Shown here in pieces: positions 1-64,000 of a stretch of 64,000 bases of DNA (its first letter is position 1; each line of letters begins with the position of its first letter). The stretch comes from Paracoccus fistulariae. Its GTDB lineage: Bacteria > Pseudomonadota > Alphaproteobacteria > Rhodobacterales > Rhodobacteraceae. Made by a program: the position numbers and the translations under genes. The notes under the pieces were generated by a model that saw only the letters and a list, made by a program, of their open reading frames with translations, was not told the origin of the DNA and searched no databases. The stretch spans positions 2,912,501 to 2,976,500 of the forward strand of contig NZ_CP067136.1 in NCBI RefSeq assembly GCF_028553785.1, in the 5' to 3' direction.

Positions 1-60
1 ACCGGACCGGCCGCTTCCGCCGCCGACACCCAGAGTCCTTTTTTCGTCTTTGTCGCTCAT
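1..60 (-). CDS. infB: Translation initiation factor IF-2, N-terminal fragment cut by window edge
   Basis: Only the first 20 codons are present; the rest of the gene lies beyond the left edge. The reading frame starts with ATG and gives MSDKDEKRTLGVGGGSGRSG, the lysine- and glycine-rich opening typical of alphaproteobacterial IF-2. It sits directly downstream of ylxR, and AAGGAA at the end of that gene can serve as its ribosome binding site. This is the standard rimP-nusA-ylxR-infB operon order, so identification rests on position plus this short N-terminus. IF-2 is the GTPase that places initiator tRNA on the 30S subunit. Confidence 0.85.
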   Translation of the reverse strand, partial: MSDKDEKRTLGVGGGSGRSG

Positions 61-68
61 CTGCGTAT

Positions 69-689
69 TCATTCCTTCCCGACAGCCGAATTGCTGCCGT
101 CATGCCCGCGCAGACCCGTCAGTCTGCCGGCTTCCAAGATCACCTTGTCCGTCAGGCCACCCGCCGCAAGCGCGCCGTGTATGACATGATCGCGGCCAAA
201 GGACAAACCCAATTCTGATGCCGTCAGGCAACCGAACCAGCGTCCGCCCTTGGGCGTCCATAACTTGCCTTTTCCTCGTTCTGATCCGTCCGAGGCCTGC
301 AACAAAACCTTTGCCACACCATCGGCCAGCCAGCCTTTCACCTTCTCGAATCCGGCCACCGCCTTGCCCGATTTCCGGGCCAGAGAGACCAGATCGACCA
401 CCCGTCTTGCCTGACCCGCTTCGACAAGCTCGGCCAGACCGTCAGGGGTCGTGACTTGCATCTTCGCCGCACGCGAAAACAATCCTTTCGCAGCGGCCTT
501 GTCGATCGCGGCCTTGTCGGCCACGACCCAGATTCCTCGCCCCGGCAGCTTCTGGGCCAGATCGGGAATGATCATCCCGTCAGGCCCGACGACGAACCGG
601 ATCAGCCCCTGGGTGGGCTGCACGTCGCCGGTGACGATGCAGCGCCGTTCGGGCTGCGTCCGGTCCTTGTCACGTCCGCCGCGGCTCAC
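69..689 (-). CDS. ylxR: YlxR-type RNA-binding protein fused to an L7Ae-like domain
   Basis: The protein begins with a YlxR (DUF448) domain: a conserved RRCIVTG segment near residue 15 and the KLPGRGIWV motif near residue 45. It continues into an L7Ae/L30e-like segment (DLVSLARKSGKAVAGFEKV) like the separate YlxQ protein of Firmicutes, so it is the fused form seen in alphaproteobacteria. It probably binds RNA in ribosome biogenesis or transcription-translation coupling. I place the start at a GTG (687-689) just after the nusA stop, giving 206 residues. A longer in-frame extension overlaps the nusA end by about 75 nt and lacks family similarity. It lies between nusA and infB in one operon. Confidence 0.85.
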   Translation of the reverse strand: MSRGGRDKDRTQPERRCIVTGDVQPTQGLIRFVVGPDGMIIPDLAQKLPGRGIWVVADKAAIDKAAAKGLFSRAAKMQVTTPDGLAELVEAGQARRVVDLVSLARKSGKAVAGFEKVKGWLADGVAKVLLQASDGSERGKGKLWTPKGGRWFGCLTASELGLSFGRDHVIHGALAAGGLTDKVILEAGRLTGLRGHDGSNSAVGKE

Positions 690-708
690 GCCGGTCAGTC
701 CGGGGCGA

Positions 709-2385
709 TCAGGCCCCGGCCTCCACGTCGTTTTCCTCGGTTTCTTCGACAGTCTCTTCCAGTTCTGCGGGATCGACCCAACCAAGGCTGACGCGCGCGG
801 TCATGATCAGATTTTGCGCTTCTTCCAGCGAAACGTCAAAGGCTTCCAGCAGACCGTCATCCTTGACGCGCTGGCCGTCGACCGTGGTCCAGCCACCGGC
901 CAGTTCCCAGTCGGCGCAGGTCGCGAAATCTTCCAGCGTCTTGATGTCGTCCTTTGCCAGCGCCTCAATCATCTGGGGTGTCAGGCCTTCGAATTCAACC
1001 AGGCTGTCCTCGACCCCAAGGGCGCGGGCATTGTCCAAGGCGGCCTTGTTGCGGGCTTCCAGAACGTCGCGGGCGCGGGCCTGCAACTCTTCTGCGGTGC
1101 CCTCGTCGACGCCTTCGATGGTCAGCAGTTCGTCCTGATCGACATAGGCGACCTCTTCCAGGTCGGTAAAGCCTTCCGCCACCAGAAGCTGGGCAAAGAA
1201 TTCATCCAGATCAAGCGCTTCCATGAACAGCTTGGTCCGGGCGTTGAATTCGGCCTGACGACGCTTTGATTCCTCTTCCTCGGTGAGGATGTCGATATCG
1301 AGGCCAGTCAACTGGCTGGCCAGTCGCACGTTCTGGCCGCGACGGCCAATGGCCAGCGACAGCTGTTCGTCGGGAACCACGACTTCGATCTTGTTGGCTT
1401 CCTCGTCAAAGACGACCTTGGTCACCTCGGCCGGCTGCAGCGCGTTCACCAGGAAGGTGGCCTGATCCTCATTCCACGGGATGATGTCGATCTTTTCGCC
1501 CTGCAATTCACCGACTACCGCCTGAACGCGGCTGCCGCGCATGCCGACGCAGGCGCCCACGGGGTCGATGCTGTTGTCATAGCTGATCACGGCGATTTTC
1601 GCACGGCTGCCCGGGTCGCGCGCGACGGCCTTGATGTCGATGATGCCGTCATAGATTTCGGGCACCTCCATCTTGAACAGTTCAGCCATGAATTGCGGAT
1701 CGGTGCGCGACAGGAAAATCTGCGGACCGCGCGATTCGCGGCGCACATCCTTTACAAAGGCGCGGATGCGGTCATTCGGACGATAGCTTTCGCGACCGAT
1801 CTTTTCATTGCGGCGCAGGATCGCCTCGCCCCGGCCGACATCGACGATGATATTGCCGTATTCCTCGCGCTTGACGACGCCATTGATGATGGTGTTGGCG
1901 CGATCCTTGAATTCTTCGTATTGACGGTCACGCTCGGCCTCGCGGACACGCTGCAGGATGACCTGCTTGGCGGATTGCGCCGCGATACGGCCCAGTTCGA
2001 CAGGCGGAACCTGCTCCTGGAAAATATCGCCGATCTGAGGGCCACCGGCATAATCGGCCAGACGCTCGCCCTCGCGGCTCCAGAAATTCGCCGGATCGCG
2101 CTGCGCTTCGAAATAGGGTTTGGCCTGATCGCGGGTGAATTCGGCCTGATAATTCTCGACCAGTTCATCCTCGACGACGGTGCGCACGCGGGTGAAGGTG
2201 GCATTGCCGGTCTTGCGGTCGATCTTGACGCGGATGTCCATCTCGGCGCCGTAACGCGACTTGGCGGCACGGGCCAGACTGTCCTCCATCGCTTCGATGA
2301 CCAGTTCCGGTTCGATCATCTTCTCGCGCGCAACGGCTTCGGCCGTTTGCAGCAGTTCCAGCTGGTTGGCAGAGGTGATTGCCAT
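709..2385 (-). CDS. nusA: Transcription termination/antitermination factor NusA
   Basis: NusA binds RNA polymerase and nascent RNA and controls pausing, termination and antitermination. The 558-residue product has the N-terminal polymerase-binding domain, an S1 domain (about 130-200), two KH domains ([14 protein letters not shown] near residue 280 and [15 protein letters not shown] near 350) and C-terminal helix-hairpin-helix repeats ([16 protein letters not shown]) ending in an acidic tail. The start is the ATG at 2383-2385, six bases after AAGGAG at the end of rimP; a GTG one codon earlier directly abuts the rimP stop. It is the second gene of the rimP operon. Confidence 0.97.
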
Positions 2386-2388
2386 CAC

Positions 2389-3012
2389 TTACTCCTTGGC
2401 AGTGGCGCCGTCCGCGCCCGCTTCGTTGTCATCTTCGGTTTCAATCGCGTCAAAGGCGGATTCGTCGAGATTGTCGATTTCGACCCCCGCTTCCTTCTTC
2501 TGACGCAGCATTTCGCGAATCAGCTCGTCGGTCAGGACCAGCTTGGCATCGCTGAGCCAGTCGAAATTCAGCCCGATGGTCTGCGATTCGCCATTTTCGT
2601 CGATATTCAGCAGAACCTCATCACCCTCGACACCCGCCAGAACGCCTTTCCAGCGTTTGCGGCTGTCGATGGCCTGATTGGTTTCCAGCCTGACCTCGTA
2701 GCCCTCGAAGGTTTCGAAATCCTTGAGCCGGGTCAGCGGTCGGTCGATACCGGGGCTGGACACCTCCAGGTGATAGGCATCCTCGATCGGGTCCTCGACA
2801 TCCAGGGCGGCGCTGACGGCGACGGAAATATCGCCGCAATCATCGACATTGATGCCGCCATCCGGGCGGTCGGCCATGATCTGAAGGGTCGCCGTATTGC
2901 CGCCCTGCAGGCGGATACGCACCAGTTCGAAGCCCAGATCCTCGATCACCGGAGAGATGATCTCGGCCAGGCGCCGGTCAATGGCGGTCTTGGCGATCAG
3001 GTCGTTCGACAT
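2389..3012 (-). CDS. rimP: Ribosome maturation factor RimP
   Basis: RimP assists 30S subunit maturation in the cytoplasm. The 207-residue protein shows the family pattern: [16 protein letters not shown] at the N-terminus, the [21 protein letters not shown] segment in the alpha/beta domain, and the [18 protein letters not shown] motif, followed by an SH3-like C-terminal domain. The acidic C-terminal extension after residue 175 is longer than in E. coli. ATG at 3012 is preceded by AAGGGGAG. It is the first gene of the operon, and a promoter and a terminator-like hairpin lie in its leader. Its stop codon touches the nusA start region, so translation is probably coupled. Confidence 0.96.
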
Positions 3013-3030
3013 ATGCTCCCCTTAGAAATG

Positions 3031-3056
3031 AAAAAACGGGCCTTTCAGCGGGCCCG
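3031..3056 (-). terminator. Terminator-like hairpin in the rimP leader (putative attenuator)
   Basis: On the minus strand a GC-only stem, CGGGCC/GGCCCG, closes an 8-nt loop and is followed at once by six U residues. This is a textbook intrinsic terminator, but it lies between the rimP promoter and the rimP ribosome binding site, 18 nt before the start codon. It can therefore stop transcription before the operon. Alphaproteobacterial rimP leaders with such premature terminators have been proposed from comparative genomics. It might instead end readthrough from the upstream glycosyltransferase gene. Confidence 0.75.
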
Positions 3057-3109
3057 CATCCTGTGTCCGGTGGGGCAGGGGGTGGAGGCCTGCACCGCTG
3101 TTGGCATGG

Positions 3110-3138
3110 TATATAGGGCCGTTTGCGAAAAAGTGCAA
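3110..3138 (-). promoter_or_regulatory. Sigma-70-type promoter of the rimP-nusA-ylxR-infB operon
   Basis: A TTGCAC -35 box (3133-3138) and a TATATA -10 box (3110-3115) are separated by exactly 17 bases on the minus strand. The start site would be near 3103, giving a leader of about 90 nt before rimP. This is the best housekeeping promoter match seen in the window. Confidence 0.75.
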
Positions 3139-3157
3139 GGCAAACTGGCGGATGTTG

Positions 3158-4246
3158 TTAAACCGCGTCGAGGGTTTCGATACGGGCCAGCAGTTTGTCG
3201 ATCATAGCCAGAACTTCATCTGGATCGATTGTGATTCCGCCCTCGGCTGCGTGACCGATGACAATACCACTATTGAGTTCGAGGTTGCGAACCCATTCGT
3301 GGGTCGAGACATAGAACCTATCTGGCGGCAACAGGCTCAGCATGCCTCCGCCATCGCGCAGATTGTAGCTCGCGTGCCGATCCTGACTGCCCTCGATGCT
3401 AATAATGATGGTGGCGTCCAGCATATCCGCGATCAACTGATGTGTATCGCCCTCCGCTGTTACGATTTGGACACCTGCAGCATCGAGGCGCCGTTCCAAT
3501 TCTGACGAGTTTACGATCTGCCTTGGATCTCCACTTGGACCACGGCGCAGGAAGACGACCTTTGACCGATTTTCCGGGAGGCTGCCGAAATTCTGGCGCA
3601 GGCGATCACGTAGGGTGCGATAGCGATCCGCCTTGTCGAGGCTGAAACCAAGATCGCGCACCAGTGTCAGCTTACGGCTGCGAAGCACCATCCGCTGATC
3701 CCAATTGTGATCGAACAGCCCCGCGTATACCGGCACATTGTCCCATGACGGTAATGGTAAGGACACAAGGCCTGGATGTTGACGGTACGCTTCAAAGGCA
3801 GTGGTGTCGTCGCCTAGCCAATGTCCGAAATAGCGCAGACCGGGCATGGAGTTGATTAATACCGTGTCATCCATCACCGGAGTGGATTTGACGACGTCGC
3901 CAAGGCCAGGATGCACGAATTTAGAATGGATCAGCGCTTTGCCATCGGCAAAAATGACACCGCCTATGACGATGGCGTCGGTCAATTCCAGTGTTTCCAG
4001 CGGGTTTTCGATATAGTGATCTGCAGTCATCACCTTGTGCAGGTCATCCAGAGAGGCGCCGAAAGCACATTGTGTAACGCGGGACAGGTGCTCTGGATCA
4101 AACAGTGCTGGCCTACAGGGAACGCGCTTGCCTGCACGGGTTGGCTTGAAGGGGGGCGTCCGGTCGAACTCGAAACGGCGCCCGGACAAGCGCGCGAAGG
4201 TCTTGCTTGAAAGATGCCCAAGCCATTGCGCCGCTGCTGTCTTCAT
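3158..4246 (-). CDS. Glycosyltransferase family 61 protein (DUF563)
   Basis: The 362-residue protein resembles GT61 (DUF563) glycosyltransferases, which build surface polysaccharides. Supporting segments are RYFGHWLGDDTTAFEAYR near residue 137, VVFLRRGPSGDPRQIVN near 232, and the C-terminal IISIEGSQDRHASYNLRDGG followed by SLLPPDRF, which match the family's late conserved blocks. There is no signal peptide or membrane segment, so it is probably cytoplasmic. Sampled lines of the gene are about 53-55 % GC against about 63 % next door, and no other polysaccharide gene is adjacent; both suggest acquisition by transfer. Acceptor and donor sugars cannot be predicted. Confidence 0.7.
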   Translation of the reverse strand: MKTAAAQWLGHLSSKTFARLSGRRFEFDRTPPFKPTRAGKRVPCRPALFDPEHLSRVTQCAFGASLDDLHKVMTADHYIENPLETLELTDAIVIGGVIFADGKALIHSKFVHPGLGDVVKSTPVMDDTVLINSMPGLRYFGHWLGDDTTAFEAYRQHPGLVSLPLPSWDNVPVYAGLFDHNWDQRMVLRSRKLTLVRDLGFSLDKADRYRTLRDRLRQNFGSLPENRSKVVFLRRGPSGDPRQIVNSSELERRLDAAGVQIVTAEGDTHQLIADMLDATIIISIEGSQDRHASYNLRDGGGMLSLLPPDRFYVSTHEWVRNLELNSGIVIGHAAEGGITIDPDEVLAMIDKLLARIETLDAV

Positions 4247-4335
4247 CTACTCGGTAACCTTCATCAACGAAATACGGCGGTACTCTAGCCGCACACCGTA
4301 GTCGCTTCAAGCCAAAGGATAAATCGGATTACCCG

Positions 4336-5310
4336 TCAGATTTCGGTCCGGCGCAGCCCGTTCATCACGTTCACCAGTTCGCTCGCGATGCGGGGTTCGG
4401 ACAGGGCGTGGCCGGATGCCGGGATCAGGCGCAGATCGCAGGCGTCCCATCCCTTGGACAGTCGCCAGGCGCTTTGCGGTGGGCAAACCATGTCATAGCG
4501 CCCCTGGACGATCGCGGCGGGCAGATGCGCGATCTTGTGGCGGTCGCGCAGCAGTTGGCCCTCGTCAAGAAAGCAATTGTTGAGGAAATAGTGGTTTTCC
4601 AGCCGCGCAAAGGCGCGGGCGTAATCGGGGGGCGCATGGCTGACGGGTGAGGATTGCAGACCCGCCAGCGCATTTTCCCAGATCAGCCATGGCAGCGCGA
4701 ACCGCGCCTGCACCAAGGGATCGTCGTCAAACAGCCGCTTGTGATAGGCGGCGATCATGTCGCCCTGTTCCTCGGCCGGGATATGATCGCGGAACCGTGC
4801 CCATTGATCGGGAAAGAACCGCGCGACGCCGCCGCCATAGAACCAGTCAAGCTCGGCCTGCGTGCCCAGAAACACGCCGCGCAGAATCAGCCCGGTCACG
4901 TGATCCGGATGCGCCTGCGCATAGGCCAGCGCCAGCGTTGCCCCCCAACTGCCGCCAAAGAGTAGCCAGCTGGAAATGCCCAGCTTCTGGCGGATCTCTT
5001 CGATATCGCGGATCAGGTGCTGTGTCGTGTTCGCCTCGACCGAGGCCGTCGGGCGTGATCGGCCACAGCCGCGCTGATCGAACAGCACGATGCGATAATG
5101 CGCCGGATCAAAGAAACGGCGCATGAAGGGGCTGCAGCCGCCGCCCGGTCCGCCATGCAGTACCACCACCGGCACCCCGTCGGGATGGCCGCATTCCTCG
5201 ACATAAAGCACATGCCCGTCGCCGACCGGCATGCGGTGAGTCGCAAAGGGTTCGCCCGTGGGATAAAGACGGCCATGTGACACGGCGTTTTGTTCTGCCA
5301 TTCGATCCAT
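4336..5310 (-). CDS. pip: Proline iminopeptidase
   Basis: This serine peptidase of the alpha/beta-hydrolase fold (family S33) removes N-terminal proline from peptides. The oxyanion-loop motif HGGPGGGCS, the nucleophile elbow GGSWG, the catalytic aspartate in QGRYDMVCPP and the histidine in SGHALSEP are all visible. It lacks a signal peptide and is cytoplasmic. I use the ATG at 5308-5310 (324 residues, the normal family length); a second ATG three codons on (5299-5301) is equally possible. Upstream in-frame sequence covers the divergent ubiG start and shows no similarity. ubiG is transcribed away from it across a gap of only 48 nt. Confidence 0.92.
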   Translation of the reverse strand: MDRMAEQNAVSHGRLYPTGEPFATHRMPVGDGHVLYVEECGHPDGVPVVVLHGGPGGGCSPFMRRFFDPAHYRIVLFDQRGCGRSRPTASVEANTTQHLIRDIEEIRQKLGISSWLLFGGSWGATLALAYAQAHPDHVTGLILRGVFLGTQAELDWFYGGGVARFFPDQWARFRDHIPAEEQGDMIAAYHKRLFDDDPLVQARFALPWLIWENALAGLQSSPVSHAPPDYARAFARLENHYFLNNCFLDEGQLLRDRHKIAHLPAAIVQGRYDMVCPPQSAWRLSKGWDACDLRLIPASGHALSEPRIASELVNVMNGLRRTEI

Positions 5311-5358
5311 TTGTAAACTATAGAGCCAAGCGCCCCCGCCCGCCAGAAGGAGAGTGCC

Positions 5359-6093
5359 ATGAGCAGCATCGACCCCGCCGAGATCGCCAAATTCGAGGCC
5401 ATGGCCGCCGAATGGTGGGATCCCAAGGGTAAATTCAAGCCGCTGCACATGATGAATCCGGTGCGGCTGGACTATATCCACAGGCAGATCGCGGCGGAAT
5501 TCGGCCGCGACCGCCGGGCGCCGCGTCCGTTCGAGGGGCTGCGAATCCTTGATATCGGCTGCGGTGGCGGGCTGGTGTCAGAGCCGATGGCGCGGCTGGG
5601 CGCGCAGGTTCTGGGCGCGGATGCGGCCGAGGGCAATATCGCCGTGGCCAGCCTGCATGCGCGGCAACAGGATCTGCCCATCGATTATCGCGCCACCACG
5701 GCCGAGGCGCTGGCCGATGCGGGCGAACGCTTTGATGTCGTGCTGGCGCTGGAAATCGTGGAACATGTCGCCGACCCGGCGGAATTCATTGCCACCTGCC
5801 GCAATCTGACGCGGCCCGGTGGGCTGACCATCGCGTCGACCCTGAACCGCACGGCGAAAAGCTTTGGTGCGGCGATCATCGGGGCCGAATGGATCATGCG
5901 CTGGCTGCCCAGGGGCACGCATGAATGGGCGCGCTTCATCACCCCGGATGAGCTTTCGGCCATGGCCTCGGGCGCGGGGCTGGATGTCGTGGATCGCTGC
6001 GGGATGGTCTTCAACCCGCTGACCTGGGACTGGAGCCTGTCGCACAGGGATCTGTCGGTGAATTACATCCTGACAGGGCGGCACGCGGCCTGA
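5359..6093 (+). CDS. ubiG: Bifunctional ubiquinone O-methyltransferase UbiG
   Basis: UbiG performs the two O-methylations of ubiquinone synthesis using S-adenosylmethionine. The 244-residue protein has the class I methyltransferase motif I ([19 protein letters not shown]) near residue 62 and the family segments [19 protein letters not shown] at the N-terminus and [17 protein letters not shown] near 175. AGAAGGAGAG lies upstream of the ATG. Ubiquinone is needed by the respiratory enzymes encoded further along the window, although no linkage is implied. It stands alone between divergent pip and the convergent MarR gene. Confidence 0.96.
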
Positions 6094-6102
6094 ATTACGG
6101 CC

Positions 6103-6603
6103 TCAATCGCCGCCTTCAAGGCGCAGGCGCAATTCGCGCAGAACCGGCAGGGCGGTGCGCACGCGTTCCGCGCCAATGTCGCGCACGACATCGCCGATCA
6201 GCGGCATGAAGGCCGCGATGGCGGCATCGCGCGCCGTCCGGCCCGCCGGGCTGATCGAGACGAATTTCCGCCGCGCATCGTCCCAATCGGGGCGGATATG
6301 GATATGCCCCGCCCATTCCAGTCGCGACAGCGTATTGGTCATCGCGCCGCGGGTGACGTGAAACGCCTCTGCCAGCTGCGCGGGAGAGCGTTCCTCGTTC
6401 ACATGGGCCAGCAGGTTCAGCACCGAGAAATGAGAGATCTGCATCCCGCGCGGCAGCGCCTTGCTGATCAGGTTGCGCGACAACTGGTCGGCAATCAGCA
6501 CTTCGGCAAAGAGACTGGCGGCCAGGCTCTCTGTCGTCTGATGCTTGTCTTTGTTGTCGCGAACTATCTGGTTCATTTCCTGCGCGGCGGTGAGGGACGT
6601 CAT
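6103..6603 (-). CDS. MarR family transcriptional regulator
   Basis: The 166-residue protein has the MarR winged-helix core: MQISHFSVLNLLAHVNEERS, then the recognition-helix region LAEAFHVTRGAMTNTLSRLE and the wing WDDARRKFVSISPAGR. The dimerisation helices flank it. I use the ATG at 6601-6603, which gives a normal family length; a second candidate is the ATG at 6574-6576. The upstream intergenic stretch holds two direct TTGCCT repeats 13 bp apart (around 6647-6665) that could be an operator. No enzyme or pump is divergently encoded, so its target and ligand are unknown. Confidence 0.85.
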   Translation of the reverse strand: MTSLTAAQEMNQIVRDNKDKHQTTESLAASLFAEVLIADQLSRNLISKALPRGMQISHFSVLNLLAHVNEERSPAQLAEAFHVTRGAMTNTLSRLEWAGHIHIRPDWDDARRKFVSISPAGRTARDAAIAAFMPLIGDVVRDIGAERVRTALPVLRELRLRLEGGD

Positions 6604-6792
6604 TGTGGTCGGAAAACGGAAGGTGGAACCGTGCACTAACACGGATTGCCTGGTCAAGTTGCCTAAAAGTTTGTCCCTGTCATCAGGGGCCTTCCCCGTG
6701 CTTATAGCACAGTTTTTGCCGCGACGCGCCTGTGACGGGCGCCAGGGTGATTTTGCCCCCGTCACATTATCGGTTCGGACGCGGTCGCGGCG

Positions 6793-7065
6793 TCAGGCGT
6801 TTTTGCCATTCAGCAGGGAATCCAGCTTGCCCGCGCGTTCCAGATCATACAGGTCGTCGCTGCCGCCGACATGCAGGTCGCCGATGAAGATCTGAGGGAC
6901 CGAACGGCGGCCATTGGCACGGCGCATCATGGCCTCGCGGATCGAGGGGTCGCGGGCGACGTCGATTTCATCGAAACTTGCGCCCTTCTGATCCAGCAGC
7001 GCCTTGGCGCGGACGCAGAAAGGGCAGGTCGGGGTGGTGTAGATCGTGATTGTTGGCTGGCTCAT
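6793..7065 (-). CDS. grxC: Glutaredoxin 3 (GrxC)
   Basis: A 90-residue dithiol glutaredoxin that reduces disulfides with glutathione. The CPFC active site follows TIYTTPTC at residue 9 onwards, with SVPQIFIGDLHVGGSDDL providing the cis-proline and the glutathione-binding GG. The start is the ATG at 7063-7065 behind GGAAAG. It lies downstream of comF on the same strand, separated by about 33 nt, and may be cotranscribed with it, an arrangement common in Rhodobacterales. Confidence 0.95.
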   Translation of the reverse strand: MSQPTITIYTTPTCPFCVRAKALLDQKGASFDEIDVARDPSIREAMMRRANGRRSVPQIFIGDLHVGGSDDLYDLERAGKLDSLLNGKNA

Positions 7066-7098
7066 GTTCTTTCCGTGCAAGCGAGTGTGCGACCATAT

Positions 7099-7872
7099 CT
7101 AGTCATCCTTGACCGCGCGTGCCAGCACCGCGACGAAAACCGGCCCTGAACCCGCCGCCAGCAGCGCTTGAGTCGCTACCGAAAGGGTTGCGCCAGAGGT
7201 CATGACGTCATCGACCAGCAGGATCGGTCGGCCCTGAATTCCCTGCGCGCGCTTCGCGCTGACGGTCATGGAGCCCCGCAGGTTTTCGAACCTGTCGCTG
7301 ACGCCGCGGTGATCCTGCATCTGGGTATGTGTGCGGCGGATCAGCAGGTCGTCGCGATGTTCCAGCCCATGGCTGCGTGCCAACCGGGTCGAGATCAGGG
7401 TCGCCTGGTTGTATTTCCGCTTCAGCAGCCGCCGCAGATGCAGCGGTACGGGGGCCACGATCATGTCCGGGCTGATCACCGGCTGCGCGGCCCGGGCCAG
7501 CCAGGCGGCCAATGTCGGCGCCAGATCGGGTCGGTCACCATGTTTCAGCATCAGCACCAGCTGTCGTCCGATGCCGGAATAGACCAGCGCCGCGCGCCCG
7601 CTGTCCCAGGGTCGGGCGATGGCAAGGCAGTCGTCGCAGGTCAGCGCCTCATCCGTGGACTGGCCATGACCGTCGTCGGGCAGCGGCGCGCCGCATCGCC
7701 CGCAGCACGCGCCGGTGATAAAGCGCGTCTCGGCCCAGCAGCCGGGGCACAGGCTGCCGGTGCCGTCACCCGCTGCGGTGACTGACGCCGCGCAACCAAG
7801 GCATTGCGGCGGGAATATCATCCGCAGCGCGCCTTTAACTGACCCGGCAATCACCCTATGTTGCAGCCCCAT
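7099..7872 (-). CDS. comF: ComF family phosphoribosyltransferase-like protein
   Basis: ComF proteins combine a zinc-finger-like N-terminus with a phosphoribosyltransferase fold and are linked to DNA uptake. Here the N-terminus has CLGC, CPGC and CGRCGAP cysteine pairs plus CDDC, and the PRPP-binding motif ILLVDDVMTSGAT lies near residue 220. The start ATG at 7870-7872 is supported by AAAGGG at proper distance (257 residues), although homologues often begin near MIFPPQCLGC (ATG at 7819-7821). The start codon overlaps, on the opposite strand, the ATG of the divergent methyltransferase gene. Confidence 0.88.
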   Translation of the reverse strand: MGLQHRVIAGSVKGALRMIFPPQCLGCAASVTAAGDGTGSLCPGCWAETRFITGACCGRCGAPLPDDGHGQSTDEALTCDDCLAIARPWDSGRAALVYSGIGRQLVLMLKHGDRPDLAPTLAAWLARAAQPVISPDMIVAPVPLHLRRLLKRKYNQATLISTRLARSHGLEHRDDLLIRRTHTQMQDHRGVSDRFENLRGSMTVSAKRAQGIQGRPILLVDDVMTSGATLSVATQALLAAGSGPVFVAVLARAVKDD

Positions 7873-8710
7873 GGACACCCTTTCTGACAATGGCCGCCCG
7901 GCCTTTACCGATCGCGCTGCCCTGCTGCGGCAGCGGCAACGCGCCCTGCGATCGGGTTTTGTCGATATCTTTCACCGAATCGCCGCCGATGAGATCCATG
8001 ATAGGCTCGCCGACGTTAACAGAACCTTTCTGAAACCGGCCATCGTGACCGGCTTTCCCGATTTCTGGCGGGCCGAGTTTCCCCACGCGGTGATTGTCAG
8101 CGACGCTGCCGTTCTGGATCTGACCCCGGGCAGCCACGATCTGGTTATCCACGCGATGGCGCTGCACTGGGCGGATGACCCGGTGGGCCAGATCGTGCAA
8201 TGCGCCCGTGCGCTGCAACCTGACGGGCTGTTCATCGGGGTAATGTTCGGCGGTCAGACCCTGCAGGAATTGCGTGCCGCGCTGGCCCAGGCCGAGGCCG
8301 AGGTGACGGGCGGCCTGTCCCCCCGCGTCCTGCCGATGGGCGAGATCCGCGATTTGGGTGCCCTGCTGGGCCGGGCCGGACTGGCCCTGCCGGTTGCCGA
8401 TCTGCTGCCGCAGCGGGCCAGCTATCGCGATCTGGTCCACCTGTCCCAAGATCTGCGCGCCATGGGTGAGGGCAACGCCATGGCTGCCCGCCTGCGCCAG
8501 CCCGGCAAGCGCGACATCTTTGCCCGCGCGGGTGCGATCATGGCGGCCCACCACCCCGACCGCGACGATCCGTCCCGTATAACTGCCACCTTCGATCTGG
8601 TTTTCTTGACCGGATGGGCGCCCGCGCCAAACCAACAGAAACCGCTTCGCCCGGGCTCGGCACAGAAAAGCCTGGCCGATGCTTTGGAGAAGATCAGGAA
8701 AACCACATGA
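7871..8710 (+). CDS. NDUFAF5-like SAM-dependent methyltransferase-fold protein
   Basis: The 279-residue protein resembles NDUFAF5, a complex I assembly factor with a methyltransferase fold; human NDUFAF5 hydroxylates an arginine of NDUFS7. The opening FTDRAALLRQRQRALRSGF matches the family start (DR..L...R.RA), followed by a degenerate SAM-binding region and the HALHW-like motif IHAMALHWADDPVGQI. A BioC-like malonyl-ACP methyltransferase role is possible but less likely, because no biotin genes are present. Its TGA overlaps the hemH ATG, so the two are translationally coupled. Confidence 0.75.
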   Translation: MDTLSDNGRPAFTDRAALLRQRQRALRSGFVDIFHRIAADEIHDRLADVNRTFLKPAIVTGFPDFWRAEFPHAVIVSDAAVLDLTPGSHDLVIHAMALHWADDPVGQIVQCARALQPDGLFIGVMFGGQTLQELRAALAQAEAEVTGGLSPRVLPMGEIRDLGALLGRAGLALPVADLLPQRASYRDLVHLSQDLRAMGEGNAMAARLRQPGKRDIFARAGAIMAAHHPDRDDPSRITATFDLVFLTGWAPAPNQQKPLRPGSAQKSLADALEKIRKTT

Positions 8711-9741
8711 CGCCAGCCGCAGTGCCCGCGAATCACCCGAAAATTCCCGACGCAAAAACCGGAATCCTGATCGCCAATCTGGGCACGCCCGATGGTTATG
8801 ATTACTGGTCAATGCGCCGCTATCTGAACGAATTCCTGTCGGATAAGCGGGTGATCGATCTGCCGTCCTGGAAATGGCAGCCGATCCTGCAGGGCATTAT
8901 CCTGACCAAGCGGCCCTTCAGTTCAGGCGAGAATTACAAGCTGATCTGGAATGAGGAAAAGGGCGAAAGCCCCCTGATGACGATCACCCGCGATCAGACC
9001 AAGGCGCTGCGCGCCCGCGCCGCACAGGAATGGGGCGATCAGGTGATGGTCGATTTCTGCATGCGCTATGGCAACCCCTCGACCGAGGAGGTGCTGGAGC
9101 GCATGGTCAAGGCCGGTTGCCGCCGCATCGTCTTTGTGCCGCTCTATCCGCAATATGCGGGCGCGACCTCGGCCACAGCGAATGACCAGCTGTACCGGGC
9201 ACTGATGAAGCAGACCTGGCAACCCGCCGTGCGCACCATCGATCCCTATTTCGACCGCCCCGATTACATTGCCGCGCTGGCCGATTCCGTGCGCCGCAAG
9301 CTGGGCGACAAGACGCCGTCCAAGCTGGTTGCGTCCTATCACGGCATGCCGAAACGCTATCTGATGCAGGGCGATCCCTATCATTGCCAGTGCCAGAAAA
9401 CCTCGCGCCTGCTGAAAGAGGCGCTTGGCTTGGAAGACGGCATCATCGACACCACCTTCCAGTCAGTCTTTGGCCGCGAGGAATGGCTGCGTCCCTATAC
9501 GGTCGAACATGTGGCCGAACTGGCGAAACAGGGGCACAGCGATATCGCCGTGATCTCGCCCGCCTTCGCCTCGGACTGCATCGAGACGCTGGAAGAGATC
9601 AATGGCGAGATCCGCGAAAGCTTTGAACATGCCGGGGGCAAGGAGTTCACCTATATCCCCTGCCTGAACGACGATCCCACGCATATCGAGGTCATCATGA
9701 ATGTAGTGCGCGAAAATATCGGCGGTTGGGTCAAGGCCTAG
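8707..9741 (+). CDS. hemH: Ferrochelatase
   Basis: Ferrochelatase inserts ferrous iron into protoporphyrin IX, the last step of haem synthesis. The 344-residue product has the family segments ILIANLGTPDGYDYWSMRRY, YPQYAGATSAT, the active-site SYHGMPKRYLMQGDPYHCQC and the late SPAFASDCIETLEEI. The start ATG overlaps the preceding stop (ATGA). Haem supply fits the neighbouring cbb3 oxidase and c-type cytochrome genes functionally, though these are far away. It converges on the Lrp gene with a 4-nt overlap of coding ends. Confidence 0.97.
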   Translation: MTPAAVPANHPKIPDAKTGILIANLGTPDGYDYWSMRRYLNEFLSDKRVIDLPSWKWQPILQGIILTKRPFSSGENYKLIWNEEKGESPLMTITRDQTKALRARAAQEWGDQVMVDFCMRYGNPSTEEVLERMVKAGCRRIVFVPLYPQYAGATSATANDQLYRALMKQTWQPAVRTIDPYFDRPDYIAALADSVRRKLGDKTPSKLVASYHGMPKRYLMQGDPYHCQCQKTSRLLKEALGLEDGIIDTTFQSVFGREEWLRPYTVEHVAELAKQGHSDIAVISPAFASDCIETLEEINGEIRESFEHAGGKEFTYIPCLNDDPTHIEVIMNVVRENIGGWVKA

Positions 9742-10199
9742 ACCGGCATCGCCGTGGTATATTTCGTCTGCCGCAGCACGAAATTCGTGACCGAGCCGCG
9801 GATGATGCCCAGGGCCAGCAGGCGGCGCATGATGAAATGTTCCAGCCCCTCGGGGTCGGGCGCGACGATCTTCAGCAGGAAGTCCGAGGTTCCGGTGATC
9901 GTCGCGCATTCGATGATCTGATCCTCGACCTGCACGAAACGCTCGAATTTGGCGATCGAGGCTTCGGTATGGTCCAGCAGTTGTACCTGCACATAGGCCA
10001 TCGCATGCAGACCGACCTTGACCGGCGGCACGATGGCCACCTGCCGCGCGATATAGCCTTCGTCGATCAGCCGCCGGACCCGCCGCCATGCGGGCGAAGA
10101 GGACAGCCCGCTTTCATCGGCCAGCGCCTGCGTCGACAGTGTCGAGTCGCGTTGGAGCAGTTTCAGAAGGCGGCGGTCGGCCTCATCCAGTTTCGGCAA
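9738..10199 (-). CDS. Lrp/AsnC family regulator, probable PhhR-like activator of phhAB
   Basis: A 153-residue Lrp/AsnC protein: N-terminal helix-turn-helix (LDEADRRLLKLLQRDSTLST and SSSPAWRRVRRLIDEG) followed by a RAM ligand-binding domain (VQVQLLDHTEASIAKFE, TGTSDFLLKIVAPD). The start is a TTG at 10197-10199, preceded by AAGGAG at seven bases, which is an uncommon start codon. It is divergent from phhA, and two inverted repeats occupy the shared 117-bp intergenic region, so it most likely responds to phenylalanine or a related aromatic amino acid and regulates phhAB and itself. The regulatory target is inference from position. Confidence 0.85.
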   Translation of the reverse strand: MPKLDEADRRLLKLLQRDSTLSTQALADESGLSSSPAWRRVRRLIDEGYIARQVAIVPPVKVGLHAMAYVQVQLLDHTEASIAKFERFVQVEDQIIECATITGTSDFLLKIVAPDPEGLEHFIMRRLLALGIIRGSVTNFVLRQTKYTTAMPV

Positions 10200-10224
10200 G
10201 ATTTTTCTCCTTATGTGGCATATT

Positions 10225-10239
10225 AGGCATGAAATGCCT
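10225..10239. promoter_or_regulatory. Inverted repeat (putative Lrp operator 1)
   Basis: AGGCAT and ATGCCT face each other across three bases in the Lrp-phhA divergent intergenic region, close to the TTG start of the regulator. This position suits autoregulation. Confidence 0.5.
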
Positions 10240-10252
10240 GATTATCCGCGTT

Positions 10253-10270
10253 TTGCCACCTCTGTGGCAA
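10253..10270. promoter_or_regulatory. Inverted repeat upstream of the phhA -35 region (putative Lrp operator 2)
   Basis: TTGCCAC and GTGGCAA form a perfect 7-bp inverted repeat around four bases. It ends about 20 bp upstream of a TATAAT -10 box (10291-10296) that has no good -35 hexamer, as expected for an activator-dependent promoter. A partial copy, GTGGCA, occurs at 10215-10220. Confidence 0.55.
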
Positions 10271-10290
10271 GAAATACCTTCCAGTTCAGG

Positions 10291-10296
10291 TATAAT
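10291..10296 (+). promoter_or_regulatory. Putative phhA -10 box
   Basis: A consensus TATAAT lies 21 bp before the phhA start codon, with GGGAGGAG as ribosome binding site in between. The -35 position is poor, which points to dependence on the neighbouring regulator. Confidence 0.5.
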
Positions 10297-10316
10297 ATTC
10301 GCGGGAGGAGCAAGAC

Positions 10317-11108
10317 ATGCCTAAATCGACCGAATATGAAGCCAAGACCGCCGATGCTGACGGCTTCATCGCCTATGATGCCGAGGAAAACGGGGTCTGG
10401 AACGACCTGATCACGCGCCAGTTGCCCGCCGTGGACAAGCATATGGCCCAGCCCTATCTGAAGGGGTTGCAGCTTCTTGAGATGCCGACCGACCGGGTGC
10501 CGCAATGCCCCGATATCTCGGCAAAGCTGGGTGCGCTGACGGGCTGGAAGGTCGAGCCGGTGCCCGCCCTGATCGGCTTTGGAAAATTTTTCGGCATGCT
10601 GGCGGACCGCACCTTCCCGGCGGCCAGCTTCATCCGCAAGCGCAAGCATTTCGATTATATCGAAGAACCAGACATCTTTCACGAGATCTTCGGCCATACG
10701 CCCCTGCTGACCGATCCGGCCTTTGCCGCCTTCAGCCAGGCCATCGGCAAGGCCGGCACAGGTTGCGACAAATCCGATTACAGCTGGCTGATCCGGCTTT
10801 ACTGGTTCACCATCGAATTCGGCCTGACGCGCGAAAATGGGCAGCTGAAGGCGCTTGGATCGGGGCTGGCAAGTTCCGTGACCGAACTGCCCTGGTCGCT
10901 GTCGGACCAGCCAGAGCATCGGCCCTTCGACGTGATCGACATTCTGCGCACGCCCTATCGCATCGACATTCATCAGCCGGTTTACTTCGTGATCGATGAT
11001 CTGCAGGATCTTTTCGCGGCGGCCAAGCGCGACCTGCTGGCGGATGTGGATGAGGCCCGCAGCCTTGGCCTGCACGCGCCGAAATACCCGCCCAAGGACG
11101 CAGCATAA
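10317..11108 (+). CDS. phhA: Phenylalanine 4-monooxygenase
   Basis: This pterin-dependent, non-haem iron enzyme converts phenylalanine to tyrosine. The 263-residue bacterial form lacks the eukaryotic regulatory domain. The iron ligands His122 and His127 in FHEIFGHTPLL and Glu167 in YWFTIEFGL are visible, as is the pterin-binding region around ALIGFGKFFGMLADRTFP. GGAGGAG precedes the ATG. The pterin-recycling gene phhB follows eight bases later, and the Lrp regulator is divergent, giving a standard phenylalanine catabolic unit without the downstream homogentisate genes. Confidence 0.96.
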   Translation: MPKSTEYEAKTADADGFIAYDAEENGVWNDLITRQLPAVDKHMAQPYLKGLQLLEMPTDRVPQCPDISAKLGALTGWKVEPVPALIGFGKFFGMLADRTFPAASFIRKRKHFDYIEEPDIFHEIFGHTPLLTDPAFAAFSQAIGKAGTGCDKSDYSWLIRLYWFTIEFGLTRENGQLKALGSGLASSVTELPWSLSDQPEHRPFDVIDILRTPYRIDIHQPVYFVIDDLQDLFAAAKRDLLADVDEARSLGLHAPKYPPKDAA

Positions 11109-11118
11109 GGAGCAGATG

Positions 11119-11457
11119 ATGAGCAAGACCGATCTGGCCAGCAAGACCTGCGAACCCTGTCAGGGCGGCATTGCCGCCTATGATGCGGGCAAGGCAATGG
11201 AGATGGTGGCGCAACTGGAAGGCTGGACCTTGTCTGAAAACGCCACCGCCATCAGCCGCCGCTTTGAATTCAAGGGCTTTGCCAAGGCGGTCGAGATGGC
11301 CAATCTTTGCGCCTGGCTTGGCAACAAGCAGGGTCATCACCCCGATATCTGCTTTGGCTGGGGCTATTGTCAGGTCACCTTCACCACGCATGACGCGGGC
11401 GGGTTGACCGAAAATGACTTTATCTGCGCCGCGCATCTGGACGCGCTGGTCGCCTGA
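11119..11457 (+). CDS. phhB: Pterin-4a-carbinolamine dehydratase
   Basis: The enzyme dehydrates 4a-hydroxytetrahydropterin formed by phenylalanine hydroxylase so that the cofactor can be reduced again. The signature is complete: GHHPDICFGWGYCQVTF followed by THDAGGLTENDF. Two ATG codons stand in tandem (11116 and 11119); AAGGAG is six bases from the second, so I use that (112 residues). The N-terminus carries a short cysteine-containing extension (SKTCEPCQGG) often seen in alphaproteobacterial homologues. It shares an operon with phhA and ends at a strong terminator. Confidence 0.95.
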   Translation: MSKTDLASKTCEPCQGGIAAYDAGKAMEMVAQLEGWTLSENATAISRRFEFKGFAKAVEMANLCAWLGNKQGHHPDICFGWGYCQVTFTTHDAGGLTENDFICAAHLDALVA

Positions 11458-11464
11458 CATGCAT

Positions 11465-11497
11465 GGCCCGCCCGGAACCGGGCGGGCCGATGTTTTT
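11465..11497 (+). terminator. Intrinsic terminator after phhB
   Basis: An 11-bp perfect stem, GGCCCGCCCGG against CCGGGCGGGCC, separated by only two bases, is followed by GATGTTTTT. The T run is on the plus strand, so it ends the phhAB transcript. Confidence 0.7.
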
Positions 11498-11505
11498 GCA
11501 CGATC

Positions 11506-11991
11506 TTACGGGCGAACGGCGGTCACTTCGATTTCGACCAGCCAGTTCGGATTCACCAGCGCATCCACCACCATGGCAGAACGCGAGGGCAGATTGGGCT
11601 GATCATCCGTGCCAAAGAACTGCGTGTAGCCCGCCATGAAGCCCGAGAAATCGACCGTCTCACCTTCCGGCGCGACGAGGAAGGCCTGCATCTTGACCAC
11701 ATCGCCCATGGTCAGATCCATCCCTTCCAGCGTCGCCTTGATCGCATTCAGCACGCTGACCGTCTGGGCTTCGGTATTGCCCCACGCTTCGGGCGTTGCC
11801 GGGTCTGCGGCCTCATCCGCGACCGAGGGCACGACGCCGCTGAGATAAACCGTGGTCTTGCCGCCGGGGATCTCGACGGCCTGCGCGATGGGGAAATCCG
11901 AATTCGGGATCGGGTGCCGGATCACATCCTCTGCCGAGGCGGCCAGCGGCGCGGCCATCAATGCGGTGGCGATTGCAAATGTCTTGAACAT
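11506..11991 (-). CDS. Exported RidA family (YjgF/YER057c/UK114) protein
   Basis: RidA enzymes hydrolyse reactive enamines and imines such as 2-aminoacrylate. This 161-residue member has an N-terminal Sec signal peptide (MFKTFAIATALMAAPLAASA, cleavage near residue 20), which is unusual because classical RidA is cytoplasmic. The core is recognisable: TTVYLSGVVP, then LNAIKATLEGMDLTMGDVVK, and the active-site arginine in PSRSAMVV (Arg137) with Glu153 in VEIEVTAV. The start is the ATG at 11989-11991 behind GAGGA. It follows the cytochrome c and FAD amine oxidase genes on the same strand, so it probably removes the imine made by that oxidase in the periplasm. Confidence 0.85.
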   Translation of the reverse strand: MFKTFAIATALMAAPLAASAEDVIRHPIPNSDFPIAQAVEIPGGKTTVYLSGVVPSVADEAADPATPEAWGNTEAQTVSVLNAIKATLEGMDLTMGDVVKMQAFLVAPEGETVDFSGFMAGYTQFFGTDDQPNLPSRSAMVVDALVNPNWLVEIEVTAVRP

Positions 11992-12063
11992 GGGTGTCCT
12001 CATCCTTTGGTGAATAGCTGCCGACAGGGGTGCGTGACCCCTGCCGGAAAGGTCGCATCGCGG

Positions 12064-12453
12064 TCAGCGCGACTGCGCGACGTAATCGGCGTCGGTATCG
12101 CCTTCGTAATCATTGCCCAGATTGTGCCGGATATAATTCACCACGGCCGCGACCTGCGCATCATCCAGATAATCGCCCAGCGGCGGCATCGCCTTCTGAC
12201 CGTGGATGATGAGATAGATCGGATAGTCGGCAACCTCCAGATTGCTGTTTCCGGCCAGCGCGGGATATTCACCCGCCCCGACCGCGCCCGAGCCATCCGG
12301 CATATGGCAGCCAGAGCAGATGGCGTTATAGATCGCCTCGCCCTCGGTCTGGGGCAGTTTGGCAGAGGTGCCGCTTTGCACGAAATCCTGTGCAAAGGCC
12401 GCGCCAGACAGCGTCAGGACGGTGGCGATCATCGTCAGAGAAAGACGGTTCAT
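12064..12453 (-). CDS. Periplasmic class I c-type cytochrome
   Basis: A 129-residue cytochrome c with a Sec signal peptide ending at AAFA (residue 21). The haem attachment motif CSGCH is near residue 46, and MPPLGDYLDDAQVAAVVNYI contains the probable distal methionine ligand and the C-terminal helix. It lies three bases after the FAD amine oxidase stop codon, so it is very likely cotranscribed with it and is the natural electron acceptor for the reduced flavin. Electrons could then pass to a terminal oxidase. The exact partner is inferred from context. Confidence 0.9.
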   Translation of the reverse strand: MNRLSLTMIATVLTLSGAAFAQDFVQSGTSAKLPQTEGEAIYNAICSGCHMPDGSGAVGAGEYPALAGNSNLEVADYPIYLIIHGQKAMPPLGDYLDDAQVAAVVNYIRHNLGNDYEGDTDADYVAQSR

Positions 12454-12456
12454 GGC

Positions 12457-14055
12457 TTAGTTCCCCTCGGTTTCGGCGCCGGTGACATGGGCGTGCAGTC
12501 TTTTCACCGCATTCAGCGCGGACAGGATCGCCCCTTCCTGCCACGCAGGCAGGTCGGACATATGTTCGCCCGCCATCAGCGTGCGCTGATCCATCTTGAC
12601 GGCATCGGCGTAATTCGCCTCTCCGTCGCGCCAGATGCCATAGCAGCCCAGAACCCAGGGCACGCGATGCCAGGCAACCGAGACACCGCTGGCAAATTCA
12701 TCCCGGTATTGCGGGTGGATCTGGGCGCCGAATTCCAATGCGCGCTCGATGCGTTCCTCGGGTGCGATGGCATTGAACTGGTAGGATGCCGCGCCCCAGG
12801 AATAGCAGCCCAGCAGCACCCCCGGCCCGTCGCTGAAGAAATCGTTGGAAGGATAGGAGATCAGCGTGATCGGCAGGTCGGTATAGCTGATGCCGCCGAA
12901 AATATGTTCGTCCTGTTCCCAGAAGCGGCGCTTCATCTCCAACCCGATCTTGATCGAGCTGTCGTAATAGACGCTGTCGATGGCGGCCTGCATCCCGCCC
13001 GAGAAATTGTTCTCGATCTGGCCAAGGATCGAGAAGGGGATGGTGCAGATACAGTAATCCGCCGTGACGGTGGTTTCCTCGGTCCCGCCATCGGCGGCGA
13101 CATAGGTAGCCTCGACCCCGTCTTCGGTGCCGTTGATGCGGATGACCTTGGCGTTATAGGTGACGATATCGCCGATTTCGCGGGCGAAGGCCTGTGCGAT
13201 CATGTCCATGCCGCCGACGGGTTGAAAGATCGCCTGCTGGTGGTCGATGGTTTCCCCGACCAGCAGATCCTTCCACAGACGTCCTTTCAGGATATCGCCA
13301 AGCGAGATGATATCCGACGGTTCTGGCGCCGGATCCGTGCCGCCGCCCGGATCGACCGCCCAGCCGCGATAGATCGCGGTGGCGTCGGATTTTACATATT
13401 CCAGATTATCGTTCAGCACGCCGAAGGTCTTCAGCGATTCGACCAGCAGTTCGGCATCCTCATCCGTGACCAATTCATCCAGCTTGTCCTGATGTACCGC
13501 CTTGGCCAGCAGTTCCGAAATCTGGCCGCGGTAATCCGCCTGAATTTCGCGGAAGCGCTGCGGCTTGCCGTCAAAGGCCTGACTATTATGCAGATAGGCA
13601 TAGTAATTTTGCTGGATGAACGGCTCCAGCTTGACGCCGAAGCGCTTGCAGTAATCCAGCACCGCATGGTGATCGGTCGGAATACGCCAGGGGCCGCCAT
13701 TCAGGTAGTTCCCCTCGCTGAACTGGACGTCCTGTTTGTAGCCGCCCAGTTCGGTATAGCTGTCGCCGCCACGCAGCGTCCAGCAGCGCCCGCCCGCCTT
13801 TTCGCGATATTCAAGGATCTGCACCTTGTAGCCCGCCTTGCCCAATTCATAGGCGGCGGTCATCCCTGCCAGACCCGCACCAAGGATCAGAACCGAGGCG
13901 CCATTGCCGTCGCCTTCAAGTTCAAGCGGCCCCTCATAGGACGAGCTTCCCGCATAGCCCATGCCCGCCATCGCGGTATACATGGCTGAAGCCCCCGCCG
14001 CATAGCCGACCATGGTCAGCAAATCGCGCCGCGTCATTCCTGCTGTGTGTTCCAT
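12457..14055 (-). CDS. Tat-exported flavin amine oxidase / L-amino acid dehydrogenase-like protein
   Basis: A 532-residue flavoprotein of the amine oxidase family. The N-terminus carries a twin-arginine signal (MTRRDLLTMVGYAAGASA), so it is folded with FAD before export. The FAD dinucleotide motif VLILGAGLAGMTAAYELGKA starts near residue 54, followed by GGRCWTLRGG; the C-terminal FAD-contact region is GEHMSDLPAWQEGAILSA. The family oxidises L-amino acids or amines to imines. The adjacent cytochrome c suggests dehydrogenase rather than oxygen-consuming oxidase activity, and an exported RidA homologue follows. GGGAG precedes the ATG. Substrate is unknown. Confidence 0.88.
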   Translation of the reverse strand: MEHTAGMTRRDLLTMVGYAAGASAMYTAMAGMGYAGSSSYEGPLELEGDGNGASVLILGAGLAGMTAAYELGKAGYKVQILEYREKAGGRCWTLRGGDSYTELGGYKQDVQFSEGNYLNGGPWRIPTDHHAVLDYCKRFGVKLEPFIQQNYYAYLHNSQAFDGKPQRFREIQADYRGQISELLAKAVHQDKLDELVTDEDAELLVESLKTFGVLNDNLEYVKSDATAIYRGWAVDPGGGTDPAPEPSDIISLGDILKGRLWKDLLVGETIDHQQAIFQPVGGMDMIAQAFAREIGDIVTYNAKVIRINGTEDGVEATYVAADGGTEETTVTADYCICTIPFSILGQIENNFSGGMQAAIDSVYYDSSIKIGLEMKRRFWEQDEHIFGGISYTDLPITLISYPSNDFFSDGPGVLLGCYSWGAASYQFNAIAPEERIERALEFGAQIHPQYRDEFASGVSVAWHRVPWVLGCYGIWRDGEANYADAVKMDQRTLMAGEHMSDLPAWQEGAILSALNAVKRLHAHVTGAETEGN

Positions 14056-14200
14056 CGCGCTCTCCCACTGGTTGCTGGCCCAGTCAGATCTTCGCGGAGG
14101 GGAATGTCAATGCGCATACAATTTAAATCCGGGTGGCCGAAACCGTCCCGGGCGATGTGATCGCATTTCATCCATTTCCGCCAAGCGCTTATGCAGCATG

Positions 14201-14228
14201 AAAAAAGGGGCCGTGTTGGCCCCTTTTA
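14201..14228 (-). terminator. Intrinsic terminator after the L,D-transpeptidase gene
   Basis: GGGGCC and GGCCCC flank a 5-nt loop, with A runs on the left and T runs on the right. On the minus strand the stem is followed by TTTTTT, matching the end of the upstream transpeptidase gene; it could also act weakly on the other strand. Confidence 0.8.
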
Positions 14229-14247
14229 CGCCCGGTTGCGGGATGCG

Positions 14248-14898
14248 TCAGATCAGCAGGACCTGCGTGCCGATCTTGGTCAGATCGTACAGTTCCTTGA
14301 TGTGTTCATTATACAGGCCGATGCAGCCGTTCGAGGATTTGCGCCCGATCTTGCGGGTGTCGTGGGTTCCGTGCAGCCGGTAATATTGCCAGCTCAGCCA
14401 CAGCGCATGTGTGCCCAGCGGGTTGTCCGGGCCGGGACCGACGAAATCGGGCCATTCCGGGTTGCGCTTCTTCATGTCCGGGGTCGGTGCCCAGCTGGGG
14501 CCGACGACCTTCTTGATGATTTCGGTCCGGCCGGTGCGCGTCAGGTCGGGGCTGACCGGGATCGAGGAGGGGTAGACGCGATAGACGCTTTCATCCTCGG
14601 ACCAGAAATGCACCGTGCGCGAGGGCAGGTCGCACAGCACGGCGCCATTGGTCAGGTTCGTGAAATAGGGGCGCCAGTCCTGTGCGTGCCAGCTGGAGAT
14701 ATTGTGCCGCTGATCGGATTGGCTGTCATATTGCACCGCGCCCGCATCGGGCGTGGCACCTGTGGTCGCGCCATAGATCGGCTGCCCGGTATAGGGGTCG
14801 ATCTGCTGAGCCACAGAAGGCAGTGCCAAGCCTGTGGCCCCGAATGCCGCGGCCGTGCCAAGGAACGCGCGACGGTTGAGAGCAGGGGGTGTGCTCAT
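14248..14898 (-). CDS. Tat-type exported L,D-transpeptidase (YkuD domain)
   Basis: L,D-transpeptidases make 3-3 peptidoglycan crosslinks or attach proteins to the wall. The catalytic motif HGTHDTRKIGRKSSNGCIGL (His then SxGCI cysteine) is intact near the C-terminus of this 216-residue protein. The N-terminus NRRAFLGTAAAFGATGLAL is a twin-arginine signal with AQQ cleavage near residue 36. The start is the ATG at 14896-14898 with AAGGA upstream. It faces away from a CAP-domain lipoprotein gene across 230 bp, and a second transpeptidase lies just beyond. Confidence 0.92.
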   Translation of the reverse strand: MSTPPALNRRAFLGTAAAFGATGLALPSVAQQIDPYTGQPIYGATTGATPDAGAVQYDSQSDQRHNISSWHAQDWRPYFTNLTNGAVLCDLPSRTVHFWSEDESVYRVYPSSIPVSPDLTRTGRTEIIKKVVGPSWAPTPDMKKRNPEWPDFVGPGPDNPLGTHALWLSWQYYRLHGTHDTRKIGRKSSNGCIGLYNEHIKELYDLTKIGTQVLLI

Positions 14899-15131
14899 CT
14901 GACAAAGTCCTTCGTTCGGGATGGCCGCTCTTTGGGGCGACCTTGGGTTACTGCGCCTCATGCAGCCCTGCCAATATATTCCGATTGCGCAGCTCCGGCA
15001 ATTCGGCGGCGCATCAAACTGCCGTTAGCGGCGAAGATGCCACAGCCTCGATGCTCACGAATTCTTTCGTTTGAAGCACTATCGGCAAGCCTGTAGATCT
15101 GTCGCAATATAATAATGAGGGATGGCGGCAA

Positions 15132-15647
15132 ATGCTGAATTTCAAGGTGATCGCGACGCTGTCGCTGCTGGGTCTGACGGCCTGTGCACCGCGCATGGTG
15201 CCGCAGCAGCTCGGTCCGGACGGGCAGGCGCTGCCGGTTGCCTATCAGATCGACGCACGGGAATCGCAGCAGATCCCGACGCGGGTTCTGGGGCAGATCA
15301 ACACATTGCGGGGCAATGTCGGTGCGCCGCAACTGATCCTCAGCCCGCAGCTTTCGGCGGCGGCGGTGGTGCATTCGCGGGACATGTCGGCACAGAACCG
15401 GGCGTGGCACTGGGGCTCTGACGGATCCTCGCCGCTGGATCGGGTGCGCAGCCAGGGCTATCCGGGCAGCCTGGTGGGCGAGAATATCTCGGAAACCTAC
15501 GAAAATGACATCCAGACGCTGAGCGCATGGATGGCCACGCGTGAAACCCGCGATGTGATCATGGATCCGGCCGCGACCAATCTGGGCTTCGGCTGGTATC
15601 AGGAGCCATCGGGCAAGATCTGGTGGACGCTGCTGACCGGCAAGTAA
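15132..15647 (+). CDS. CAP-domain (SCP/PR1-like) lipoprotein
   Basis: A 171-residue protein with a lipoprotein signal peptide (LLGLTAC, cysteine at residue 18), so it is membrane-anchored in the periplasm. The mature part is a CAP/SCP domain: LGQINTLRGNVGAPQLILSP, the histidine in VVHSRDMSAQN, then GENI and LSAWMATRETRDVIMDP. Bacterial CAP proteins have been linked to cell wall processes and extracellular binding, but activity is not known for this one. It lies between two L,D-transpeptidase genes, which supports a cell-envelope role. Confidence 0.85.
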   Translation: MLNFKVIATLSLLGLTACAPRMVPQQLGPDGQALPVAYQIDARESQQIPTRVLGQINTLRGNVGAPQLILSPQLSAAAVVHSRDMSAQNRAWHWGSDGSSPLDRVRSQGYPGSLVGENISETYENDIQTLSAWMATRETRDVIMDPAATNLGFGWYQEPSGKIWWTLLTGK

Positions 15648-15665
15648 CCCGGCCCCGGATATGAC

Positions 15666-15692
15666 AAAGCCCCGCATCATGCGGGGCTTTTT
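15666..15692. terminator. Bidirectional terminator between CAP lipoprotein and second transpeptidase
   Basis: An 11-bp perfect inverted repeat (AAAGCCCCGCA / TGCGGGGCTTT) with a 3-nt loop lies between convergent genes. T runs flank both sides, with the better one on the plus strand. Confidence 0.8.
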
Positions 15693-15713
15693 CGTGGCCG
15701 TGTCCGGGCGCGA

Positions 15714-16232
15714 TCAGGGATTGATGGTGATCGGCGTGCCGCCGCGCACCATGGCATAGATCTCTTCGATCTCATCATCCTTCACCGCGATGCAGCCTGC
15801 GGTCCAGTCTTGTTTCTTGGGCGCCAGCTGACGCCCCTCGGGGCCCCAGCCGTGGATGAAGATATCGCCGCCCGGCTTGCGGCCAAGGGCGGCGGCCAGC
15901 TGTGTATCCTCGGGGCTGGGATAGGAGACGCCGACCGACAGGTGATAGCGGCTGCGGGGGTTGAATCGGTCGATGATATAGGTGCCTTCGGGCGTCTTGC
16001 CGTCACCCTCATACTGCTTGTCGCCGATGGGCTCATTGCCCAGGCCGATCTTGTAGGTTTTCAGAACGGTCCGGTTGTTCAGCAGATACAGGCGGCGGTC
16101 GCCCTTGTTGATCACGACCTGCGTGACGGCGGGACCGTTATAGGTCTTGAATTTGGATTTGGGCTTTCCACAGGCGGCCAGCAAGGCCAGCATCGAAAAG
16201 GTCACCGTGCGACGGGTTGCGCGATACATCAC
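15714..16232 (-). CDS. Lipoprotein L,D-transpeptidase (YkuD domain)
   Basis: The 172-residue protein has a lipoprotein signal (SMLALLAAC, cysteine at residue 21). A YkuD domain follows: VVINKGDRRLYLLNNRTVLKTYKIGLG, then HGWGPEGRQLAPKKQDWTAG with the catalytic His, and DWTAGCIAVKDDE with the catalytic Cys. It probably remodels peptidoglycan at the membrane face. Two ATGs stand in tandem at the start. It converges with the CAP lipoprotein across a shared terminator. The family member here is distinct from the Tat-type enzyme 1 kb away. Confidence 0.92.
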   Translation of the reverse strand: MMYRATRRTVTFSMLALLAACGKPKSKFKTYNGPAVTQVVINKGDRRLYLLNNRTVLKTYKIGLGNEPIGDKQYEGDGKTPEGTYIIDRFNPRSRYHLSVGVSYPSPEDTQLAAALGRKPGGDIFIHGWGPEGRQLAPKKQDWTAGCIAVKDDEIEEIYAMVRGGTPITINP

Positions 16233-16292
16233 TGCCTCGAACGTTTCTTGAATATTTATAGGGTTGGAATATCACGATTCCGAAGGATATGG

Positions 16293-17516
16293 CTAGCGCA
16301 GGATGAATTCCGCGACGGTCTCGACATGGGGTGACCAGCGGAACTGGTCGACGACGAAAAGCTGCGTCAGGGTATAGCCCGCATCGGCAAGAATCCTCGC
16401 ATCCCTTGAGAAATTGACCGGATCGCAGGCGACAAAGGCGATTTTCGGCACGCCCGATGCTGCGATTTCGTGCATCTGCGCCTCGGCTCCGGCACGGGGC
16501 GGGTCGATCACAATCGCGTCAAAGGCCGAAAGCTCGTCTGGCAAGAGAGGGTTGCGGGCCAGATCGCGAATCTGCGTCGTCACCCGGTTCAGCCCCGGGG
16601 CCGCGCGCCAGCCCGCATCCAGCGCCTGAAGCGGCGCGGCCAGACCTTCGACCGCATGGACCGAGGCCGACTGGGCCAGAGGCAGGCTGAAGGTGCCGCA
16701 ACCGGCAAAAAGGTCCACGATCCGGCCTGCCCCTTGGGTAAAGCTGCGCAGGGCGGCCAGTAGCGCGGCTTCGCCCTCGGCCGTGGCTTGCAGGAAGGCC
16801 GCGGGCGGTGGCACGACCATGGCGCGGCCCATCGGCAGGGCGGGTGTGCGGCGGGTGATGCTTTGCCCGTCCCAATCCAGCCGCGCCAGATCCCCCTGTT
16901 CGGCCAGCGCCGCGAGGTTCTGAAACAGCGCCGGATCCATCGGCTTGCCGCCGGTCACCGCCACATCCAGCCCGGCGGGGCCGGCGATCACGGTGATCGT
17001 CAGTTCGGCCGCGCGCGAGGCACCTGCCACCACGATCTGCCGCAGCAGGGGCAGGGCATCCATGATCTGCGGCCGCAGCAGGTGGCAATCGCTCAGATCC
17101 GTGATCACATCCGAGGCGCGGGCGTGAAAGCCCAGCAAGGCGCCCTTCTTGGTGCGCCGTCCCGACAGCACCGCCCGCCTGCGAGAGCGCGGGGGCGAGA
17201 CATGCACCCCCTTGATCGGTGCGGGCAGATCGCGCGCGGCCAGTGCGGTTTCCACCACCTGCCGCTTCCAGTTGGTCGTGAACCCCTCGCTGGCATGCAT
17301 CAGCGAACAGCCGCCACAGGCGCGGTAATGGCTGCAGACGGGCTTCACGCGATCGGGCGACGGGGCCAGGATGCGAGGCGCGGCGATGCGTCCGTCAAGG
17401 GCCTCTCCCTCGATCTCTTCTCCGGGCAGGGTCAGCGGCGCCAGCGCCTGTCCCGCCGTACTGATGGCCACGCCATCGCCGCGTCGCCCCAGACGTTCGA
17501 TCCGCCAGCTTGTCAT
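16293..17516 (-). CDS. rlmD: 23S rRNA (uracil-5)-methyltransferase, RlmD/RumA family
   Basis: Class I SAM methyltransferase that forms 5-methyluridine in 23S rRNA. The 407-residue protein contains the iron-sulfur cysteines CSHYRACGGCSLMH near residue 60, the motif DLFAGCGTFSLPLAQ, the IDPPRAGA motif and the catalytic cysteine in AFVACDPVNFSRDA. A short N-terminal TRAM-like region precedes it. The ATG at 17514-17516 overlaps the stop of the ABC transporter gene by four bases. It is the last member of a five-gene coupled operon that begins with hslO. Confidence 0.92.
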   Translation of the reverse strand: MTSWRIERLGRRGDGVAISTAGQALAPLTLPGEEIEGEALDGRIAAPRILAPSPDRVKPVCSHYRACGGCSLMHASEGFTTNWKRQVVETALAARDLPAPIKGVHVSPPRSRRRAVLSGRRTKKGALLGFHARASDVITDLSDCHLLRPQIMDALPLLRQIVVAGASRAAELTITVIAGPAGLDVAVTGGKPMDPALFQNLAALAEQGDLARLDWDGQSITRRTPALPMGRAMVVPPPAAFLQATAEGEAALLAALRSFTQGAGRIVDLFAGCGTFSLPLAQSASVHAVEGLAAPLQALDAGWRAAPGLNRVTTQIRDLARNPLLPDELSAFDAIVIDPPRAGAEAQMHEIAASGVPKIAFVACDPVNFSRDARILADAGYTLTQLFVVDQFRWSPHVETVAEFILR

Positions 17517-19357
17517 TCGGCGGCCTCTTCGGTGCCCAGAAAACCGCCCGATTGCCGGTTCCAATACCGCGCGTAAAGCCCGTTCCGGGCCAGCAGCGCC
17601 TGATGGCTGCCCTCTTCCACGATCTGGCCGGCATCCATCACGATGATCCGGTCCAGTTCGGCAATGGTGGACAGGCGATGGGCGATGGCCAGAACGGTCT
17701 TGCCGGACATGGCGCGGGTCAGCGCCTCTTGCACCTGCGCCTCAACCTCGCTGTCCAGAGCACTTGTGGCCTCATCCAGCACCAGGATCGGCGCGTCCTT
17801 CAGGAAGGCGCGGGCCAGTGCGATCCGCTGCCGCTGGCCGCCAGACAGCTTGACCCCACGCTCTCCCAGATGCGCATCGTAACCCTTGCGACCGGCGAAA
17901 TCTTCCAGCCCCAGAATGAAGTCATGGGCCTCGGCGGCGCGGGCGGCGGCCTCGACCTCGTCCTGCGTGGCACCGGGGCGGCCATAAAGGATATTGTCGC
18001 GGGCCGAGCGGTTGAACATCGCGGTTTCCTGCGTGACCATGCCGATCTGCTGGCGCAGGCTTTCCTGCGTTACGTCGCGGATGTCATGGCCATCAATGCG
18101 GATCGCACCCTTTTCGACGTCGTAAAGCCGCAGCAGCAGCGCAACCAGCGTCGATTTCCCCGCGCCCGAGGCGCCGACAATGCCGATCCGCTCGCCCGGG
18201 GCGATATGCAGGTCGATCTGGCGTAGCCCGCCATCGCGCCGACCATAGGCAAATCCGACATCGCTGAAATCCACCCGCCCTTCGACGCGGTTCAGGGCGA
18301 TGGCATCGGGCTTATCCGTCAGCGCATGGGGCGGGGACAGGGTGCGCATGCCATCCTCGACCTCGCCAATGCTGCCCCAGATCCCCATCAGCGCCATGCT
18401 GACCCAGCCGGTCATCTGGCTGAGCCGCATCGAGATTGCCCCCGCCGTGGCCACATCGCCCGGCGTGGCCGCGCCCTGACGCCACAGCAGGATCGTGCCG
18501 CCCACAAGGATCACCGGCAGGATCCCGGCCACCACCATCAGCGACACCCGGAATGTGCTGCTGACCACGCCGAAATCCAGCGCGCGTTCGCGGAAACCGG
18601 CCATGGCGCTGAGCGCTTCGCGGTCCTCATGCTGGGCATGGGCGAACAGCTTGACGGTCTTGATATTGGTGATCGTGTCAACGACCTGCCCGGTCACCAT
18701 CGCCCGGGCCGAGGCGCGCGCGCCCGACCGCGACCGGATACGTGGCAGGAAAAACCGGATCAGCGCCAGATAGGCCGCCAGCCACAGGATCAGCGCCACC
18801 GCGCCCCAGCCATCGACCGAGATCAGGAACGCCGCCGAGCCCAGAACCGAGGCCAGCGCGAAAGCGACCACATTGACCATTTCCGTTGCAACATCAGTCA
18901 CGGCACGCGCGGTCTGCATCTGCTTTTGCGCCAGCCGCCCGGCAAAGTCATTGTCGAAGAAGGTCACGGAATGGCCCATCGTCCAGCGGTGCAACCGCGA
19001 CAGCACCAGCGGCATGACATTCGGGCCGACGATCACGCTGGACGTGGCGGCAGAGAGGCCAAAGATCAGCGGGCGCAGGATCAGGAAAAAGCCGACAAAG
19101 GCGCCGATCAGCAGGGCGCTGTCCGACAGCACCGTATCCGCATTGCCACCGGCGACGGCATCGACAACCGCGCCCAGCAGCACCGCCGCAATCACATCCG
19201 CCGCCCCGCCAATGGCCGAGGCCATCGCCGCCAGCGACAACCCGCCCCCGGCCCCCGAGAGACACCAGCGGAAAAAACGCAGCAGCGTGTCGGGCGGCGG
19301 CCCTTCGGCCGGGCGAAAGGCGTCGATGATGCGGCCAAGACGGCGGTGCAGGCTCAT
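17513..19357 (-). CDS. ABC exporter, fused permease and ATPase (MsbA/ATM-like)
   Basis: A 614-residue half-transporter that would work as a homodimer in the inner membrane. The N-terminal half has about six membrane helices; the C-terminal ATPase shows Walker A GASGAGKST, the signature LSGGQRQRIALARA, Walker B ILVLDEATSALDSE and the H-loop AIAHRLSTIAEL. The substrate, possibly a lipid or drug, cannot be deduced. It overlaps both cca upstream and rlmD downstream by four bases, so expression is coupled to RNA-modification genes. Confidence 0.92.
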   Translation of the reverse strand: MSLHRRLGRIIDAFRPAEGPPPDTLLRFFRWCLSGAGGGLSLAAMASAIGGAADVIAAVLLGAVVDAVAGGNADTVLSDSALLIGAFVGFFLILRPLIFGLSAATSSVIVGPNVMPLVLSRLHRWTMGHSVTFFDNDFAGRLAQKQMQTARAVTDVATEMVNVVAFALASVLGSAAFLISVDGWGAVALILWLAAYLALIRFFLPRIRSRSGARASARAMVTGQVVDTITNIKTVKLFAHAQHEDREALSAMAGFRERALDFGVVSSTFRVSLMVVAGILPVILVGGTILLWRQGAATPGDVATAGAISMRLSQMTGWVSMALMGIWGSIGEVEDGMRTLSPPHALTDKPDAIALNRVEGRVDFSDVGFAYGRRDGGLRQIDLHIAPGERIGIVGASGAGKSTLVALLLRLYDVEKGAIRIDGHDIRDVTQESLRQQIGMVTQETAMFNRSARDNILYGRPGATQDEVEAAARAAEAHDFILGLEDFAGRKGYDAHLGERGVKLSGGQRQRIALARAFLKDAPILVLDEATSALDSEVEAQVQEALTRAMSGKTVLAIAHRLSTIAELDRIIVMDAGQIVEEGSHQALLARNGLYARYWNRQSGGFLGTEEAAE

Positions 19358-20526
19358 TCGCTGCCCTCCGCCCGGCGGGCCAGTGCCACAAGATCCGGCG
19401 CAGTGGCGCGGAAATCGCTGTCGATCCAGTGATCCTCGGCCATGCGCAGCGCCGCTCCAAGGGCCGCACCTGAAAGCTGCGGCATCAGATCGGTGGCCGA
19501 TATCGGCAGCTTCTGCTGCGCAGCGCGTTGAATTCGGCGGTCCCAGTCCGGCGGCAGATCCCGCCCCTCTGCCAGCCGGTATTGCGCCACCTGACGCGCC
19601 AGATCCTGTCCGTGGCGATAGGCGATGCGCTCAAGGCTGTCATCGCCTTGGGCCAGTTCCCGCAATTGCATGACGATCCGGGCGCTGCGATTGCTGAGGC
19701 GCAGACTCCCGCGCGGGTCGTCGGCCTGCAACGTGGCCAGCCGCAGCCGCCAGTCGGGTGCGGTTTCGACCCTTCGCAGCGCCGTCAGCAGATCCAGCCG
19801 CGCACCCGGCAAGACATGCTGCAGCACGCCGGTCTGCTCCATCAGGCACAAGGCATCCAGTGGATCGGGCGCTTTCAGCAACTTCTGCATCTCCTCCCCG
19901 ATCCGCTCTTTCGAGATCCGGTTCAGGCCCTCGGCCAATTCGGCGCAGGCCGCCAGCGCATCGGGGTCGGCCGCACCGGGCGCGCCGTACCAAGCGTGGA
20001 AGCGGAAGAAACGCAGGATGCGCAGATAATCTTCGGTGATCCGCGCGCGCGGATCGCCCACAAAGCGCAGCCGCCGCGCCAGCAGGTCCGGCAGCCCGCC
20101 GATCGGGTCCAGAACTTCGCCCGTCGCCGTGGCATAAAGAGCGTTCATGGTGAAATCCCGCCGTCGCGCATCCTCGGCCAGGTCGGTCGAGAAGGAGACG
20201 ACCGCATGGCGGCCATCGGTTTCGACATCGCGGCGAAAGGTGGTGATTTCAAAGCTGCGCCAGGGGCCGCTCTCTGTCGTCAGGACAGTGACGGTGCCAT
20301 GCTCGATCCCGGTGGGCACGGTCTTCAGCCCTGCGGCTCCGGCCAGATCAATGACCTGCTGCGGCAGCGCGTCGGTGGACAGATCGACATCCGACACATC
20401 TTCGCCCAGCATCGCGTTGCGCACGGCGCCGCCCACGATCAGCGCCTGATGGCCCGCCGCCGTCAGGGTTGTCAGCACCTGCTGCAGCCCCGGCGAGGAC
20501 AGGAATTCGGCCCTGATCGCGCTCAT
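19354..20526 (-). CDS. cca: CCA tRNA nucleotidyltransferase / poly(A) polymerase family
   Basis: The enzyme adds or repairs the CCA end of tRNAs. The 390-residue protein has the class II nucleotidyltransferase head: LIVGGAVRNAMLGEDVSDVDL with the catalytic DVD, then the RRDFTMNALYATATGEVLDPIGG block, split here by family convention, and the neck motif EDYLRILRFFRFHAWYG. The start ATG at 20524-20526 overlaps the Nudix stop by four bases. The distinction from poly(A) polymerase is not certain from sequence alone; both tRNA genes in this window already encode CCA. Confidence 0.92.
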   Translation of the reverse strand: MSAIRAEFLSSPGLQQVLTTLTAAGHQALIVGGAVRNAMLGEDVSDVDLSTDALPQQVIDLAGAAGLKTVPTGIEHGTVTVLTTESGPWRSFEITTFRRDVETDGRHAVVSFSTDLAEDARRRDFTMNALYATATGEVLDPIGGLPDLLARRLRFVGDPRARITEDYLRILRFFRFHAWYGAPGAADPDALAACAELAEGLNRISKERIGEEMQKLLKAPDPLDALCLMEQTGVLQHVLPGARLDLLTALRRVETAPDWRLRLATLQADDPRGSLRLSNRSARIVMQLRELAQGDDSLERIAYRHGQDLARQVAQYRLAEGRDLPPDWDRRIQRAAQQKLPISATDLMPQLSGAALGAALRMAEDHWIDSDFRATAPDLVALARRAEGSE

Positions 20527-21116
20527 CCCCGCATCCTGTCCGCCAGCCCCAGCAGGATGCGCGCCGTCGCGCCCCACAGATAATAGGGACCGTAGGGCGC
20601 GATGTGATAGCTGCGCCAGCCGCCGCGCCAGCGGCGTTTCTCGATACGGTAGCTGGCCGGGTCGCAGACATGGGCAAAGGGCAGGGTAAACACCTCTTCC
20701 ACCTCGCCCGGTTCCGCGACGGGGGTGAAATCGCCCCGGATGATGCCGACCAGCGGCATGACCGAGAAGCCGGTGACGGTGCGATGCGGGGGCATGGCGC
20801 CCAAAATATCGACCTGATCGCTGGCCAGCCCGATCTCTTCCCAGGCCTCGCGCAGGGCGGCGGCGGTCTCATCGGCATCGCCGGGATCGACCTTGCCGCC
20901 GGGCAAGGAGATCTGGCCCGGGTGATGGCGCAGGCCAGAGGCGCGCTTGGTCAGGACCAGCCTGCCGTCATCTTCGTGAAACGCTGCCAGAACGCCCGCC
21001 GGACGCAGGGTCCCGGCGGGCGGTGTGACATCGGCATTCAGGTCGAAATCCGAGCTGGCTTCGGCCGGCCGCGCAAGCGCCCGGCGCAGCTGCTCTTCGG
21101 ACCAGTTCAGCGTCAC
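20523..21116 (-). CDS. Nudix hydrolase, CoA pyrophosphatase (NudL) type
   Basis: A 197-residue Nudix protein. The family segment LTKRASGLRHHPGQISLPGG precedes the Nudix box, which runs from GGKVDPGD through REAWEEIGL; this pair is characteristic of the NudL/CoA diphosphatase group that cleaves coenzyme A to phosphopantetheine and ADP. The C-terminus contains the WGATARILLGL segment common in the family. It overlaps hslO upstream and cca downstream by four bases each. Confidence 0.88.
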   Translation of the reverse strand: MTLNWSEEQLRRALARPAEASSDFDLNADVTPPAGTLRPAGVLAAFHEDDGRLVLTKRASGLRHHPGQISLPGGKVDPGDADETAAALREAWEEIGLASDQVDILGAMPPHRTVTGFSVMPLVGIIRGDFTPVAEPGEVEEVFTLPFAHVCDPASYRIEKRRWRGGWRSYHIAPYGPYYLWGATARILLGLADRMRG

Positions 21117-22138
21117 TCTTGCACCTTGTCGTCGCTTTCCTCCAGCGGCTGGCCTTCGGCATCGACGGTCGCTTCAAAGCCCAGACTGCTGGGATCAAGC
21201 TCGTAATGCGCGCCGCAGAACTGGCAATCGGCGGTCACGATGCCCTCATCCGTGGTCATCTGCGCGATATCCTTGGCCGAATAGATCGACAGCGTGTCGC
21301 GCACCCGGTCCGAGGTGCAGGAACAGCCGAATTCGACCCGCTGCGGATCGAAGACGCGCGGGTCTTCTTCGTGAAACAGCCGGACCAGCAGGTCCGTGGG
21401 GCCGACCGTCGGGCCGATCAGTTCCAGCGTTTCGACCGTGTCCAGCAGGATATTGGCGCGGTTCCAGTCTTCGGATTCGCCCCCCTGCAGGATATCGGCC
21501 GCCTCGATCAGGCCGCCTTCGCCGCTGCCGCCCTGACTGGCATCCATCGGCTGCGCGGGCAGGGTTTGCAGCATCACGCCACCGGCGCGCCAATGCCCCT
21601 CTTCGCCGGACATGCGGGAAAATCCGCTGGCCAGTTCGAACCGCGTCGGCAGCTGCTCGGACTGGGCGAAATAGGTCTGGGCACAGGCGGACAGTGATCC
21701 GCCCGACAGCGGGGTGATGCCCTGATAGGGATGGGTGCCTTCGCCCTGATCGATGAGAATGGCGAAATAGCCCTCGCCGATCTGTTCGAAAGGGTCGCGA
21801 TCATCCAGACGCTCTTCGTCAAAGCTGGCCCAGGCGCGGATGCGGGCGGGCGCGTCTTCGGCTTCGGGCGCATAGTAATCGGCAGCGATGGTGCGCACGG
21901 CACCGTTCCCACGGACCTGAAGGCTCAGCTTCCAGCGCAGTTTCATGGTCGGGCCGATCAGCGCCATCAGCAAGGCAAGCTCGGCCACCAGGGCGCTGAC
22001 GGGTGCGGGATAGTCATGGCGCGACAGGATGTGGTCCAGCACCCCGTCCAGCCGCGCGATCCGGCCGCGGATGTTCGAACGGTCAAGCTGAAAGGGCAGA
22101 ACCGTGTCGTCCCAGGCAATCTGGTTAAGCATGCTCAT
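21113..22138 (-). CDS. hslO: Redox-regulated chaperone Hsp33
   Basis: Hsp33 is a cytoplasmic holdase switched on by oxidation and unfolding. The four zinc-binding cysteines are present as CSC near residue 276 and CQFC near residue 310, close to the C-terminus. The 341-residue length fits. The ATG at 22136-22138 has AAGGA at six bases, deciding the start against longer in-frame alternatives. It is the first gene of the hslO-nudL-cca-ABC-rlmD chain, each joined by a 4-nt overlap. Confidence 0.95.
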   Translation of the reverse strand: MSMLNQIAWDDTVLPFQLDRSNIRGRIARLDGVLDHILSRHDYPAPVSALVAELALLMALIGPTMKLRWKLSLQVRGNGAVRTIAADYYAPEAEDAPARIRAWASFDEERLDDRDPFEQIGEGYFAILIDQGEGTHPYQGITPLSGGSLSACAQTYFAQSEQLPTRFELASGFSRMSGEEGHWRAGGVMLQTLPAQPMDASQGGSGEGGLIEAADILQGGESEDWNRANILLDTVETLELIGPTVGPTDLLVRLFHEEDPRVFDPQRVEFGCSCTSDRVRDTLSIYSAKDIAQMTTDEGIVTADCQFCGAHYELDPSSLGFEATVDAEGQPLEESDDKVQE

Positions 22139-22285
22139 GGCGTATCCTTGAAATCTGTCGGGCCCGTCGCAAGCACGGGCCGGTTGTGCCCAATATAGGT
22201 CATTTGCCGCCGATCCCAAGGGGGGGCTGCCCGCGCTTTGCACCGGCGGCCCGTCGCGGTAAGGGATCGGAAACGATGACAGGGA

Positions 22286-22744
22286 ATGCTGATGATTCCG
22301 CGATTTGGCAAAACTCCCCTGCGGGGGCAATCCTACCGGCGTAGGCCGGGCGCCTATGCGATCCTCTATCGCGACGGCCATCTGCTGATGACGCATCAGG
22401 TGCGGCCCTCGCCGGAATATCAGCTTCCGGGCGGCGGGATCGACCCGGGCGAGGGGCCGATCACCGCCCTGCATCGCGAGGTCTTCGAAGAGACCGGGTT
22501 CAGCATTGCCGCGCCGCGTTATCTGGGCAGCTACCGGCGCTATGCCTATCTGCCTGATTATGGCTATCACGCCGAAAAGATGTGCCATGTCTGGCTGGCA
22601 CGCCCGATCCTGCGCCGTGGTCCGCCGACCGAGCCGCATCACGATGCCTGCTGGATGACACCGGAGCGCGCCTATCGGCTGTTGCCGGATGCCGGATCAC
22701 GCGCGATGTTGCGCCGGTCAGGTCTGATCAGGGGGACAGCATGA
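22286..22744 (+). CDS. Nudix hydrolase
   Basis: A 152-residue Nudix protein with an intact box, GGIDPGEG through REVFEETGF, preceded by GAYAILYRDGHLLMTHQ. It hydrolyses a nucleoside-diphosphate-linked compound, but the substrate is unknown. The N-terminus has two in-frame ATGs (22286 and 22292); AGGGA is better spaced from the second. The stop overlaps the phzF-like start by four bases, so the two genes are coupled. It is divergent from hslO across about 150 bp. Confidence 0.88.
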   Translation: MLMIPRFGKTPLRGQSYRRRPGAYAILYRDGHLLMTHQVRPSPEYQLPGGGIDPGEGPITALHREVFEETGFSIAAPRYLGSYRRYAYLPDYGYHAEKMCHVWLARPILRRGPPTEPHHDACWMTPERAYRLLPDAGSRAMLRRSGLIRGTA

Positions 22745-23577
22745 GTCCGTTCGATTACCGTCAGGTGGATGTTTTCACCTCGACCGCGCTGCGGGGCAAT
22801 CCGCTGGCCGTTGTGCTGGGTGCCGAAGGGCTGTCGGACGATGTCATGGCGCGCTTCGCCAATTGGACCAATCTCAGCGAGACGGTGTTTCTGCTGCCCC
22901 CGACGCAGCCCGAGGCGGATTACCGCCTGCGCATCTTCACGCCCAAAAGCGAATTGCCCTTCGCAGGCCATCCGACGCTGGGATCCTGTCATGCCTGGCT
23001 TGAGGCCGGAGGCAAGCCCAAGGGCACGGATATCGTGCAGGAATGCGGGGTCGGGCTGATCCGGATCCGGCGCAGCGAGGATGGGCTGGCCTTTGCCGCC
23101 CCGCCGCTGATCCGCAGTGGCGCGCTGAAGCCTGCCTTGTTGCAGCGGGTGATGGAGGCACTGTCACTGCGGCCCGATCAGGTGGTCGAGGGGCAATGGG
23201 TCGATAACGGGCCGGGATGGCTGGCGCTGCTTCTGAAGCGTCGGGCCGATCTGCTGGCGGTGCAGCCCGATTACAGCAAGCTGGCGGGGCTGGAAGTCGG
23301 GCTGGTCGCGCCCTTCGATCGCGACGAAGACGGCGACGGCGCGGATTTCGAGCTGCGGTCGTTCATGTCAGAAGGCGCCGAGGATCCCGTGACCGGTAGC
23401 CTCAATGCCAGCGTGGCGATCTGGCTGATCGGAAACGGGATCGCCCAACCATCCTATGTCGCGGCGCAGGGCACCTGCCTGGGCCGCGCGGGGCGGGTGC
23501 ATGTCCGGCAAGAGGGCGACACCATCTGGGTCGGCGGCCAGTCCGTGACCTGCATCAGCGGGCAGGTGTCGCTGTAG
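22741..23577 (+). CDS. PhzF family isomerase/epimerase-like protein
   Basis: A 278-residue protein with the PhzF fold: QVDVFTSTALRGNPLAVVL at the N-terminus including the conserved GNP, SETVFLLPP with the catalytic glutamate region, FTPKSELPFAGHPTLGS, and the second-half motif EDPVTGSLNASVA. Family members isomerise small metabolites (phenazine precursors or epimerised amino acid derivatives), but most are uncharacterised. There is no phenazine cluster here. Translation is coupled to the upstream Nudix gene by ATGA. Confidence 0.88.
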   Translation: MSPFDYRQVDVFTSTALRGNPLAVVLGAEGLSDDVMARFANWTNLSETVFLLPPTQPEADYRLRIFTPKSELPFAGHPTLGSCHAWLEAGGKPKGTDIVQECGVGLIRIRRSEDGLAFAAPPLIRSGALKPALLQRVMEALSLRPDQVVEGQWVDNGPGWLALLLKRRADLLAVQPDYSKLAGLEVGLVAPFDRDEDGDGADFELRSFMSEGAEDPVTGSLNASVAIWLIGNGIAQPSYVAAQGTCLGRAGRVHVRQEGDTIWVGGQSVTCISGQVSL

Positions 23578-23586
23578 TTACGTGAT

Positions 23587-24879
23587 CTAATGCCGGCGGC
23601 TGGATTTCTTGGCCACGGTATATTCGATCAGCACGGCGGATACGTCGTCCTGCCGGTCGCCACGGCAATATTCCGACACCGACCAGGCCATGGATTCCAG
23701 AAAGACATGGCCTTTGAGAAAGGCATTGGTGCGCAGGATCGCCTCCAGCCCTTCTTCGCCGAGTGACACGCCCGCGCGGTTCGAGGCCTCGCTGATCCCG
23801 TCCGAGGTGATCAGCAAACGATCGCCGGGCTGCAATTGCAGTTCAACCTCGTCGAAGGTTGGACTTCCGAAGACGCCGATGGGCATGCCGCCCTGACCCA
23901 CGCGCTGAACCTGCCCGTCGGCGCGTTGCAGCATCGGATAGGGGTGCCCGGCCTGCACAAGCTGAAGCTGACCGGTGACATGGTTCAATTCGGCATAGAT
24001 CATGGTGAAATAGGTGTCGGTGCACATCTCCTCCAGCATCATGTTGTTCAGCGCATGGGCCAGCGCGGCGGGCGGCATGAAGCCCGACGCGGATTTCTTG
24101 CCGCGCAAGGCGATGCTGTGCTCGGTCGCGCCGGACAGATGCACCGACAGCTGCGCCGTCAGCAGCGCCGCCGTCACCCCATGCCCCGAAACATCCAGCG
24201 CATAAATCCCCACACGGTCGCGACCGATGGGGAAAAAGCCGACCAGATCGCCGCCGACATGGCCTGCCGGACGCAGCATCAGCGAAATCTCGATATCGCC
24301 AAAGCGGCCGGTTCTTTCCCGCACCAGCCCCTGTTGCAGCATCCGCGCCTCTTGCAGGTCACGGACGATGGCGGCCTGCGCCTCTCGCAGCTTGTCCAGC
24401 GTGTTGCGCAGCTTGGCATTGCTTGCGCGCAGCTCACCCTCGATGCGCAAGATCCGTTCGCCGGCGGCCAGCCGCGCGATCAGTTCGACGCGGGTGATCG
24501 GTTTGGTCAGGAAATCATCCGCGCCCGCATCCAGCCCCAGAACAATGTCTTCCTGCATCCGATGGGCGGTCAGAAGGATGAAGTAACCATAGCTGTCGCG
24601 GGGCAGGCTGCGGAAGGCGCGACACAGTTCCAGCCCGCTCATCCCCGGGATGTCCCAGTCCGACAGCACGAAATCAGGTTCCGACTGCTTGCACAGTTCA
24701 AGCGCCTCGGGGCCTGTCGATGCCTCCATCACCCGGTATCCCGCAAGGCGAAGCTGGATCCCGAAAAGCCGCCGATGTGCCGGGCTGGATTCGACCAGAA
24801 GCACCGTGCGTACAGGCAGGTTCTTCAGGCATTCCGTGGCCTGGATATTGTTTCCATCAGAAGGATTCGCGGGCGTCAT
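23587..24879 (-). CDS. Response regulator with PP2C-type (RsbU/SpoIIE) phosphatase output
   Basis: The 430-residue protein has a receiver domain (residues about 24-140), a helical linker (LRASNAKLRNTLDKLREAQ) and a PP2C-like serine phosphatase domain from about 185, with VGGDLVGFF and LDVSGHGVTAALLTAQL metal-binding motifs and GDRQDDVSAVLI at the end. The phospho-acceptor is Asp74 and the conserved lysine Lys126, but the acidic pocket reads Glu30-Ser31 where Asp-Asp is usual. Such proteins dephosphorylate anti-sigma antagonists; none is encoded nearby, so its target is elsewhere. Confidence 0.9.
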   Translation of the reverse strand: MTPANPSDGNNIQATECLKNLPVRTVLLVESSPAHRRLFGIQLRLAGYRVMEASTGPEALELCKQSEPDFVLSDWDIPGMSGLELCRAFRSLPRDSYGYFILLTAHRMQEDIVLGLDAGADDFLTKPITRVELIARLAAGERILRIEGELRASNAKLRNTLDKLREAQAAIVRDLQEARMLQQGLVRERTGRFGDIEISLMLRPAGHVGGDLVGFFPIGRDRVGIYALDVSGHGVTAALLTAQLSVHLSGATEHSIALRGKKSASGFMPPAALAHALNNMMLEEMCTDTYFTMIYAELNHVTGQLQLVQAGHPYPMLQRADGQVQRVGQGGMPIGVFGSPTFDEVELQLQPGDRLLITSDGISEASNRAGVSLGEEGLEAILRTNAFLKGHVFLESMAWSVSEYCRGDRQDDVSAVLIEYTVAKKSSRRH

Positions 24880-24949
24880 GCCCTCTTCTTAGGCGCGTTG
24901 ACGTAAAGATCAGGTAAATCGGCGACGGTCCGCCCGACAGGTCCCTGAT

Positions 24950-26197
24950 CTAGACCAGCAGTTCCGCCAGAATCTCGTCATTGGTGATGTCGCGATAGGC
25001 GATCCCGGCCTGCGACATGCGCTGCGCCAGGGTTTGCAGATTTGACGGATCGCTGGTTTCGATGCCGATCAGGATCGAGCCGAAATTCCGTGCCGATTTC
25101 TTCAGATATTCGAAGCGGCTGATATCGTCGTTCGGGCCCAGAAGCTCCAGCAGGTCGCGCAGCGCGCCCGGTCGTTGCGGCAGACGCAGAACGTAATATT
25201 TCTTGATGCCCGCAAAGCGCAGCGCGCGTTCCTTCACCTCGGGCAGGCGCTCGAAATCGAAATTCCCGCCCGAGCAGATGCAGACCACGGTCTTGCCGCG
25301 CAGATCGCCCAGATCGTCCAGCACATCGATGGTCAGCGCGCCGGCCGGTTCCAGAACGACGCCCTCGGTATTCAGCATGTCCAGCATGGTGCGGCAGATG
25401 CGGTCCTCGGGCGCCAGATGCACGTCCGAGGGTTTGAAGCGGCGCAGGGTCTCGAAGGGCAGGGCGCCGATCCGCGCGACCGCCGCGCCATCGACAAAGC
25501 TGTCCACGGCGGGCAGGGCAACCGGGGCACCGGCCTCAAGCGCGGCTTGCAAACTGGCACCGCCCAGCGGCTCGGCAAAGCTGAAGCGGGTATCGGGCGC
25601 GGTTTCGCCAAGGAACCGCACAACGCCCGAGGACAATCCCCCGCCGCCCACCGGTAGCACCACCAGATCCGGCGCACGGCCAAGCTGGCCCAGGATTTCC
25701 AGACCGACCGTGGCCTGCCCCTCGATGATATCGGGCGCATCGAAGGGGGACACGAATTGCGCCCCTTCATCAGCGGCAAAGGCCTGCGCTGCGGCCAGTG
25801 TCTGGTCGAAATAATCCCCGGTCAGCACAATCTGGACGGAATCCCCGCCGAAGGTGCGGGTCTTGTCGATCTTTTGCTTGGGCGTCGTCACCGGCATGAA
25901 GATGGTGCCAAGCGCGCCGAAATGGCGGCAGGCATAGGCGACGCCCTGCGCGTGATTGCCCGCGCTGGCGCAGACGAAATGCGCCCTGTCGCCTTCCCCC
26001 GGCGTAATCAGCTTGCGAATGGCATTGAAGGCGCCGCGCAGCTTGTAGCTGCGCACCGGCGTCAGATCCTCGCGCTTCAGCCAGATATCCGCGCCATATT
26101 TCGCGGACAGGTGGTCGTTGCGCTGCAACGGGGTAGGCTCGAACAGGTCGCGAATCGCGGCCTCGGCCTGATGGACGGAGGCGACAAAATTTTCCAT
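24950..26197 (-). CDS. ilvA: Threonine dehydratase (biosynthetic type)
   Basis: A PLP enzyme that deaminates threonine to 2-oxobutanoate for isoleucine synthesis. The PLP lysine lies in VRSYKLRGAFNAI (near residue 50), followed by CASAGNHAQGVAYAC, the glycine loop VLPVGGGGLSSGV and a C-terminal ACT-like regulatory domain (YYVLRLPQRPGALRDLLELL). At 415 residues it is the short form with one ACT-like segment. The start is the ATG at 26195-26197. Its reaction releases 2-aminocrotonate, a RidA substrate, but the only RidA gene in this window is exported and distant. Confidence 0.94.
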   Translation of the reverse strand: MENFVASVHQAEAAIRDLFEPTPLQRNDHLSAKYGADIWLKREDLTPVRSYKLRGAFNAIRKLITPGEGDRAHFVCASAGNHAQGVAYACRHFGALGTIFMPVTTPKQKIDKTRTFGGDSVQIVLTGDYFDQTLAAAQAFAADEGAQFVSPFDAPDIIEGQATVGLEILGQLGRAPDLVVLPVGGGGLSSGVVRFLGETAPDTRFSFAEPLGGASLQAALEAGAPVALPAVDSFVDGAAVARIGALPFETLRRFKPSDVHLAPEDRICRTMLDMLNTEGVVLEPAGALTIDVLDDLGDLRGKTVVCICSGGNFDFERLPEVKERALRFAGIKKYYVLRLPQRPGALRDLLELLGPNDDISRFEYLKKSARNFGSILIGIETSDPSNLQTLAQRMSQAGIAYRDITNDEILAELLV

Positions 26198-26265
26198 GCC
26201 TGCCCCATGACCCGAATGCGCCTGTTTGGCAAGTGCCCGCGCCCTCTCGGCCCGGGCGGGCGCCC

Positions 26266-27033
26266 TTAAAGGTTGGTGCGCAGCGGCCGGTTTTCGACGA
26301 AATGGCCGTAAAGCGTCGTCAGGACGGACAGCACGATGATCATGTAGACCCAGCTGCCTACCAGCGACACCATCAGGTCGAAGATGATCGAGAATATCGA
26401 GTCCAGCGATCCCATCGGTAACATTTCGATCAGGCTCAGCGGGATTTGCAACGCGGCCATCATCAGCACCACCAGCAGGAAGGTGCTGCCATGTCCCGAT
26501 GTCGCTTTCCAGGCGGTTCGAATGGGCTTTGACGCACCGACCGCGGCGGCTGGCAATGCGGTGCTGAGGCGAAACAGAATGACCGCTACGAACAACACGG
26601 CGATGGACGTAACGCCCATGGCCAGGATCGCGCTTCGCGTGCCTGAACCGACCAGAACGATCCGGGTCATCGTCAAGACGAAAATCGCGAGCACGATCAC
26701 GAGGAGACTGACCAGAAGGCTCGTTCCGAAATAGCGCAGCATGGCGACCAGCGGCAGGCTTGGCAGCATCGGTTGCGGCTGGTTCAGCAGGATATAGCGG
26801 TGCCAGTTGACCGCCGCCCAGGTCATGGGAAACAAGATGAATGCCGCGGCCAGCGCCAGCACGAACAGGCTTGGGGGCGCGCTGTCCACGAGGGTGTGGG
26901 TTGCCGGGCTGAGCATCAGCAGCAAGGCGCCCGCGACCTGCAGCACCAGGGGAAGCAGCACGATGTGAAGCAGCTGCCGCAGATTCCCGAAAATCTGAAG
27001 AAATGCATGTTTCAGAATGCCAATTGCCAGCAT
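26266..27033 (-). CDS. Multi-pass membrane protein of unknown function
   Basis: A 255-residue protein with about six hydrophobic segments, for example IVLLPLVLQVAGALLLML, SLLVSLLVIVLAIFVLTM and VGSWVYMIIVLSVLTTLYG. I do not recognise a characterised family. The layout resembles the family of small YIP1/DUF-type membrane proteins often left unnamed in Rhodobacterales. The start is the ATG at 27031-27033. It lies between ilvA (same strand, 68 nt downstream) and divergent argG. No catalytic motif is visible. Confidence 0.75.
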   Translation of the reverse strand: MLAIGILKHAFLQIFGNLRQLLHIVLLPLVLQVAGALLLMLSPATHTLVDSAPPSLFVLALAAAFILFPMTWAAVNWHRYILLNQPQPMLPSLPLVAMLRYFGTSLLVSLLVIVLAIFVLTMTRIVLVGSGTRSAILAMGVTSIAVLFVAVILFRLSTALPAAAVGASKPIRTAWKATSGHGSTFLLVVLMMAALQIPLSLIEMLPMGSLDSIFSIIFDLMVSLVGSWVYMIIVLSVLTTLYGHFVENRPLRTNL

Positions 27034-27164
27034 GATCCACCCACGATGTAATTTTGCCCGCTGCCTAGAAGCTGCGGAATGTCCGGGCAACCGAAAAGCG
27101 GGGCGGGTTTGACGAATATTCAGCATTTGTTGCCCATCCGGGCGCCGTTGCGGCCTGCCCGCTC

Positions 27165-27178
27165 TTGTGACAGCGCAG
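27165..27178 (+). promoter_or_regulatory. Weak CRP/FNR-geometry site upstream of argG
   Basis: TTGTGACAGCGCAG shares its first nine bases with sites before ccoI and rpmF and matches the TTGNG-N4-CNCAA pattern except for the last base. It lies 43 bp before the argG start codon. Weak evidence by itself. Confidence 0.25.
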
Positions 27179-27220
27179 GAAACGTCCTATGCCGCTTGCG
27201 AAATTCCGCAGGAGTTAACT

Positions 27221-28444
27221 ATGTCTGACGCGCCGAAGAAAGTCGTCCTTGCCTATTCCGGAGGGCTGGACACCTCGATCATCCTGAAATGGCTGCAAAC
27301 CGAATATGGCTGTGAGGTGATCACCTTCACCGCCGATCTGGGGCAGGGCGAGGAACTGGAACCCGCGCGACAGAAGGCCGAACTGCTGGGCATCAAGCCC
27401 GAGAATATCCATATCGAGGACCTGCGCGAGGAATTCGTCCGCGATTTCGTTTTCCCGATGTCCCGCGCCAATGCGGTCTATGAGGGGCTGTATCTGCTGG
27501 GCACCTCGATCGCGCGGCCGCTGATCTCTCAGCGTTTGGTGGAACTGGCCCATCAGCATGGCGCCGATGCGGTGGCCCATGGCGCGACCGGCAAGGGCAA
27601 CGATCAGGTTCGCTTCGAACTTTCTGCCTATGCGCTGGATCCGTCGATCAAGGTGATCGCACCCTGGCGGGAATGGGATCTGACCAGCCGCACCAAGCTG
27701 CTGGAATTTGCCGAGGCGAACCAGATCCCGATTGCCAAGGACAAGCGCGGCGAAGCTCCGTTCAGCGTCGACGCGAACCTGCTGCACACCAGCAGCGAGG
27801 GCAAGGCGCTTGAAGATCCTGCGGTCGAGGCCGGCGATTACGTCTATCAGCGCACCGTCGCCCCCGAGGACGCGCCCGACACGCCCGAATATATCGAGAT
27901 CAGTTTTGAACGCGGCGATGCGGTGGCCATCAATGGCGAGGCGATGTCGCCCGCCACGATCCTGGCCACGCTGAACGATTATGGCCGCAAGCATGGCATC
28001 GGTCGTCTGGATTTCGTCGAAAACCGCTTTGTCGGCATGAAGTCGCGCGGCATTTACGAAACGCCCGGCGGCACCATCCTGCTGGAGGCGCATCGCGGCA
28101 TTGAACAGATCACGCTGGACGCAGGTGCGGGCCATCTGAAGGACAGCCTGATGCCGCGCTATGCCGAACTGATCTATAACGGGTTCTGGTTCAGCCCCGA
28201 ACGCGAGATGCTGCAGGCCGCCATCGACAAGTCGCAGGAACATGTCACCGGCACGGTGCGGCTGAAACTGTACAAGGGCAGCGCGAATACGGTGGGCCGC
28301 TGGTCCGATCATTCGCTTTACAGCGAAGCGCATGTGACCTTCGAAGACGATGCAGGCGCCTATGATCAGAAAGACGCTGCAGGCTTCATCCGGCTGAACG
28401 CCTTGCGTCTGAAACTGCTGGCGGCGCGGAACGCCAAGTTCTGA
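27221..28444 (+). CDS. argG: Argininosuccinate synthase
   Basis: Condenses citrulline and aspartate using ATP in arginine synthesis. The 407-residue protein starts with the ATP pyrophosphatase P-loop [17 protein letters not shown], and [14 protein letters not shown] near residue 122 provides citrulline and aspartate contacts. AGGAG is six bases before the ATG at 27221. It is monocistronic: a strong terminator follows and the divergent neighbour is a membrane protein gene. Confidence 0.97.
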
Positions 28445-28506
28445 TCCGCCGCTGTCGCGACAGTTGAACCGTCGCAGGCGCTGATCTTAGCGCCGGACGT
28501 GAAATG

Positions 28507-28535
28507 AAAAAAGGCGGGGCCGGACCCCGCCTTTT
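28507..28535. terminator. Terminator between argG and the VPLPA-CTERM gene
   Basis: GGCGGGG and CCCCGCC flank a 5-nt loop, bordered by AAAAAA and TTTT on the two sides, so it can serve both convergent genes. The plus-strand tail continues TTTTCTTCTTTT. Confidence 0.85.
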
Positions 28536-28552
28536 CTTCTTTTGCGTGCCGT

Positions 28553-29140
28553 TCAGGATTTCTTGCGACGACGCATCGCAGCAAATCCACCCAGACCCGC
28601 GACCAGCAGCAAGCCGCTGGCCGGAAGCGGGATCGGGGCCATTTCCGGAGTGGTATAGAGTGAGATATGCGAAATATCCGGCGTCTGGCCGCCTTTATTG
28701 GTCAGCGCAAAGACGGACCAGCCGCCGCTGAGACCAGCCGTCATGTCCAGCAGATAGGCCGCCCAGCCGGTTCCGCCCTTGACCACCAGCGCGGCGCTGC
28801 CGATGCCGGCCCAACTGTCAACCATCCAGCTGCCGGTTTTGTCGCCATTATCCACGATGGACAGGATTCCTGCCGGAGAATAGCTGCCGTCGTCTTCCTC
28901 CCACCTGGAATTCAGGCTCCAGTTATTGATGTCGAAAACGCCATTGCCGCCAGCATAGCTGTTCATGGCGCTGGCGCTGTCGTTCACGGGATCCGATATC
29001 TGTCCGACACAATTGGTCGAGGTCCACACATCGGCATTTTCAGTAAAGTCGGCCTCTGTCCCATACTGGCAGGTCGCAGCGGAGGCGGCGTTGGCTGCAA
29101 TTACCAGCGCGGCAGAGGCAAGCAGTTTTCTTAGCATCAT
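28553..29140 (-). CDS. VPLPA-CTERM sorting-signal surface protein
   Basis: A 195-residue secreted protein. It has a Sec signal peptide (LLASAALVIAANAASA) and a C-terminal sorting tail PIPLPASGLLLVAGLGGF followed by the basic cluster MRRRKKS, which is the VPLPA-CTERM tripartite signal handled by a dedicated exosortase (XrtD). The mature region is rich in Gly, Ser, Asp and Trp and ends with ISLYTTPE before the tail, resembling a beta-sandwich. No exosortase is encoded in the window. AAGGA precedes the tandem ATGs at 29140. Its role is unknown, probably extracellular matrix or surface. Confidence 0.85.
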   Translation of the reverse strand: MMLRKLLASAALVIAANAASAATCQYGTEADFTENADVWTSTNCVGQISDPVNDSASAMNSYAGGNGVFDINNWSLNSRWEEDDGSYSPAGILSIVDNGDKTGSWMVDSWAGIGSAALVVKGGTGWAAYLLDMTAGLSGGWSVFALTNKGGQTPDISHISLYTTPEMAPIPLPASGLLLVAGLGGFAAMRRRKKS

Positions 29141-29170
29141 AAATGTTCCTTCACCGATTATTGTACGCAA

Positions 29171-29664
29171 TTAATAGCAAGATAATTTTATCAATTTTTG
29201 CTGGTTATTTCATCGGGGTGAGCGCCCGGTCATTTGCGCAATTAGGAGTTGCAGATTCTGCAAGGCATTTATTTTGTAAATGCTTTTGGCTTATCGCTTG
29301 CCTTATTATTGCGAGCGAGTTGGGTTGTTAATCAACGCTTTCTGCGCGAGTAATTGGGCTATTTATTCAAGCGTACAATATATCTTGCAATTGGTGATTG
29401 CATTTCCCTTTGGGCAATACCACTTTGCAATGAGTTAATGTTTATCAGGCTGACATCCCGCACGCGATTTTCACGCTGTGGGCGGGTACCAGCGCAGGCG
29501 AATTCAAAGCGTGATTCGCGGGCACAGGCAGGCCAGGGTAAAACGGGCGTGCCGATCCGCAGGGGCGTCCGCACAAGGCCGCGTTGAAACAACTGCGGCT
29601 TGACGTCGCCTCTGCCTGATCTGGCACGCCCCGGGGCCGTCTGCGTCAGGTCGTCGGTTTCCCT
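29171..29664. other. AT-rich intergenic stretch without a recognisable gene
   Basis: About 490 bp upstream of the VPLPA-CTERM gene and downstream of the DUF2189 gene. The first 280 bp are markedly AT-rich for this genome, with repeated TTGCAAT/ATTGCAA-like words near 29390-29430. I see no ORF with family similarity, no RNA gene and no terminator. It is probably a long regulatory region for the surface protein or a decayed segment. Confidence 0.5.
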
Positions 29665-30546
29665 TCAGGCGGGGCTGATGAACATTCGCTCGGCCTCTCC
29701 ATGCTCGCGATCATCGGGACGCAGCGCGCGATAGGCGTGCCAGGTGCCGTGGCCCAGAAGCGGAAAGATCACGATCAGGCCCAGAAAGCCGGTCAGGACA
29801 GACAGGACGAACAGCGCCATCACGATCGCACCCCAGGCGATCATCACCGGCAGATTGTTCCAGACCATCGCCATGCTGATGCCCAATGCCGACAGCGCAT
29901 CGGTTCGTTCCTCCAGCAGCATCGGCACGGAAAAGACGCTGATCGAGAAGGAAAAGGCCGCAAACAGCGCACCCACCGCGCCGCCAACGATCAGCAGCGC
30001 CCAGCCGGTTGCCGTCGTGAACAGCGTCGGCAGGATCTGATCCATGCCCGGAAAGGGCTGGATGCCGAAAAACAGCGCCCAGATCACCACCGCCGCGCGG
30101 TTCCACAGCAGGAACAGCATCAGCAGGATCAGCCCGACCATGAAAGAGGATGCTAGAGAGCGGGGCTTGACGAAGATCATCTCGGCAAAGCTGGTCGATT
30201 TGCCCTGTTCCAGATTGCGGCTTTTGACGTAAAGCCCGTTGGCGATCAGCGGGCCGATCACCATGAAGCCCGCAAGCGCGGGAAACAGCGCGTAATCCAG
30301 ATCGAAACGGAACAGCAGCCAGACGACCAGAACCGAGATCAGGAACACGCCAAAGCCGTAAAGCAGGCTGGGCAGCGGGTTGGTCCACAGATCCGACCAG
30401 CCCTGACGCAGCCATGTCATCGCTGTCTCTTGTGGCAGTTCCTTGGCAAGCCGGTTTTCAACGGGCAGGGGCGGAACGACCTCGGGGATCAGGTCGTGGT
30501 CGTCATATTCATCGGGGGGCGGGGGTCCGGTACGGTCGCTCAGCAT
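29665..30546 (-). CDS. DUF2189 family membrane protein, last gene of the cbb3 operon
   Basis: A 293-residue membrane protein of the DUF2189 family. After a proline-rich cytoplasmic start (GPPPPDEYDDHDLIPEVVPP) come WLRQGWSDLWTNPLPSLLYG and about six membrane segments, with the conserved end IFPLLGHGTWHAYRALRP. The function of the family is unknown, but it is repeatedly found with respiratory genes. The start is the ATG at 30544-30546, which overlaps the preceding 64-residue gene by seven bases, so it is translated with the cco operon. Confidence 0.85.
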   Translation of the reverse strand: MLSDRTGPPPPDEYDDHDLIPEVVPPLPVENRLAKELPQETAMTWLRQGWSDLWTNPLPSLLYGFGVFLISVLVVWLLFRFDLDYALFPALAGFMVIGPLIANGLYVKSRNLEQGKSTSFAEMIFVKPRSLASSFMVGLILLMLFLLWNRAAVVIWALFFGIQPFPGMDQILPTLFTTATGWALLIVGGAVGALFAAFSFSISVFSVPMLLEERTDALSALGISMAMVWNNLPVMIAWGAIVMALFVLSVLTGFLGLIVIFPLLGHGTWHAYRALRPDDREHGEAERMFISPA

Positions 30547-30734
30547 GAGGGTCTCGCCGCGCGCAAGGTCGCGACGCCTTCCGTGTTGGGGTTCAGGACG
30601 CAGTCGGGGCGCGATGACAGGGACACCGCGACCAGGTGGATATTTGCGGCGATGAAGATCGCCAGGACCAGCGCGGCGACGGATAGCGCAAAGAGACGCG
30701 GCCCCGTCCAATATGCCTTGCTGAGCACGCTCAT
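30540..30734 (-). CDS. Small single-pass membrane protein following ccoP
   Basis: A 64-residue protein with one membrane segment (LFALSVAALVLAIFIAANIH) and a short tail holding two cysteines, SRPDCVLNPNTEGVAT and RAARPSC. I do not recognise a named family; it is too short for CcoH/FixH, though its place at the end of the oxidase operon is suggestive. Its ATG overlaps the ccoP stop (ATGA) and its end overlaps the DUF2189 start. This tight coupling makes a real gene very likely. A role in cbb3 oxidase assembly, stability or copper handling is inference. Confidence 0.75.
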   Translation of the reverse strand: MSVLSKAYWTGPRLFALSVAALVLAIFIAANIHLVAVSLSSRPDCVLNPNTEGVATLRAARPSC

Positions 30735-31618
30735 TTCACCGCGACCTGTGCGTCGCGCTGCTGGCCAAGCTGCATCAGATACAGCGCCAGGATCTTGCGC
30801 TCGGTCAGGCCAAGGCGGTTTTCCCAGGCGGGCATCCAGCCCTGACGCCCGCCGAAGATGGTGGTGAACAGGGCCTTGTCGCTGCCGCCATAGATCCAGA
30901 AATCATCCGTCAGATTCGGCGCCCCAAGGCTGGCATCGCCGATGCCGCTGTCACCGTGGCAGCTTGCACAGTTATCCGCAAAGATCTGCGCGCCATGTTC
31001 CCGACGCGTCGCCGAGATATCTTCGCCCGACAGGCTTTGGACATAATCCGCGACCACGCGCACCTCGTCGCGCGACAGGATCCCTTCGCGGCCAAAGGCC
31101 ATCATCTGCCCGAAACGGGTTTCCGGGTGATCGCTGTTGATGCCGACACGCAGCGTTTCCATGATATTGCCGAAATCACCGCCCCAAAGCCAGGCCGCGT
31201 CGGTCAGGCTGGGAAAGCCCGGCCCGCCCTGGGCGTTGGTTCCGTGACAACCGGCGCAGTTGTCGCCGAAAAGCTGGTGGCCCGTCTCGGCCACGCGACG
31301 CGACAGGTCGCCATTGGCCAGAACCTCTTGCGGGGGCAAATGGTCGATCTGCGTCGCCCAGTCCGCGCGCTGCGCATTCGCGGCGACCACCGCCTCTTCG
31401 ACCTGCTCTTGCTGATCGACGCCCAACAGGCCCTTGGTATAGGTGGTCAGCAGGGGCCAGGTCGGCAGCAGGATCCAGGCGATCAGCGCCCAGATATGCG
31501 TCACGATGATAAAGAACCAGACGGCGCGCGGAACGGGGGTGTTCAGCTCTGTGATGCCGTCCCATTCATGCCCGGTCGTCTGATGACCGGTCAGCGGATC
31601 GCGTTCTTTTACCGACAT
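30731..31618 (-). CDS. ccoP: cbb3-type cytochrome c oxidase subunit III (dihaem cytochrome c)
   Basis: CcoP passes electrons from the cytochrome c pool to CcoO and CcoN. The 295-residue protein has an N-terminal membrane segment (WFFIIVTHIWALIAWILLP) and two periplasmic cytochrome domains with CAGCHG (near residue 126) and CASCHG (near 216), each with later methionines (RFGQMMAFG, GWMPAWENR). The motif HEWDGI at the start is typical of the family. It overlaps ccoQ by ten bases and the following small gene by four. Confidence 0.97.
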   Translation of the reverse strand: MSVKERDPLTGHQTTGHEWDGITELNTPVPRAVWFFIIVTHIWALIAWILLPTWPLLTTYTKGLLGVDQQEQVEEAVVAANAQRADWATQIDHLPPQEVLANGDLSRRVAETGHQLFGDNCAGCHGTNAQGGPGFPSLTDAAWLWGGDFGNIMETLRVGINSDHPETRFGQMMAFGREGILSRDEVRVVADYVQSLSGEDISATRREHGAQIFADNCASCHGDSGIGDASLGAPNLTDDFWIYGGSDKALFTTIFGGRQGWMPAWENRLGLTERKILALYLMQLGQQRDAQVAVK

Positions 31619-31779
31619 GGCCCGTCCTCATCATCCAGAATGCTGTTCGCGGCGCGGTCAAAGCGTTTGCCCAGCGAGGGCCAGAAGGCATAGATCGTGA
31701 CGATCACGAAAAAGCCCATCAGGTAGAAAAGGCCGTAGGATTTCGCGAGGCCGACCAGCAGTTCATGCGTGATCTCCAT
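31609..31779 (-). CDS. ccoQ: cbb3-type cytochrome c oxidase subunit CcoQ
   Basis: A 56-residue single-pass membrane subunit: it begins MEITHELLVGLAKSYGLFYL, the hydrophobic span continues GFFVIVTIYAFWPSLGKRF, and the tail is acidic (ILDDEDG). The FYL and FWP placements are characteristic of CcoQ. It stabilises the interaction of CcoP with the CcoNO core. It starts two bases after the ccoO stop codon and its last ten bases overlap the start of ccoP in another frame. Confidence 0.92.
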   Translation of the reverse strand: MEITHELLVGLAKSYGLFYLMGFFVIVTIYAFWPSLGKRFDRAANSILDDEDGPCR

Positions 31780-31781
31780 GA

Positions 31782-32558
31782 CTATTCCTCCGCTTTCGGT
31801 TCAATCTCGTAGGGAAGCTGCGTCAGCTGCCCCAGAATTTGCAGATAGGCGACCAGCGCATCCATTTCGGTGACCCGTGCGTTGCTGCCATCGAACAGGC
31901 GCAGGTTGGTCGCCTCGCCATAGCGTTCGGTGACGCCGCCTGCCGCTGTGCTGTCGGGCATTGCCTGACCGATGGCGTCATGGCTGGCATTGGCGATCTG
32001 GTCATCCGTATAGGGCACGCCCACCGCCCGCAGCGCGGCCAGCCGGCCGGGCAGGCTGTCGGTTTCCAGCGGGGCGTCCTGCAGGAAGGCATAGGACGGC
32101 ATGACCGATTCCGGCACCAGGTCGCGCGGGTCGATCAGGTGCCGGACCTGCCAGTCATCGGAATATTTCCCGCCCAGACGCGCCAGATCCGGGCCGGTCC
32201 GCTTCGACCCCCACAGCATCGGATGGTCATACTGGCTTTCCGCCGCCAGCGAATAGGGGCCATAGCGTTCGACCTCGTCCCGCAGGGTGCGGATCATCTG
32301 GCTGTGACAGGCATAGCAGCCCTCGCGGATATAGATGTCGCGCCCGGCCTGCTCCAGCGGGGTATAGACGCGCATGTCCGGCGCGGCCTCGACCGTGCTG
32401 TCGATGGTGAAAAGCGGGGCGATCTCGACAATGCCGCCGATACTGGCCGCCCCGATGATGCCCAGAGCCAGCGCGATCGAGTGGCGTTCGGCCTTGTAAT
32501 GGGTGCGCGCCTGGAAATTGAAGAAGCGCGCGAAGGGTTTCAACAGATCTTTCAGCAT
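31782..32558 (-). CDS. ccoO: cbb3-type cytochrome c oxidase subunit II (monohaem cytochrome c)
   Basis: A 258-residue membrane-anchored cytochrome c. The anchor is IALALGIIGAASIGGIVEI near residue 28; REGCYACHSQMIRTL holds the haem motif CYACH, and VMPSYAFL near residue 160 supplies the methionine ligand. It relays electrons between CcoP and the catalytic subunit. It begins four bases after ccoN ends and is followed by ccoQ two bases later. Confidence 0.97.
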   Translation of the reverse strand: MLKDLLKPFARFFNFQARTHYKAERHSIALALGIIGAASIGGIVEIAPLFTIDSTVEAAPDMRVYTPLEQAGRDIYIREGCYACHSQMIRTLRDEVERYGPYSLAAESQYDHPMLWGSKRTGPDLARLGGKYSDDWQVRHLIDPRDLVPESVMPSYAFLQDAPLETDSLPGRLAALRAVGVPYTDDQIANASHDAIGQAMPDSTAAGGVTERYGEATNLRLFDGSNARVTEMDALVAYLQILGQLTQLPYEIEPKAEE

Positions 32559-32562
32559 GGCA

Positions 32563-34215
32563 TCACTCCGCCGCCGGCAGGGCCGGTTCGCTAGCTTCGG
32601 ACGAGGTCGGATAGTCGCGTTCGGGTTGCTGCCTGGGGGCGCGGCGCACCGTCATCACCACGTTCCACAACCCGATACAGGCACCGATCAGGAACAGCAG
32701 ACCGCCGAAGGTCCGCGCGATGTAATAGGGATGCATCGCGATCAGGCTGTCGAGGAAGGAATATTCCAGCGTCCCGGTTTCGTTGTAGGTCCGCCACATC
32801 AGCCCCTGAATGATGCCGCTGTTCCACATCGCAAAGACGTAGATGATGGTCCCGGCCAGCGCCAACCAGAAGTGCCACTCGACCGCCTTGGCGGAATACA
32901 TGCCGGTCTTGCGCCACAAAAGCGGCGCCAGCGCATAGATCGAGCCGAAGCTGATCAGCGCCACCCATCCCATCGCGCCTGCATGGACGTGGCCGATGGT
33001 CCAGTCGGTGTAATGCGACAACCCATTGACCGGGCGGATCGCCATGAAAGAGCCCTCGAAGGTGGACAGCCCGTAAAACACCGCCGCCACCATCATGAAG
33101 CGCAGCGTGGCATCGTCGCGGACCTTGTGCCAGGCGCCGTTCAGCGTCATCAGCGCATTCCCGGCCGAGGCCCAGGAAGGCACCAGCAGCATGACCGAGA
33201 ATGTCATGCCCAGCGTCTGCACCCATTGCGGCAGGGCCGTATAATGCAGGTGGTGAGAGCCCGCCCACATATAGAAGAAGGTGATCCCCCAGAAGGACAG
33301 GATCGACAGGCGATAGGAATAGATCGGCCGCTCGGCCCGCTTGGGCAGAAAGTAATACAGCATGCCCAGAAAGCCCGCCGTCAGGAAGAAGGCGACCGCA
33401 TTATGGCCGTACCACCATTGCGTCATTGCATCCTGCACGCCCGAAAAGGCCGAATAGCTTTTCGCCCCGGTCCACGAGGCAGGCACCGCAAGGTTGTTGA
33501 TGATATGCAGCATCGCCACGACCAGAATGAAGGCCATGTAATACCAGTTGGCGACATAGATATGCGGCTCGTTCCGGCGGGCCAGCGTGCGCAGATACAG
33601 CACGAAATAGGTGACCCAGACCACCACCAGCCAGATATCGGCATACCATTCCGGCTCGGCATATTCCTTGGACTGGGTGACGCCCATCACATAGCCGCTG
33701 GCGGCGACGACGCAGAACAGGTTGTAGCCCATCAGCACGAACCAGGGCGACAGTTGCCCCGGCATCCGCGCGCGGCAGGTGCGCTGCATGACGTGGTAAG
33801 AGGTGGCGATCAGGATATTGCCGCCAAAGCCGAAGATCACGCCCGAGGTATGCACGGGCCGCAACCGGCCAAAGCTGGACCATGCCCCGTCAAAGCGCAG
33901 TTCCGGCCAGGCCAACATCGCGGCGACCCAGACCCCCATGCCCATGCCGATCACGGCCCAGATCATGCCGATGATGATACCGGCCTTGGTGGGATCGTCG
34001 TAATAGCTGGCCGACCGGTCCTCGGTCGGTTCGGGATCGCCGATGGTGGGCATGATGAACCACAGCATCAGCGCGCAATAGGCGATCACCACCCAGCCCT
34101 GCGCCCCCATCAGGTCGCCGTGACCAAGCGCCGCCATCGCGACCCCGGCAAGCAGGACCGCGATACAGATCAGCAGGGCGGATTGGCGTTCCGCGCCCGT
34201 CAGTTTGGACATCAT
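32563..34215 (-). CDS. ccoN: cbb3-type cytochrome c oxidase subunit I (catalytic)
   Basis: The haem-copper oxidase core: reduces oxygen to water with high affinity and pumps protons. The 550-residue protein has about 12 membrane helices, with haem and CuB ligands in RLRPVHTSGVIFGFGGN, WWYGHNAVAFFLTAGFLG, YMWAGSHHLHYTALP and IGHVHAGAMGWVALISFG. The ATG overlaps the ccoS stop by four bases. It is the third gene of an operon in which the assembly factors CcoI and CcoS come first. Confidence 0.98.
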   Translation of the reverse strand: MMSKLTGAERQSALLICIAVLLAGVAMAALGHGDLMGAQGWVVIAYCALMLWFIMPTIGDPEPTEDRSASYYDDPTKAGIIIGMIWAVIGMGMGVWVAAMLAWPELRFDGAWSSFGRLRPVHTSGVIFGFGGNILIATSYHVMQRTCRARMPGQLSPWFVLMGYNLFCVVAASGYVMGVTQSKEYAEPEWYADIWLVVVWVTYFVLYLRTLARRNEPHIYVANWYYMAFILVVAMLHIINNLAVPASWTGAKSYSAFSGVQDAMTQWWYGHNAVAFFLTAGFLGMLYYFLPKRAERPIYSYRLSILSFWGITFFYMWAGSHHLHYTALPQWVQTLGMTFSVMLLVPSWASAGNALMTLNGAWHKVRDDATLRFMMVAAVFYGLSTFEGSFMAIRPVNGLSHYTDWTIGHVHAGAMGWVALISFGSIYALAPLLWRKTGMYSAKAVEWHFWLALAGTIIYVFAMWNSGIIQGLMWRTYNETGTLEYSFLDSLIAMHPYYIARTFGGLLFLIGACIGLWNVVMTVRRAPRQQPERDYPTSSEASEPALPAAE

Positions 34216-34406
34216 GGGGTCGTCTCCTTGTCATCTGGCCGCCTGTGGCGGGCGGGCAGGGGTGTATCGTCGCCGTCAAAGAGGATGCGTTCGGCATCGC
34301 CGACCAGATCCTCATACTGTCCGCTGCGCAGGCTCCACATGAAGGCAAGCAGGCCGACAGCGCCCATCAGCAGCGTCACAGGGATCAGGAAAAGAAGAAT
34401 ATTCAT
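34212..34406 (-). CDS. ccoS: cbb3-type oxidase assembly protein CcoS
   Basis: A 64-residue single-pass protein: MNILLFLIPVTLLMGAVGLL, then FMWSLRSGQYEDLVGDAERIL, the family hallmark GQYDDLEGDAxRIL-like motif. CcoS is needed to insert haem and copper into CcoN. It overlaps ccoI upstream and ccoN downstream by four bases each, so production is coupled to the subunit it matures. Confidence 0.95.
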   Translation of the reverse strand: MNILLFLIPVTLLMGAVGLLAFMWSLRSGQYEDLVGDAERILFDGDDTPLPARHRRPDDKETTP

Positions 34407-36661
34407 GCCGTCACCTCTTTCGGAACGGGGGCCGCAGCCCTGTGCGGCAGGGCGCGGTCGGCGCCGTTCAGCCGTAGCGAATTGGCAATCACCACCACCG
34501 AGGAAATGGACATGGCCAGCGCGGCCACCAGCGGCGTGACAAAGCCCATCACCGCCAGCGGAACGGCGATGCAGTTATAGATGATGGCCAGGACGAAATT
34601 CTGGCGCACGACGCGGGCGGTTTTCCGCGCCAGGTTCAGCGCCAGCGGCACCGCATCTAGCCCGTCGCGCAGGAACACGAAATCGGCCGCCATCCGGCCC
34701 GCATCGCTGGCACTGGCCGGCGCCATCGAGACATGGGCCGCGGCCAGCGCCGCCGCATCGTTCAGCCCGTCGCCCACCATCAGCGGCCGATGACCCTGAT
34801 CGCGCAGCTTTTCGAGAAAGGCGATCTTGCCGTCGGGCGTCATGCCGGGATGCGCCTCGGCGATGCCCAGTTCCGCCGCGACATGGCCGACGCGGGCGCT
34901 GTTATCGCCGGACAGCATGGCCACGTTCAGCCCCTGACCCTGCAATGCGGCAATGGCCGAGGTGGCGCCCGGACGCAGGGTTTCGGTCAGCGGGAAGCTG
35001 ACAGGCACGCCATCCTGAAAGGCGAAGGCGGGATCGTCGCTTCGGGGGGCGCGTGCCGCGATCTCGGCCACCCAATCGCTGCGGCCCAGCCGGGCAGGGC
35101 GGCCATCGATGATCGCGCTGACGCCAAGGCCGGGCAGCTCCGTCACCTGCTGCACCGCCAGCCCGCTGGCGGCGGCCTCGGGCGCGGGGGCGATGGCGCG
35201 CGCGGCCGGATGGCCGGATTGCGCGGCCAATGCCCGCGCCGCCGCCAGAACCGGCGCATCGGCGTGGATGGGGCCAAGCGTCGGCCTGCCCGTCGTCAGC
35301 GTGCCGGTCTTGTCAAAGACGGCGCCGTCGATCTCGGCCAGCCGTTCCAGCGCGGCGCCATCCTTCATCAAGATGCCCTGCGCCATCAGCCGCCCCGCAG
35401 CCACGACATGCGCGACCGGCACCGCCAGCCCCAGCGCACAGGGGCAGGTGATGATCAGCACGCTGATCGCGATAAAGGCCGAACGCTGCCAGTCGCCGCC
35501 GGTCCAGATCATCCAGCCGATAAAGGTGATCAGCGCCGTCAGATGCACCAGCGGCGCATAAAGCCGCGCGGCGCGATCGGCGATGCGGACATAGGTGCTG
35601 CGCCCCTGTTCGGCGGCGGCCTGCATGCGGATCATCTGCGACAGGAACGAGTCCTCGGCGTCGCGCAGCGCCACCGCCGTGATCTGGCCGGTCAGGTTCA
35701 GCGTCCCGGCCTCCAGCACATCGCCGGGACCAGAGGCGATGGGCAACGCCTCGCCCGTGATCAGCGAGCGGTCCAGATCGGTGTTGCCTTCGGTGATCCG
35801 CAGATCCACCGGGACATATTCATTGGCCGAGACCAGAATCCTGTCGCCCGGCCTGATCTGATCCAGCGGCACGAAATCGGGACTGCCATCGGCTTGCACC
35901 ACCATCGCGCCCTTCGGCGACAGCCGCTCCAACCCGGATACGGCACTGCGCGCGCGCTGGCGCATCATATGATCCAGATAGCGCCCGCCCAGCAGAAAGA
36001 ACAGCAGGGTCACCGCCGCGTCGAAGAAGACATGCTCGCCGCCCCGCGCCAGTTCGAACAGGCTCAGCGCGGTCGCCAGCAGAATGGCCAGCGCGATGGG
36101 CACATCCATGTTCAGACGACGGGCGCGAAGGGCCGCGAGCGCAGAGCGGAAAAAGGGCCGCCCGGCATAGGCGACGACGGGCACCGCGATCAGCGCGGCG
36201 ACCAGATGAAATGTCTCGCGCGTGGCCCCTTCGGCCCCGGACCAGACGCCCACCGACAGCAGCATGATATTGGCCGCGCCAAAGCCCGCAACGGCGGTCG
36301 CGCGCAGCAGCGAGGGGCCGATATCGTCGCGCGGCTGATCGACGGTATCGGCGGGGCTGGCCTTGAAACCCATCGCGCCCAGCGCGTCGATGATCGGGCC
36401 GGGATCGCTATCGGCGCGAGGCAACAGGATCCGCGCCTGTTTCAACGTCAGATTGACCCGGGCCGAGACCACGTCGGGCCGCGCATTCAGCGCCCGCTCG
36501 ATCGAGGCGACGCAGCCACCGCAATGGATGCCCGGAACTGACAGCACCGCCAGCCCGCGACCCTCATCTGCCACGCGGACGCTGCGTCGTGCCTGTGCGC
36601 GCGTCATGGCCGAGGCCTGGAAACCGCGTTCTGTCTGGGCGTGGGTCGTCACGGCTGGCAT
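34403..36661 (-). CDS. ccoI: Copper-transporting P1B-type ATPase for cbb3 oxidase assembly
   Basis: CcoI exports copper used to metallate CcoN. The 752-residue protein has one N-terminal metal-binding domain with GIHCGGC (Cys47, Cys50), eight predicted membrane helices, the transmembrane CPC metal site in IITCPCALGLAVPV, the phosphorylation motif DKTGTLTTG and the hinge MVGDGLNDAAALAAA. Start choice is uncertain: ATG at 36661 has AAGG immediately before it, whereas ATG at 36605-36607 would leave room for a promoter driven from the FNR-like site at 36664-36677. It leads the operon. Confidence 0.95.
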   Translation of the reverse strand: MPAVTTHAQTERGFQASAMTRAQARRSVRVADEGRGLAVLSVPGIHCGGCVASIERALNARPDVVSARVNLTLKQARILLPRADSDPGPIIDALGAMGFKASPADTVDQPRDDIGPSLLRATAVAGFGAANIMLLSVGVWSGAEGATRETFHLVAALIAVPVVAYAGRPFFRSALAALRARRLNMDVPIALAILLATALSLFELARGGEHVFFDAAVTLLFFLLGGRYLDHMMRQRARSAVSGLERLSPKGAMVVQADGSPDFVPLDQIRPGDRILVSANEYVPVDLRITEGNTDLDRSLITGEALPIASGPGDVLEAGTLNLTGQITAVALRDAEDSFLSQMIRMQAAAEQGRSTYVRIADRAARLYAPLVHLTALITFIGWMIWTGGDWQRSAFIAISVLIITCPCALGLAVPVAHVVAAGRLMAQGILMKDGAALERLAEIDGAVFDKTGTLTTGRPTLGPIHADAPVLAAARALAAQSGHPAARAIAPAPEAAASGLAVQQVTELPGLGVSAIIDGRPARLGRSDWVAEIAARAPRSDDPAFAFQDGVPVSFPLTETLRPGATSAIAALQGQGLNVAMLSGDNSARVGHVAAELGIAEAHPGMTPDGKIAFLEKLRDQGHRPLMVGDGLNDAAALAAAHVSMAPASASDAGRMAADFVFLRDGLDAVPLALNLARKTARVVRQNFVLAIIYNCIAVPLAVMGFVTPLVAALAMSISSVVVIANSLRLNGADRALPHRAAAPVPKEVTA

Positions 36662-36663
36662 CC

Positions 36664-36677
36664 TTGTGACAGGTCAA
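36664..36677 (-). promoter_or_regulatory. CRP/FNR-type site upstream of ccoI
   Basis: Read on the minus strand this is TTGACCTGTCACAA: TTGA, six bases, then ACAA, one mismatch from the FNR/FixK pattern TTGA-N6-TCAA. It sits three bases before the first possible ccoI start. cbb3 operons are classic FNR/FixK targets, so oxygen control is plausible. Confidence 0.5.
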
Positions 36678-37245
36678 CACTGTGGCCCAGCGTTCTTGAC
36701 GCGGCAGGGCCGGGGCAGGCGTTAGTCCGAAAAAACCGGGCTCACTCGTGATGTTGGCCGATGCAATCCGGGGGAAATATGCCCCGGTGGTCCAGGCAGA
36801 CCCCTGCTTCCGCCGATGCCGCACATTCATGCCCGGCATCAGTGAAACGGGCTGCGTGCGGTCTGAAATCCGTGAAGCGGGTCAAGTACATGCCGAGAGC
36901 CATTTCTTGCGTCGACCGTTGCAAACATTAAATTCCATTTGACCCTGCAATTCAACAAATGAGGTCGCGAAATCGTGAGGTCGGGCTGCGGCATGCTGTC
37001 GCAAATACGGGTATTATTCCCCTTATAGTTGAATTATAATTTCTTTTTTCAGGCAAAACCGCTTTTGATTCGGCGCGCTCCTGTCGGGTTTTTTGGCGGG
37101 GCGGCGCAGCTTTTCCCCTTCGTCAGAATCACCCCCGGATGGCTTCGATGCACTGCACGACGGCCACTCTGTCAGCCGCCTTTCGCGCTGGCGGATTTTC
37201 ATTTGTTGGTTTCTGCCTTAAAATATGCAGCAAAGTTATCATGTT
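36678..37245. other. Long divergent intergenic region between ccoI and kefF
   Basis: No protein-coding frame with family support is visible. It contains an inverted repeat CCGGGG-N8-CCCCGG at 36769-36788 without a T run, an AT-rich stretch with a consensus TATAAT at 37035-37040 on the plus strand, and ends at the kefF leader hairpin. It may hold the kefF promoter or an unannotated small RNA. Confidence 0.4.
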
Positions 37246-37271
37246 GCCGGGCAATGCGACCCGGCATTTTT
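37246..37271 (+). terminator. Terminator-like hairpin just upstream of kefF
   Basis: GCCGGG and CCCGGC enclose an 8-nt loop and are followed by ATTTTT, then AAAGGAA and the kefF start. No plus-strand gene lies upstream in this intergenic region, so the hairpin is either a leader attenuator or the end of a small RNA. Confidence 0.55.
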
Positions 37272-37287
37272 AAAGGAACGGTCGCCG

Positions 37288-37884
37288 ATGGCAGCTCTGC
37301 TTCACTATTATGCCCATCCCGGACAACGGTTCTCGCAGGTGAACAGCGCCATGTGGCGCGCCGCGCAGACGGTTGAGGCGATCACCTCGGTCGATCTTTA
37401 TCGCGACTATCCCCGCCACATCATCGATGTCGGACATGAGCAGCGCCTGATTGCCGATCACGACGCGGTTCTGCTGCAATTTCCGCTGTTCTGGTATTCC
37501 TCGCCCTCGTTGCTGAAGGAATGGATCGATCTCGTCTTCGCGGATGGCTTTGCCTATGGCGAGGGCGGCGACAAGCTGCGGGGCAAGCGGATGATGCTGG
37601 CGGTGACGGCGTCGGCCTCGCAGCAGGCCTATTCGCCCGAGGGATATCAGCACTATCCGTTGCGGACCTTCCTGACCCCGTTCGAGCAGACGGCGCGGCT
37701 GTCGATGATGCGATTTGGCGCGCCCTATGTGATGTTTGAGGCGCTGAAGGCGGCGCCCGGCGCCCATGCCGCAGGCTTTGCCCGGCTGCTGACGGCGATC
37801 CGCGACGATCACTTTGACTGGGATCGGGCCGAACAGGCCGAGATCCTGACCCACGACACCCTGCCCCTGACTGAAAAGGCCTGA
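37288..37884 (+). CDS. kefF: KefF-like NAD(P)H quinone oxidoreductase (flavodoxin fold)
   Basis: A 198-residue flavodoxin-fold protein of the KefF/MdaB group. Evidence: LLHYYAHPGQRFSQVNSAMW, then DAVLLQFPLFWYSSPSLLKEWIDLVF with the FMN/FAD and NAD(P)H-binding region, and FADGFAYGEGGDKLRGKR. Such proteins bind and activate Kef potassium efflux systems and reduce quinones. The Kef antiporter gene follows after three bases, confirming the pairing. The start is the ATG at 37288 with AAAGGAA upstream. Confidence 0.9.
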   Translation: MAALLHYYAHPGQRFSQVNSAMWRAAQTVEAITSVDLYRDYPRHIIDVGHEQRLIADHDAVLLQFPLFWYSSPSLLKEWIDLVFADGFAYGEGGDKLRGKRMMLAVTASASQQAYSPEGYQHYPLRTFLTPFEQTARLSMMRFGAPYVMFEALKAAPGAHAAGFARLLTAIRDDHFDWDRAEQAEILTHDTLPLTEKA

Positions 37885-37887
37885 GAC

Positions 37888-39810
37888 ATGACCACGGATT
37901 TCCTGCTTCTGGCCTTTATCCTGCTTGGCGCCGGTGCGGTGGCGGTGCCCATCGCCACGCGGCTGGGCCTTGGATCGGTCCTTGGCTATCTGATCGCCGG
38001 GATCGTGATCAGCCCGATTCTGGCGGCGCTGCATGTCGATGTCGTCGCCATCCAGCATTTCGCCGAGTTCGGCGTGGTCATGATGCTGTTTCTTGTCGGG
38101 CTGGAACTGCAACCCCGCACCCTGTGGGAGATGCGGGGCCGCCTGCTGGGTCTGGGCGGCTTGCAGGTGCTGGGCACGACCGCGATCGTCACCGCCGCGG
38201 CGATTGCCCTGGGGCAGCCCTGGACGGTTGCGCTGGCGATCGGGCTGGTGCTGTCGCTGTCATCGACGGCAATCGTCTTGCAGACGCTGAATGAAAAGGG
38301 GCTGATGCGCTCGGATGGCGGGCAGGCCAGCTTCTCGGTGCTGCTGTTTCAGGATATCGCCGTCATTCCGATGCTGGCGCTGATCCCGCTTCTGGCGATG
38401 CCGGAACTGGCGCAGGAGGCGGCCAGCCATGTGGCGGATACCGAAGAGCATGACGCGGGGCTAAGTCTGGTTGCCGGGCTTCCGGGCTGGCAGGCCGCAT
38501 TGGTCACCATCGCCGCGATTGCCAGCGTAGTTGCGGGCGGGATCTATCTGACGCGCCCGGTCTTTCGCTATATCGCGATGGCAAATCTGCGGGAATTGTT
38601 CGTCGCCACCGCCTTGCTGTTCATTGTCGGCATCGCTTTGCTGATGTCGCTGGTGGGCCTGTCGCCCGCGCTTGGCACCTTTATCGCCGGGGTGGTTCTG
38701 GCCAACAGCGAATACCGGCACGAGCTGGAAAGCGATATCAATCCGTTTCGGGGCCTGTTGCTGGGCCTGTTCTTCATGACCGTCGGGGCGGGCATCAATT
38801 TCGTGCTGCTGAGTGAAAATCCGTTCAGCATCATCGGCATGACCCTGGGCCTGATGGTGATCAAGGCGACCGTGCTGATGGCACTTGCCTGGATCTTCCG
38901 GCTGCGTGGCGCCGATAAGTGGCTGTTCAGCCTTGGTCTGGCGCAGGCGGGCGAATTCGGCTTTGTCCTTCTGTCCTTCACGGTCGCTAATTTTGTGATG
39001 CCAGAGGCCGTCGCGGACCGGCTGTCGCTGATCGTCGCGCTGTCCATGCTGTTGACGCCGCTGCTGTTCATCCTGTTCGAACGGGTGATCCTGCCGCGTT
39101 TCGACGGCAAGAACGCGCGCGAGGCCGATGAGATCGACTCGAAAGGCCAGATCATCGTGGCCGGGATCGGGCGCTTTGGCGGTGTGGTCAACCGGATGCT
39201 GCTGGCGGCGGGCTATGAAACGACGGTGCTGGATTACTCGGCCTCGCAACTGGAAACGCTGCGGGCTTTCGACGTGCGGGTCTTCTATGGCGACGCCACC
39301 CGAGCCGACCTGTTGGAGGCCGCCGGCATCGCCGAGGCGCGCATGCTGGTCATCGCCATCGACCAGCGAGAGGCGACCACCGAACTGGTGCGGCATGTGA
39401 CCTCGACCTATCCGCATGTCTATGTGATTGCGCGGGCGATGGACCGCCATCACGTTTACGAATTGTGGGCCGCAGGCTGTCGCGACATTATTCGCGACAC
39501 CTTTGACAGCAGCGTCCGCGCGGGCCGTTCGGCCTATGAGGCGCTAGGCATCCACCCCTATGAGGCCGAGCGTCTTGCCCGCATCTATGTCGACGATGAT
39601 CGCCACCTGCTGCGCGAAATGGCCGATCTCTATGATCCGGAGGTTCCGACACATCTGAACGAGCCTTATGTCAAGCGTGCGAGAGAACTGAGCGCCGAAC
39701 GCATGGAGGCCATGGCCAAGGGCGGCGGCGCCTTCCGCGACCGCGCCCATAGTGCCTGGCTGCGCCCCTCGGAACAGGATCGCGCGGCCACGGAAGAGCG
39801 GCAGGATTAG
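37888..39810 (+). CDS. Glutathione-regulated potassium-efflux antiporter KefB/KefC-like
   Basis: A CPA2-family cation:proton antiporter of 640 residues: 12-13 membrane segments, ending near residue 395, then a cytoplasmic RCK/TrkA-N domain with the nucleotide-binding motif GQIIVAGIGRFGGVVNRML and the acidic residue at VLDYSASQLE. In KefC, glutathione and electrophile adducts at this domain gate potassium efflux, which acidifies the cytoplasm and protects against electrophiles. It follows kefF directly and ends at a perfect hairpin. Confidence 0.92.
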   Translation: MTTDFLLLAFILLGAGAVAVPIATRLGLGSVLGYLIAGIVISPILAALHVDVVAIQHFAEFGVVMMLFLVGLELQPRTLWEMRGRLLGLGGLQVLGTTAIVTAAAIALGQPWTVALAIGLVLSLSSTAIVLQTLNEKGLMRSDGGQASFSVLLFQDIAVIPMLALIPLLAMPELAQEAASHVADTEEHDAGLSLVAGLPGWQAALVTIAAIASVVAGGIYLTRPVFRYIAMANLRELFVATALLFIVGIALLMSLVGLSPALGTFIAGVVLANSEYRHELESDINPFRGLLLGLFFMTVGAGINFVLLSENPFSIIGMTLGLMVIKATVLMALAWIFRLRGADKWLFSLGLAQAGEFGFVLLSFTVANFVMPEAVADRLSLIVALSMLLTPLLFILFERVILPRFDGKNAREADEIDSKGQIIVAGIGRFGGVVNRMLLAAGYETTVLDYSASQLETLRAFDVRVFYGDATRADLLEAAGIAEARMLVIAIDQREATTELVRHVTSTYPHVYVIARAMDRHHVYELWAAGCRDIIRDTFDSSVRAGRSAYEALGIHPYEAERLARIYVDDDRHLLREMADLYDPEVPTHLNEPYVKRARELSAERMEAMAKGGGAFRDRAHSAWLRPSEQDRAATEERQD

Positions 39811-39814
39811 GTCA

Positions 39815-39840
39815 GGGGGCGCGTCACGTGACGCGCCCTT
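39815..39840 (+). terminator. Terminator after the Kef antiporter gene
   Basis: A 22-bp perfect palindrome centred on CACGTG, with arms GGGCGCGTC and GACGCGCCC, followed by TTTC. It lies between convergent genes and may serve both. Confidence 0.65.
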
Positions 39841-39846
39841 TCGCTG

Positions 39847-41052
39847 TCAGCCAAAGCTGACGCCCTGCGTCGCCAGATGCAGCGCGTAAAGCGATTGGCT
39901 GGCGGTCATGAACAGCACATTGCGCTTTGGGCCGCCAAAGCACAGGTTGCCGCAGATTTCCGGCAGGCGGATGCGGCCCAGCAACACCCCCTCGGGCGAC
40001 CAGCATGTGACGCCGTTATAGCCAACCGCGTGCCCGGCGCTGCTGGACGCCCAGAGATTGCCGAAGACATCGGTGCAGACCCCGTCGGGCGAACATTTGA
40101 TATCGTCCACCATGCAATCCGAAAAAAGACGCCCGTTCAGGATCGCGCCTTCCTCGTCCAGATCGAAGACAAAGATCTCCCCCTTGCCGCCGCCGCCGGT
40201 GTCGCCCGGTCCGGCGCCGGTGCTGGTGACATAAAGCCGGTCGAAACCGGGCGAAAAGCACAGCCCGTTCGGATTTTGCAATTGCGCCTCGTCGATCACG
40301 CGGCTGATCGCGCCATCCTCGGTCACGCGATAGACGCCATGCCCCATTTCTCGCCGTGCCTGCCCGATTTCCGGTGGCTGGCCGACGCGCGGATCGATCA
40401 GACCTTCGGGATTGGACGGCCCGCCCGGGGCGTCGGCCGCGCCCTCGTAAAGCTGGCCGCCATAGGGCGGATCGGTGAACCAGACCGAGCCATCGGGATG
40501 CTGGATCACGTCATTGGGCGAATTCAGCGCCTTACCCTGAAACTGGTCCGCGACGATCGAAACGGTGCCATCCAGTTCATAGCGCACCACCCGCCGTGTC
40601 AGATGCTCGCAGGACAGCTGGCGCCCCTGCCGGTCAAAACAATTCCCATTTGAATTATTCGACGGCGCGCGCATGGCGCTGACATGGCCATCCTCTTGCA
40701 GCCAGCGCATTTGCCGGTTGTTCGGAATATCGGACCAGACCAGATATTGCCCGACCGCGCTCCACGCCGGACCTTCGGCCCAAAGCGACCCGGTCCATAG
40801 CCGCTGCAACGGCGCATTCGCCTGTATCAATGCGCCGAAGCCCGGATCATGGCTCACCAGATCAGGATCGGTGAAATAGACATTCGGCGGGGCGTCGGGC
40901 GCAAAACTGCGCGGGGGCGTTGTGACCGTACTGGGCGGCTGCTGCGCCAGCACCGCCGGTGCCGCCAGCATGGCCGCCGTGCCAAGGCCCAGGGCCCCCA
41001 AGGATTGCCGCCGATTGATGATCATGGGTTTCCGCCCGTGCCGTTCGCTCAT
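39847..41052 (-). CDS. Tat-exported SMP-30/gluconolactonase-like beta-propeller protein
   Basis: The 401-residue protein has a twin-arginine signal (INRRQSLGALGLGTAAMLAA) and an SMP-30/gluconolactonase six-bladed propeller: GPAWSAVGQYLVWSDIPN, SNGNCFDRQGRQLSCEH, NSPNDVIQHPDGSVWFTDP and NPNGLCFSPGFDRLYVTST, which include the acidic and asparagine metal ligands. Periplasmic hydrolysis of a sugar lactone is likely. GAGGGAT precedes the ATG. No sugar dehydrogenase is adjacent, so the substrate is open. Confidence 0.88.
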   Translation of the reverse strand: MSERHGRKPMIINRRQSLGALGLGTAAMLAAPAVLAQQPPSTVTTPPRSFAPDAPPNVYFTDPDLVSHDPGFGALIQANAPLQRLWTGSLWAEGPAWSAVGQYLVWSDIPNNRQMRWLQEDGHVSAMRAPSNNSNGNCFDRQGRQLSCEHLTRRVVRYELDGTVSIVADQFQGKALNSPNDVIQHPDGSVWFTDPPYGGQLYEGAADAPGGPSNPEGLIDPRVGQPPEIGQARREMGHGVYRVTEDGAISRVIDEAQLQNPNGLCFSPGFDRLYVTSTGAGPGDTGGGGKGEIFVFDLDEEGAILNGRLFSDCMVDDIKCSPDGVCTDVFGNLWASSSAGHAVGYNGVTCWSPEGVLLGRIRLPEICGNLCFGGPKRNVLFMTASQSLYALHLATQGVSFG

Positions 41053-41271
41053 TCTGATCCCTCATCCGTTCTGATGTGACATTCATTTAGTATGCTCAAA
41101 TGAATAAAGGGCAGAGGACTAAAATCTTACGCAGTTTTGCCATCGGCGGGATGGCGCTGCCTGCTTGTGCTGCAAGCGCTAAAACTTTCAGTGTTTTCGG
41201 CTTTGGAATTAACGCGATCGGGACCCTAATGGCCTAGCTTGGCACGCTGCAATGAGGATCGGAAAGGAGCG

Positions 41272-41649
41272 ATGGTGATCGACAGACGGGGCAATCTTCA
41301 CGCCAATAGCCTGACAGAGCCAGAGGCCGACTGGCGGGACGTCATGCCCGCATTGGCGGCGCTGGCGGTCGGTTTGATATGCCTTGTCCTTGGCACCCTG
41401 CTGACGAAGACGATCCCGGGGCAATATCTGGTTGTGACACCGCTGGATGCGGGCCGGGTCGAAATGCTTGAACTGGTCTATGCCGCGAATGGTGGTGTTG
41501 TCGGCTTTGGCGGATTGCCCAATATCGCCATCGCAACCTCTGTCGATCCCGGCTTCAAACAGGCGGCGCTTGCTGGTGGGGCGCTGTTCGTGATGCCTTC
41601 TCCGCGCCTTCTGGGCTGCATCACGCTTGGCGATGGGGTCGGCCCGTGA
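41272..41649 (+). CDS. Unrecognised small membrane protein leading a phosphorelay operon
   Basis: A 125-residue protein with one clear membrane helix (about residues 25-46) and a C-terminal region rich in Gly, Ala and Val, including NGGVVGFGGLPNIAIATS and GGALFVMPSPRLLGC. I do not recognise a family. The last region looks like a folded small domain outside the membrane. Its stop overlaps the GTG start of the hybrid histidine kinase (GTGA), so it is translationally coupled to the kinase and may be a sensing partner or lid. The start is ATG 41272 or the adjacent GTG 41275; AAAGGAG precedes both. Confidence 0.75.
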   Translation: MVIDRRGNLHANSLTEPEADWRDVMPALAALAVGLICLVLGTLLTKTIPGQYLVVTPLDAGRVEMLELVYAANGGVVGFGGLPNIAIATSVDPGFKQAALAGGALFVMPSPRLLGCITLGDGVGP

Positions 41650-44477
41650 ATGCGGAAGTCAACCGCCTCCGGGCGCGCTTTGGCGGGCTTCTGACCTGGC
41701 TGCTCTGGGCGCATGTGCCCCTTTTCGGGGCCGCTGCCGCCTGGAACGACGCGATGCCCGTGGGCACGGCCATGACCATCGGCGCGATTCTGGCCGCGAT
41801 CTATCACATGGCCTGGCTGCGATACGGTATCGCACCGCTGACGCGCTATCTGGCCAGCATCGTTCTGATCGGCGAGCCGGCCTTTCTACTGGTGCTGTTC
41901 ACGGGACACCCCTGGCAGATGGACATGCATATGTATTTCTTCGCTGTCATGGCGCTGAATATCGCATGGTTCGACCGGGTGGCGCTGATCCTGGCGGCGA
42001 CGGCGACCGCGCTGCACCATCTGGTCCTGCTTTATGTGCTGCCCTTCATGGTCTTCCCGGGAGAGGGGAACCTTGCCCGCGTGGCGCTTCACGCCGTGAT
42101 CGTGGTGTTCCAGATGCTGGTCCTGATCTGGGTGTCCGACAAGATCCGGATGGCCTTTGACCGGATCGGGTTGATGAGCGACGAGCTGGTTCTGAAAAGC
42201 ATCGCGCTGGAAGACCGCAACCGCGCGGTCGAGGAATCCAGCCATGCCAAAAGCATGTTTCTGGCCAATGTCAGCCACGAAATCCGCACCCCCATCAATG
42301 CCATTCTCGGCTTCAGCCATCTGCTGCAGCGCAGCCCGCTTGACCCGCAACAGCGCGACTACATCGGGAAACTGAACAGCGCGGGCGTTTCCCTGTTGCG
42401 GCTGATCAACGACATTCTAGATTTTTCGAAGAATGAGGCCGGAAAGCTGCTGCTGGAATCACATGATTTCGACCTGCGCGCCGCGATCGCAAGCCAGATC
42501 CAGCTTGTCGCCGAAAGCGCCCATGCCAAGCGGTTGGTCATTGATCTGCAGATCGACGAAAACATCCCGCAGGTTCTGATCGGCGACGAATTGCGGCTGA
42601 ACCAGGTGATCCTGAATCTGCTCAGCAATGCGGTCAAGTTCACGGAAAAGGGCGATGTCACGATCCGCGTCCAGATGACAGGGAAAAGCGGCGGCGATGC
42701 CCAGATCGAATTTTCGATACGGGATAGCGGGATCGGCATGACGCCGCAGCAGCAGGAAAATCTGTTTACCTCTTTCACTCAGGCCGACAGTTCGACCACA
42801 CGGCGTTTTGGCGGCACCGGGCTGGGACTGGTTATCAGCAAGCAGATCGTCGAACAGATGGGCGGCTGGATCCGGGTGAACAGCACGCCCGACCTGGGCA
42901 GTGAGTTTTCCTTCATGGTGCGTTTGAAGGCGTCCTGCGCGCCGGTTCAGCCGCTGCCCGGGACGAACAGCTGCCTGAATGGCCTGAAGGTGCTGGTCGT
43001 GGATGACAACCCGATGTCGCGCGACATCATCCATGCGATCTTGGCGCGCTGGGATGCGCAGGCGGATCTGGTGTCTTCGGGGCCAGAGGCGTTGTCCATG
43101 CTGGAAAGTCGGGCGAAGGACGGGCGGCCCTATGATCTTGTGCTGCTGGATTGGCGCATGCCCGGCATGGATGGGCTGGAGACGCTGCACGAGATGCAGG
43201 AAAATATCTGCCTGGACAGGTTGCCGGTGACGGTCATGATTACCGCCTATGGTATCGACGAAGCGCTCAGCGACCGGGACCGGCGTGCCATCAGTGCAGT
43301 TTTGCGCAAGCCCGTTGATCCGCAGAACCTCCTGGATATCTTGCACCAGCTTTTTCCGGCACGCGCAGGCAGTCCCGGTGCCACACCTGACAGGATATCT
43401 GCCACGATCCCCCGCCTGCGCGATGATCTGCGCGGACAAAGGGTGCTGCTGGTCGAAGACAATGCCATCAATCGCGAAATCGCGGTGGAACTGCTGATGG
43501 ATGCCGGGGTGCAGGTGGACTGCGCCGAAGACGGGCTTCAAGCCTGTCAGAAGGTGCTGCGGGGCGGCGCCGGATATGCGGCCATCCTGATGGACGTCCA
43601 GATGCCGCAGATGGATGGCATCGAGGCAACGCGCCAGATCCGCATGACAAGAAGCGCCGAAGACCTTCCCATCATTGCCCTGACCGCCCATGCCTATGAG
43701 GAAGAACGGCAAAGATGCTTTGCCGCCGGTATGAATGATCATATCTGCAAGCCTGTCGATCCCCGCCTGCTGGTTGAGACATTGCAGCGATGGCTGAAGG
43801 CGCCCGTAACGCCAGATGCCGGGGGACAGGTGCCGTCTGCAACCCCGTCTGCCGGTGATCTGCCGGATGAACTGCCACCATTCGATCTGCCCTCGATCCT
43901 GCGCCGTGTGAACGGGAAGCCGGGGCTGGCGCGCCGCCTGATTGTGAATTTCGCCGAAACCTATGCCAAGGTCGGCGAAGATTTGTCTGCATTGCTGCAC
44001 GAGCAGCGCGTCGAGGATGCAGGGCGGCTGGCACATTCGCTGAAAAGCGTGGCCGGATCGCTGGAATTGTCGAAGGTGTCGGATCTCGCCGCCCGGATCG
44101 AAGCAAAACTGGCGCAGAATGAGCTTTTCGGTGTGCTCCAATTGGTCGAAAGCCTCGCCATTGAGATCGCCCCGGCAATTGCCGCCGCAGATGGACTTCG
44201 CCCATCGACATCGCTGCAGCCTCCGCATGCGGAAAAACCTTGCGATCCGGCAGAGGCCAGGGCGATGTTCGAGGAACTCTGCCGACAGATCGCGCGCAGA
44301 AGCCTCTCGGCACGACAGGGTTTTCGGGACTATGCCAAGGCGACCGGACTTTCGCCGGAAAGCTGCGTTGCCCATCCGGTGATGCAGGCATTGGACCGGC
44401 TGGACTACGATACGGCCGCGAGGCTTTTGAGAGCCGGTTACCCGTCGCAAGACGCAATCGCGGTGGCCTCAGCATGA
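41646..44477 (+). CDS. Hybrid sensor histidine kinase with two receivers and HPt domain
   Basis: A 943-residue inner-membrane kinase. Residues about 14-165 form six membrane helices carrying His88, His95, His124, His125 and His149. The dimerisation helix has the phospho-histidine His211 in ANVSHEIRTPINAI; the ATPase domain shows NLLSNAVKF and RFGGTGLGLVIS. Two receivers follow (about 447-570, acceptor in LVLLDWRMPGMDG; about 597-715, acceptor in AILMDVQMPQMDG), then an HPt domain with AHSLKSVAGSLEL near 795. It starts with GTG overlapping the upstream stop and its end overlaps the diguanylate cyclase gene, its probable output. Confidence 0.92.
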   Translation: MNAEVNRLRARFGGLLTWLLWAHVPLFGAAAAWNDAMPVGTAMTIGAILAAIYHMAWLRYGIAPLTRYLASIVLIGEPAFLLVLFTGHPWQMDMHMYFFAVMALNIAWFDRVALILAATATALHHLVLLYVLPFMVFPGEGNLARVALHAVIVVFQMLVLIWVSDKIRMAFDRIGLMSDELVLKSIALEDRNRAVEESSHAKSMFLANVSHEIRTPINAILGFSHLLQRSPLDPQQRDYIGKLNSAGVSLLRLINDILDFSKNEAGKLLLESHDFDLRAAIASQIQLVAESAHAKRLVIDLQIDENIPQVLIGDELRLNQVILNLLSNAVKFTEKGDVTIRVQMTGKSGGDAQIEFSIRDSGIGMTPQQQENLFTSFTQADSSTTRRFGGTGLGLVISKQIVEQMGGWIRVNSTPDLGSEFSFMVRLKASCAPVQPLPGTNSCLNGLKVLVVDDNPMSRDIIHAILARWDAQADLVSSGPEALSMLESRAKDGRPYDLVLLDWRMPGMDGLETLHEMQENICLDRLPVTVMITAYGIDEALSDRDRRAISAVLRKPVDPQNLLDILHQLFPARAGSPGATPDRISATIPRLRDDLRGQRVLLVEDNAINREIAVELLMDAGVQVDCAEDGLQACQKVLRGGAGYAAILMDVQMPQMDGIEATRQIRMTRSAEDLPIIALTAHAYEEERQRCFAAGMNDHICKPVDPRLLVETLQRWLKAPVTPDAGGQVPSATPSAGDLPDELPPFDLPSILRRVNGKPGLARRLIVNFAETYAKVGEDLSALLHEQRVEDAGRLAHSLKSVAGSLELSKVSDLAARIEAKLAQNELFGVLQLVESLAIEIAPAIAAADGLRPSTSLQPPHAEKPCDPAEARAMFEELCRQIARRSLSARQGFRDYAKATGLSPESCVAHPVMQALDRLDYDTAARLLRAGYPSQDAIAVASA

Positions 44478-45430
44478 AACGGCCGACTATTCTGATCGTC
44501 GATGATGAGATCTCGAATATCGAGATCATGGGCGCGGTGCTGGAAGAGCAATATGAGATCTGTTTTGCGCGCTCTGGCGAAGAGGCGCTGGCGATGGTGC
44601 AGGCATTCTCGCCGGATCTGATCCTGCTGGATATCGTCATGCCGGGGATGGACGGCTATGCGGTCTGCCGTCATTTGAAGCAGGATCCCGACCTGTCGCA
44701 GGTGCCCGTGATTTTCACGACCGGGTTGAACCATACAGACGATGAGGTGCAGGGTTTCGCCGTTGGCGCGGTGGATTACGTCACCAAGCCCATTCAGCCC
44801 ATCGCGCTGCGCAGCCGTGTGCGAAATCACATCGAACTCAAGCGGATGCGTGATCAGTTTGCAGATCTGGCGATGACAGATCCGCTGACGGGGCTGGGCA
44901 ACCGGCGGATGCTGGAGCAGTTGATGCCCTCGGAAATCCGGCGTCTGGCACGGCAGGGCGAGTGGCTGTCTTTCGTCATGATCGATGTCGATTGTTTCAA
45001 GCAATTCAACGACGAATATGGACATCCCGAGGGCGATCGCTGCCTGCGCGTGGTGGCGACCACATTGGTCGAAACGCTGTCCCGCTCTCACGACGTCTGC
45101 TTACGCTATGGGGGTGAGGAATTCGCCTGCATCCTGCCGGAAACCGACGCCTCCGGCGCATTGCATATCGCCGAGCAGATGCGTCAGCGCATAGAGGATT
45201 TGGCAATTCCCAACAAGGCTTCAACCGTCCGCCCCCTCGTCACGGTAAGCTTGGGGATCGCGAGTGGCATATGCGGTACAGAGTCCACCCCAGACCGGTG
45301 GATAGCCGCTGCCGATGAGGCCCTGTATCAGGCGAAACATTTCGGTCGAAACAAGGTGTTCATGTCCTGCTGTCCCCAGTCGGCTGCCGCAGATCCGATT
45401 CCGATCAGTCGCCAGGATTCGTCACTCTAG
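44474..45430 (+). CDS. Response regulator diguanylate cyclase (REC-GGEEF, PleD/WspR-like)
   Basis: A 318-residue cytoplasmic regulator that makes cyclic di-GMP. The receiver has Asp10, Asp11, acceptor Asp53 (LLDIVMPGMDGY) and Lys105. The cyclase domain begins DPLTGLGNRRMLEQLM, has the active site GGEEF at 213-217 and an intact inhibitory I-site RSHD at 204-207, so product feedback inhibition is expected. The start overlaps the kinase stop (ATGA). The kinase HPt domain most likely phosphorylates Asp53, converting an unknown membrane signal to cyclic di-GMP. Confidence 0.95.
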   Translation: MKRPTILIVDDEISNIEIMGAVLEEQYEICFARSGEEALAMVQAFSPDLILLDIVMPGMDGYAVCRHLKQDPDLSQVPVIFTTGLNHTDDEVQGFAVGAVDYVTKPIQPIALRSRVRNHIELKRMRDQFADLAMTDPLTGLGNRRMLEQLMPSEIRRLARQGEWLSFVMIDVDCFKQFNDEYGHPEGDRCLRVVATTLVETLSRSHDVCLRYGGEEFACILPETDASGALHIAEQMRQRIEDLAIPNKASTVRPLVTVSLGIASGICGTESTPDRWIAAADEALYQAKHFGRNKVFMSCCPQSAAADPIPISRQDSSL

Positions 45431-45749
45431 ACAGGTCCTGGACATGAAGGCATTGGGACTCTGTGCCCGTAGTGCGAGGGCGACGCCGAACAGCGACGCC
45501 CTGACAACATCCGGCTGGCATCGCCAATGCCCTGACCGACCACCCTGTCACTGCAAAGAACTCGCTGGATTGGCGCAGCCCTGAGCACCTGACAGAGGCC
45601 TTGCCGGTCAACTGCGACAATCGTCGTATAACCGACAAGGCCAGCGGCAAGAGCAGCGTCTGGCCTTCAGATCGCAGCAGCCGCCCGTCGGCATGGACAA
45701 ATTCAGCCCAGCCGCATCGTCACCGATGACCACCTGTCGCCGCGTCCTC
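45431..45749. other. Intergenic stretch without a supported gene
   Basis: About 320 bp between the diguanylate cyclase and the dinB control region. Several short frames are open, but none shows family similarity, codon bias or a good ribosome binding site. One plus-strand frame gives a segment vaguely like the end of an IS transposase (NSLDWRSPEHL), too weak to call. Confidence 0.4.
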
Positions 45750-45764
45750 GTTCGTGATGTGTTC
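45750..45764 (+). promoter_or_regulatory. Alphaproteobacterial LexA (SOS) box upstream of dinB
   Basis: GTTCGTGATGTGTTC is a perfect GTTC-N7-GTTC direct repeat, the LexA operator of alphaproteobacteria. It lies 75 bp upstream of the dinB start codon, so dinB is probably induced by DNA damage. Confidence 0.8.
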
Positions 45765-45838
45765 TGGAAATCTGCGGGAATTTCGGTCAGGATCGACGGT
45801 GGCGGGTTGGAAGGATTGCCCGCCTTTGACGTGATCAG

Positions 45839-46948
45839 ATGCAAGATATTAGTGCCACCAATTCGCCGATTGCAGATGTGCCGCTGCGCAAGATCATCCA
45901 TATCGACATGGATGCCTTCTATGCCTCGGTCGAGCAGCGCGACCATCCCGAACTGCGGGGCAAGCCCGTGGCCGTCGGGGGATCAAACCTGCGCGGGGTG
46001 GTGGCGGCGGCAAGCTATGAGGCGCGGGTGTTCGGCGTGCGCTCGGCCATGCCCTCGGTCACGGCGGCGCGGCTGTGTCCGGATCTGATTTTCGTGAAGC
46101 ACCGCTTTGACGTCTATCGCGCGGTCAGCGCCCAGATTCGCGATATTTTCGCCGATTACACCCCGCTGATCGAGCCGCTGTCACTGGATGAGGCCTATCT
46201 GGACGTGACCGACCACCTGTGGCCGGGCCAGACCGCGACGCAGGTGGCCCGCGATATCCGTGCCCGCATCCGCGAGGCGACGGGGCTGACCGCCAGTGCC
46301 GGGGTCAGCTATAACAAGTTTCTGGCAAAGCTGGCTTCGGATCAGAACAAGCCGGACGGGCTTTGCGTGATCACGCCCGAAAAGGGGCCGGATTTCGTGC
46401 TGTCCCTGCCGGTCGGGAAATTTCACGGGATCGGCCCGGCGACGGCGAGAAAGATGAATGCGATGGGGATTCACAGCGGCGCGGATCTGCGGGCGCAGGA
46501 ACTGGAGTTTCTGCAGCGGCGCTTTGGCAAGTCCGGGCAATATTACTGGAACATCTCGCGCGGCATTGACCACCGGCAGGTGCGGCCGGACCGGATCCGG
46601 AAATCCGTCGGGGCCGAGAACACCTATTCGACCGATCTGATGGCGCTGTCGGATTGTCATCAGGCGCTGGCGCCGCTGGCCGAAAAGGTCTGGCGCCATG
46701 TCAGCAAAGGCGAATTGCAGGGGCGGACGGTGACGCTGAAGGTGAAATATGCCGATTTCCAGCAGGTGACACGCGCCCGGACCTTGCGCCACAGCGTCGC
46801 CTCGGAACAGGAACTGCTGGAGGTTGCCTGCGAGCTGTCGCAGCTGGTGCTGCCCGATCGGCGCGGGGCGCGGCTGTTGGGGATCACCCTGTCGGGCTTT
46901 GATCTTGAACCGCCCCCGGACAGCGCGCAGCTGGATCTGTTCGACTGA
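45839..46948 (+). CDS. dinB: DNA polymerase IV (Y-family translesion polymerase)
   Basis: DinB copies damaged DNA with low fidelity. The 369-residue protein has the catalytic IIHIDMDAFYASVEQRDHPE near residue 19 and LSLDEAYLDVT near residue 116 (third acidic residue in SLDEA), the helix-hairpin-helix FHGIGPATARKMNAMGI, and a C-terminal beta-clamp-binding tail QLDLFD. The start is ATG 45839; other ATGs nearby are possible. A LexA box precedes it. Its 3' end overlaps the converging MOSC-like gene by about 65 bp. Confidence 0.95.
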   Translation: MQDISATNSPIADVPLRKIIHIDMDAFYASVEQRDHPELRGKPVAVGGSNLRGVVAAASYEARVFGVRSAMPSVTAARLCPDLIFVKHRFDVYRAVSAQIRDIFADYTPLIEPLSLDEAYLDVTDHLWPGQTATQVARDIRARIREATGLTASAGVSYNKFLAKLASDQNKPDGLCVITPEKGPDFVLSLPVGKFHGIGPATARKMNAMGIHSGADLRAQELEFLQRRFGKSGQYYWNISRGIDHRQVRPDRIRKSVGAENTYSTDLMALSDCHQALAPLAEKVWRHVSKGELQGRTVTLKVKYADFQQVTRARTLRHSVASEQELLEVACELSQLVLPDRRGARLLGITLSGFDLEPPPDSAQLDLFD

Positions 46949-47510
46949 CCTGACCGGCCAGTTTGCGGACGGGATCGCTCAACCTGACCTCTCCATCCCG
47001 CTCGACCGAGCAGAGGATCCCGCGCAGGCGCAGCGGCAGGTGATGCGGCGTCACGATCCAGTCCTTGGCCGCGGCGCCGTATCGGACTTTCCATTTGACG
47101 CAGCCGTCATTGAACACATCCGACACCCGCAGAACGGCCGAGCCGACCTGCAACAGGCTGCCAGCGGGCAGGTTCTCTTCCGACATGTCCAGATCGCAGA
47201 TGATCGGATCGCCGGGATGGGGAGTGCCTTCGCGGTCGCGCCAGACGGTGTCCATCACCCGCAGCGGCAGGATCGAGACCTGAATGCGCGGATCCGGGCT
47301 GCCATCGGGCAGTTTCAGCCAGGGCGCGGTCATCCAGCGTTCTCCGGGGATGCCCCGGTCGCGGGTCAGGGTCAGGCTGTCGGGAAAGCTGCGCTGGTTG
47401 AAGCCGGGTCGGAAGCACAAGGATTCGACGCGGCTGTCATCCTTGGGCGCCGCAAGGATATGCGGCATGGCCCGTGCCAGTTCGGTTTCGGTGATGTGAT
47501 GTCCGCTCAT
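46884..47510 (-). CDS. MOSC-like domain protein
   Basis: A 208-residue protein resembling MOSC domains, which bind molybdenum cofactor or transfer sulfur: LTLTRDRGIPGERWMT, then IQVSILPLRVMDTVWRD and DLDMSEENLPAGSLLQVG. The conserved cysteine DGCVKWKVRYGAAAKDW lies later. Assignment is moderate because the domain is divergent. The start is ATG 47508-47510. The last 65 bp overlap the end of convergent dinB; the tail beyond residue 185 (SRTDPAARCPGAVQ) looks like read-through rather than conserved domain. Confidence 0.6.
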   Translation of the reverse strand: MSGHHITETELARAMPHILAAPKDDSRVESLCFRPGFNQRSFPDSLTLTRDRGIPGERWMTAPWLKLPDGSPDPRIQVSILPLRVMDTVWRDREGTPHPGDPIICDLDMSEENLPAGSLLQVGSAVLRVSDVFNDGCVKWKVRYGAAAKDWIVTPHHLPLRLRGILCSVERDGEVRLSDPVRKLAGQVSRTDPAARCPGAVQDQSPTG

Positions 47511-47594
47511 GCCATCTTGGTGGCGCAAATGGGCGGTATGCGCAATGTCCTTGCGCGCGGACGCCCCGCCACATCGGACGGGGCGTTCATGGCT

Positions 47595-48158
47595 TCAGGC
47601 GCGTTCGCTGTATTCCATGGTTTCGGTATGGACGATGATATCTTCGCCCTCGCCCACGAAAGGCGGGATCATCAGCCGGACGCCGTTATCCAGAATCGCC
47701 GGTTTGAAGCTGTTGGCGGCGGTCTGGCCTTTGACGACGGGTTCCGTCTCGGCCACCTTGCAGGTCACCTTTTGCGGCAGCGCGACCGACAGCGGCTCAT
47801 CGCCGTAATATTCGATCTTGGCGACCATGCCATCCTGCAGGAAGGGGCGACGCTCGCCCAGCAGATCGGCATCGAGTTCGGTCTGTTCGAAGGTCTCGCT
47901 ATCCATGAAGACCAGCTTGCCATCGGTCTCGTACAGGAATTGCTGATCCTTCTGTTCCAGCGCCACCCGCTCGACCCGGTCTTCGCTGCGGAAGCGTTCG
48001 TTCAGTTTGCGCCCGTCGCGCAGATTTTTCAGCTCGACCTGGGCAAAGGCGCCACCCTTTCCGGGTTTGACGTGGTTGACCTTGACCGCCGCCCACAGGC
48101 CGCCGTCATGTTCCAGAATGTTTCCGGGACGAATTTCATTGCCATTTATCTTGGGCAT
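47595..48158 (-). CDS. efp: Elongation factor P
   Basis: EF-P relieves ribosome stalling at polyproline stretches. The 187-residue protein has three beta-barrel domains; the tip loop KPGKGGAF carries Lys34, the residue that EpmA/EpmB-type systems lysylate. The second domain includes [15 protein letters not shown], and the third ends in [20 protein letters not shown]. It is monocistronic, with a 360-bp divergent intergenic region upstream and the MOSC-like gene downstream on the same strand. GAGATC precedes the ATG. Confidence 0.97.
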
Positions 48159-48518
48159 TACGAGATCTCATAGAAAAGACAGGAATTTTTTCTGACTCTG
48201 AGTTGAACGGTCTGGTAAAGAGCCTACATCAACCTGGCCAAACCGACGCAACCACATCGAATTTCGTGCGTTGTCAAGTTGTCCTGTTGGCGGAAACCTG
48301 CCGAAAGAGATAGGTCGACACGAAAATTTCTATGCTTTTTTGCAGGTTATGCAGGATAAGCATGGCAGGCATGCGGCAAGTGGAATACCGAATCGCCGTT
48401 GTTTTCGTCTATTGAGGCGGAACCGTCGGAGAAACGGGAACTAAAACCGAAGGATGGTTGCGAAATCCTCCTTCAATGGCTTCGGCGTTGCCGAGCCACA
48501 TAAGAATGGACGAATGAT
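48159..48518. other. Divergent intergenic region between efp and the DUF6280 gene
   Basis: About 360 bp without a coding frame. Visible elements are GAAGGAT and ATCCTCCTTC, which can pair as a hairpin near 48452-48477, and an AT-rich block near 48315-48345 with CTTTTTT. It likely carries both promoters; I cannot place -35/-10 boxes with confidence. Confidence 0.4.
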
Positions 48519-48845
48519 ATGCGCGATTTTGTTGACGGTTCAGCTTTCAATTTTGAACAAGGCCAGCGTGCCCGCAAGCTGTTTGCGGCAGTCGTATTGG
48601 CGGCCTTGGACGACGCTATCGCGGACGACAAGAAATATGGCAACGGCCCAGAGCAGATTGCCCGCTGGGCGCGTTCGCGCGATGGCCGTGAAGTGCTGTC
48701 CTGTGCTGGTATCGACCCCAATGAGCGGGTCGTCAAAGGGCTGATGGAATTTGTTTCCAAAGGTGTCCGCACCTCGGTCGCGCTGTCGCGTGAAGAGAGC
48801 GAGCGTCGCATGGCGGCCGAGGCTGAAGAAGCCGAAGCGGCCTGA
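48519..48845 (+). CDS. DUF6280 family protein, Rhodobacterales-specific
   Basis: A 108-residue protein matching what I know as DUF6280: GSAFNFEQGQRARKLFAAVV, DAIADDKKYGNGPEQIARWA, RSRDGREVLSCAGIDPNERV and VSKGVRTSVALSREESERR. It is mostly helical, charged, without signal peptide or membrane helix, and ends in a Glu/Ala-rich coil. No biochemical role is known. The strong sequence conservation I recall in Rhodobacterales suggests an important role, perhaps regulatory. It has its own terminator and stands alone. Confidence 0.85.
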   Translation: MRDFVDGSAFNFEQGQRARKLFAAVVLAALDDAIADDKKYGNGPEQIARWARSRDGREVLSCAGIDPNERVVKGLMEFVSKGVRTSVALSREESERRMAAEAEEAEAA

Positions 48846-48869
48846 TTTAAGACATACCTCTGAATTCGG

Positions 48870-48896
48870 GGCCGTCCTTTTGGGGGCGGCCTTTTT
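48870..48896 (+). terminator. Terminator after the DUF6280 gene
   Basis: An 8-bp stem (GGCCGTCC with GGGCGGCC, one G-U pair) and a 6-nt loop is followed by TTTTT on the plus strand. Confidence 0.75.
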
Positions 48897-48923
48897 CTGT
48901 GGCCGCTTCTGTCGCGGGCTGCG

Positions 48924-49877
48924 TCACAGGCGGGTGATGACGCGGTCGGCGTAGAAGTTTTCCACGTCGCGGCTGTGGCAAAGCTCTGTCGCGGGGGTCA
49001 TCACGGCGGCCGATGCTGCTGCCGCGCCAAGTGCCAGCGCCTCTTCCACCGGCCAGTTGCGCGCCATGGCCAGCACGAAGCCCGCGACAAAGCTGTCGCC
49101 GGCGCCGACGGCGCTGACCACCTTCACCCGGGCGGCGGCGGCGTGCCAGGCGCCATCGGCGCCCGCAATCACCGAACCATCGGCGCCGCGTGCGACGATC
49201 ACCGATCTGGCGACACCATCGCGAACCAGCCCGGCGGCAAAATCGGCGCTGTCGCTGCGCAGGGGCAGGGGGCGACCAGCCAGTTCCTGAGCCTCGTGGC
49301 TGTCCATGCGCAGCACATCGACGGGGATCGAGGATCCGGCCAGCGCCCGCAGGGCCTCGCCCGAAGTGTCGACCAGCAGCTTTGCCCTGCTGTCTTTCAG
49401 CCGCACGGTCAGCATCTGCTCGAACCCCGGTGCGACGCCTGGGGGGTGCGATCCAGACACCACCACCCAGCCACCGGCGCGCGCCGCCTCGGCAATGGCG
49501 GCCATGCTGTCGGCCAGATGCGCCTTGTGCCATTCGGGGCCGGGCAGAACGAAGCGGTATTGCCCGCCGGTCATCCGGTCGGTGACCGCCAGCGATTGCC
49601 GGGTTTCGCCGGGCGCGGTCAGGCGCAGGATCTGCAGGCCGTCGGATTTCAGCATCTCTGCCATCCGCGTGCCGGTCGCACCGCCAAGCGCCACCATCGC
49701 CGTGGATTGCCCGCCCATGATCTTGATCGCGCGGCTGACATTGATGCCGCCACCGCCGGGATCGGCCACCGGCTTGTCGCAGCGCAGTTTCAGGTCCGGG
49801 CGGACCTCATCGGCGGCTGTGGAAAGGTCCAGCGCCGGATTCAGGGTCACCGTTAAAATCGGTTCTTGTTCACTCAT
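48924..49877 (-). CDS. PfkB family carbohydrate kinase (1- or 6-phosphofructokinase type)
   Basis: A 317-residue sugar kinase of the ribokinase-like fold. It starts ILTVTLNPALDLSTAADEV, contains the substrate loop DPGGGGINVSRAIKIMGG and the catalytic anion-hole motif VSAVGAGDSFVAGF. The NPALD start and GGGGINVSR motif place it with PfkB/FruK/LacC, which phosphorylate fructose or tagatose phosphates. The specific substrate is uncertain and no sugar PTS is adjacent. Its ATG overlaps the upstream metallopeptidase stop by four bases. Confidence 0.88.
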   Translation of the reverse strand: MSEQEPILTVTLNPALDLSTAADEVRPDLKLRCDKPVADPGGGGINVSRAIKIMGGQSTAMVALGGATGTRMAEMLKSDGLQILRLTAPGETRQSLAVTDRMTGGQYRFVLPGPEWHKAHLADSMAAIAEAARAGGWVVVSGSHPPGVAPGFEQMLTVRLKDSRAKLLVDTSGEALRALAGSSIPVDVLRMDSHEAQELAGRPLPLRSDSADFAAGLVRDGVARSVIVARGADGSVIAGADGAWHAAAARVKVVSAVGAGDSFVAGFVLAMARNWPVEEALALGAAAASAAVMTPATELCHSRDVENFYADRVITRL

Positions 49878-50281
49878 TCCCACCATCTGTCGATCTGTGC
49901 GATCTGCTCATCTGACCAGCCGAAGTGATGAGCCAACTCATGGGTGACGACATGGTTCACCAATTCGCCAAGGCTGACATTGCCGCGCGCTGCCCATTCA
50001 TCCAGCAGCGGCCTGCGGAACAGCCAGACGATATCCGGTCCCTGCGGCTGATCAGACACCGATTTTTCCGTCACCGGGATGCCCTCGTAAAGTCCGGTCA
50101 GATCGAACGGATCGTCGATCTGCATTTCGTCCAGCAGATCCTCGGGCGCGAAATCGGCCACGCGGATCGCCACCTCTTGCGCCAGGGCGCGGAACTCGGC
50201 GGGAAGCGCCTGCAATGCGGCCTGGGCCATGGCCTCGATCCCGGCCTCATCCGGGGCTTTCAGGGTGTTCCAGTCGCTCAT
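49874..50281 (-). CDS. Small zincin-like metallopeptidase (PF06262 type)
   Basis: A 135-residue protein with the zinc-binding HExxH motif in NHVVTHELAHHFGWSDEQI close to the C-terminus and family segments LPAEFRALAQEVAIRVADF and LTGLYEGIPVTEKS. It lacks a signal peptide, so it is cytoplasmic. Function is unknown in this family. AGGAGG eleven to six bases before ATG 50281 decides the start. Coupled to the PfkB kinase by ATGA; divergent from gltX. Confidence 0.88.
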   Translation of the reverse strand: MSDWNTLKAPDEAGIEAMAQAALQALPAEFRALAQEVAIRVADFAPEDLLDEMQIDDPFDLTGLYEGIPVTEKSVSDQPQGPDIVWLFRRPLLDEWAARGNVSLGELVNHVVTHELAHHFGWSDEQIAQIDRWWE

Positions 50282-50360
50282 CCGTGCCTCCTGCATTTCG
50301 CCCTTGATATGGACAAAAATCGCAACCTGTGAAAGAGCAAGCGGCAACAGGAGATGTTCC

Positions 50361-51686
50361 ATGACCACCACCCGCTTTGCCCCGTCGCCCACCGGCCACA
50401 TCCATGTCGGCAACCTGCGTGCCGCGCTGTTCAACTATATGATCGCGCGCAAGGCGGGCGGAACCTTCATCCTGCGCCTTGACGACACCGACCGCGAACG
50501 CTCGAAACAGGAATATGTCGATGGCATCATGCGGGATCTGGAATGGCTGGGTCTTGAATGGGACCGGGTCGAGCGTCAGTCGCTGCGGCTGGACCGCTAT
50601 GGCGAGGTTGCGGATCAGCTGCGCGCCAGCAATCACCTTTACGAGGTGTTCGAAACCCCGACCGAGTTGGATCTGAAGCGCAAGAAGCAGCTGAACATGG
50701 GCAAGCCCCCGGTCTATGACCGCACGGGTCTGAACCTGTCCGATGCCGAGCGCGAGAAGCTGCGGGCCGAAGGACGCGACGGCTATTGGCGCTTCAAGCT
50801 GGATCACGAGCGGATCGAATGGGATGATGGCATTCTGGGCGATATCTCGATCGACGCGGCCTCGGTCAGCGATCCGGTGCTGATCCGCGCAGACGGGCAG
50901 GTGCTGTATACCTTTGCCAGCGTGGTGGATGATGTCGATATGGGCGTGACCGATATCGTGCGCGGTGCCGATCACGTGACGAATACCGCGACGCAGATCC
51001 AGATCATCAAGGCGATGGGCGGCAACGTCCCCAATTTCGGCCATCACAGCCTGCTGACCGGTGCCAAGGGCGAGGAACTGTCCAAGCGCATCGGCGCGCT
51101 GTCGATCCGCGATCTGCGCGAGTCCGGCGTCGCGCCCGAGGCGCTGGTGTCGATGATGGCGCGGCTGGGTTCCAGCCAGCCGGTCGAATTGAAGATGAGC
51201 CTTGAGGAGTTGGCCGAGGGCTTTGATCTGTCGCAATTCGGCGCTTCGCCGACGAAATTCGATGCCGAGGATCTGTGGCCCCTGACCCGAGAGCGGAACC
51301 AGAGCCTGCCCTTCGATGCGGTCAAGGATCGGATCGCCGCGCTTGGCGTGCCGGATGATCTGGCCCAGCGGTTCTGGAAGGTGGCGTCTCAGAACATCAC
51401 CAAGCTGGACGATCTGTCGGCCTGGTGGTCGATTTTCAGCCAGGGGGCAGAGCCGCAGATCGCAGCCGAGGATGCCGAATTCGTGGCCGAGGCGATGAAG
51501 ATGCTGCCGCCGCCGCCCTATACGGATGCGACCTGGGGCGACTGGACCGCGCAGGTGAAAGAGGCAACGGGCCGCAAGGGCAAGGGCCTGTTCATGCCAC
51601 TGCGCAAGGCGCTGACCGGGCAGGCGCATGGCCCCGAAATGTCCGATGTCATGCCGCTGTTGCAGGTGGTCCGCGCCCGCGACTGA
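50361..51686 (+). CDS. gltX: Glutamate--tRNA ligase
   Basis: Charges tRNA-Glu (and in organisms lacking GlnRS, tRNA-Gln). The 441-residue class I synthetase starts TTRFAPSPTGHIHVGNLRAA, with the HIGH-type signature written HVGN, and the KMSKS-type loop reads KGEELSKRIG near residue 240. DDTDRERSKQEYVDGI is the glutamate-binding block. The shortened HIGH signature is seen in the alphaproteobacterial paralogue group, in which two gltX copies often coexist. A strong terminator follows. Confidence 0.95.
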   Translation: MTTTRFAPSPTGHIHVGNLRAALFNYMIARKAGGTFILRLDDTDRERSKQEYVDGIMRDLEWLGLEWDRVERQSLRLDRYGEVADQLRASNHLYEVFETPTELDLKRKKQLNMGKPPVYDRTGLNLSDAEREKLRAEGRDGYWRFKLDHERIEWDDGILGDISIDAASVSDPVLIRADGQVLYTFASVVDDVDMGVTDIVRGADHVTNTATQIQIIKAMGGNVPNFGHHSLLTGAKGEELSKRIGALSIRDLRESGVAPEALVSMMARLGSSQPVELKMSLEELAEGFDLSQFGASPTKFDAEDLWPLTRERNQSLPFDAVKDRIAALGVPDDLAQRFWKVASQNITKLDDLSAWWSIFSQGAEPQIAAEDAEFVAEAMKMLPPPPYTDATWGDWTAQVKEATGRKGKGLFMPLRKALTGQAHGPEMSDVMPLLQVVRARD

Positions 51687-51709
51687 TCGCGGCAAATTCG
51701 CGTTTTCAG

Positions 51710-51739
51710 GGCAGGTGCCGCAGGGTGCCTGCCTTTTTT
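51710..51739 (+). terminator. Terminator after gltX
   Basis: GGCAGG and CCTGCC frame a 12-nt loop region and are followed by six T residues on the plus strand. Confidence 0.75.
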
Positions 51740-51793
51740 CATGGGCCGGTCGGGTTTTCTGCGGGGCTGGCGCAAAAAGGTGCAGAAAGGTGC

Positions 51794-51821
51794 TTGACGC
51801 CCCCGGCCCCCTCCCTTAGAT
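51794..51821 (+). promoter_or_regulatory. Promoter of the tRNA-Met gene
   Basis: TTGACG (51794-51799) and TTAGAT (51816-51821) are spaced 16 bp apart, with a start site about seven bases before the mature tRNA. Confidence 0.6.
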
Positions 51822-51834
51822 CGCTCCCACCCGT

Positions 51835-51911
51835 GGCGGAGTAGCTCAGTTGGTTAGAGCAGAGGAATCATAATCCTTGTGTCGGGGGTTCAAATCCCTC
51901 CTCCGCTACCA
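51835..51911 (+). tRNA. tRNA-Met (anticodon CAT, elongator type)
   Basis: A 77-nt cloverleaf with encoded CCA. The acceptor stem begins GGCGGAG and closes with CTCCGCT (a G-U first pair), the D arm is GCTC-GAGC, the anticodon CAT is at 51869-51871, and the T arm contains GGTTCAAATCC. It lacks the three G-C pairs typical of the initiator anticodon stem, so it is elongator Met; an isoleucine tRNA with lysidine-modified CAT cannot be entirely excluded. Confidence 0.92.
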
Positions 51912-52072
51912 TTTTCCCGACAAGACTTTGAATCACATATGACTTGGCGTCGGTCTGCGCCTTGCCTTGGATCAAGCGATCCCGGCACCAAAATTGCGCG
52001 GTCTGTAAAGTTGGAGAGGGCGCGCGTCTGAGCGGCCACATGCCGGGCAGGGCCGGCTGTCGCCACGGATCG
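51912..52072. other. Short intergenic region between tRNA-Met and dCTP deaminase
   Basis: About 160 bp with no coding frame or RNA signal that I can support. It separates a plus-strand tRNA from the end of the minus-strand deaminase gene. Confidence 0.4.
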
Positions 52073-53140
52073 CTAACGAAACTGTTTCGCCAGCTTCAGC
52101 CCCTGACCCTGATAGTTCGACTTGATCCCAGCCCCATAGAGCCGGTCCGGGCGGCGCGCCATGCGTTCATAGACCAACCGCCCGACGACCTGCCCATCCT
52201 CCAGCACGAAGGGCGCTTCATGGCAGCGCACCTCCAGCACGCCACGCGCGCCTGTGCCTGCCTTGCCAATGCCGAAGCCGGGGTCAAAGAAGCCTGCGTA
52301 ATGCACCCGGAATTCACCGACCATGGCCAGATAGGGGGCCATTTCGGCGGCGTAATCGGCGGGGATCGCCACCGATTCGCGGCTGACCAGGATGTAGAAG
52401 GCACCCGGGTCCAGAATCAGGCGGCCCTCGGTGGTGCGCAATTCGTCCCAGAATTCGCGGGCGTCATATTCGCCGATCCGGTCAAGGTCGATCACACCGC
52501 TATGCGGACGGGCGCGATAGCCGACCAGATCGCCATGATCGGGGCGCAGATCGACAGAGAATCCAAGCCCCTGATCGATCAGCGCGTCACCGCCAACCAG
52601 CGGTTCGCGCGCGTTCAGATCGCGCAGCTCGGTATCGCTCAGCACCGCCTGACCGTCGCGCAGGCGAAGCTGGTTCAGGCGCATGCCGGGGCGCACCAGA
52701 ACCGAAAAACTGCGCGGGCAGATCTCGGCATAAAGCGGGCCGTCGTAATCTTCGGGCAGGCGGTCGAACTCGGTGCCGTCATCGGCCACCAGCCGCGTCA
52801 GCAGGTCCAGACGCCCGGTCGAGGATTTGGCATTGGCCACCGCGCTGAGCCCCGCAGGCAGGCTGACACGCTCCATCAGCGGGACCAGATAGACACAGCC
52901 GCGTTCCAGCACGGCGCCATCGGTCAGATCCATCTGATGCATCTGGAAATCGGGCAGGCGATCCTCGACCCGCTTGCCCTTGCCCGCCAGAAAGCTGGCG
53001 CGCAGCCGATATGCGGTGGTGCCAAGGCGCAGGTCAAGGCTGGCCGGCTGGATCTGTTCGGGGATGATCGCGGGATCGGCAGAAATCGCGCCGGTTTCGA
53101 TCAGCTTGCGGATTTCGCTGTCAGGCAGAACGCCGTTCAT
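52073..53140 (-). CDS. dcd: 2'-deoxycytidine 5'-triphosphate deaminase (alphaproteobacterial form)
   Basis: Deaminates dCTP to dUTP for dTTP supply. The 355-residue protein is about twice the length of enterobacterial Dcd and belongs to the alphaproteobacterial group: IQPASLDLRLGTTAYRLRAS at the start, then ANAKSSTGRLDLLTRLVADD with the catalytic Ser-Ser-Gly region, YAEICPRSFSVLVRPGMRLNQ and a second duplicated half. It is transcribed toward tRNA-Met and lies directly downstream of tRNA-Pro on the same strand. Confidence 0.9.
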   Translation of the reverse strand: MNGVLPDSEIRKLIETGAISADPAIIPEQIQPASLDLRLGTTAYRLRASFLAGKGKRVEDRLPDFQMHQMDLTDGAVLERGCVYLVPLMERVSLPAGLSAVANAKSSTGRLDLLTRLVADDGTEFDRLPEDYDGPLYAEICPRSFSVLVRPGMRLNQLRLRDGQAVLSDTELRDLNAREPLVGGDALIDQGLGFSVDLRPDHGDLVGYRARPHSGVIDLDRIGEYDAREFWDELRTTEGRLILDPGAFYILVSRESVAIPADYAAEMAPYLAMVGEFRVHYAGFFDPGFGIGKAGTGARGVLEVRCHEAPFVLEDGQVVGRLVYERMARRPDRLYGAGIKSNYQGQGLKLAKQFR

Positions 53141-53162
53141 CGCAGGGCCCCCGTCAGGAAAA

Positions 53163-53198
53163 GGGAAACGCCCACCCCCGCAAAGGGATGGGCGTTTT
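53163..53198 (-). terminator. Probable terminator downstream of tRNA-Pro
   Basis: AAACGCCCA and TGGGCGTTT form a 9-bp stem around a 14-nt loop; the minus strand continues TTTCCCTTTT, a weak T tract. It lies between tRNA-Pro and dcd. Confidence 0.5.
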
Positions 53199-53203
53199 CG
53201 GAA

Positions 53204-53281
53204 TGGTCGGGCCGGCGAGATTCGAACTCGCGGCCTTCCGCCCCCCAGACGGACGCGCTAACCAGGCTGCGCCACGGCCCG
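53204..53281 (-). tRNA. tRNA-Pro (anticodon GGG)
   Basis: A 78-nt cloverleaf on the minus strand with encoded CCA. The acceptor stem is CGGGCCG/CGGCCCG, the D arm GGCGCAGCCTGGTTAGCGC, the anticodon loop CTGGGGG with GGG, and the T arm contains GAGTTCGAATCTC. An extra base in the D loop accounts for the 78-nt length. Confidence 0.94.
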
Positions 53282-53289
53282 ACGAGCGC

Positions 53290-53319
53290 CATATAGAGCG
53301 AAGCGGTGGTGCTGCACAA
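53290..53319 (-). promoter_or_regulatory. Promoter of the tRNA-Pro gene
   Basis: On the minus strand TTGTGC (53314-53319) and TATATG (53290-53295) are 18 bp apart, just upstream of the tRNA. Confidence 0.55.
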
Positions 53320-53361
53320 GGGTCGCAATGGCAATTTTTGCGTCAAGGTGCTGATCGGCGG

Positions 53362-54000
53362 TTAATAAAGGCGCTGGATGGCGTCGCTAAGCTGCGCGCC
53401 CACGCTCTGGCCGCGTTGCCAGGCGGCATCGCCTGCGCGCAGGTTGCGCAACTGGCCCGACAAAAGGATCAGCCGTGGCAGCCATTGCGTGTCCCCCTTG
53501 CCCCGGTCCAGTTCGGGAAACAGCGGCAAAGCGCCATCGTCGCCGGGCAGGCGGCGCTTGCGCTGGCGCGCGCGGGGCGTTTGGGACATCTCGTCACCCT
53601 CCCAATCCAGATCATCCTCAGCGATGGGAACATCGTCAGATGCGACTGTATCGAAAGGTTCGGGCTGGGCAATAGCCGATGCCGGTTCGGCTGCGCTGTC
53701 CGCAGGCGCAGCCTGTGCGGCGCCCAGAAAGGCCGCGCCGCGTTCGCGCACGCTTTGGCCGCGATCCTTGGACATCAGCTTTTTCGCACCGCGAATGGTC
53801 AGCCCCTCTTCCCGCAGCAGGTCAAAGATCCCCGCTGCCAGGGACACATCATCGGGTCGGTAATAGCGCCGCCCATCGGGCCGCTTCATCGGCTTGAGCA
53901 GGGGAAACTGCGTCTCCCAATAGCGCAGGACATGCGGTGCCACGCCAATCAGCGTGGCAACCTCACCAATGGACCGAAAGGCATCCGCGCTTTTCTTCAT
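53362..54000 (-). CDS. MerR family transcriptional regulator
   Basis: A 212-residue regulator with an N-terminal MerR winged helix: [40 protein letters not shown] and [20 protein letters not shown]. The remainder is an acidic, Ala/Asp-rich linker ([20 protein letters not shown]) and a helical C-terminus without a recognisable ligand-binding domain. It lies 13 bp after ihfA, the conserved plsX-fabH-ihfA-merR order of alphaproteobacteria. Target and inducer are unknown. Confidence 0.9.
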
Positions 54001-54013
54001 GCCGCAAGCCGCC

Positions 54014-54316
54014 TCAGCGCTTGTTGCCGGCCGCCACGCGGTCTTTCATCAGATGCGACGGACGGAACGACAGCACCCGACGCGGGGTGATCGGCACCTC
54101 TTCCCCGGTCTTGGGGTTGCGTCCGATGCGTTCGTTCTTGTCGCGCACGCTGAATGTCCCGAAGGATGAAATCTTGACCTGTTCGCCGCGCACAAGCGCA
54201 TCCGAGATGTGGTCCAATACGCTTTCGACCAATTGGGCCGATTCATGGCGTGACAGTCCGACATCGCGGAAGACAGCCTCCGCAAGATCCATTCGGGTCA
54301 GAGTCTTGTCGCCCAT
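54014..54316 (-). CDS. ihfA: Integration host factor subunit alpha
   Basis: IHF bends DNA and supports recombination, replication and transcription. The 100-residue subunit shows the HU/IHF fold and DNA-binding arm: [40 protein letters not shown] and [20 protein letters not shown]. The IhfA-type arm and the sequence around the proline at the tip are intact. It is upstream of merR and about 500 bp downstream of fabH, separated by an oppositely oriented DksA-like gene. Confidence 0.96.
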
Positions 54317-54527
54317 ATCTTTCCCTCTGCAATGTCAACAGGATGGTTCGCTTTAAGTGCTGAGTCAACGAGCGAGCGGAGATTTCGTTCAATGCTCAAT
54401 GTGTTGCCCGACAATTGCGCGATTTGCCGCCCATCCCCCCGTCAGGGACTCCTTGCCTTGGACTACCTGTCTTTGCAACCTGACCTTTGAATACCCATCT
54501 TGGGTTGAAAGGTGAGGGGTGACGGAT

Positions 54528-54806
54528 ATGGCCGGTGGTTGGGCAAAAGATGATTCGATCAATGACCAGATCGAGGTCAGCACGGCAGAGGCGATCGCGC
54601 GGGCCAGGCTGCGCGCGGCGCAGTCCAACTCTGCGGCGGAAAGCGCCGAATTCTGCGTGGAATGCGATGAGCCGATCCCCGAGGCGCGGCGTCAGGCCAT
54701 TCTCGGCGTGCAATTATGCGTGGAATGTCAGGGCGGGCGCGATCAACGATATCGCGCATCCGCCGGGATCAACCGGCGCGGCAGCAAGGATTCGCAGCTG
54801 AAATAG
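54528..54806 (+). CDS. DksA/TraR-type C4 zinc-finger protein (YbiI-like)
   Basis: A 92-residue protein with MAGGWAKDDSINDQIEVSTA at the start and a four-cysteine zinc finger, CVECDEPIPEARRQAI then LCVECQGG. This is the TraR/YbiI layout, a short relative of DksA that can bind the RNA polymerase secondary channel. The start is chosen by comparison with E. coli YbiI, which begins MASGWAND; a GTG at 54519 is in frame upstream. It is transcribed against its neighbours and splits fabH from ihfA. Confidence 0.85.
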   Translation: MAGGWAKDDSINDQIEVSTAEAIARARLRAAQSNSAAESAEFCVECDEPIPEARRQAILGVQLCVECQGGRDQRYRASAGINRRGSKDSQLK

Positions 54807-54812
54807 CCCGCC

Positions 54813-55787
54813 CTACCAGCGGATGATGACCGAGCCCCAGCTGAGCCCGCCACCGATCGCCTCGGTCACGATGACATCGCCCTGCTGAAAGCGGCCTTCG
54901 CGATCCGCGACCGACAGGGCCAGCGGGATCGAGGCGGCCGAGGTATTGCCATGTTCGGCAACGGTCAGCACGACCTTGTCCATCGGCAGTTCCATCTTCT
55001 GCGCGGTCGCGGTGATAATGCGCAGATTGGCCTGATGCGGCACCAGCCAATCGACCTCCGAGGTTTGCAGCCCGGCCTTGTCCAGCGCCGTATGCGCGGT
55101 CTTTGCCAGTTTTTCGACCGCATGACGGAAAACCAGATTGCCCTGCATCCGCAACTGTCCCGCCGTGCCGGTGCTGGACACGCCGCCATCGACATAAAGC
55201 AGATCGCGATACTGGCCGTCGCTGTTCAGATCGCTGGCAAGGATACCGCGATCAGCGCTGTTGCCGCTGCTTTCCTGCGCCTCCAGCACGACGGCACCGG
55301 CGCCATCGCCGAACAGCACGCAGGTGCCGCGATCGGTCCAGTCCATGATGCGGGAAAAGGTCTCGGCGCCGATGACCAGAACGCGATTGGCCAGCCCGCC
55401 GCGAATCATCGCATCGGCATTGGCCAGCGCAAAGACAAAGCCCGCACAGACCGCCTGGACGTCATAGGCAAAGCCCGATTTGATCCCCAGGTTCGCCTGC
55501 ACCATGGTCGCGACCGCCGGAAAGGTGAAATCCGGGGTCGAGGTTGCCAGGATCACCCCGTCGATATCCCCGGCGCTCAGACCGCTATTGGCCAGGGCGG
55601 CTTGCGCCGCGCGGGTGGCCAGATCGCTGGTGGTCTGGCCGTCTTCGGCAAAGTGTCGCCGCTCGATCCCGGTGCGGGTCCGGATCCATTCGTCACTGGT
55701 GTCCAGCTTGTCTTCGAACCAGCTGTTTTCGACGACACGCTCGGGCAGGTAATGCCCGGTACCACGGATGACTGAACGACGGATCAC
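54813..55787 (-). CDS. fabH: 3-oxoacyl-ACP synthase III
   Basis: FabH starts fatty acid synthesis by condensing acetyl-CoA with malonyl-ACP. The 324-residue protein has the catalytic cysteine in VQAVCAGFVFALAN (near residue 112), the histidine in WLVPHQANLRI and the asparagine in EHGNTSAASIP, all normal. It starts with GTG, and GTGA overlaps the plsX stop, so the two lipid genes are translationally coupled. Confidence 0.97.
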   Translation of the reverse strand: MIRRSVIRGTGHYLPERVVENSWFEDKLDTSDEWIRTRTGIERRHFAEDGQTTSDLATRAAQAALANSGLSAGDIDGVILATSTPDFTFPAVATMVQANLGIKSGFAYDVQAVCAGFVFALANADAMIRGGLANRVLVIGAETFSRIMDWTDRGTCVLFGDGAGAVVLEAQESSGNSADRGILASDLNSDGQYRDLLYVDGGVSSTGTAGQLRMQGNLVFRHAVEKLAKTAHTALDKAGLQTSEVDWLVPHQANLRIITATAQKMELPMDKVVLTVAEHGNTSAASIPLALSVADREGRFQQGDVIVTEAIGGGLSWGSVIIRW

Positions 55788-56893
55788 GAAGCTGCCTCCA
55801 CATCAGAAGCGCCCGAGGAAATTCCGGCGCTTTGGGCCACACGGGCGGCCAGACGATCCTGAAAGCCCGATTTGGCCAGTTGGAAAGCCAGCTTGATGGC
55901 GGCCGAGATCCCTGTCGCATCGGCGGCGCCATGAGATTTCACGACCGTACCATTCAGGCCCAGAAAAACACCACCATTCACACGGCGCGGATCGATTCGC
56001 TTTTGCAGCCGCTTCAGCGAGGACATCGCCAGAAGGGCCGCGAATTTCGACATGATGGAATTGCGAAAGGCGCCGCGCATGAATTCGCCAATCAGCTTGG
56101 CGGTGCCTTCGCCGGTCTTCAAGGCGATATTGCCGGTAAAGCCGTCAGTCACGATGACATCGACGCGCGAGCCGGGCAGATCGCCGCCCTCGACAAAGCC
56201 GACATAATCGAAATTCGCCTCATCCGCGGCGGCGGCGATCAGGTCGTTGGCCTGCTTCATCTCGGCCCGGCCCTTGTGCTCTTCGGTGCCGACATTCAGC
56301 AGCCCGACGCGGGGGCGTTCGATATCCAGACCGTTGCGCGCATAAGAGGCGCCCATCAGCGCATATTGCAGCAGATCGGGGGCGTCGGCTTTGATATCGG
56401 CGCCCACATCCAGCATGATGTTGAAGCCCTGCACATTGCGCGAAGGCCACAGGCAGGCGATGGCGGGGCGGTTCACGCCCGGCAACTTGCGCAGGCGCAG
56501 CATCGACAGCGCCATCAGCGCGCCGGTATTGCCACAGGAGACGGCGACCTCGGCCTCGCCCTGCTTGACCGATTCGATGGCCGCCCACATCGAGGTATCG
56601 CCGCCTTTGCGGACGATCTGGCTGGGCTTGTCCTCCATCGTCACCACGCCGGGGGCATGGCGGATGTCGCAGCGGTCGATCAGATGCTTGCGACGACCGA
56701 TAAGGCGGCGAAGCTGGGCTTCGTCACCATGCACGATGAAACGGATTTCCGGGTTCTTGTCAGCGCTTTCAGCCATGCCTGCGACGACGGCCGAGGGACC
56801 ATTATCCCCGCCCATCGCGTCAACCGAAATCACCACGCTGCCCTGATCCAAGAGGGCGCGCGGTGCCGGTGAATTCGACGTGTCTTCGGTCAT
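55784..56893 (-). CDS. plsX: Phosphate acyltransferase PlsX
   Basis: PlsX makes acyl-phosphate from acyl-ACP for phospholipid synthesis. The 369-residue protein contains VVISVDAMGGDNGPSAVVAG near residue 20, VAVSCGNTGALMAL, and the FVEGGDLPGSRVDVIVTDGF block. An N-terminal extension of about 18 residues precedes the core. It overlaps fabH and follows rpmF by 21 bp in the classic rpmF-plsX-fabH order. Confidence 0.97.
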   Translation of the reverse strand: MTEDTSNSPAPRALLDQGSVVISVDAMGGDNGPSAVVAGMAESADKNPEIRFIVHGDEAQLRRLIGRRKHLIDRCDIRHAPGVVTMEDKPSQIVRKGGDTSMWAAIESVKQGEAEVAVSCGNTGALMALSMLRLRKLPGVNRPAIACLWPSRNVQGFNIMLDVGADIKADAPDLLQYALMGASYARNGLDIERPRVGLLNVGTEEHKGRAEMKQANDLIAAAADEANFDYVGFVEGGDLPGSRVDVIVTDGFTGNIALKTGEGTAKLIGEFMRGAFRNSIMSKFAALLAMSSLKRLQKRIDPRRVNGGVFLGLNGTVVKSHGAADATGISAAIKLAFQLAKSGFQDRLAARVAQSAGISSGASDVEAAS

Positions 56894-56914
56894 CTGGCGG
56901 CGAACCGGAACAGA

Positions 56915-57121
56915 TTATGCCGCGTCGTCGTCCAGGTCGATCTCGTTCGCCTGGGCAACGACTTCGCGATCAGCGTAGTGGCCGCAGGACGGGCAAACGT
57001 GATGCGGGCGCTTCAACTCGCCGCAGTTGGTGCATTCATTGGGGTTACCGGCAACCAGTGCATCATGGGCACGACGCATGTTGCGCCGCGAGCGGGTAAC
57101 GCGATTCTGAGGGACAGCCAT
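56915..57121 (-). CDS. rpmF: 50S ribosomal protein L32
   Basis: A 68-residue zinc-ribbon ribosomal protein: [20 protein letters not shown] at the start, then [18 protein letters not shown] with the four zinc cysteines, and YADREVV at the end. The C+ cysteine set means it needs zinc. It opens the rpmF-plsX-fabH operon, and a perfect inverted repeat lies about 150 bp upstream. Confidence 0.97.
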
Positions 57122-57358
57122 GTCTCAACCTCGGTTTGTCGGGCCAGGCGCAACGGCACCTTCTGCCACAGGATTTGAATTCGAAATGAACCGCGCAGAT
57201 ACGCCATGAAAGGCGCGTTCGCAAGCCCTTGCAACGGCGCATCTGACTTAAATGCAGCTTAGCAACCTATTGTGACAGCACAATACGGTCTGCAGATCGA
57301 GAAATAGGCCACGGCCTGTGACAGGATTGCCACGCGCGGCGGCTGACGCGCCGGGCGG
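57122..57358. other. Intergenic region between yceD and rpmF
   Basis: About 237 bp. It contains the perfect palindrome listed separately (57268-57285) and a further CCTGTGACAGG at 57315-57325. No coding frame is visible. The long spacer suggests rpmF has its own promoter here. Confidence 0.5.
57268..57285. promoter_or_regulatory. Perfect inverted repeat of CRP/FNR geometry upstream of rpmF-plsX
   Basis: TATTGTG and CACAATA face each other across ACAG. The core TTGTGACAGCACAA fits the TTGNG-N4-CNCAA arrangement described for NnrR-type CRP/FNR regulators and shares TTGTGACAG with the ccoI site. It lies about 150 bp upstream of rpmF, or 75 bp downstream of the yceD end. Confidence 0.55.
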
Positions 57359-57886
57359 TCAGTCGTCCTTTCTGCCCTGCATCAGCTGATTCAGCCCCTC
57401 GAAGGGGCGGCGGGTGTCGCGGCTGTCATCCTCGATCGCGTCCTGCCCCAGTTCGGCCCCGTCGGCGCGCGGATATTCCGGCAGCGCCAGCGACAGTTCT
57501 TCGACCATCACCGCGGCCAGGTCGATGAATTGTCCCAGCGGCTCGATACTGTCGTCCAGCATCTCGATCTCTTCGCCCTCGGGCACGACGACATGCGGCG
57601 AATAGTGACGCTCGACCGTTTCGTTGAGGCTGGTCTTGACGGGCTTCAGCGTCACCACGCAGGGCTGGACCACGCGCGCCTTCAACTGCCCGGTCAGGTG
57701 CCAGGCATCGCCCCCCTCGGCCCGGATCTCGCCTGTGAATTCCAGCTTGGGCAGGTCGGACAGTTCCAGTTCCTGCGCGATGGCGGCGCGTGTGGCCTCA
57801 TCCGGTTGCAGGGCGAATGGCGTGGGGGCGCGCGGGTTCAGATGGGCCACGCGCAGGCGGTTTTGCGGGGACGGAGATGCGGTCAT
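57359..57886 (-). CDS. YceD family (DUF177) protein
   Basis: A 175-residue DUF177 protein, usually paired with rpmF and needed for 23S rRNA processing or ribosome assembly in some bacteria. Family segments are LPKLEFTGEIRAEGGDAWHL, VVQPCVVTLKPVKTSLNETV with the conserved cysteine, and the acidic EGEEIEMLDDSIEPLGQFID. AGGAAG precedes the ATG. It is followed by rpmF on the same strand after 237 bp. Confidence 0.9.
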   Translation of the reverse strand: MTASPSPQNRLRVAHLNPRAPTPFALQPDEATRAAIAQELELSDLPKLEFTGEIRAEGGDAWHLTGQLKARVVQPCVVTLKPVKTSLNETVERHYSPHVVVPEGEEIEMLDDSIEPLGQFIDLAAVMVEELSLALPEYPRADGAELGQDAIEDDSRDTRRPFEGLNQLMQGRKDD

Positions 57887-58045
57887 GCTTGTGTCTTCCT
57901 AACGGGGTGTCGCGGCGGAATCTGTGCATTGCGGATCATTGATGCAATGCAAACCACGGTGCCGAATTGATATTCTTGAGCGCGCTGCCCGAGTTTGCTA
58001 AGCCATGCAGGTCGCGTCAACCGCACCAATCTGAGGAAGTCCCAT

Positions 58046-58495
58046 ATGACAACAATCAGGAACCTGCTGATCCTGGCATTCATAGTTGTCACGGGGCTTG
58101 CCGCCTGCACACCGATTTATCGCAACCACGGCTATGTCCCGACCGAGATGGACCTGTCGCAGGTGGTGATCGGCCAGACCTCGATCGACGAATTGCAGGG
58201 GCTGATCGGGCAACCCTCGGCGCAGGGTCTGCTGACCGGGTCGGGCTGGTACTATGTCGGCTCTCGCTGGCGTCACTATGGCGCTGCCGAGCCGGAAGAG
58301 GTCAACCGGCAGGTCGTGGCGATCTCTTTCACGCCGAATCGTGTGGTGTCGAATATCGAACGCTTCGGCCTTGATCGCGGCCGGATCGTGCTGCTGTCGC
58401 GTCGTGTGACCGAAGGCAGCGTGACCGAGATTTCGCTGATCGGGCAGTTGCTGGGCAATATCGGCAATTTCCAGGCCGGGGATATCATCGACTGA
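58046..58495 (+). CDS. bamE: Outer membrane protein assembly factor BamE (SmpA/OmlA)
   Basis: BamE is a lipoprotein of the outer-membrane beta-barrel assembly machine. The 149-residue protein has a lipoprotein signal (IVVTGLAAC, cysteine near residue 21), then YRNHGYVPTEMDLSQVVIGQ, the LQGLIGQPS motif and VVAISFTPNRVVSNIERFGL. GAGGAAG is seven bases before ATG 58046. It is divergent from yceD across about 160 bp. Confidence 0.92.
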   Translation: MTTIRNLLILAFIVVTGLAACTPIYRNHGYVPTEMDLSQVVIGQTSIDELQGLIGQPSAQGLLTGSGWYYVGSRWRHYGAAEPEEVNRQVVAISFTPNRVVSNIERFGLDRGRIVLLSRRVTEGSVTEISLIGQLLGNIGNFQAGDIID

Positions 58496-58627
58496 TCCTT
58501 GGCTGGTGACGGGCGGTTCGCGACGGCTGTTGTTCCTGCGCGGACATGATTCGCCGCCCGCCCGGTCTTGTCGCGCGCATCCTGCCTGATTAGGGCAGGG
58601 CAACCGCATTTCAGCCAAAGGCCCGCC

Positions 58628-59368
58628 ATGACCGCGCTTGATGAGCTTGCCACCATCCCGTTCCACGATGCCGATGCGCCGCAGCGCGCGCGGATGTTGT
58701 CGCGGCTGGCCGATACCGAACTGATCGTCGCGCTTGGGGCCGAGCCTGTCGGCGATGACGTGGAACTGCGGATGTTTCCGCTGGAGGACGGGCAGGTCGC
58801 GCTGGCCTGCGATACCGAGGACCGGCTGTCGGATTTCTTTGGCCAGCCGGTGCATTATATCGGCCTGCCGGGCCGGGTACTGGCCGGGCTGCTGCGGGCC
58901 GAAGGTGCGGGGCTGCTGGTCAATCCGGGGCATCCGTCGGAAATGCTGCTGGATGCGGCGATGCTGGATTGGCTGACCGGCGCACTTGCCGCCACGCCGC
59001 AAGAGGATCTGGCGCGGCTGCGGCTGACAGCGCCGGCCCGCGACACGGCGGATGCGCTGGCCCCGCCGCTGGCGGCGCGGCTGTCGGATATGCGCGGGCT
59101 GATCAGCGGGGCGGCGCTTGTGGGTGTGGCCGGTCAGGGCGGCGCGGCCTCGCATCTGTTGCTGATCGCGGGGGCCGATCCTGAACGCCAGCCGCAGATC
59201 GCCAAGGCCCTGGCCGAGACGCTGGCCTTTCTGCCGCCGCAGCCGGGCGGCGTCGATATCAGCTTTACCGAAAATGCCACCGCGCCCGGGGCGCTGTTCT
59301 TCGATCTCAGCCCGCCAGAGCAGCCGGAACAGCCCAAAGCGCCAAAAGGTCCGCCCATTCTGCGCTGA
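58628..59368 (+). CDS. SseB family protein
   Basis: A 246-residue protein resembling SseB N-terminal domains (YqhA-type): LVALGAEPVGDDVELRMFPL-like blocks, then VALACDTEDRLSDFFGQPVH and GLLVNPGHPSEMLL, the glycine-proline strand typical of the fold, and LIAGADPERQPQIAKALAET. The proline-rich tail ends GPPILR. It lacks a signal peptide. Function is unknown. ATG 58628 has AAAGG upstream; it is cotranscribed with pcs, which follows 43 bp later. Confidence 0.8.
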   Translation: MTALDELATIPFHDADAPQRARMLSRLADTELIVALGAEPVGDDVELRMFPLEDGQVALACDTEDRLSDFFGQPVHYIGLPGRVLAGLLRAEGAGLLVNPGHPSEMLLDAAMLDWLTGALAATPQEDLARLRLTAPARDTADALAPPLAARLSDMRGLISGAALVGVAGQGGAASHLLLIAGADPERQPQIAKALAETLAFLPPQPGGVDISFTENATAPGALFFDLSPPEQPEQPKAPKGPPILR

Positions 59369-59411
59369 TATCGGCAGACTTGTTGCACTGGTCGATCCAA
59401 GCTGTCAGAAC

Positions 59412-60110
59412 ATGCCGATGCACCTTCGACATAAAGCCCTTTTCGTTCACCTTCTGACTGCGACTGGCGCCGTTCTGGCGATGCTGTCGATGCTGGCGGC
59501 TGTGGACGGAAAATGGTCGCTGATGTTCGGCTGGCTGGTGGTGGCCTTCGTGGTGGACGGGGTCGATGGCCCACTGGCGCGGCGCTATGACGTGCATGCT
59601 AATTCGCCCAATTACGATGGCGTGATCATGGATCTGATCATCGACTATCTGACCTATGTGTTCATCCCGGCCTATGCGCTGTTCAAATCCGACCTGCTGT
59701 CGGGCTGGACCGGCTGGTTCGCGATCATCGTGATCGTCTATTTCAGCGTGCTTTACTTCGCCGATACGCGGATGAAGACGAAGGATAATTCCTTTTCGGG
59801 ATTTCCGGGCTGCTGGAATATGGTGGTGCTGGTCCTGTTCGCGACCAAGCCGCATTGGACCATCATCCTGCTGATCGTGATCGTGCTGACCGTGGCGATG
59901 TTCCTGAATATCAAATTCGTCCACCCCGTCCGCACGGAACGCTGGCGCGAGATCACCCTGCCGGTGACAATCCTGTGGACCTTCTTTGCAGGCTGGGCAG
60001 TCATCGTGAATTTCCATCCCGCAAGCTGGGCCAATTGGGGGCTGGTTCTGACCTCTCTCTGGCTGATCTCGGCCGGGGCGCTGCAGCAGCTGTTCCCCGA
60101 ACGGAAATAG
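59412..60110 (+). CDS. pcs: Phosphatidylcholine synthase
   Basis: Condenses choline with CDP-diacylglycerol to make phosphatidylcholine, a pathway found in host- or plant-associated and phototrophic alphaproteobacteria. The 232-residue integral membrane protein has about seven helices and the CDP-alcohol phosphotransferase motif written here as DGVDGPLARRYDVHANSPNY with DGVIMDLIIDYLTY following. The start is ATG 59412 or, two codons on, 59418. It follows the sseB-like gene and precedes a binding-protein gene. Confidence 0.93.
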   Translation: MPMHLRHKALFVHLLTATGAVLAMLSMLAAVDGKWSLMFGWLVVAFVVDGVDGPLARRYDVHANSPNYDGVIMDLIIDYLTYVFIPAYALFKSDLLSGWTGWFAIIVIVYFSVLYFADTRMKTKDNSFSGFPGCWNMVVLVLFATKPHWTIILLIVIVLTVAMFLNIKFVHPVRTERWREITLPVTILWTFFAGWAVIVNFHPASWANWGLVLTSLWLISAGALQQLFPERK

Positions 60111-60178
60111 CCCTTTCGCTTGCCAGCCCGCGGCATCCGTCCGATGATCGCGGCAAATGGCAATTCGACGGGGAACCC

Positions 60179-61648
60179 ATGCTGAACAGATTGAAGATGT
60201 CGGTGGCGGCGCTGGCCTTGATGGCGGCACCCGCAATGGCGCAGGACGCGATCACCCTGGGTATGGTGCTGGAGCCGCCGAACCTGGACCCCACGGGCGG
60301 CGCGGCGGCGGCAATAGATGAGGTGGTCTATGCCAATCTGTTCGAGGGGCTGACCCGCTTTGGCCCCGATGGCACGATCCGTCCCGCCCTTGCCGAAAGC
60401 TGGGAGGCGCAAGAAGAGGGCAAGGTCTATGTCTTTCACCTCAATGAGGGCGTGACCTTTCACGATGGCAGCGATTTCACCGCCGAAGACGTGGTCTTCA
60501 GCCTGAACCGCGCCCGGGCCGAGGAGTCGACCAATGCCCAGAAGGTGCTGTTCGAGGGGATCGAGTCGGTCGAGGCCGTGGACCCGCTGACCGTTCGTGT
60601 CACATTATCGGCGCCGGACGGCAATTTCCCCTTCAAGATGGCATGGGGCGATGCGGTGATGGTGGATGAGGGCAGCGTGGCCGATATCGCCACAAAGCCC
60701 ATCGGCACCGGCCCGTTCAAATTCGACAACTGGGTTCAGGGCGATCGGATCACGCTGTCGGCCTTTGACGGCTATTGGGGCGAAAAACCGGCGCTGAAAA
60801 GCGCGACCTTCCGCATCATCTCGGACCCAAGCGCGGCCTTTGCGGCGATGATGGCCGGCGATGTGGATGCCTTTCCGAACTATCCCGCGCCGGAAACGCT
60901 GCCGCAGCTAGAGGCCGATCCGCGCTTTCGCGTGATTGTCGGCACGACCGAGGGCGAAACCATTCTGGCGCTGAACAATGCCAAACCGCCGCTGGATAAT
61001 GTGAAGGTCCGGCAGGCCATCGCGCATGCGATCAACCGTCAGGATATCATCGACGGCGCGATGTTCGGCTATGGCACCCCGATTGGCAGTCACTTCGCGC
61101 CGCATAATCCCGATTACGTGGATCTGACCGGCAAATCGGGTTTTGATCCAGAACAGTCCCGCGCCCTTCTGGACGAGGCCGGGACCGGGCCGCTGACCCT
61201 GCGGCTGGCCCTGCCCCCCACGCCCTATGCCCGCCGCGGCGGAGAGATCGTGCAGGCGCAACTGGCCGCTGTGGGCATTCAGGCGCAGATCACCAATATG
61301 GAATGGGCACAATGGCTGGAAACGGTTTTCAAGGGCGGTGATTTCGACATGACGATCATCAGCCATACCGAGCCGCTGGACATCGATATCTATGCCCGGC
61401 CCGACTATTATTTCAGCTATGCCAAGCCCGAATTCGTCGCGCTGATGGATGAGTTGCAGACGGCGACCAGCCCGGATCAGCGCAGCGCCCTTTACAAGCA
61501 GGCGCAGGAAATGATCGCGGATGATTACGTCAACGCCTTTCTGTTCCAACTGGCCAAGACTGGCGTGGCCAATGCCAAGATCGAAGGGCTGTGGGAAAAC
61601 GCGCCGACGCAGGCCAATGATCTGACGCAGGTGCGCTGGACCCAGTAA
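60179..61648 (+). CDS. ABC transporter substrate-binding protein, family 5 (peptide/nickel type)
   Basis: A 489-residue periplasmic binding protein with a Sec signal (ALALMAAPAMAQ). Family-5 features are EPPNLDPTGGAAAAIDEVVY, YVFHLNEGVTFHDGSDFTAE, VVFSLNRA and the late WAQWLETVFKGGDFDMTII. Such proteins capture peptides, glutathione or opine-like compounds. The ATG is at 60179. No permease or ATPase gene is adjacent; the next gene is on the other strand, so its transporter partner is elsewhere. Confidence 0.92.
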   Translation: MLNRLKMSVAALALMAAPAMAQDAITLGMVLEPPNLDPTGGAAAAIDEVVYANLFEGLTRFGPDGTIRPALAESWEAQEEGKVYVFHLNEGVTFHDGSDFTAEDVVFSLNRARAEESTNAQKVLFEGIESVEAVDPLTVRVTLSAPDGNFPFKMAWGDAVMVDEGSVADIATKPIGTGPFKFDNWVQGDRITLSAFDGYWGEKPALKSATFRIISDPSAAFAAMMAGDVDAFPNYPAPETLPQLEADPRFRVIVGTTEGETILALNNAKPPLDNVKVRQAIAHAINRQDIIDGAMFGYGTPIGSHFAPHNPDYVDLTGKSGFDPEQSRALLDEAGTGPLTLRLALPPTPYARRGGEIVQAQLAAVGIQAQITNMEWAQWLETVFKGGDFDMTIISHTEPLDIDIYARPDYYFSYAKPEFVALMDELQTATSPDQRSALYKQAQEMIADDYVNAFLFQLAKTGVANAKIEGLWENAPTQANDLTQVRWTQ

Positions 61649-61664
61649 CAGCCCTCGACAAAGC

Positions 61665-61698
61665 AAAACGGGCGCATCGCTGCGCCCGTTTCTTTTTT
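61665..61698. terminator. Terminator between the binding-protein gene and the alanine symporter
   Basis: ACGGGCGCA and TGCGCCCGT form a 9-bp stem around a 4-nt loop, with AAAA on the left and TTTCTTTTTT on the right. It serves the plus-strand gene and probably the convergent symporter gene. Confidence 0.85.
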
Positions 61699-61716
61699 GC
61701 CTGATGTCCCAAAGGG

Positions 61717-63267
61717 TCAGTTGAACTTGCGGATCTCACCCGAGCGCAGCCGGTCCAGATAGCTGTTCAACTCTCGCTTGACGATCGGCATCAGCACATA
61801 CAGCGCGATGATATTGACGACCGCCATGGCGAAGATCATCGCATCCGAGAAGTCGATGACCGGGCCAAGGCTGGCCGCCGCACCAATCCAGGTGAAGATG
61901 CAGAAGATGACCTTGAAGGTCAGTTCCTTGGTCTTGCCTTCGCCAAAGAGGAAGGTCCAGGCCTTCAGGCCATAGTAGCTCCAAGAGATCATGGTCGAGA
62001 AGGCGAACAGGATCACCGCGACGGCCAGCACATAGCGGAACCAGCCAAAGGTTTCGCTGAAGGCCGCCGAGGTCAGCGCGACCCCGCTATTGCCGCTGAC
62101 GGTCTGGATCGCGGTGCCGGCTTCGTTCAGGACGAACATGCCGGTTTCGGGATCGGTGACCAGCTGGCCGGTGATGGTGATGACCAGCGCGGTCATGGTG
62201 CAGATCACGACCGTATCGATGAAAGGCTCCAGCAGCGACACGAAGCCTTCGGTGATCGGCTCTTTGGTGCGCACCGCGCTGTGCGCGATAGCGGCCGAAC
62301 CGACGCCTGCCTCGTTCGAGAAGGCCGCGCGGCGGAAGCCCTGGATCAGCGCACCGACGGCACCGCCGACGGCCCCGTCCCAGGTAAAGGCGCCACGGAA
62401 GATCTGGCCAAAGGCATTCCCGATCTGGTCGAAGTTGATCAGGATGATGATCAGCGCGGTCGCGACATAGATCACGCCCATGAAGGGGACGACTTTCTCG
62501 GTCACGCGGGCGATGGATTTCAGACCGCCGACGATGACCAGGAACACGACCACGGCAAAGACAAGGCCGGTGATCCAGCCCGGAAAGTCCCGTCCGACCA
62601 CATTGGCGATCTGGGCATGGGCCTGATTCGACTGGAACATGTTCCCGCCGCCGAAGCTGCCGAGGATACAGAAGATCGCGAACAGGATGGCAAGGATCTT
62701 GCCCCCGGCCACGCCACGTTCGGCAAAGCCCTTGGTCATGTAATACATCGGACCGCCCGAGACGTGCCCGTCCGAGAATTCGTTGCGGTATTTCACGCCC
62801 AGCGTACATTCGGTGAATTTGGTGGCCATCCCCAGAAGACCCGCAAGGATCATCCAGAAGGTCGCGCCCGGTCCGCCAATGCCAACGGCCACGGCCACGC
62901 CCGCGATATTGCCCAGACCGACCGTGCCCGACAGCGCGGTTGCAAGCGCCTGGAAATGGCTGACCTCGCCCGCGTCATTGGGGTCGGAATAATCACCCTT
63001 CACCAGCGCGATGGCATGGCCAAAGGCGCGGAACTGGATGATGCCGAAATAGATGGTGAAGATCAGGGCGGCGATCACCAGCCAGGCGACGATCCATGGA
63101 AAGCTGGTGCCCGGGAAATTCGAAAAGATAAAGCTGACGAACCAGCCGGTCGATTTGGCGAAAGCCGCATTCACGGTTTCGTCGATGCCTTGCGCGGCGG
63201 CGGGAAGCCCTGCGGCAAAGCTTGCTGCCAAGGTTGCGGCAGCCAGGTTGAAGACACGTTGAGTCAT
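61717..63267 (-). CDS. Alanine/glycine:cation symporter (AGCS family)
   Basis: A 516-residue sodium- or proton-coupled amino acid transporter. After an unusual signal-like start ([20 protein letters not shown]) come [40 protein letters not shown], the AGCS core with [12 protein letters not shown], and [12 protein letters not shown] conserved blocks, with about 11 membrane helices in total. It lies downstream of uspA on the same strand, separated by about 28 bp. Confidence 0.94.
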
Positions 63268-63295
63268 CTTTTGTCTCGCTTTCTGCTACCTTGCG

Positions 63296-63730
63296 TTAGG
63301 GGACGATGGTGACCGGCACCGGCGATACCTGCGCCAGCGTACCCGCGACCGATCCGAAAATGCGCGACGACAGGCCGGAATGCCCCATGCGCCCAATGAA
63401 GATCAGGGCGGCGTTCTCATTTTCGGCGATCTTGCACAGCGTATCGGCGATATGGCCGTATTTCATGACCGAGGTCACGGGAACGCCCGATGCCTCGACC
63501 TTTTTCACCATCGGCGCGATGATCGCGGCTTCGGCCCGGTCCAGCTCTTCCTGACGACGGGTGTGGCGTTCCTCGATCTCGGTCGGGGTCAGAAAGCTGT
63601 AGGGCGACCATTCCAGGACATGCGCGATGATAAGACTGTCCCCAAGCGCGGCAGCGCGGGTTATGGCAAAGTCCAGCGCGCGTTGTGACGCCGGGCTGCC
63701 GTCATAACCGACGACGATTTTTCGTGACAT
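63296..63730 (-). CDS. Universal stress protein (UspA family)
   Basis: A 144-residue cytoplasmic UspA-type protein: KIVVGYDGSPASQRALDFAI at the start and the ATP-binding end FIGRMGHSGLSSRIFGSVAG with TLAQVSPVPVTIVP. The G-2x-G-9x-G(S/T) nucleotide motif is intact. TTAGGAGG is six bases before the ATG. The symporter gene follows after a short gap, and the upstream 270 bp to the window edge appear to be its control region. Confidence 0.93.
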   Translation of the reverse strand: MSRKIVVGYDGSPASQRALDFAITRAAALGDSLIIAHVLEWSPYSFLTPTEIEERHTRRQEELDRAEAAIIAPMVKKVEASGVPVTSVMKYGHIADTLCKIAENENAALIFIGRMGHSGLSSRIFGSVAGTLAQVSPVPVTIVP

Positions 63731-64000
63731 TTTACCTCCTAATTTCGCAATTTTCTTGCTGTTGGTGATTAAAGTGTAGGCAGAGGCATTGCCTTAGGAC
63801 CAGAAAAAACTGCGATTTAGGTCGTTTATCGGGCTGATAAGTCAGGATTTGCCGAGATTTTGCGTGATTTGCAGCGCGGTGTGGGCATGAAATTTGCAGA
63901 TTGTGCAATGGCGCGCAGCGCATGCTTCTTTGCCGCGGCGGTAACACGGGACCGCGCGGGCGATGGCGTCAAATTCGCAAGATGTCCCTGAAGAGGCTTC
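63731..64000. other. Region upstream of uspA to the window edge
   Basis: About 270 bp, AT-richer than the rest, with no supported gene. It should contain the uspA promoter. I see no clean FNR or CRP palindrome in it. Confidence 0.4.

Follow-up and report, generated by a model that had tools for sequence, protein, structure and literature searches.

A probable periplasmic L-amino-acid dehydrogenase system with its own cytochrome c and an exported Rid3-like protein in Paracoccus fistulariae

Three neighboring genes in a 64,000-nucleotide stretch of the Paracoccus fistulariae genome (contig NZ_CP067136.1; hereafter the window, with positions counted from its first letter) raise the question of what an exported flavoenzyme, an exported cytochrome c and an exported Rid protein do together, and in particular of which substrate the flavin oxidizes and where the electrons go. 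The original prediction for this DNA held that the flavin oxidizes an amine or amino acid to an imine, that the electrons are passed to the cytochrome and that the imine is hydrolyzed by the Rid protein, a chemistry that we find plausible. The genes (referred to here as AO, CYC and RID) and the features next to them are as follows.

12457..14055 (read 14055-12457), minus strand: AO, flavin-containing amine oxidoreductase, 532 residues, from the ORF list
12064..12453 (read 12453-12064), minus strand: CYC, c-type cytochrome, 129 residues, from the ORF list
11506..12003 (read 12003-11506), minus strand: RID, Rid protein, 165 residues, or 161 if translated from M5 at 11991
9738-11457: genes for an Lrp/AsnC regulator, for phenylalanine 4-hydroxylase (phhA) and for pterin dehydratase (phhB), adjacent to the trio; phhA and phhB are convergent with it
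11464..11489, plus strand: GC-rich terminator-like hairpin of 11 pairs, a pattern match only, in the gap between the convergent RID and pterin dehydratase genes

The gaps between the frames, by their ORF coordinates, are 3 bases (AO to CYC) and 60 bases (CYC to RID), confirming the coordinates and 3-base spacing first described for three consecutive same-strand genes with export signals. The predicted content of a Tat-type FAD enzyme, a c-type cytochrome and a Rid protein was likewise right, as seen from the Pfam matches of AO (PF01593; E 8e-55, 187 bits), CYC (PF13442, E 6e-15, and also PF00034) and RID (PF01042; E 1e-15) together with their N-termini. Judged by eye, AO begins with a twin-arginine signal (MEHTAGMTRRDLLTMVG, with the twin arginines at R9R10), and CYC (MNRLSLTMIATVLTLSGAAFAQ) and RID (MRTPMFKTFAIATALMAAPLAASAED) begin with Sec-like signals. 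Between 11300 and 14400, 3 terminator-like sites were observed against 2.3 expected from shuffled sequences, and no promoter-like site was found, with 1.1 expected from the shuffles.

We favor, with a probability of about 0.7, the reading that the trio is a periplasmic L-amino-acid dehydrogenase system with its own cytochrome feeding respiration, orthologous to the lao-cccA-ridA cluster of Gluconacetobacter diazotrophicus. It is drawn from gene order, signal-like N-termini, protein families, conserved catalytic residues and wide conservation. AO would be exported by the Tat pathway with its FAD and would oxidize an L-amino acid, probably an aromatic one among others, to the 2-imino acid; the reduced flavin would pass its electrons to the cytochrome c of the operon and on to the respiratory chain, with no H2O2 being made; and the exported, Rid3-like RID would hydrolyze the imino acid to the 2-oxo acid and ammonia before side reactions occur. 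With no need to import the amino acid, the cell would obtain electrons, ammonia and a 2-oxo acid.

This mechanism was largely anticipated in print, and the original prediction erred in stating that no three-part system of this kind had been described: the orthologous lao-cccA-ridA cluster of G. diazotrophicus PAL5 (GDI2456-2454) was reported in 2016, with cytochrome c suggested as the redox partner and RidA for the imine (PMC5053998). There, indole-acetate production is abolished in two mutants with Tn5 inserted in lao, and the mutants accumulate unconverted Trp; as one lao insertion was shown to lower all three transcripts, the roles of cccA and ridA are not separated by these experiments (PMC5053998). 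Co-transcription and a role in the conversion of Trp to indole-pyruvate are reported in that paper for G. diazotrophicus only, and the cluster is noted also in Caulobacter crescentus and Xanthomonas from OperonDB; the distribution described below is wider. A search with one published primer in 397 genomes, from the family of the genome holding locus L149 (Pararoseomonas indoligenes), gave two matches, L190 and L189, and all six qPCR primer sites of PMC5053998 are present in L190 and five in L189. The window trio has the lao-cccA-ridA gene order on one strand, homologous to the order in L190, with identities to L190 of 49% for AO (522 residues), 49% for CYC (97) and 50% for RID (150).

To define the distribution, AO was used as query against named genomes and 79 distinct loci were kept from the best 80 of 84, a set chosen by similarity to the window AO that covers close AOs and not more distant ones. 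CYC adjoins AO in 78 of the 79 loci and RID comes next in 69, on the same strand and in the same order throughout; a strict count gives 76 AO-CYC pairs and 67 trios, to which the higher figures add L146 (CYC and RID fused) and L180 (AO in two pieces), and both trio counts include L130, where RID is cut by the contig end. RID is absent from ten loci (L128, L129, L138, L152, L158, L169, L171, L172, L174 and L179), nine of which retain CYC. By our reading of record titles, 52 loci are alphaproteobacterial, 19 gammaproteobacterial and 6 betaproteobacterial; the other two are an Acidobacteria bin (no RID) and a Helicobacteraceae bin (trio). The trio is thus conserved far beyond one strain, with RID-bearing loci in alpha-, beta- and gammaproteobacteria.

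Coinheritance of the genes, proposed as a check at the outset, was also found. Among 121 genomes of the genus, AO is present in 31, RID in 29 and CYC in 30 (E 1.7e-25 or better), and all three are present in 26. AO and RID lie on one contig and strand, 400–800 bases apart, in 25 of the 26 genomes holding both; in the remaining one (G024), which has an AO of 55% identity, they are on different contigs. The Fisher p value for AO with RID, 2.7e-18, is overstated because species are not independent; the pairing itself is not chance. Three genomes hold RID without AO (G033, G260 and G291), and five of the 31 AO-bearing genomes lack RID (G006, G261, G300, G309 and G315), two of them also lacking CYC, for which contig breaks are a possible explanation. 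RID, absent from 10 of 79 loci and 5 of 31 genomes, is thus not always required. The trio is rarer across the family than in the genus: among 198 family genomes, AO was found in nine (E 1e-30) and RID in three, with CYC beside AO in six of the nine (G000, G167, G107, G125, G095 and G097) and an adjacent full trio in two (G000 and G167), the RID of G107 being on another contig.

Several loci show unusual arrangements. In each of L011, L045 and L096, a RID homologue lies in a fetched stretch of 3.4-3.5 kb that contains neither an AO nor a CYC match, and the RID of L096 plainly starts with a signal-like sequence. A single 13.6-kb stretch of Solimonas marina (L156) contains three AO, two CYC and three RID frames. 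Beside its AO-CYC pair without RID, L152 has a second AO frame with a RID frame immediately after it and no intervening cytochrome match (L152:576-2882). The AO match of L179 stops at query residue 411, with neither CYC nor RID nearby, and L182:1117-3990 is one open frame in which an OprD porin domain precedes an MFS transporter domain, either a fusion or a sequencing error.

The export signals were then compared across relatives, with frames read from stop to stop, such that the stretch scored for twin arginines or hydrophobicity may include bases before the true start. Twin arginines upstream of the flavin motif are present in 76 of the 79 AOs, and a tighter motif in 73. A strongly hydrophobic stretch precedes the core in 74 of 76 CYCs (exceptions L139 and L157) and in 67 of 69 RIDs, the exceptions being L146 (fused behind CYC) and L154 (slightly below the cut-off). 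The AO signals are less hydrophobic, with 15 of 79 above the cut-off applied to CYC and RID, a result that we count against the dehydrogenase reading, as we do the loci and genomes that lack RID, the RIDs found without AO or CYC and the scarcity of the adjacent trio in the family sample. Such a hydrophobic stretch is found in none of the five other PF01042 proteins of the P. fistulariae genome, although the upstream sequence of one is too short to be scored. The window AO and CYC combine a Tat signal with an adjacent Sec-signal cytochrome c, the combination that, in other clades, predicted cytochrome-dependent dehydrogenases (PMC12224317).

CYC contains a single heme motif (C46-x-x-C49-H50) and would be monoheme; C46, C49, H50 and M89 are kept in all 79 aligned rows, and Met89 is probably the axial ligand. 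The best solved relative of AO among the matches listed is the L-amino-acid oxidase of Rhodococcus opacus (LAAO; 2jae), with 296.8 bits over residues 53-524. K369 of AO, kept in 79 of 80 rows, aligns with a flavin-side lysine of this enzyme. Some support exists for the best placed of the alternatives, namely that AO is a genuine periplasmic L-amino-acid oxidase that uses O2, with the cytochrome working elsewhere (for example, in H2O2 removal) and RID clearing imines: the R. opacus enzyme is named an oxidase, the lysine is shared, and Tat-exported oxidases without a cytochrome gene do exist (PMC12224317). However, CYC adjoins AO in nearly every locus and is kept even in nine of the ten that have no RID, which argues against O2 as the electron acceptor, and it is the adjacent cytochrome gene that predicted dehydrogenase behavior in PMC12224317, where use of cytochrome c was biochemically shown for Tat flavin amine oxidoreductases of other clades (2025). 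An O2-dependent AO is thus unlikely, and the dehydrogenase reading is retained.

RID was first described as a RidA homologue with conserved Arg137 and Glu153. The two residues are R141 and E157 of the 165-residue frame, the earlier numbering having started from the second Met (M5, window 11991), and R141 is present as the catalytic Arg of the family (RidA Arg105) in the alignment to HI0719. Membership of the Rid family and the catalytic pair stand; the name RidA is less apt, as Rid3 is nearer. The closest solved structures are the Rid3 proteins PSPTO_3006 and PFL_1385 (PDB 9bka and 9bkc; 124 and 91 bits), followed by HI0719 at 38 bits, and TIGR00004 (40 bits) and RutC (25 bits) match only weakly; RID thus appears nearer to Rid3 than to RidA or RutC, a placement made from bit scores against solved structures. 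Both R141 and E157 are found in 69 of the 70 aligned RID rows, counting that of the window; the one without them is the truncated L130. We found no assay of any trio RID in the literature, and our literature search found no report of a Rid3 protein with a signal peptide.

A closer connection between CYC and RID is seen in locus L146 (uncultured Sulfitobacter), where the two form one open frame with one signal, adjoining AO (L146:7569-8540, plus strand). Among the matches listed for this fusion (120 of 122 clusters), 60 homologues contain both domains by profiles and 61 by the precomputed Pfam column (P0001-P0044, P0046-P0058, P0092, P0097, P0102 and P0119), a share that reflects the query and the length limits of the search rather than prevalence. 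The fusion occurs, for example, in Aquicoccus porphyridii, Yoonia sp. MH D7, Sulfitobacter sp. F26169L and Parvularcula bermudensis. The cytochrome is N-terminal to Rid in 60 of 60 fusions, 46 of which have a strong N-terminal hydrophobic stretch; an AO neighbor was seen for L146 only. The cytochrome of the P0092/P0097 group matches the cytochrome profile used here weakly (16–17 bits), so this fusion may involve another cytochrome. In a tree of 186 Rid domains, 62 of them labeled fused (counting L146 and, by the Pfam column, P0119, and excluding L130), the fewest changes between fused and separate states number 11, and the starred branches force at least three; gains are not distinguished from losses in this count, and 79 of the 182 inner branches are unresolved. 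No fusion was evident in a 394-genome family sample, in which ten genomes gave matches: four with separate CYC and RID, five with CYC alone, and the window genome with one match joined across a stop. Among the papers listed by our literature search, no title or abstract showed a cytochrome–Rid fusion; a survey of Rid fusions names Rid–Rid fusions, and the word cytochrome is absent from its main text (PMC4433059).

Two views of RID follow from these data. Tentatively, CYC and RID may form one docking unit on the flavoenzyme, with electron removal and imine hydrolysis physically coupled; if so, this would account for repeated fusion, cytochrome first, behind one export signal. In such a case, the Rid3 subfamily would gain a physiological role and Rid proteins would be working parts of a periplasmic respiratory dehydrogenase, and a natural cytochrome–Rid fusion allows the coupling to be tested directly on a single polypeptide. 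Alternatively, RID may be mainly a structural or docking subunit and not an imine hydrolase, as the fusion could also be read and as the Chlamydomonas LAAO complex illustrates with a non-catalytic beta subunit, which is called a RidA protein in PMC5053998. The latter view is quite improbable, since a purely docking role gives no reason to keep the catalytic Arg and Glu, which are present in every RID row but the one cut by a contig end. Imine hydrolysis by RID, as proposed in the dehydrogenase mechanism, remains our preferred assignment.

The substrate was addressed through the active site of AO. The carboxylate-binding pair of R. opacus LAAO, which we take to be Arg84 and Tyr371, aligns with R124 and Y418 of AO; the chain positions found in the alignment are 83 and 370 (the latter counted by hand), each one below these numbers. 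R124 is kept in 80 of 80 AO rows; Y418 is kept in 78, and the remaining two rows are gapped at that position. AO thus combines a PF01593 flavin enzyme with the carboxylate-binding Arg and Tyr of the L-amino-acid oxidase family, and these conserved residues, along with the nearest solved relative, suggest that it belongs with the L-amino-acid oxidases and acts on amino acids rather than amines. Its original description as an amine oxidase is correct as to flavin family and too broad as a label, given that its active-site residues are those of L-amino-acid oxidases. That the substrates of AO are instead amines or polyamines, as for NicA2, Pnao and putrescine oxidase, is very unlikely: PF01593 is a general amine oxidoreductase model and the cytochrome partnership was first shown with amine substrates (PMC12224317), but putrescine and monoamine oxidases reach at most 46 bits among the matches listed (60 of 101) against 296.8 for LAAO, the Arg and Tyr are present in every row with a letter there, and it was Trp that built up in the orthologous G. 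diazotrophicus mutants (PMC5053998). Our literature search found no kinetics for the AO clade.

Neighboring genes were compared across the 79 loci (up to 6 kb on each side, E 1e-8). The adjacent phhA and phhB genes were considered as a substrate clue and taken instead as synteny, because the only loci that share them are two close relatives, L108 with both genes and L107 with phhB alone. A 4-hydroxyphenylpyruvate dioxygenase gene, a family call made on one cluster member, lies upstream of AO in six loci, all Nitratireductor (L122, L123, L125, L128, L129 and L138), and these loci also carry, upstream of their trio or AO-CYC pair, a divergent regulator of the Lrp type. The neighbors thus hint weakly at aromatic amino acids, which, mainly from the G. 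diazotrophicus result (PMC5053998), are our best guess for the substrate of AO. A further ORF cluster, found in seven loci, mostly of Solimonas and its kin, is represented by a TonB receptor (one member scanned).

Among related systems, RidA and sometimes Rid3 genes are reported to cluster with FAD amine oxidase genes (PMC4433059), and Chlamydomonas has a pair of LAO1 and a putative RidA, in connection with which the bacterial cluster is cited (PMC10805672). PSPTO_3006 and PFL_1385, the best solved relatives of RID, are assigned to the Rid3 subfamily, two members of which are active on imines generated by L-amino-acid oxidase (PMC5619798); among the matches listed, the highest identities of these two assayed proteins to a trio RID are 51% and 48%. 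AO resembles R. opacus LAAO as a flavin enzyme alignable over 472 residues with the carboxylate Arg and Tyr, whereas 2jae is filed in the PDB as an oxidase. The dadA-dadY operon likewise pairs a non-O2 flavin dehydrogenase with an imine deaminase, but its enzyme is a membrane-bound D-amino-acid dehydrogenase, its deaminase is Rid2 and not Rid3, and the dad locus as described has no cytochrome gene (PMC9714295). NicA2/Pnao-CycN and the clades of PMC12224317 share the Tat flavoenzyme with an adjacent Sec cytochrome c, and would share the mechanism; those clades were found with a NicA2 query, whereas the window AO is nearest to L-amino-acid oxidases, and no word beginning with "rid" occurs in the main text of that paper. 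The closest counterpart is lao-cccA-ridA, alike in its three families, order, strand and Tat signal on the flavoenzyme (PMC5053998), and different in that the host here is Paracoccus and no hormone role is implied; with about half of the positions differing from L190, the substrate range may differ too. An operon known experimentally from one plant endophyte thereby appears as a widespread and little-studied one, and such operons would let bacteria obtain electrons and nitrogen by oxidizing amino acids outside the cytoplasm.
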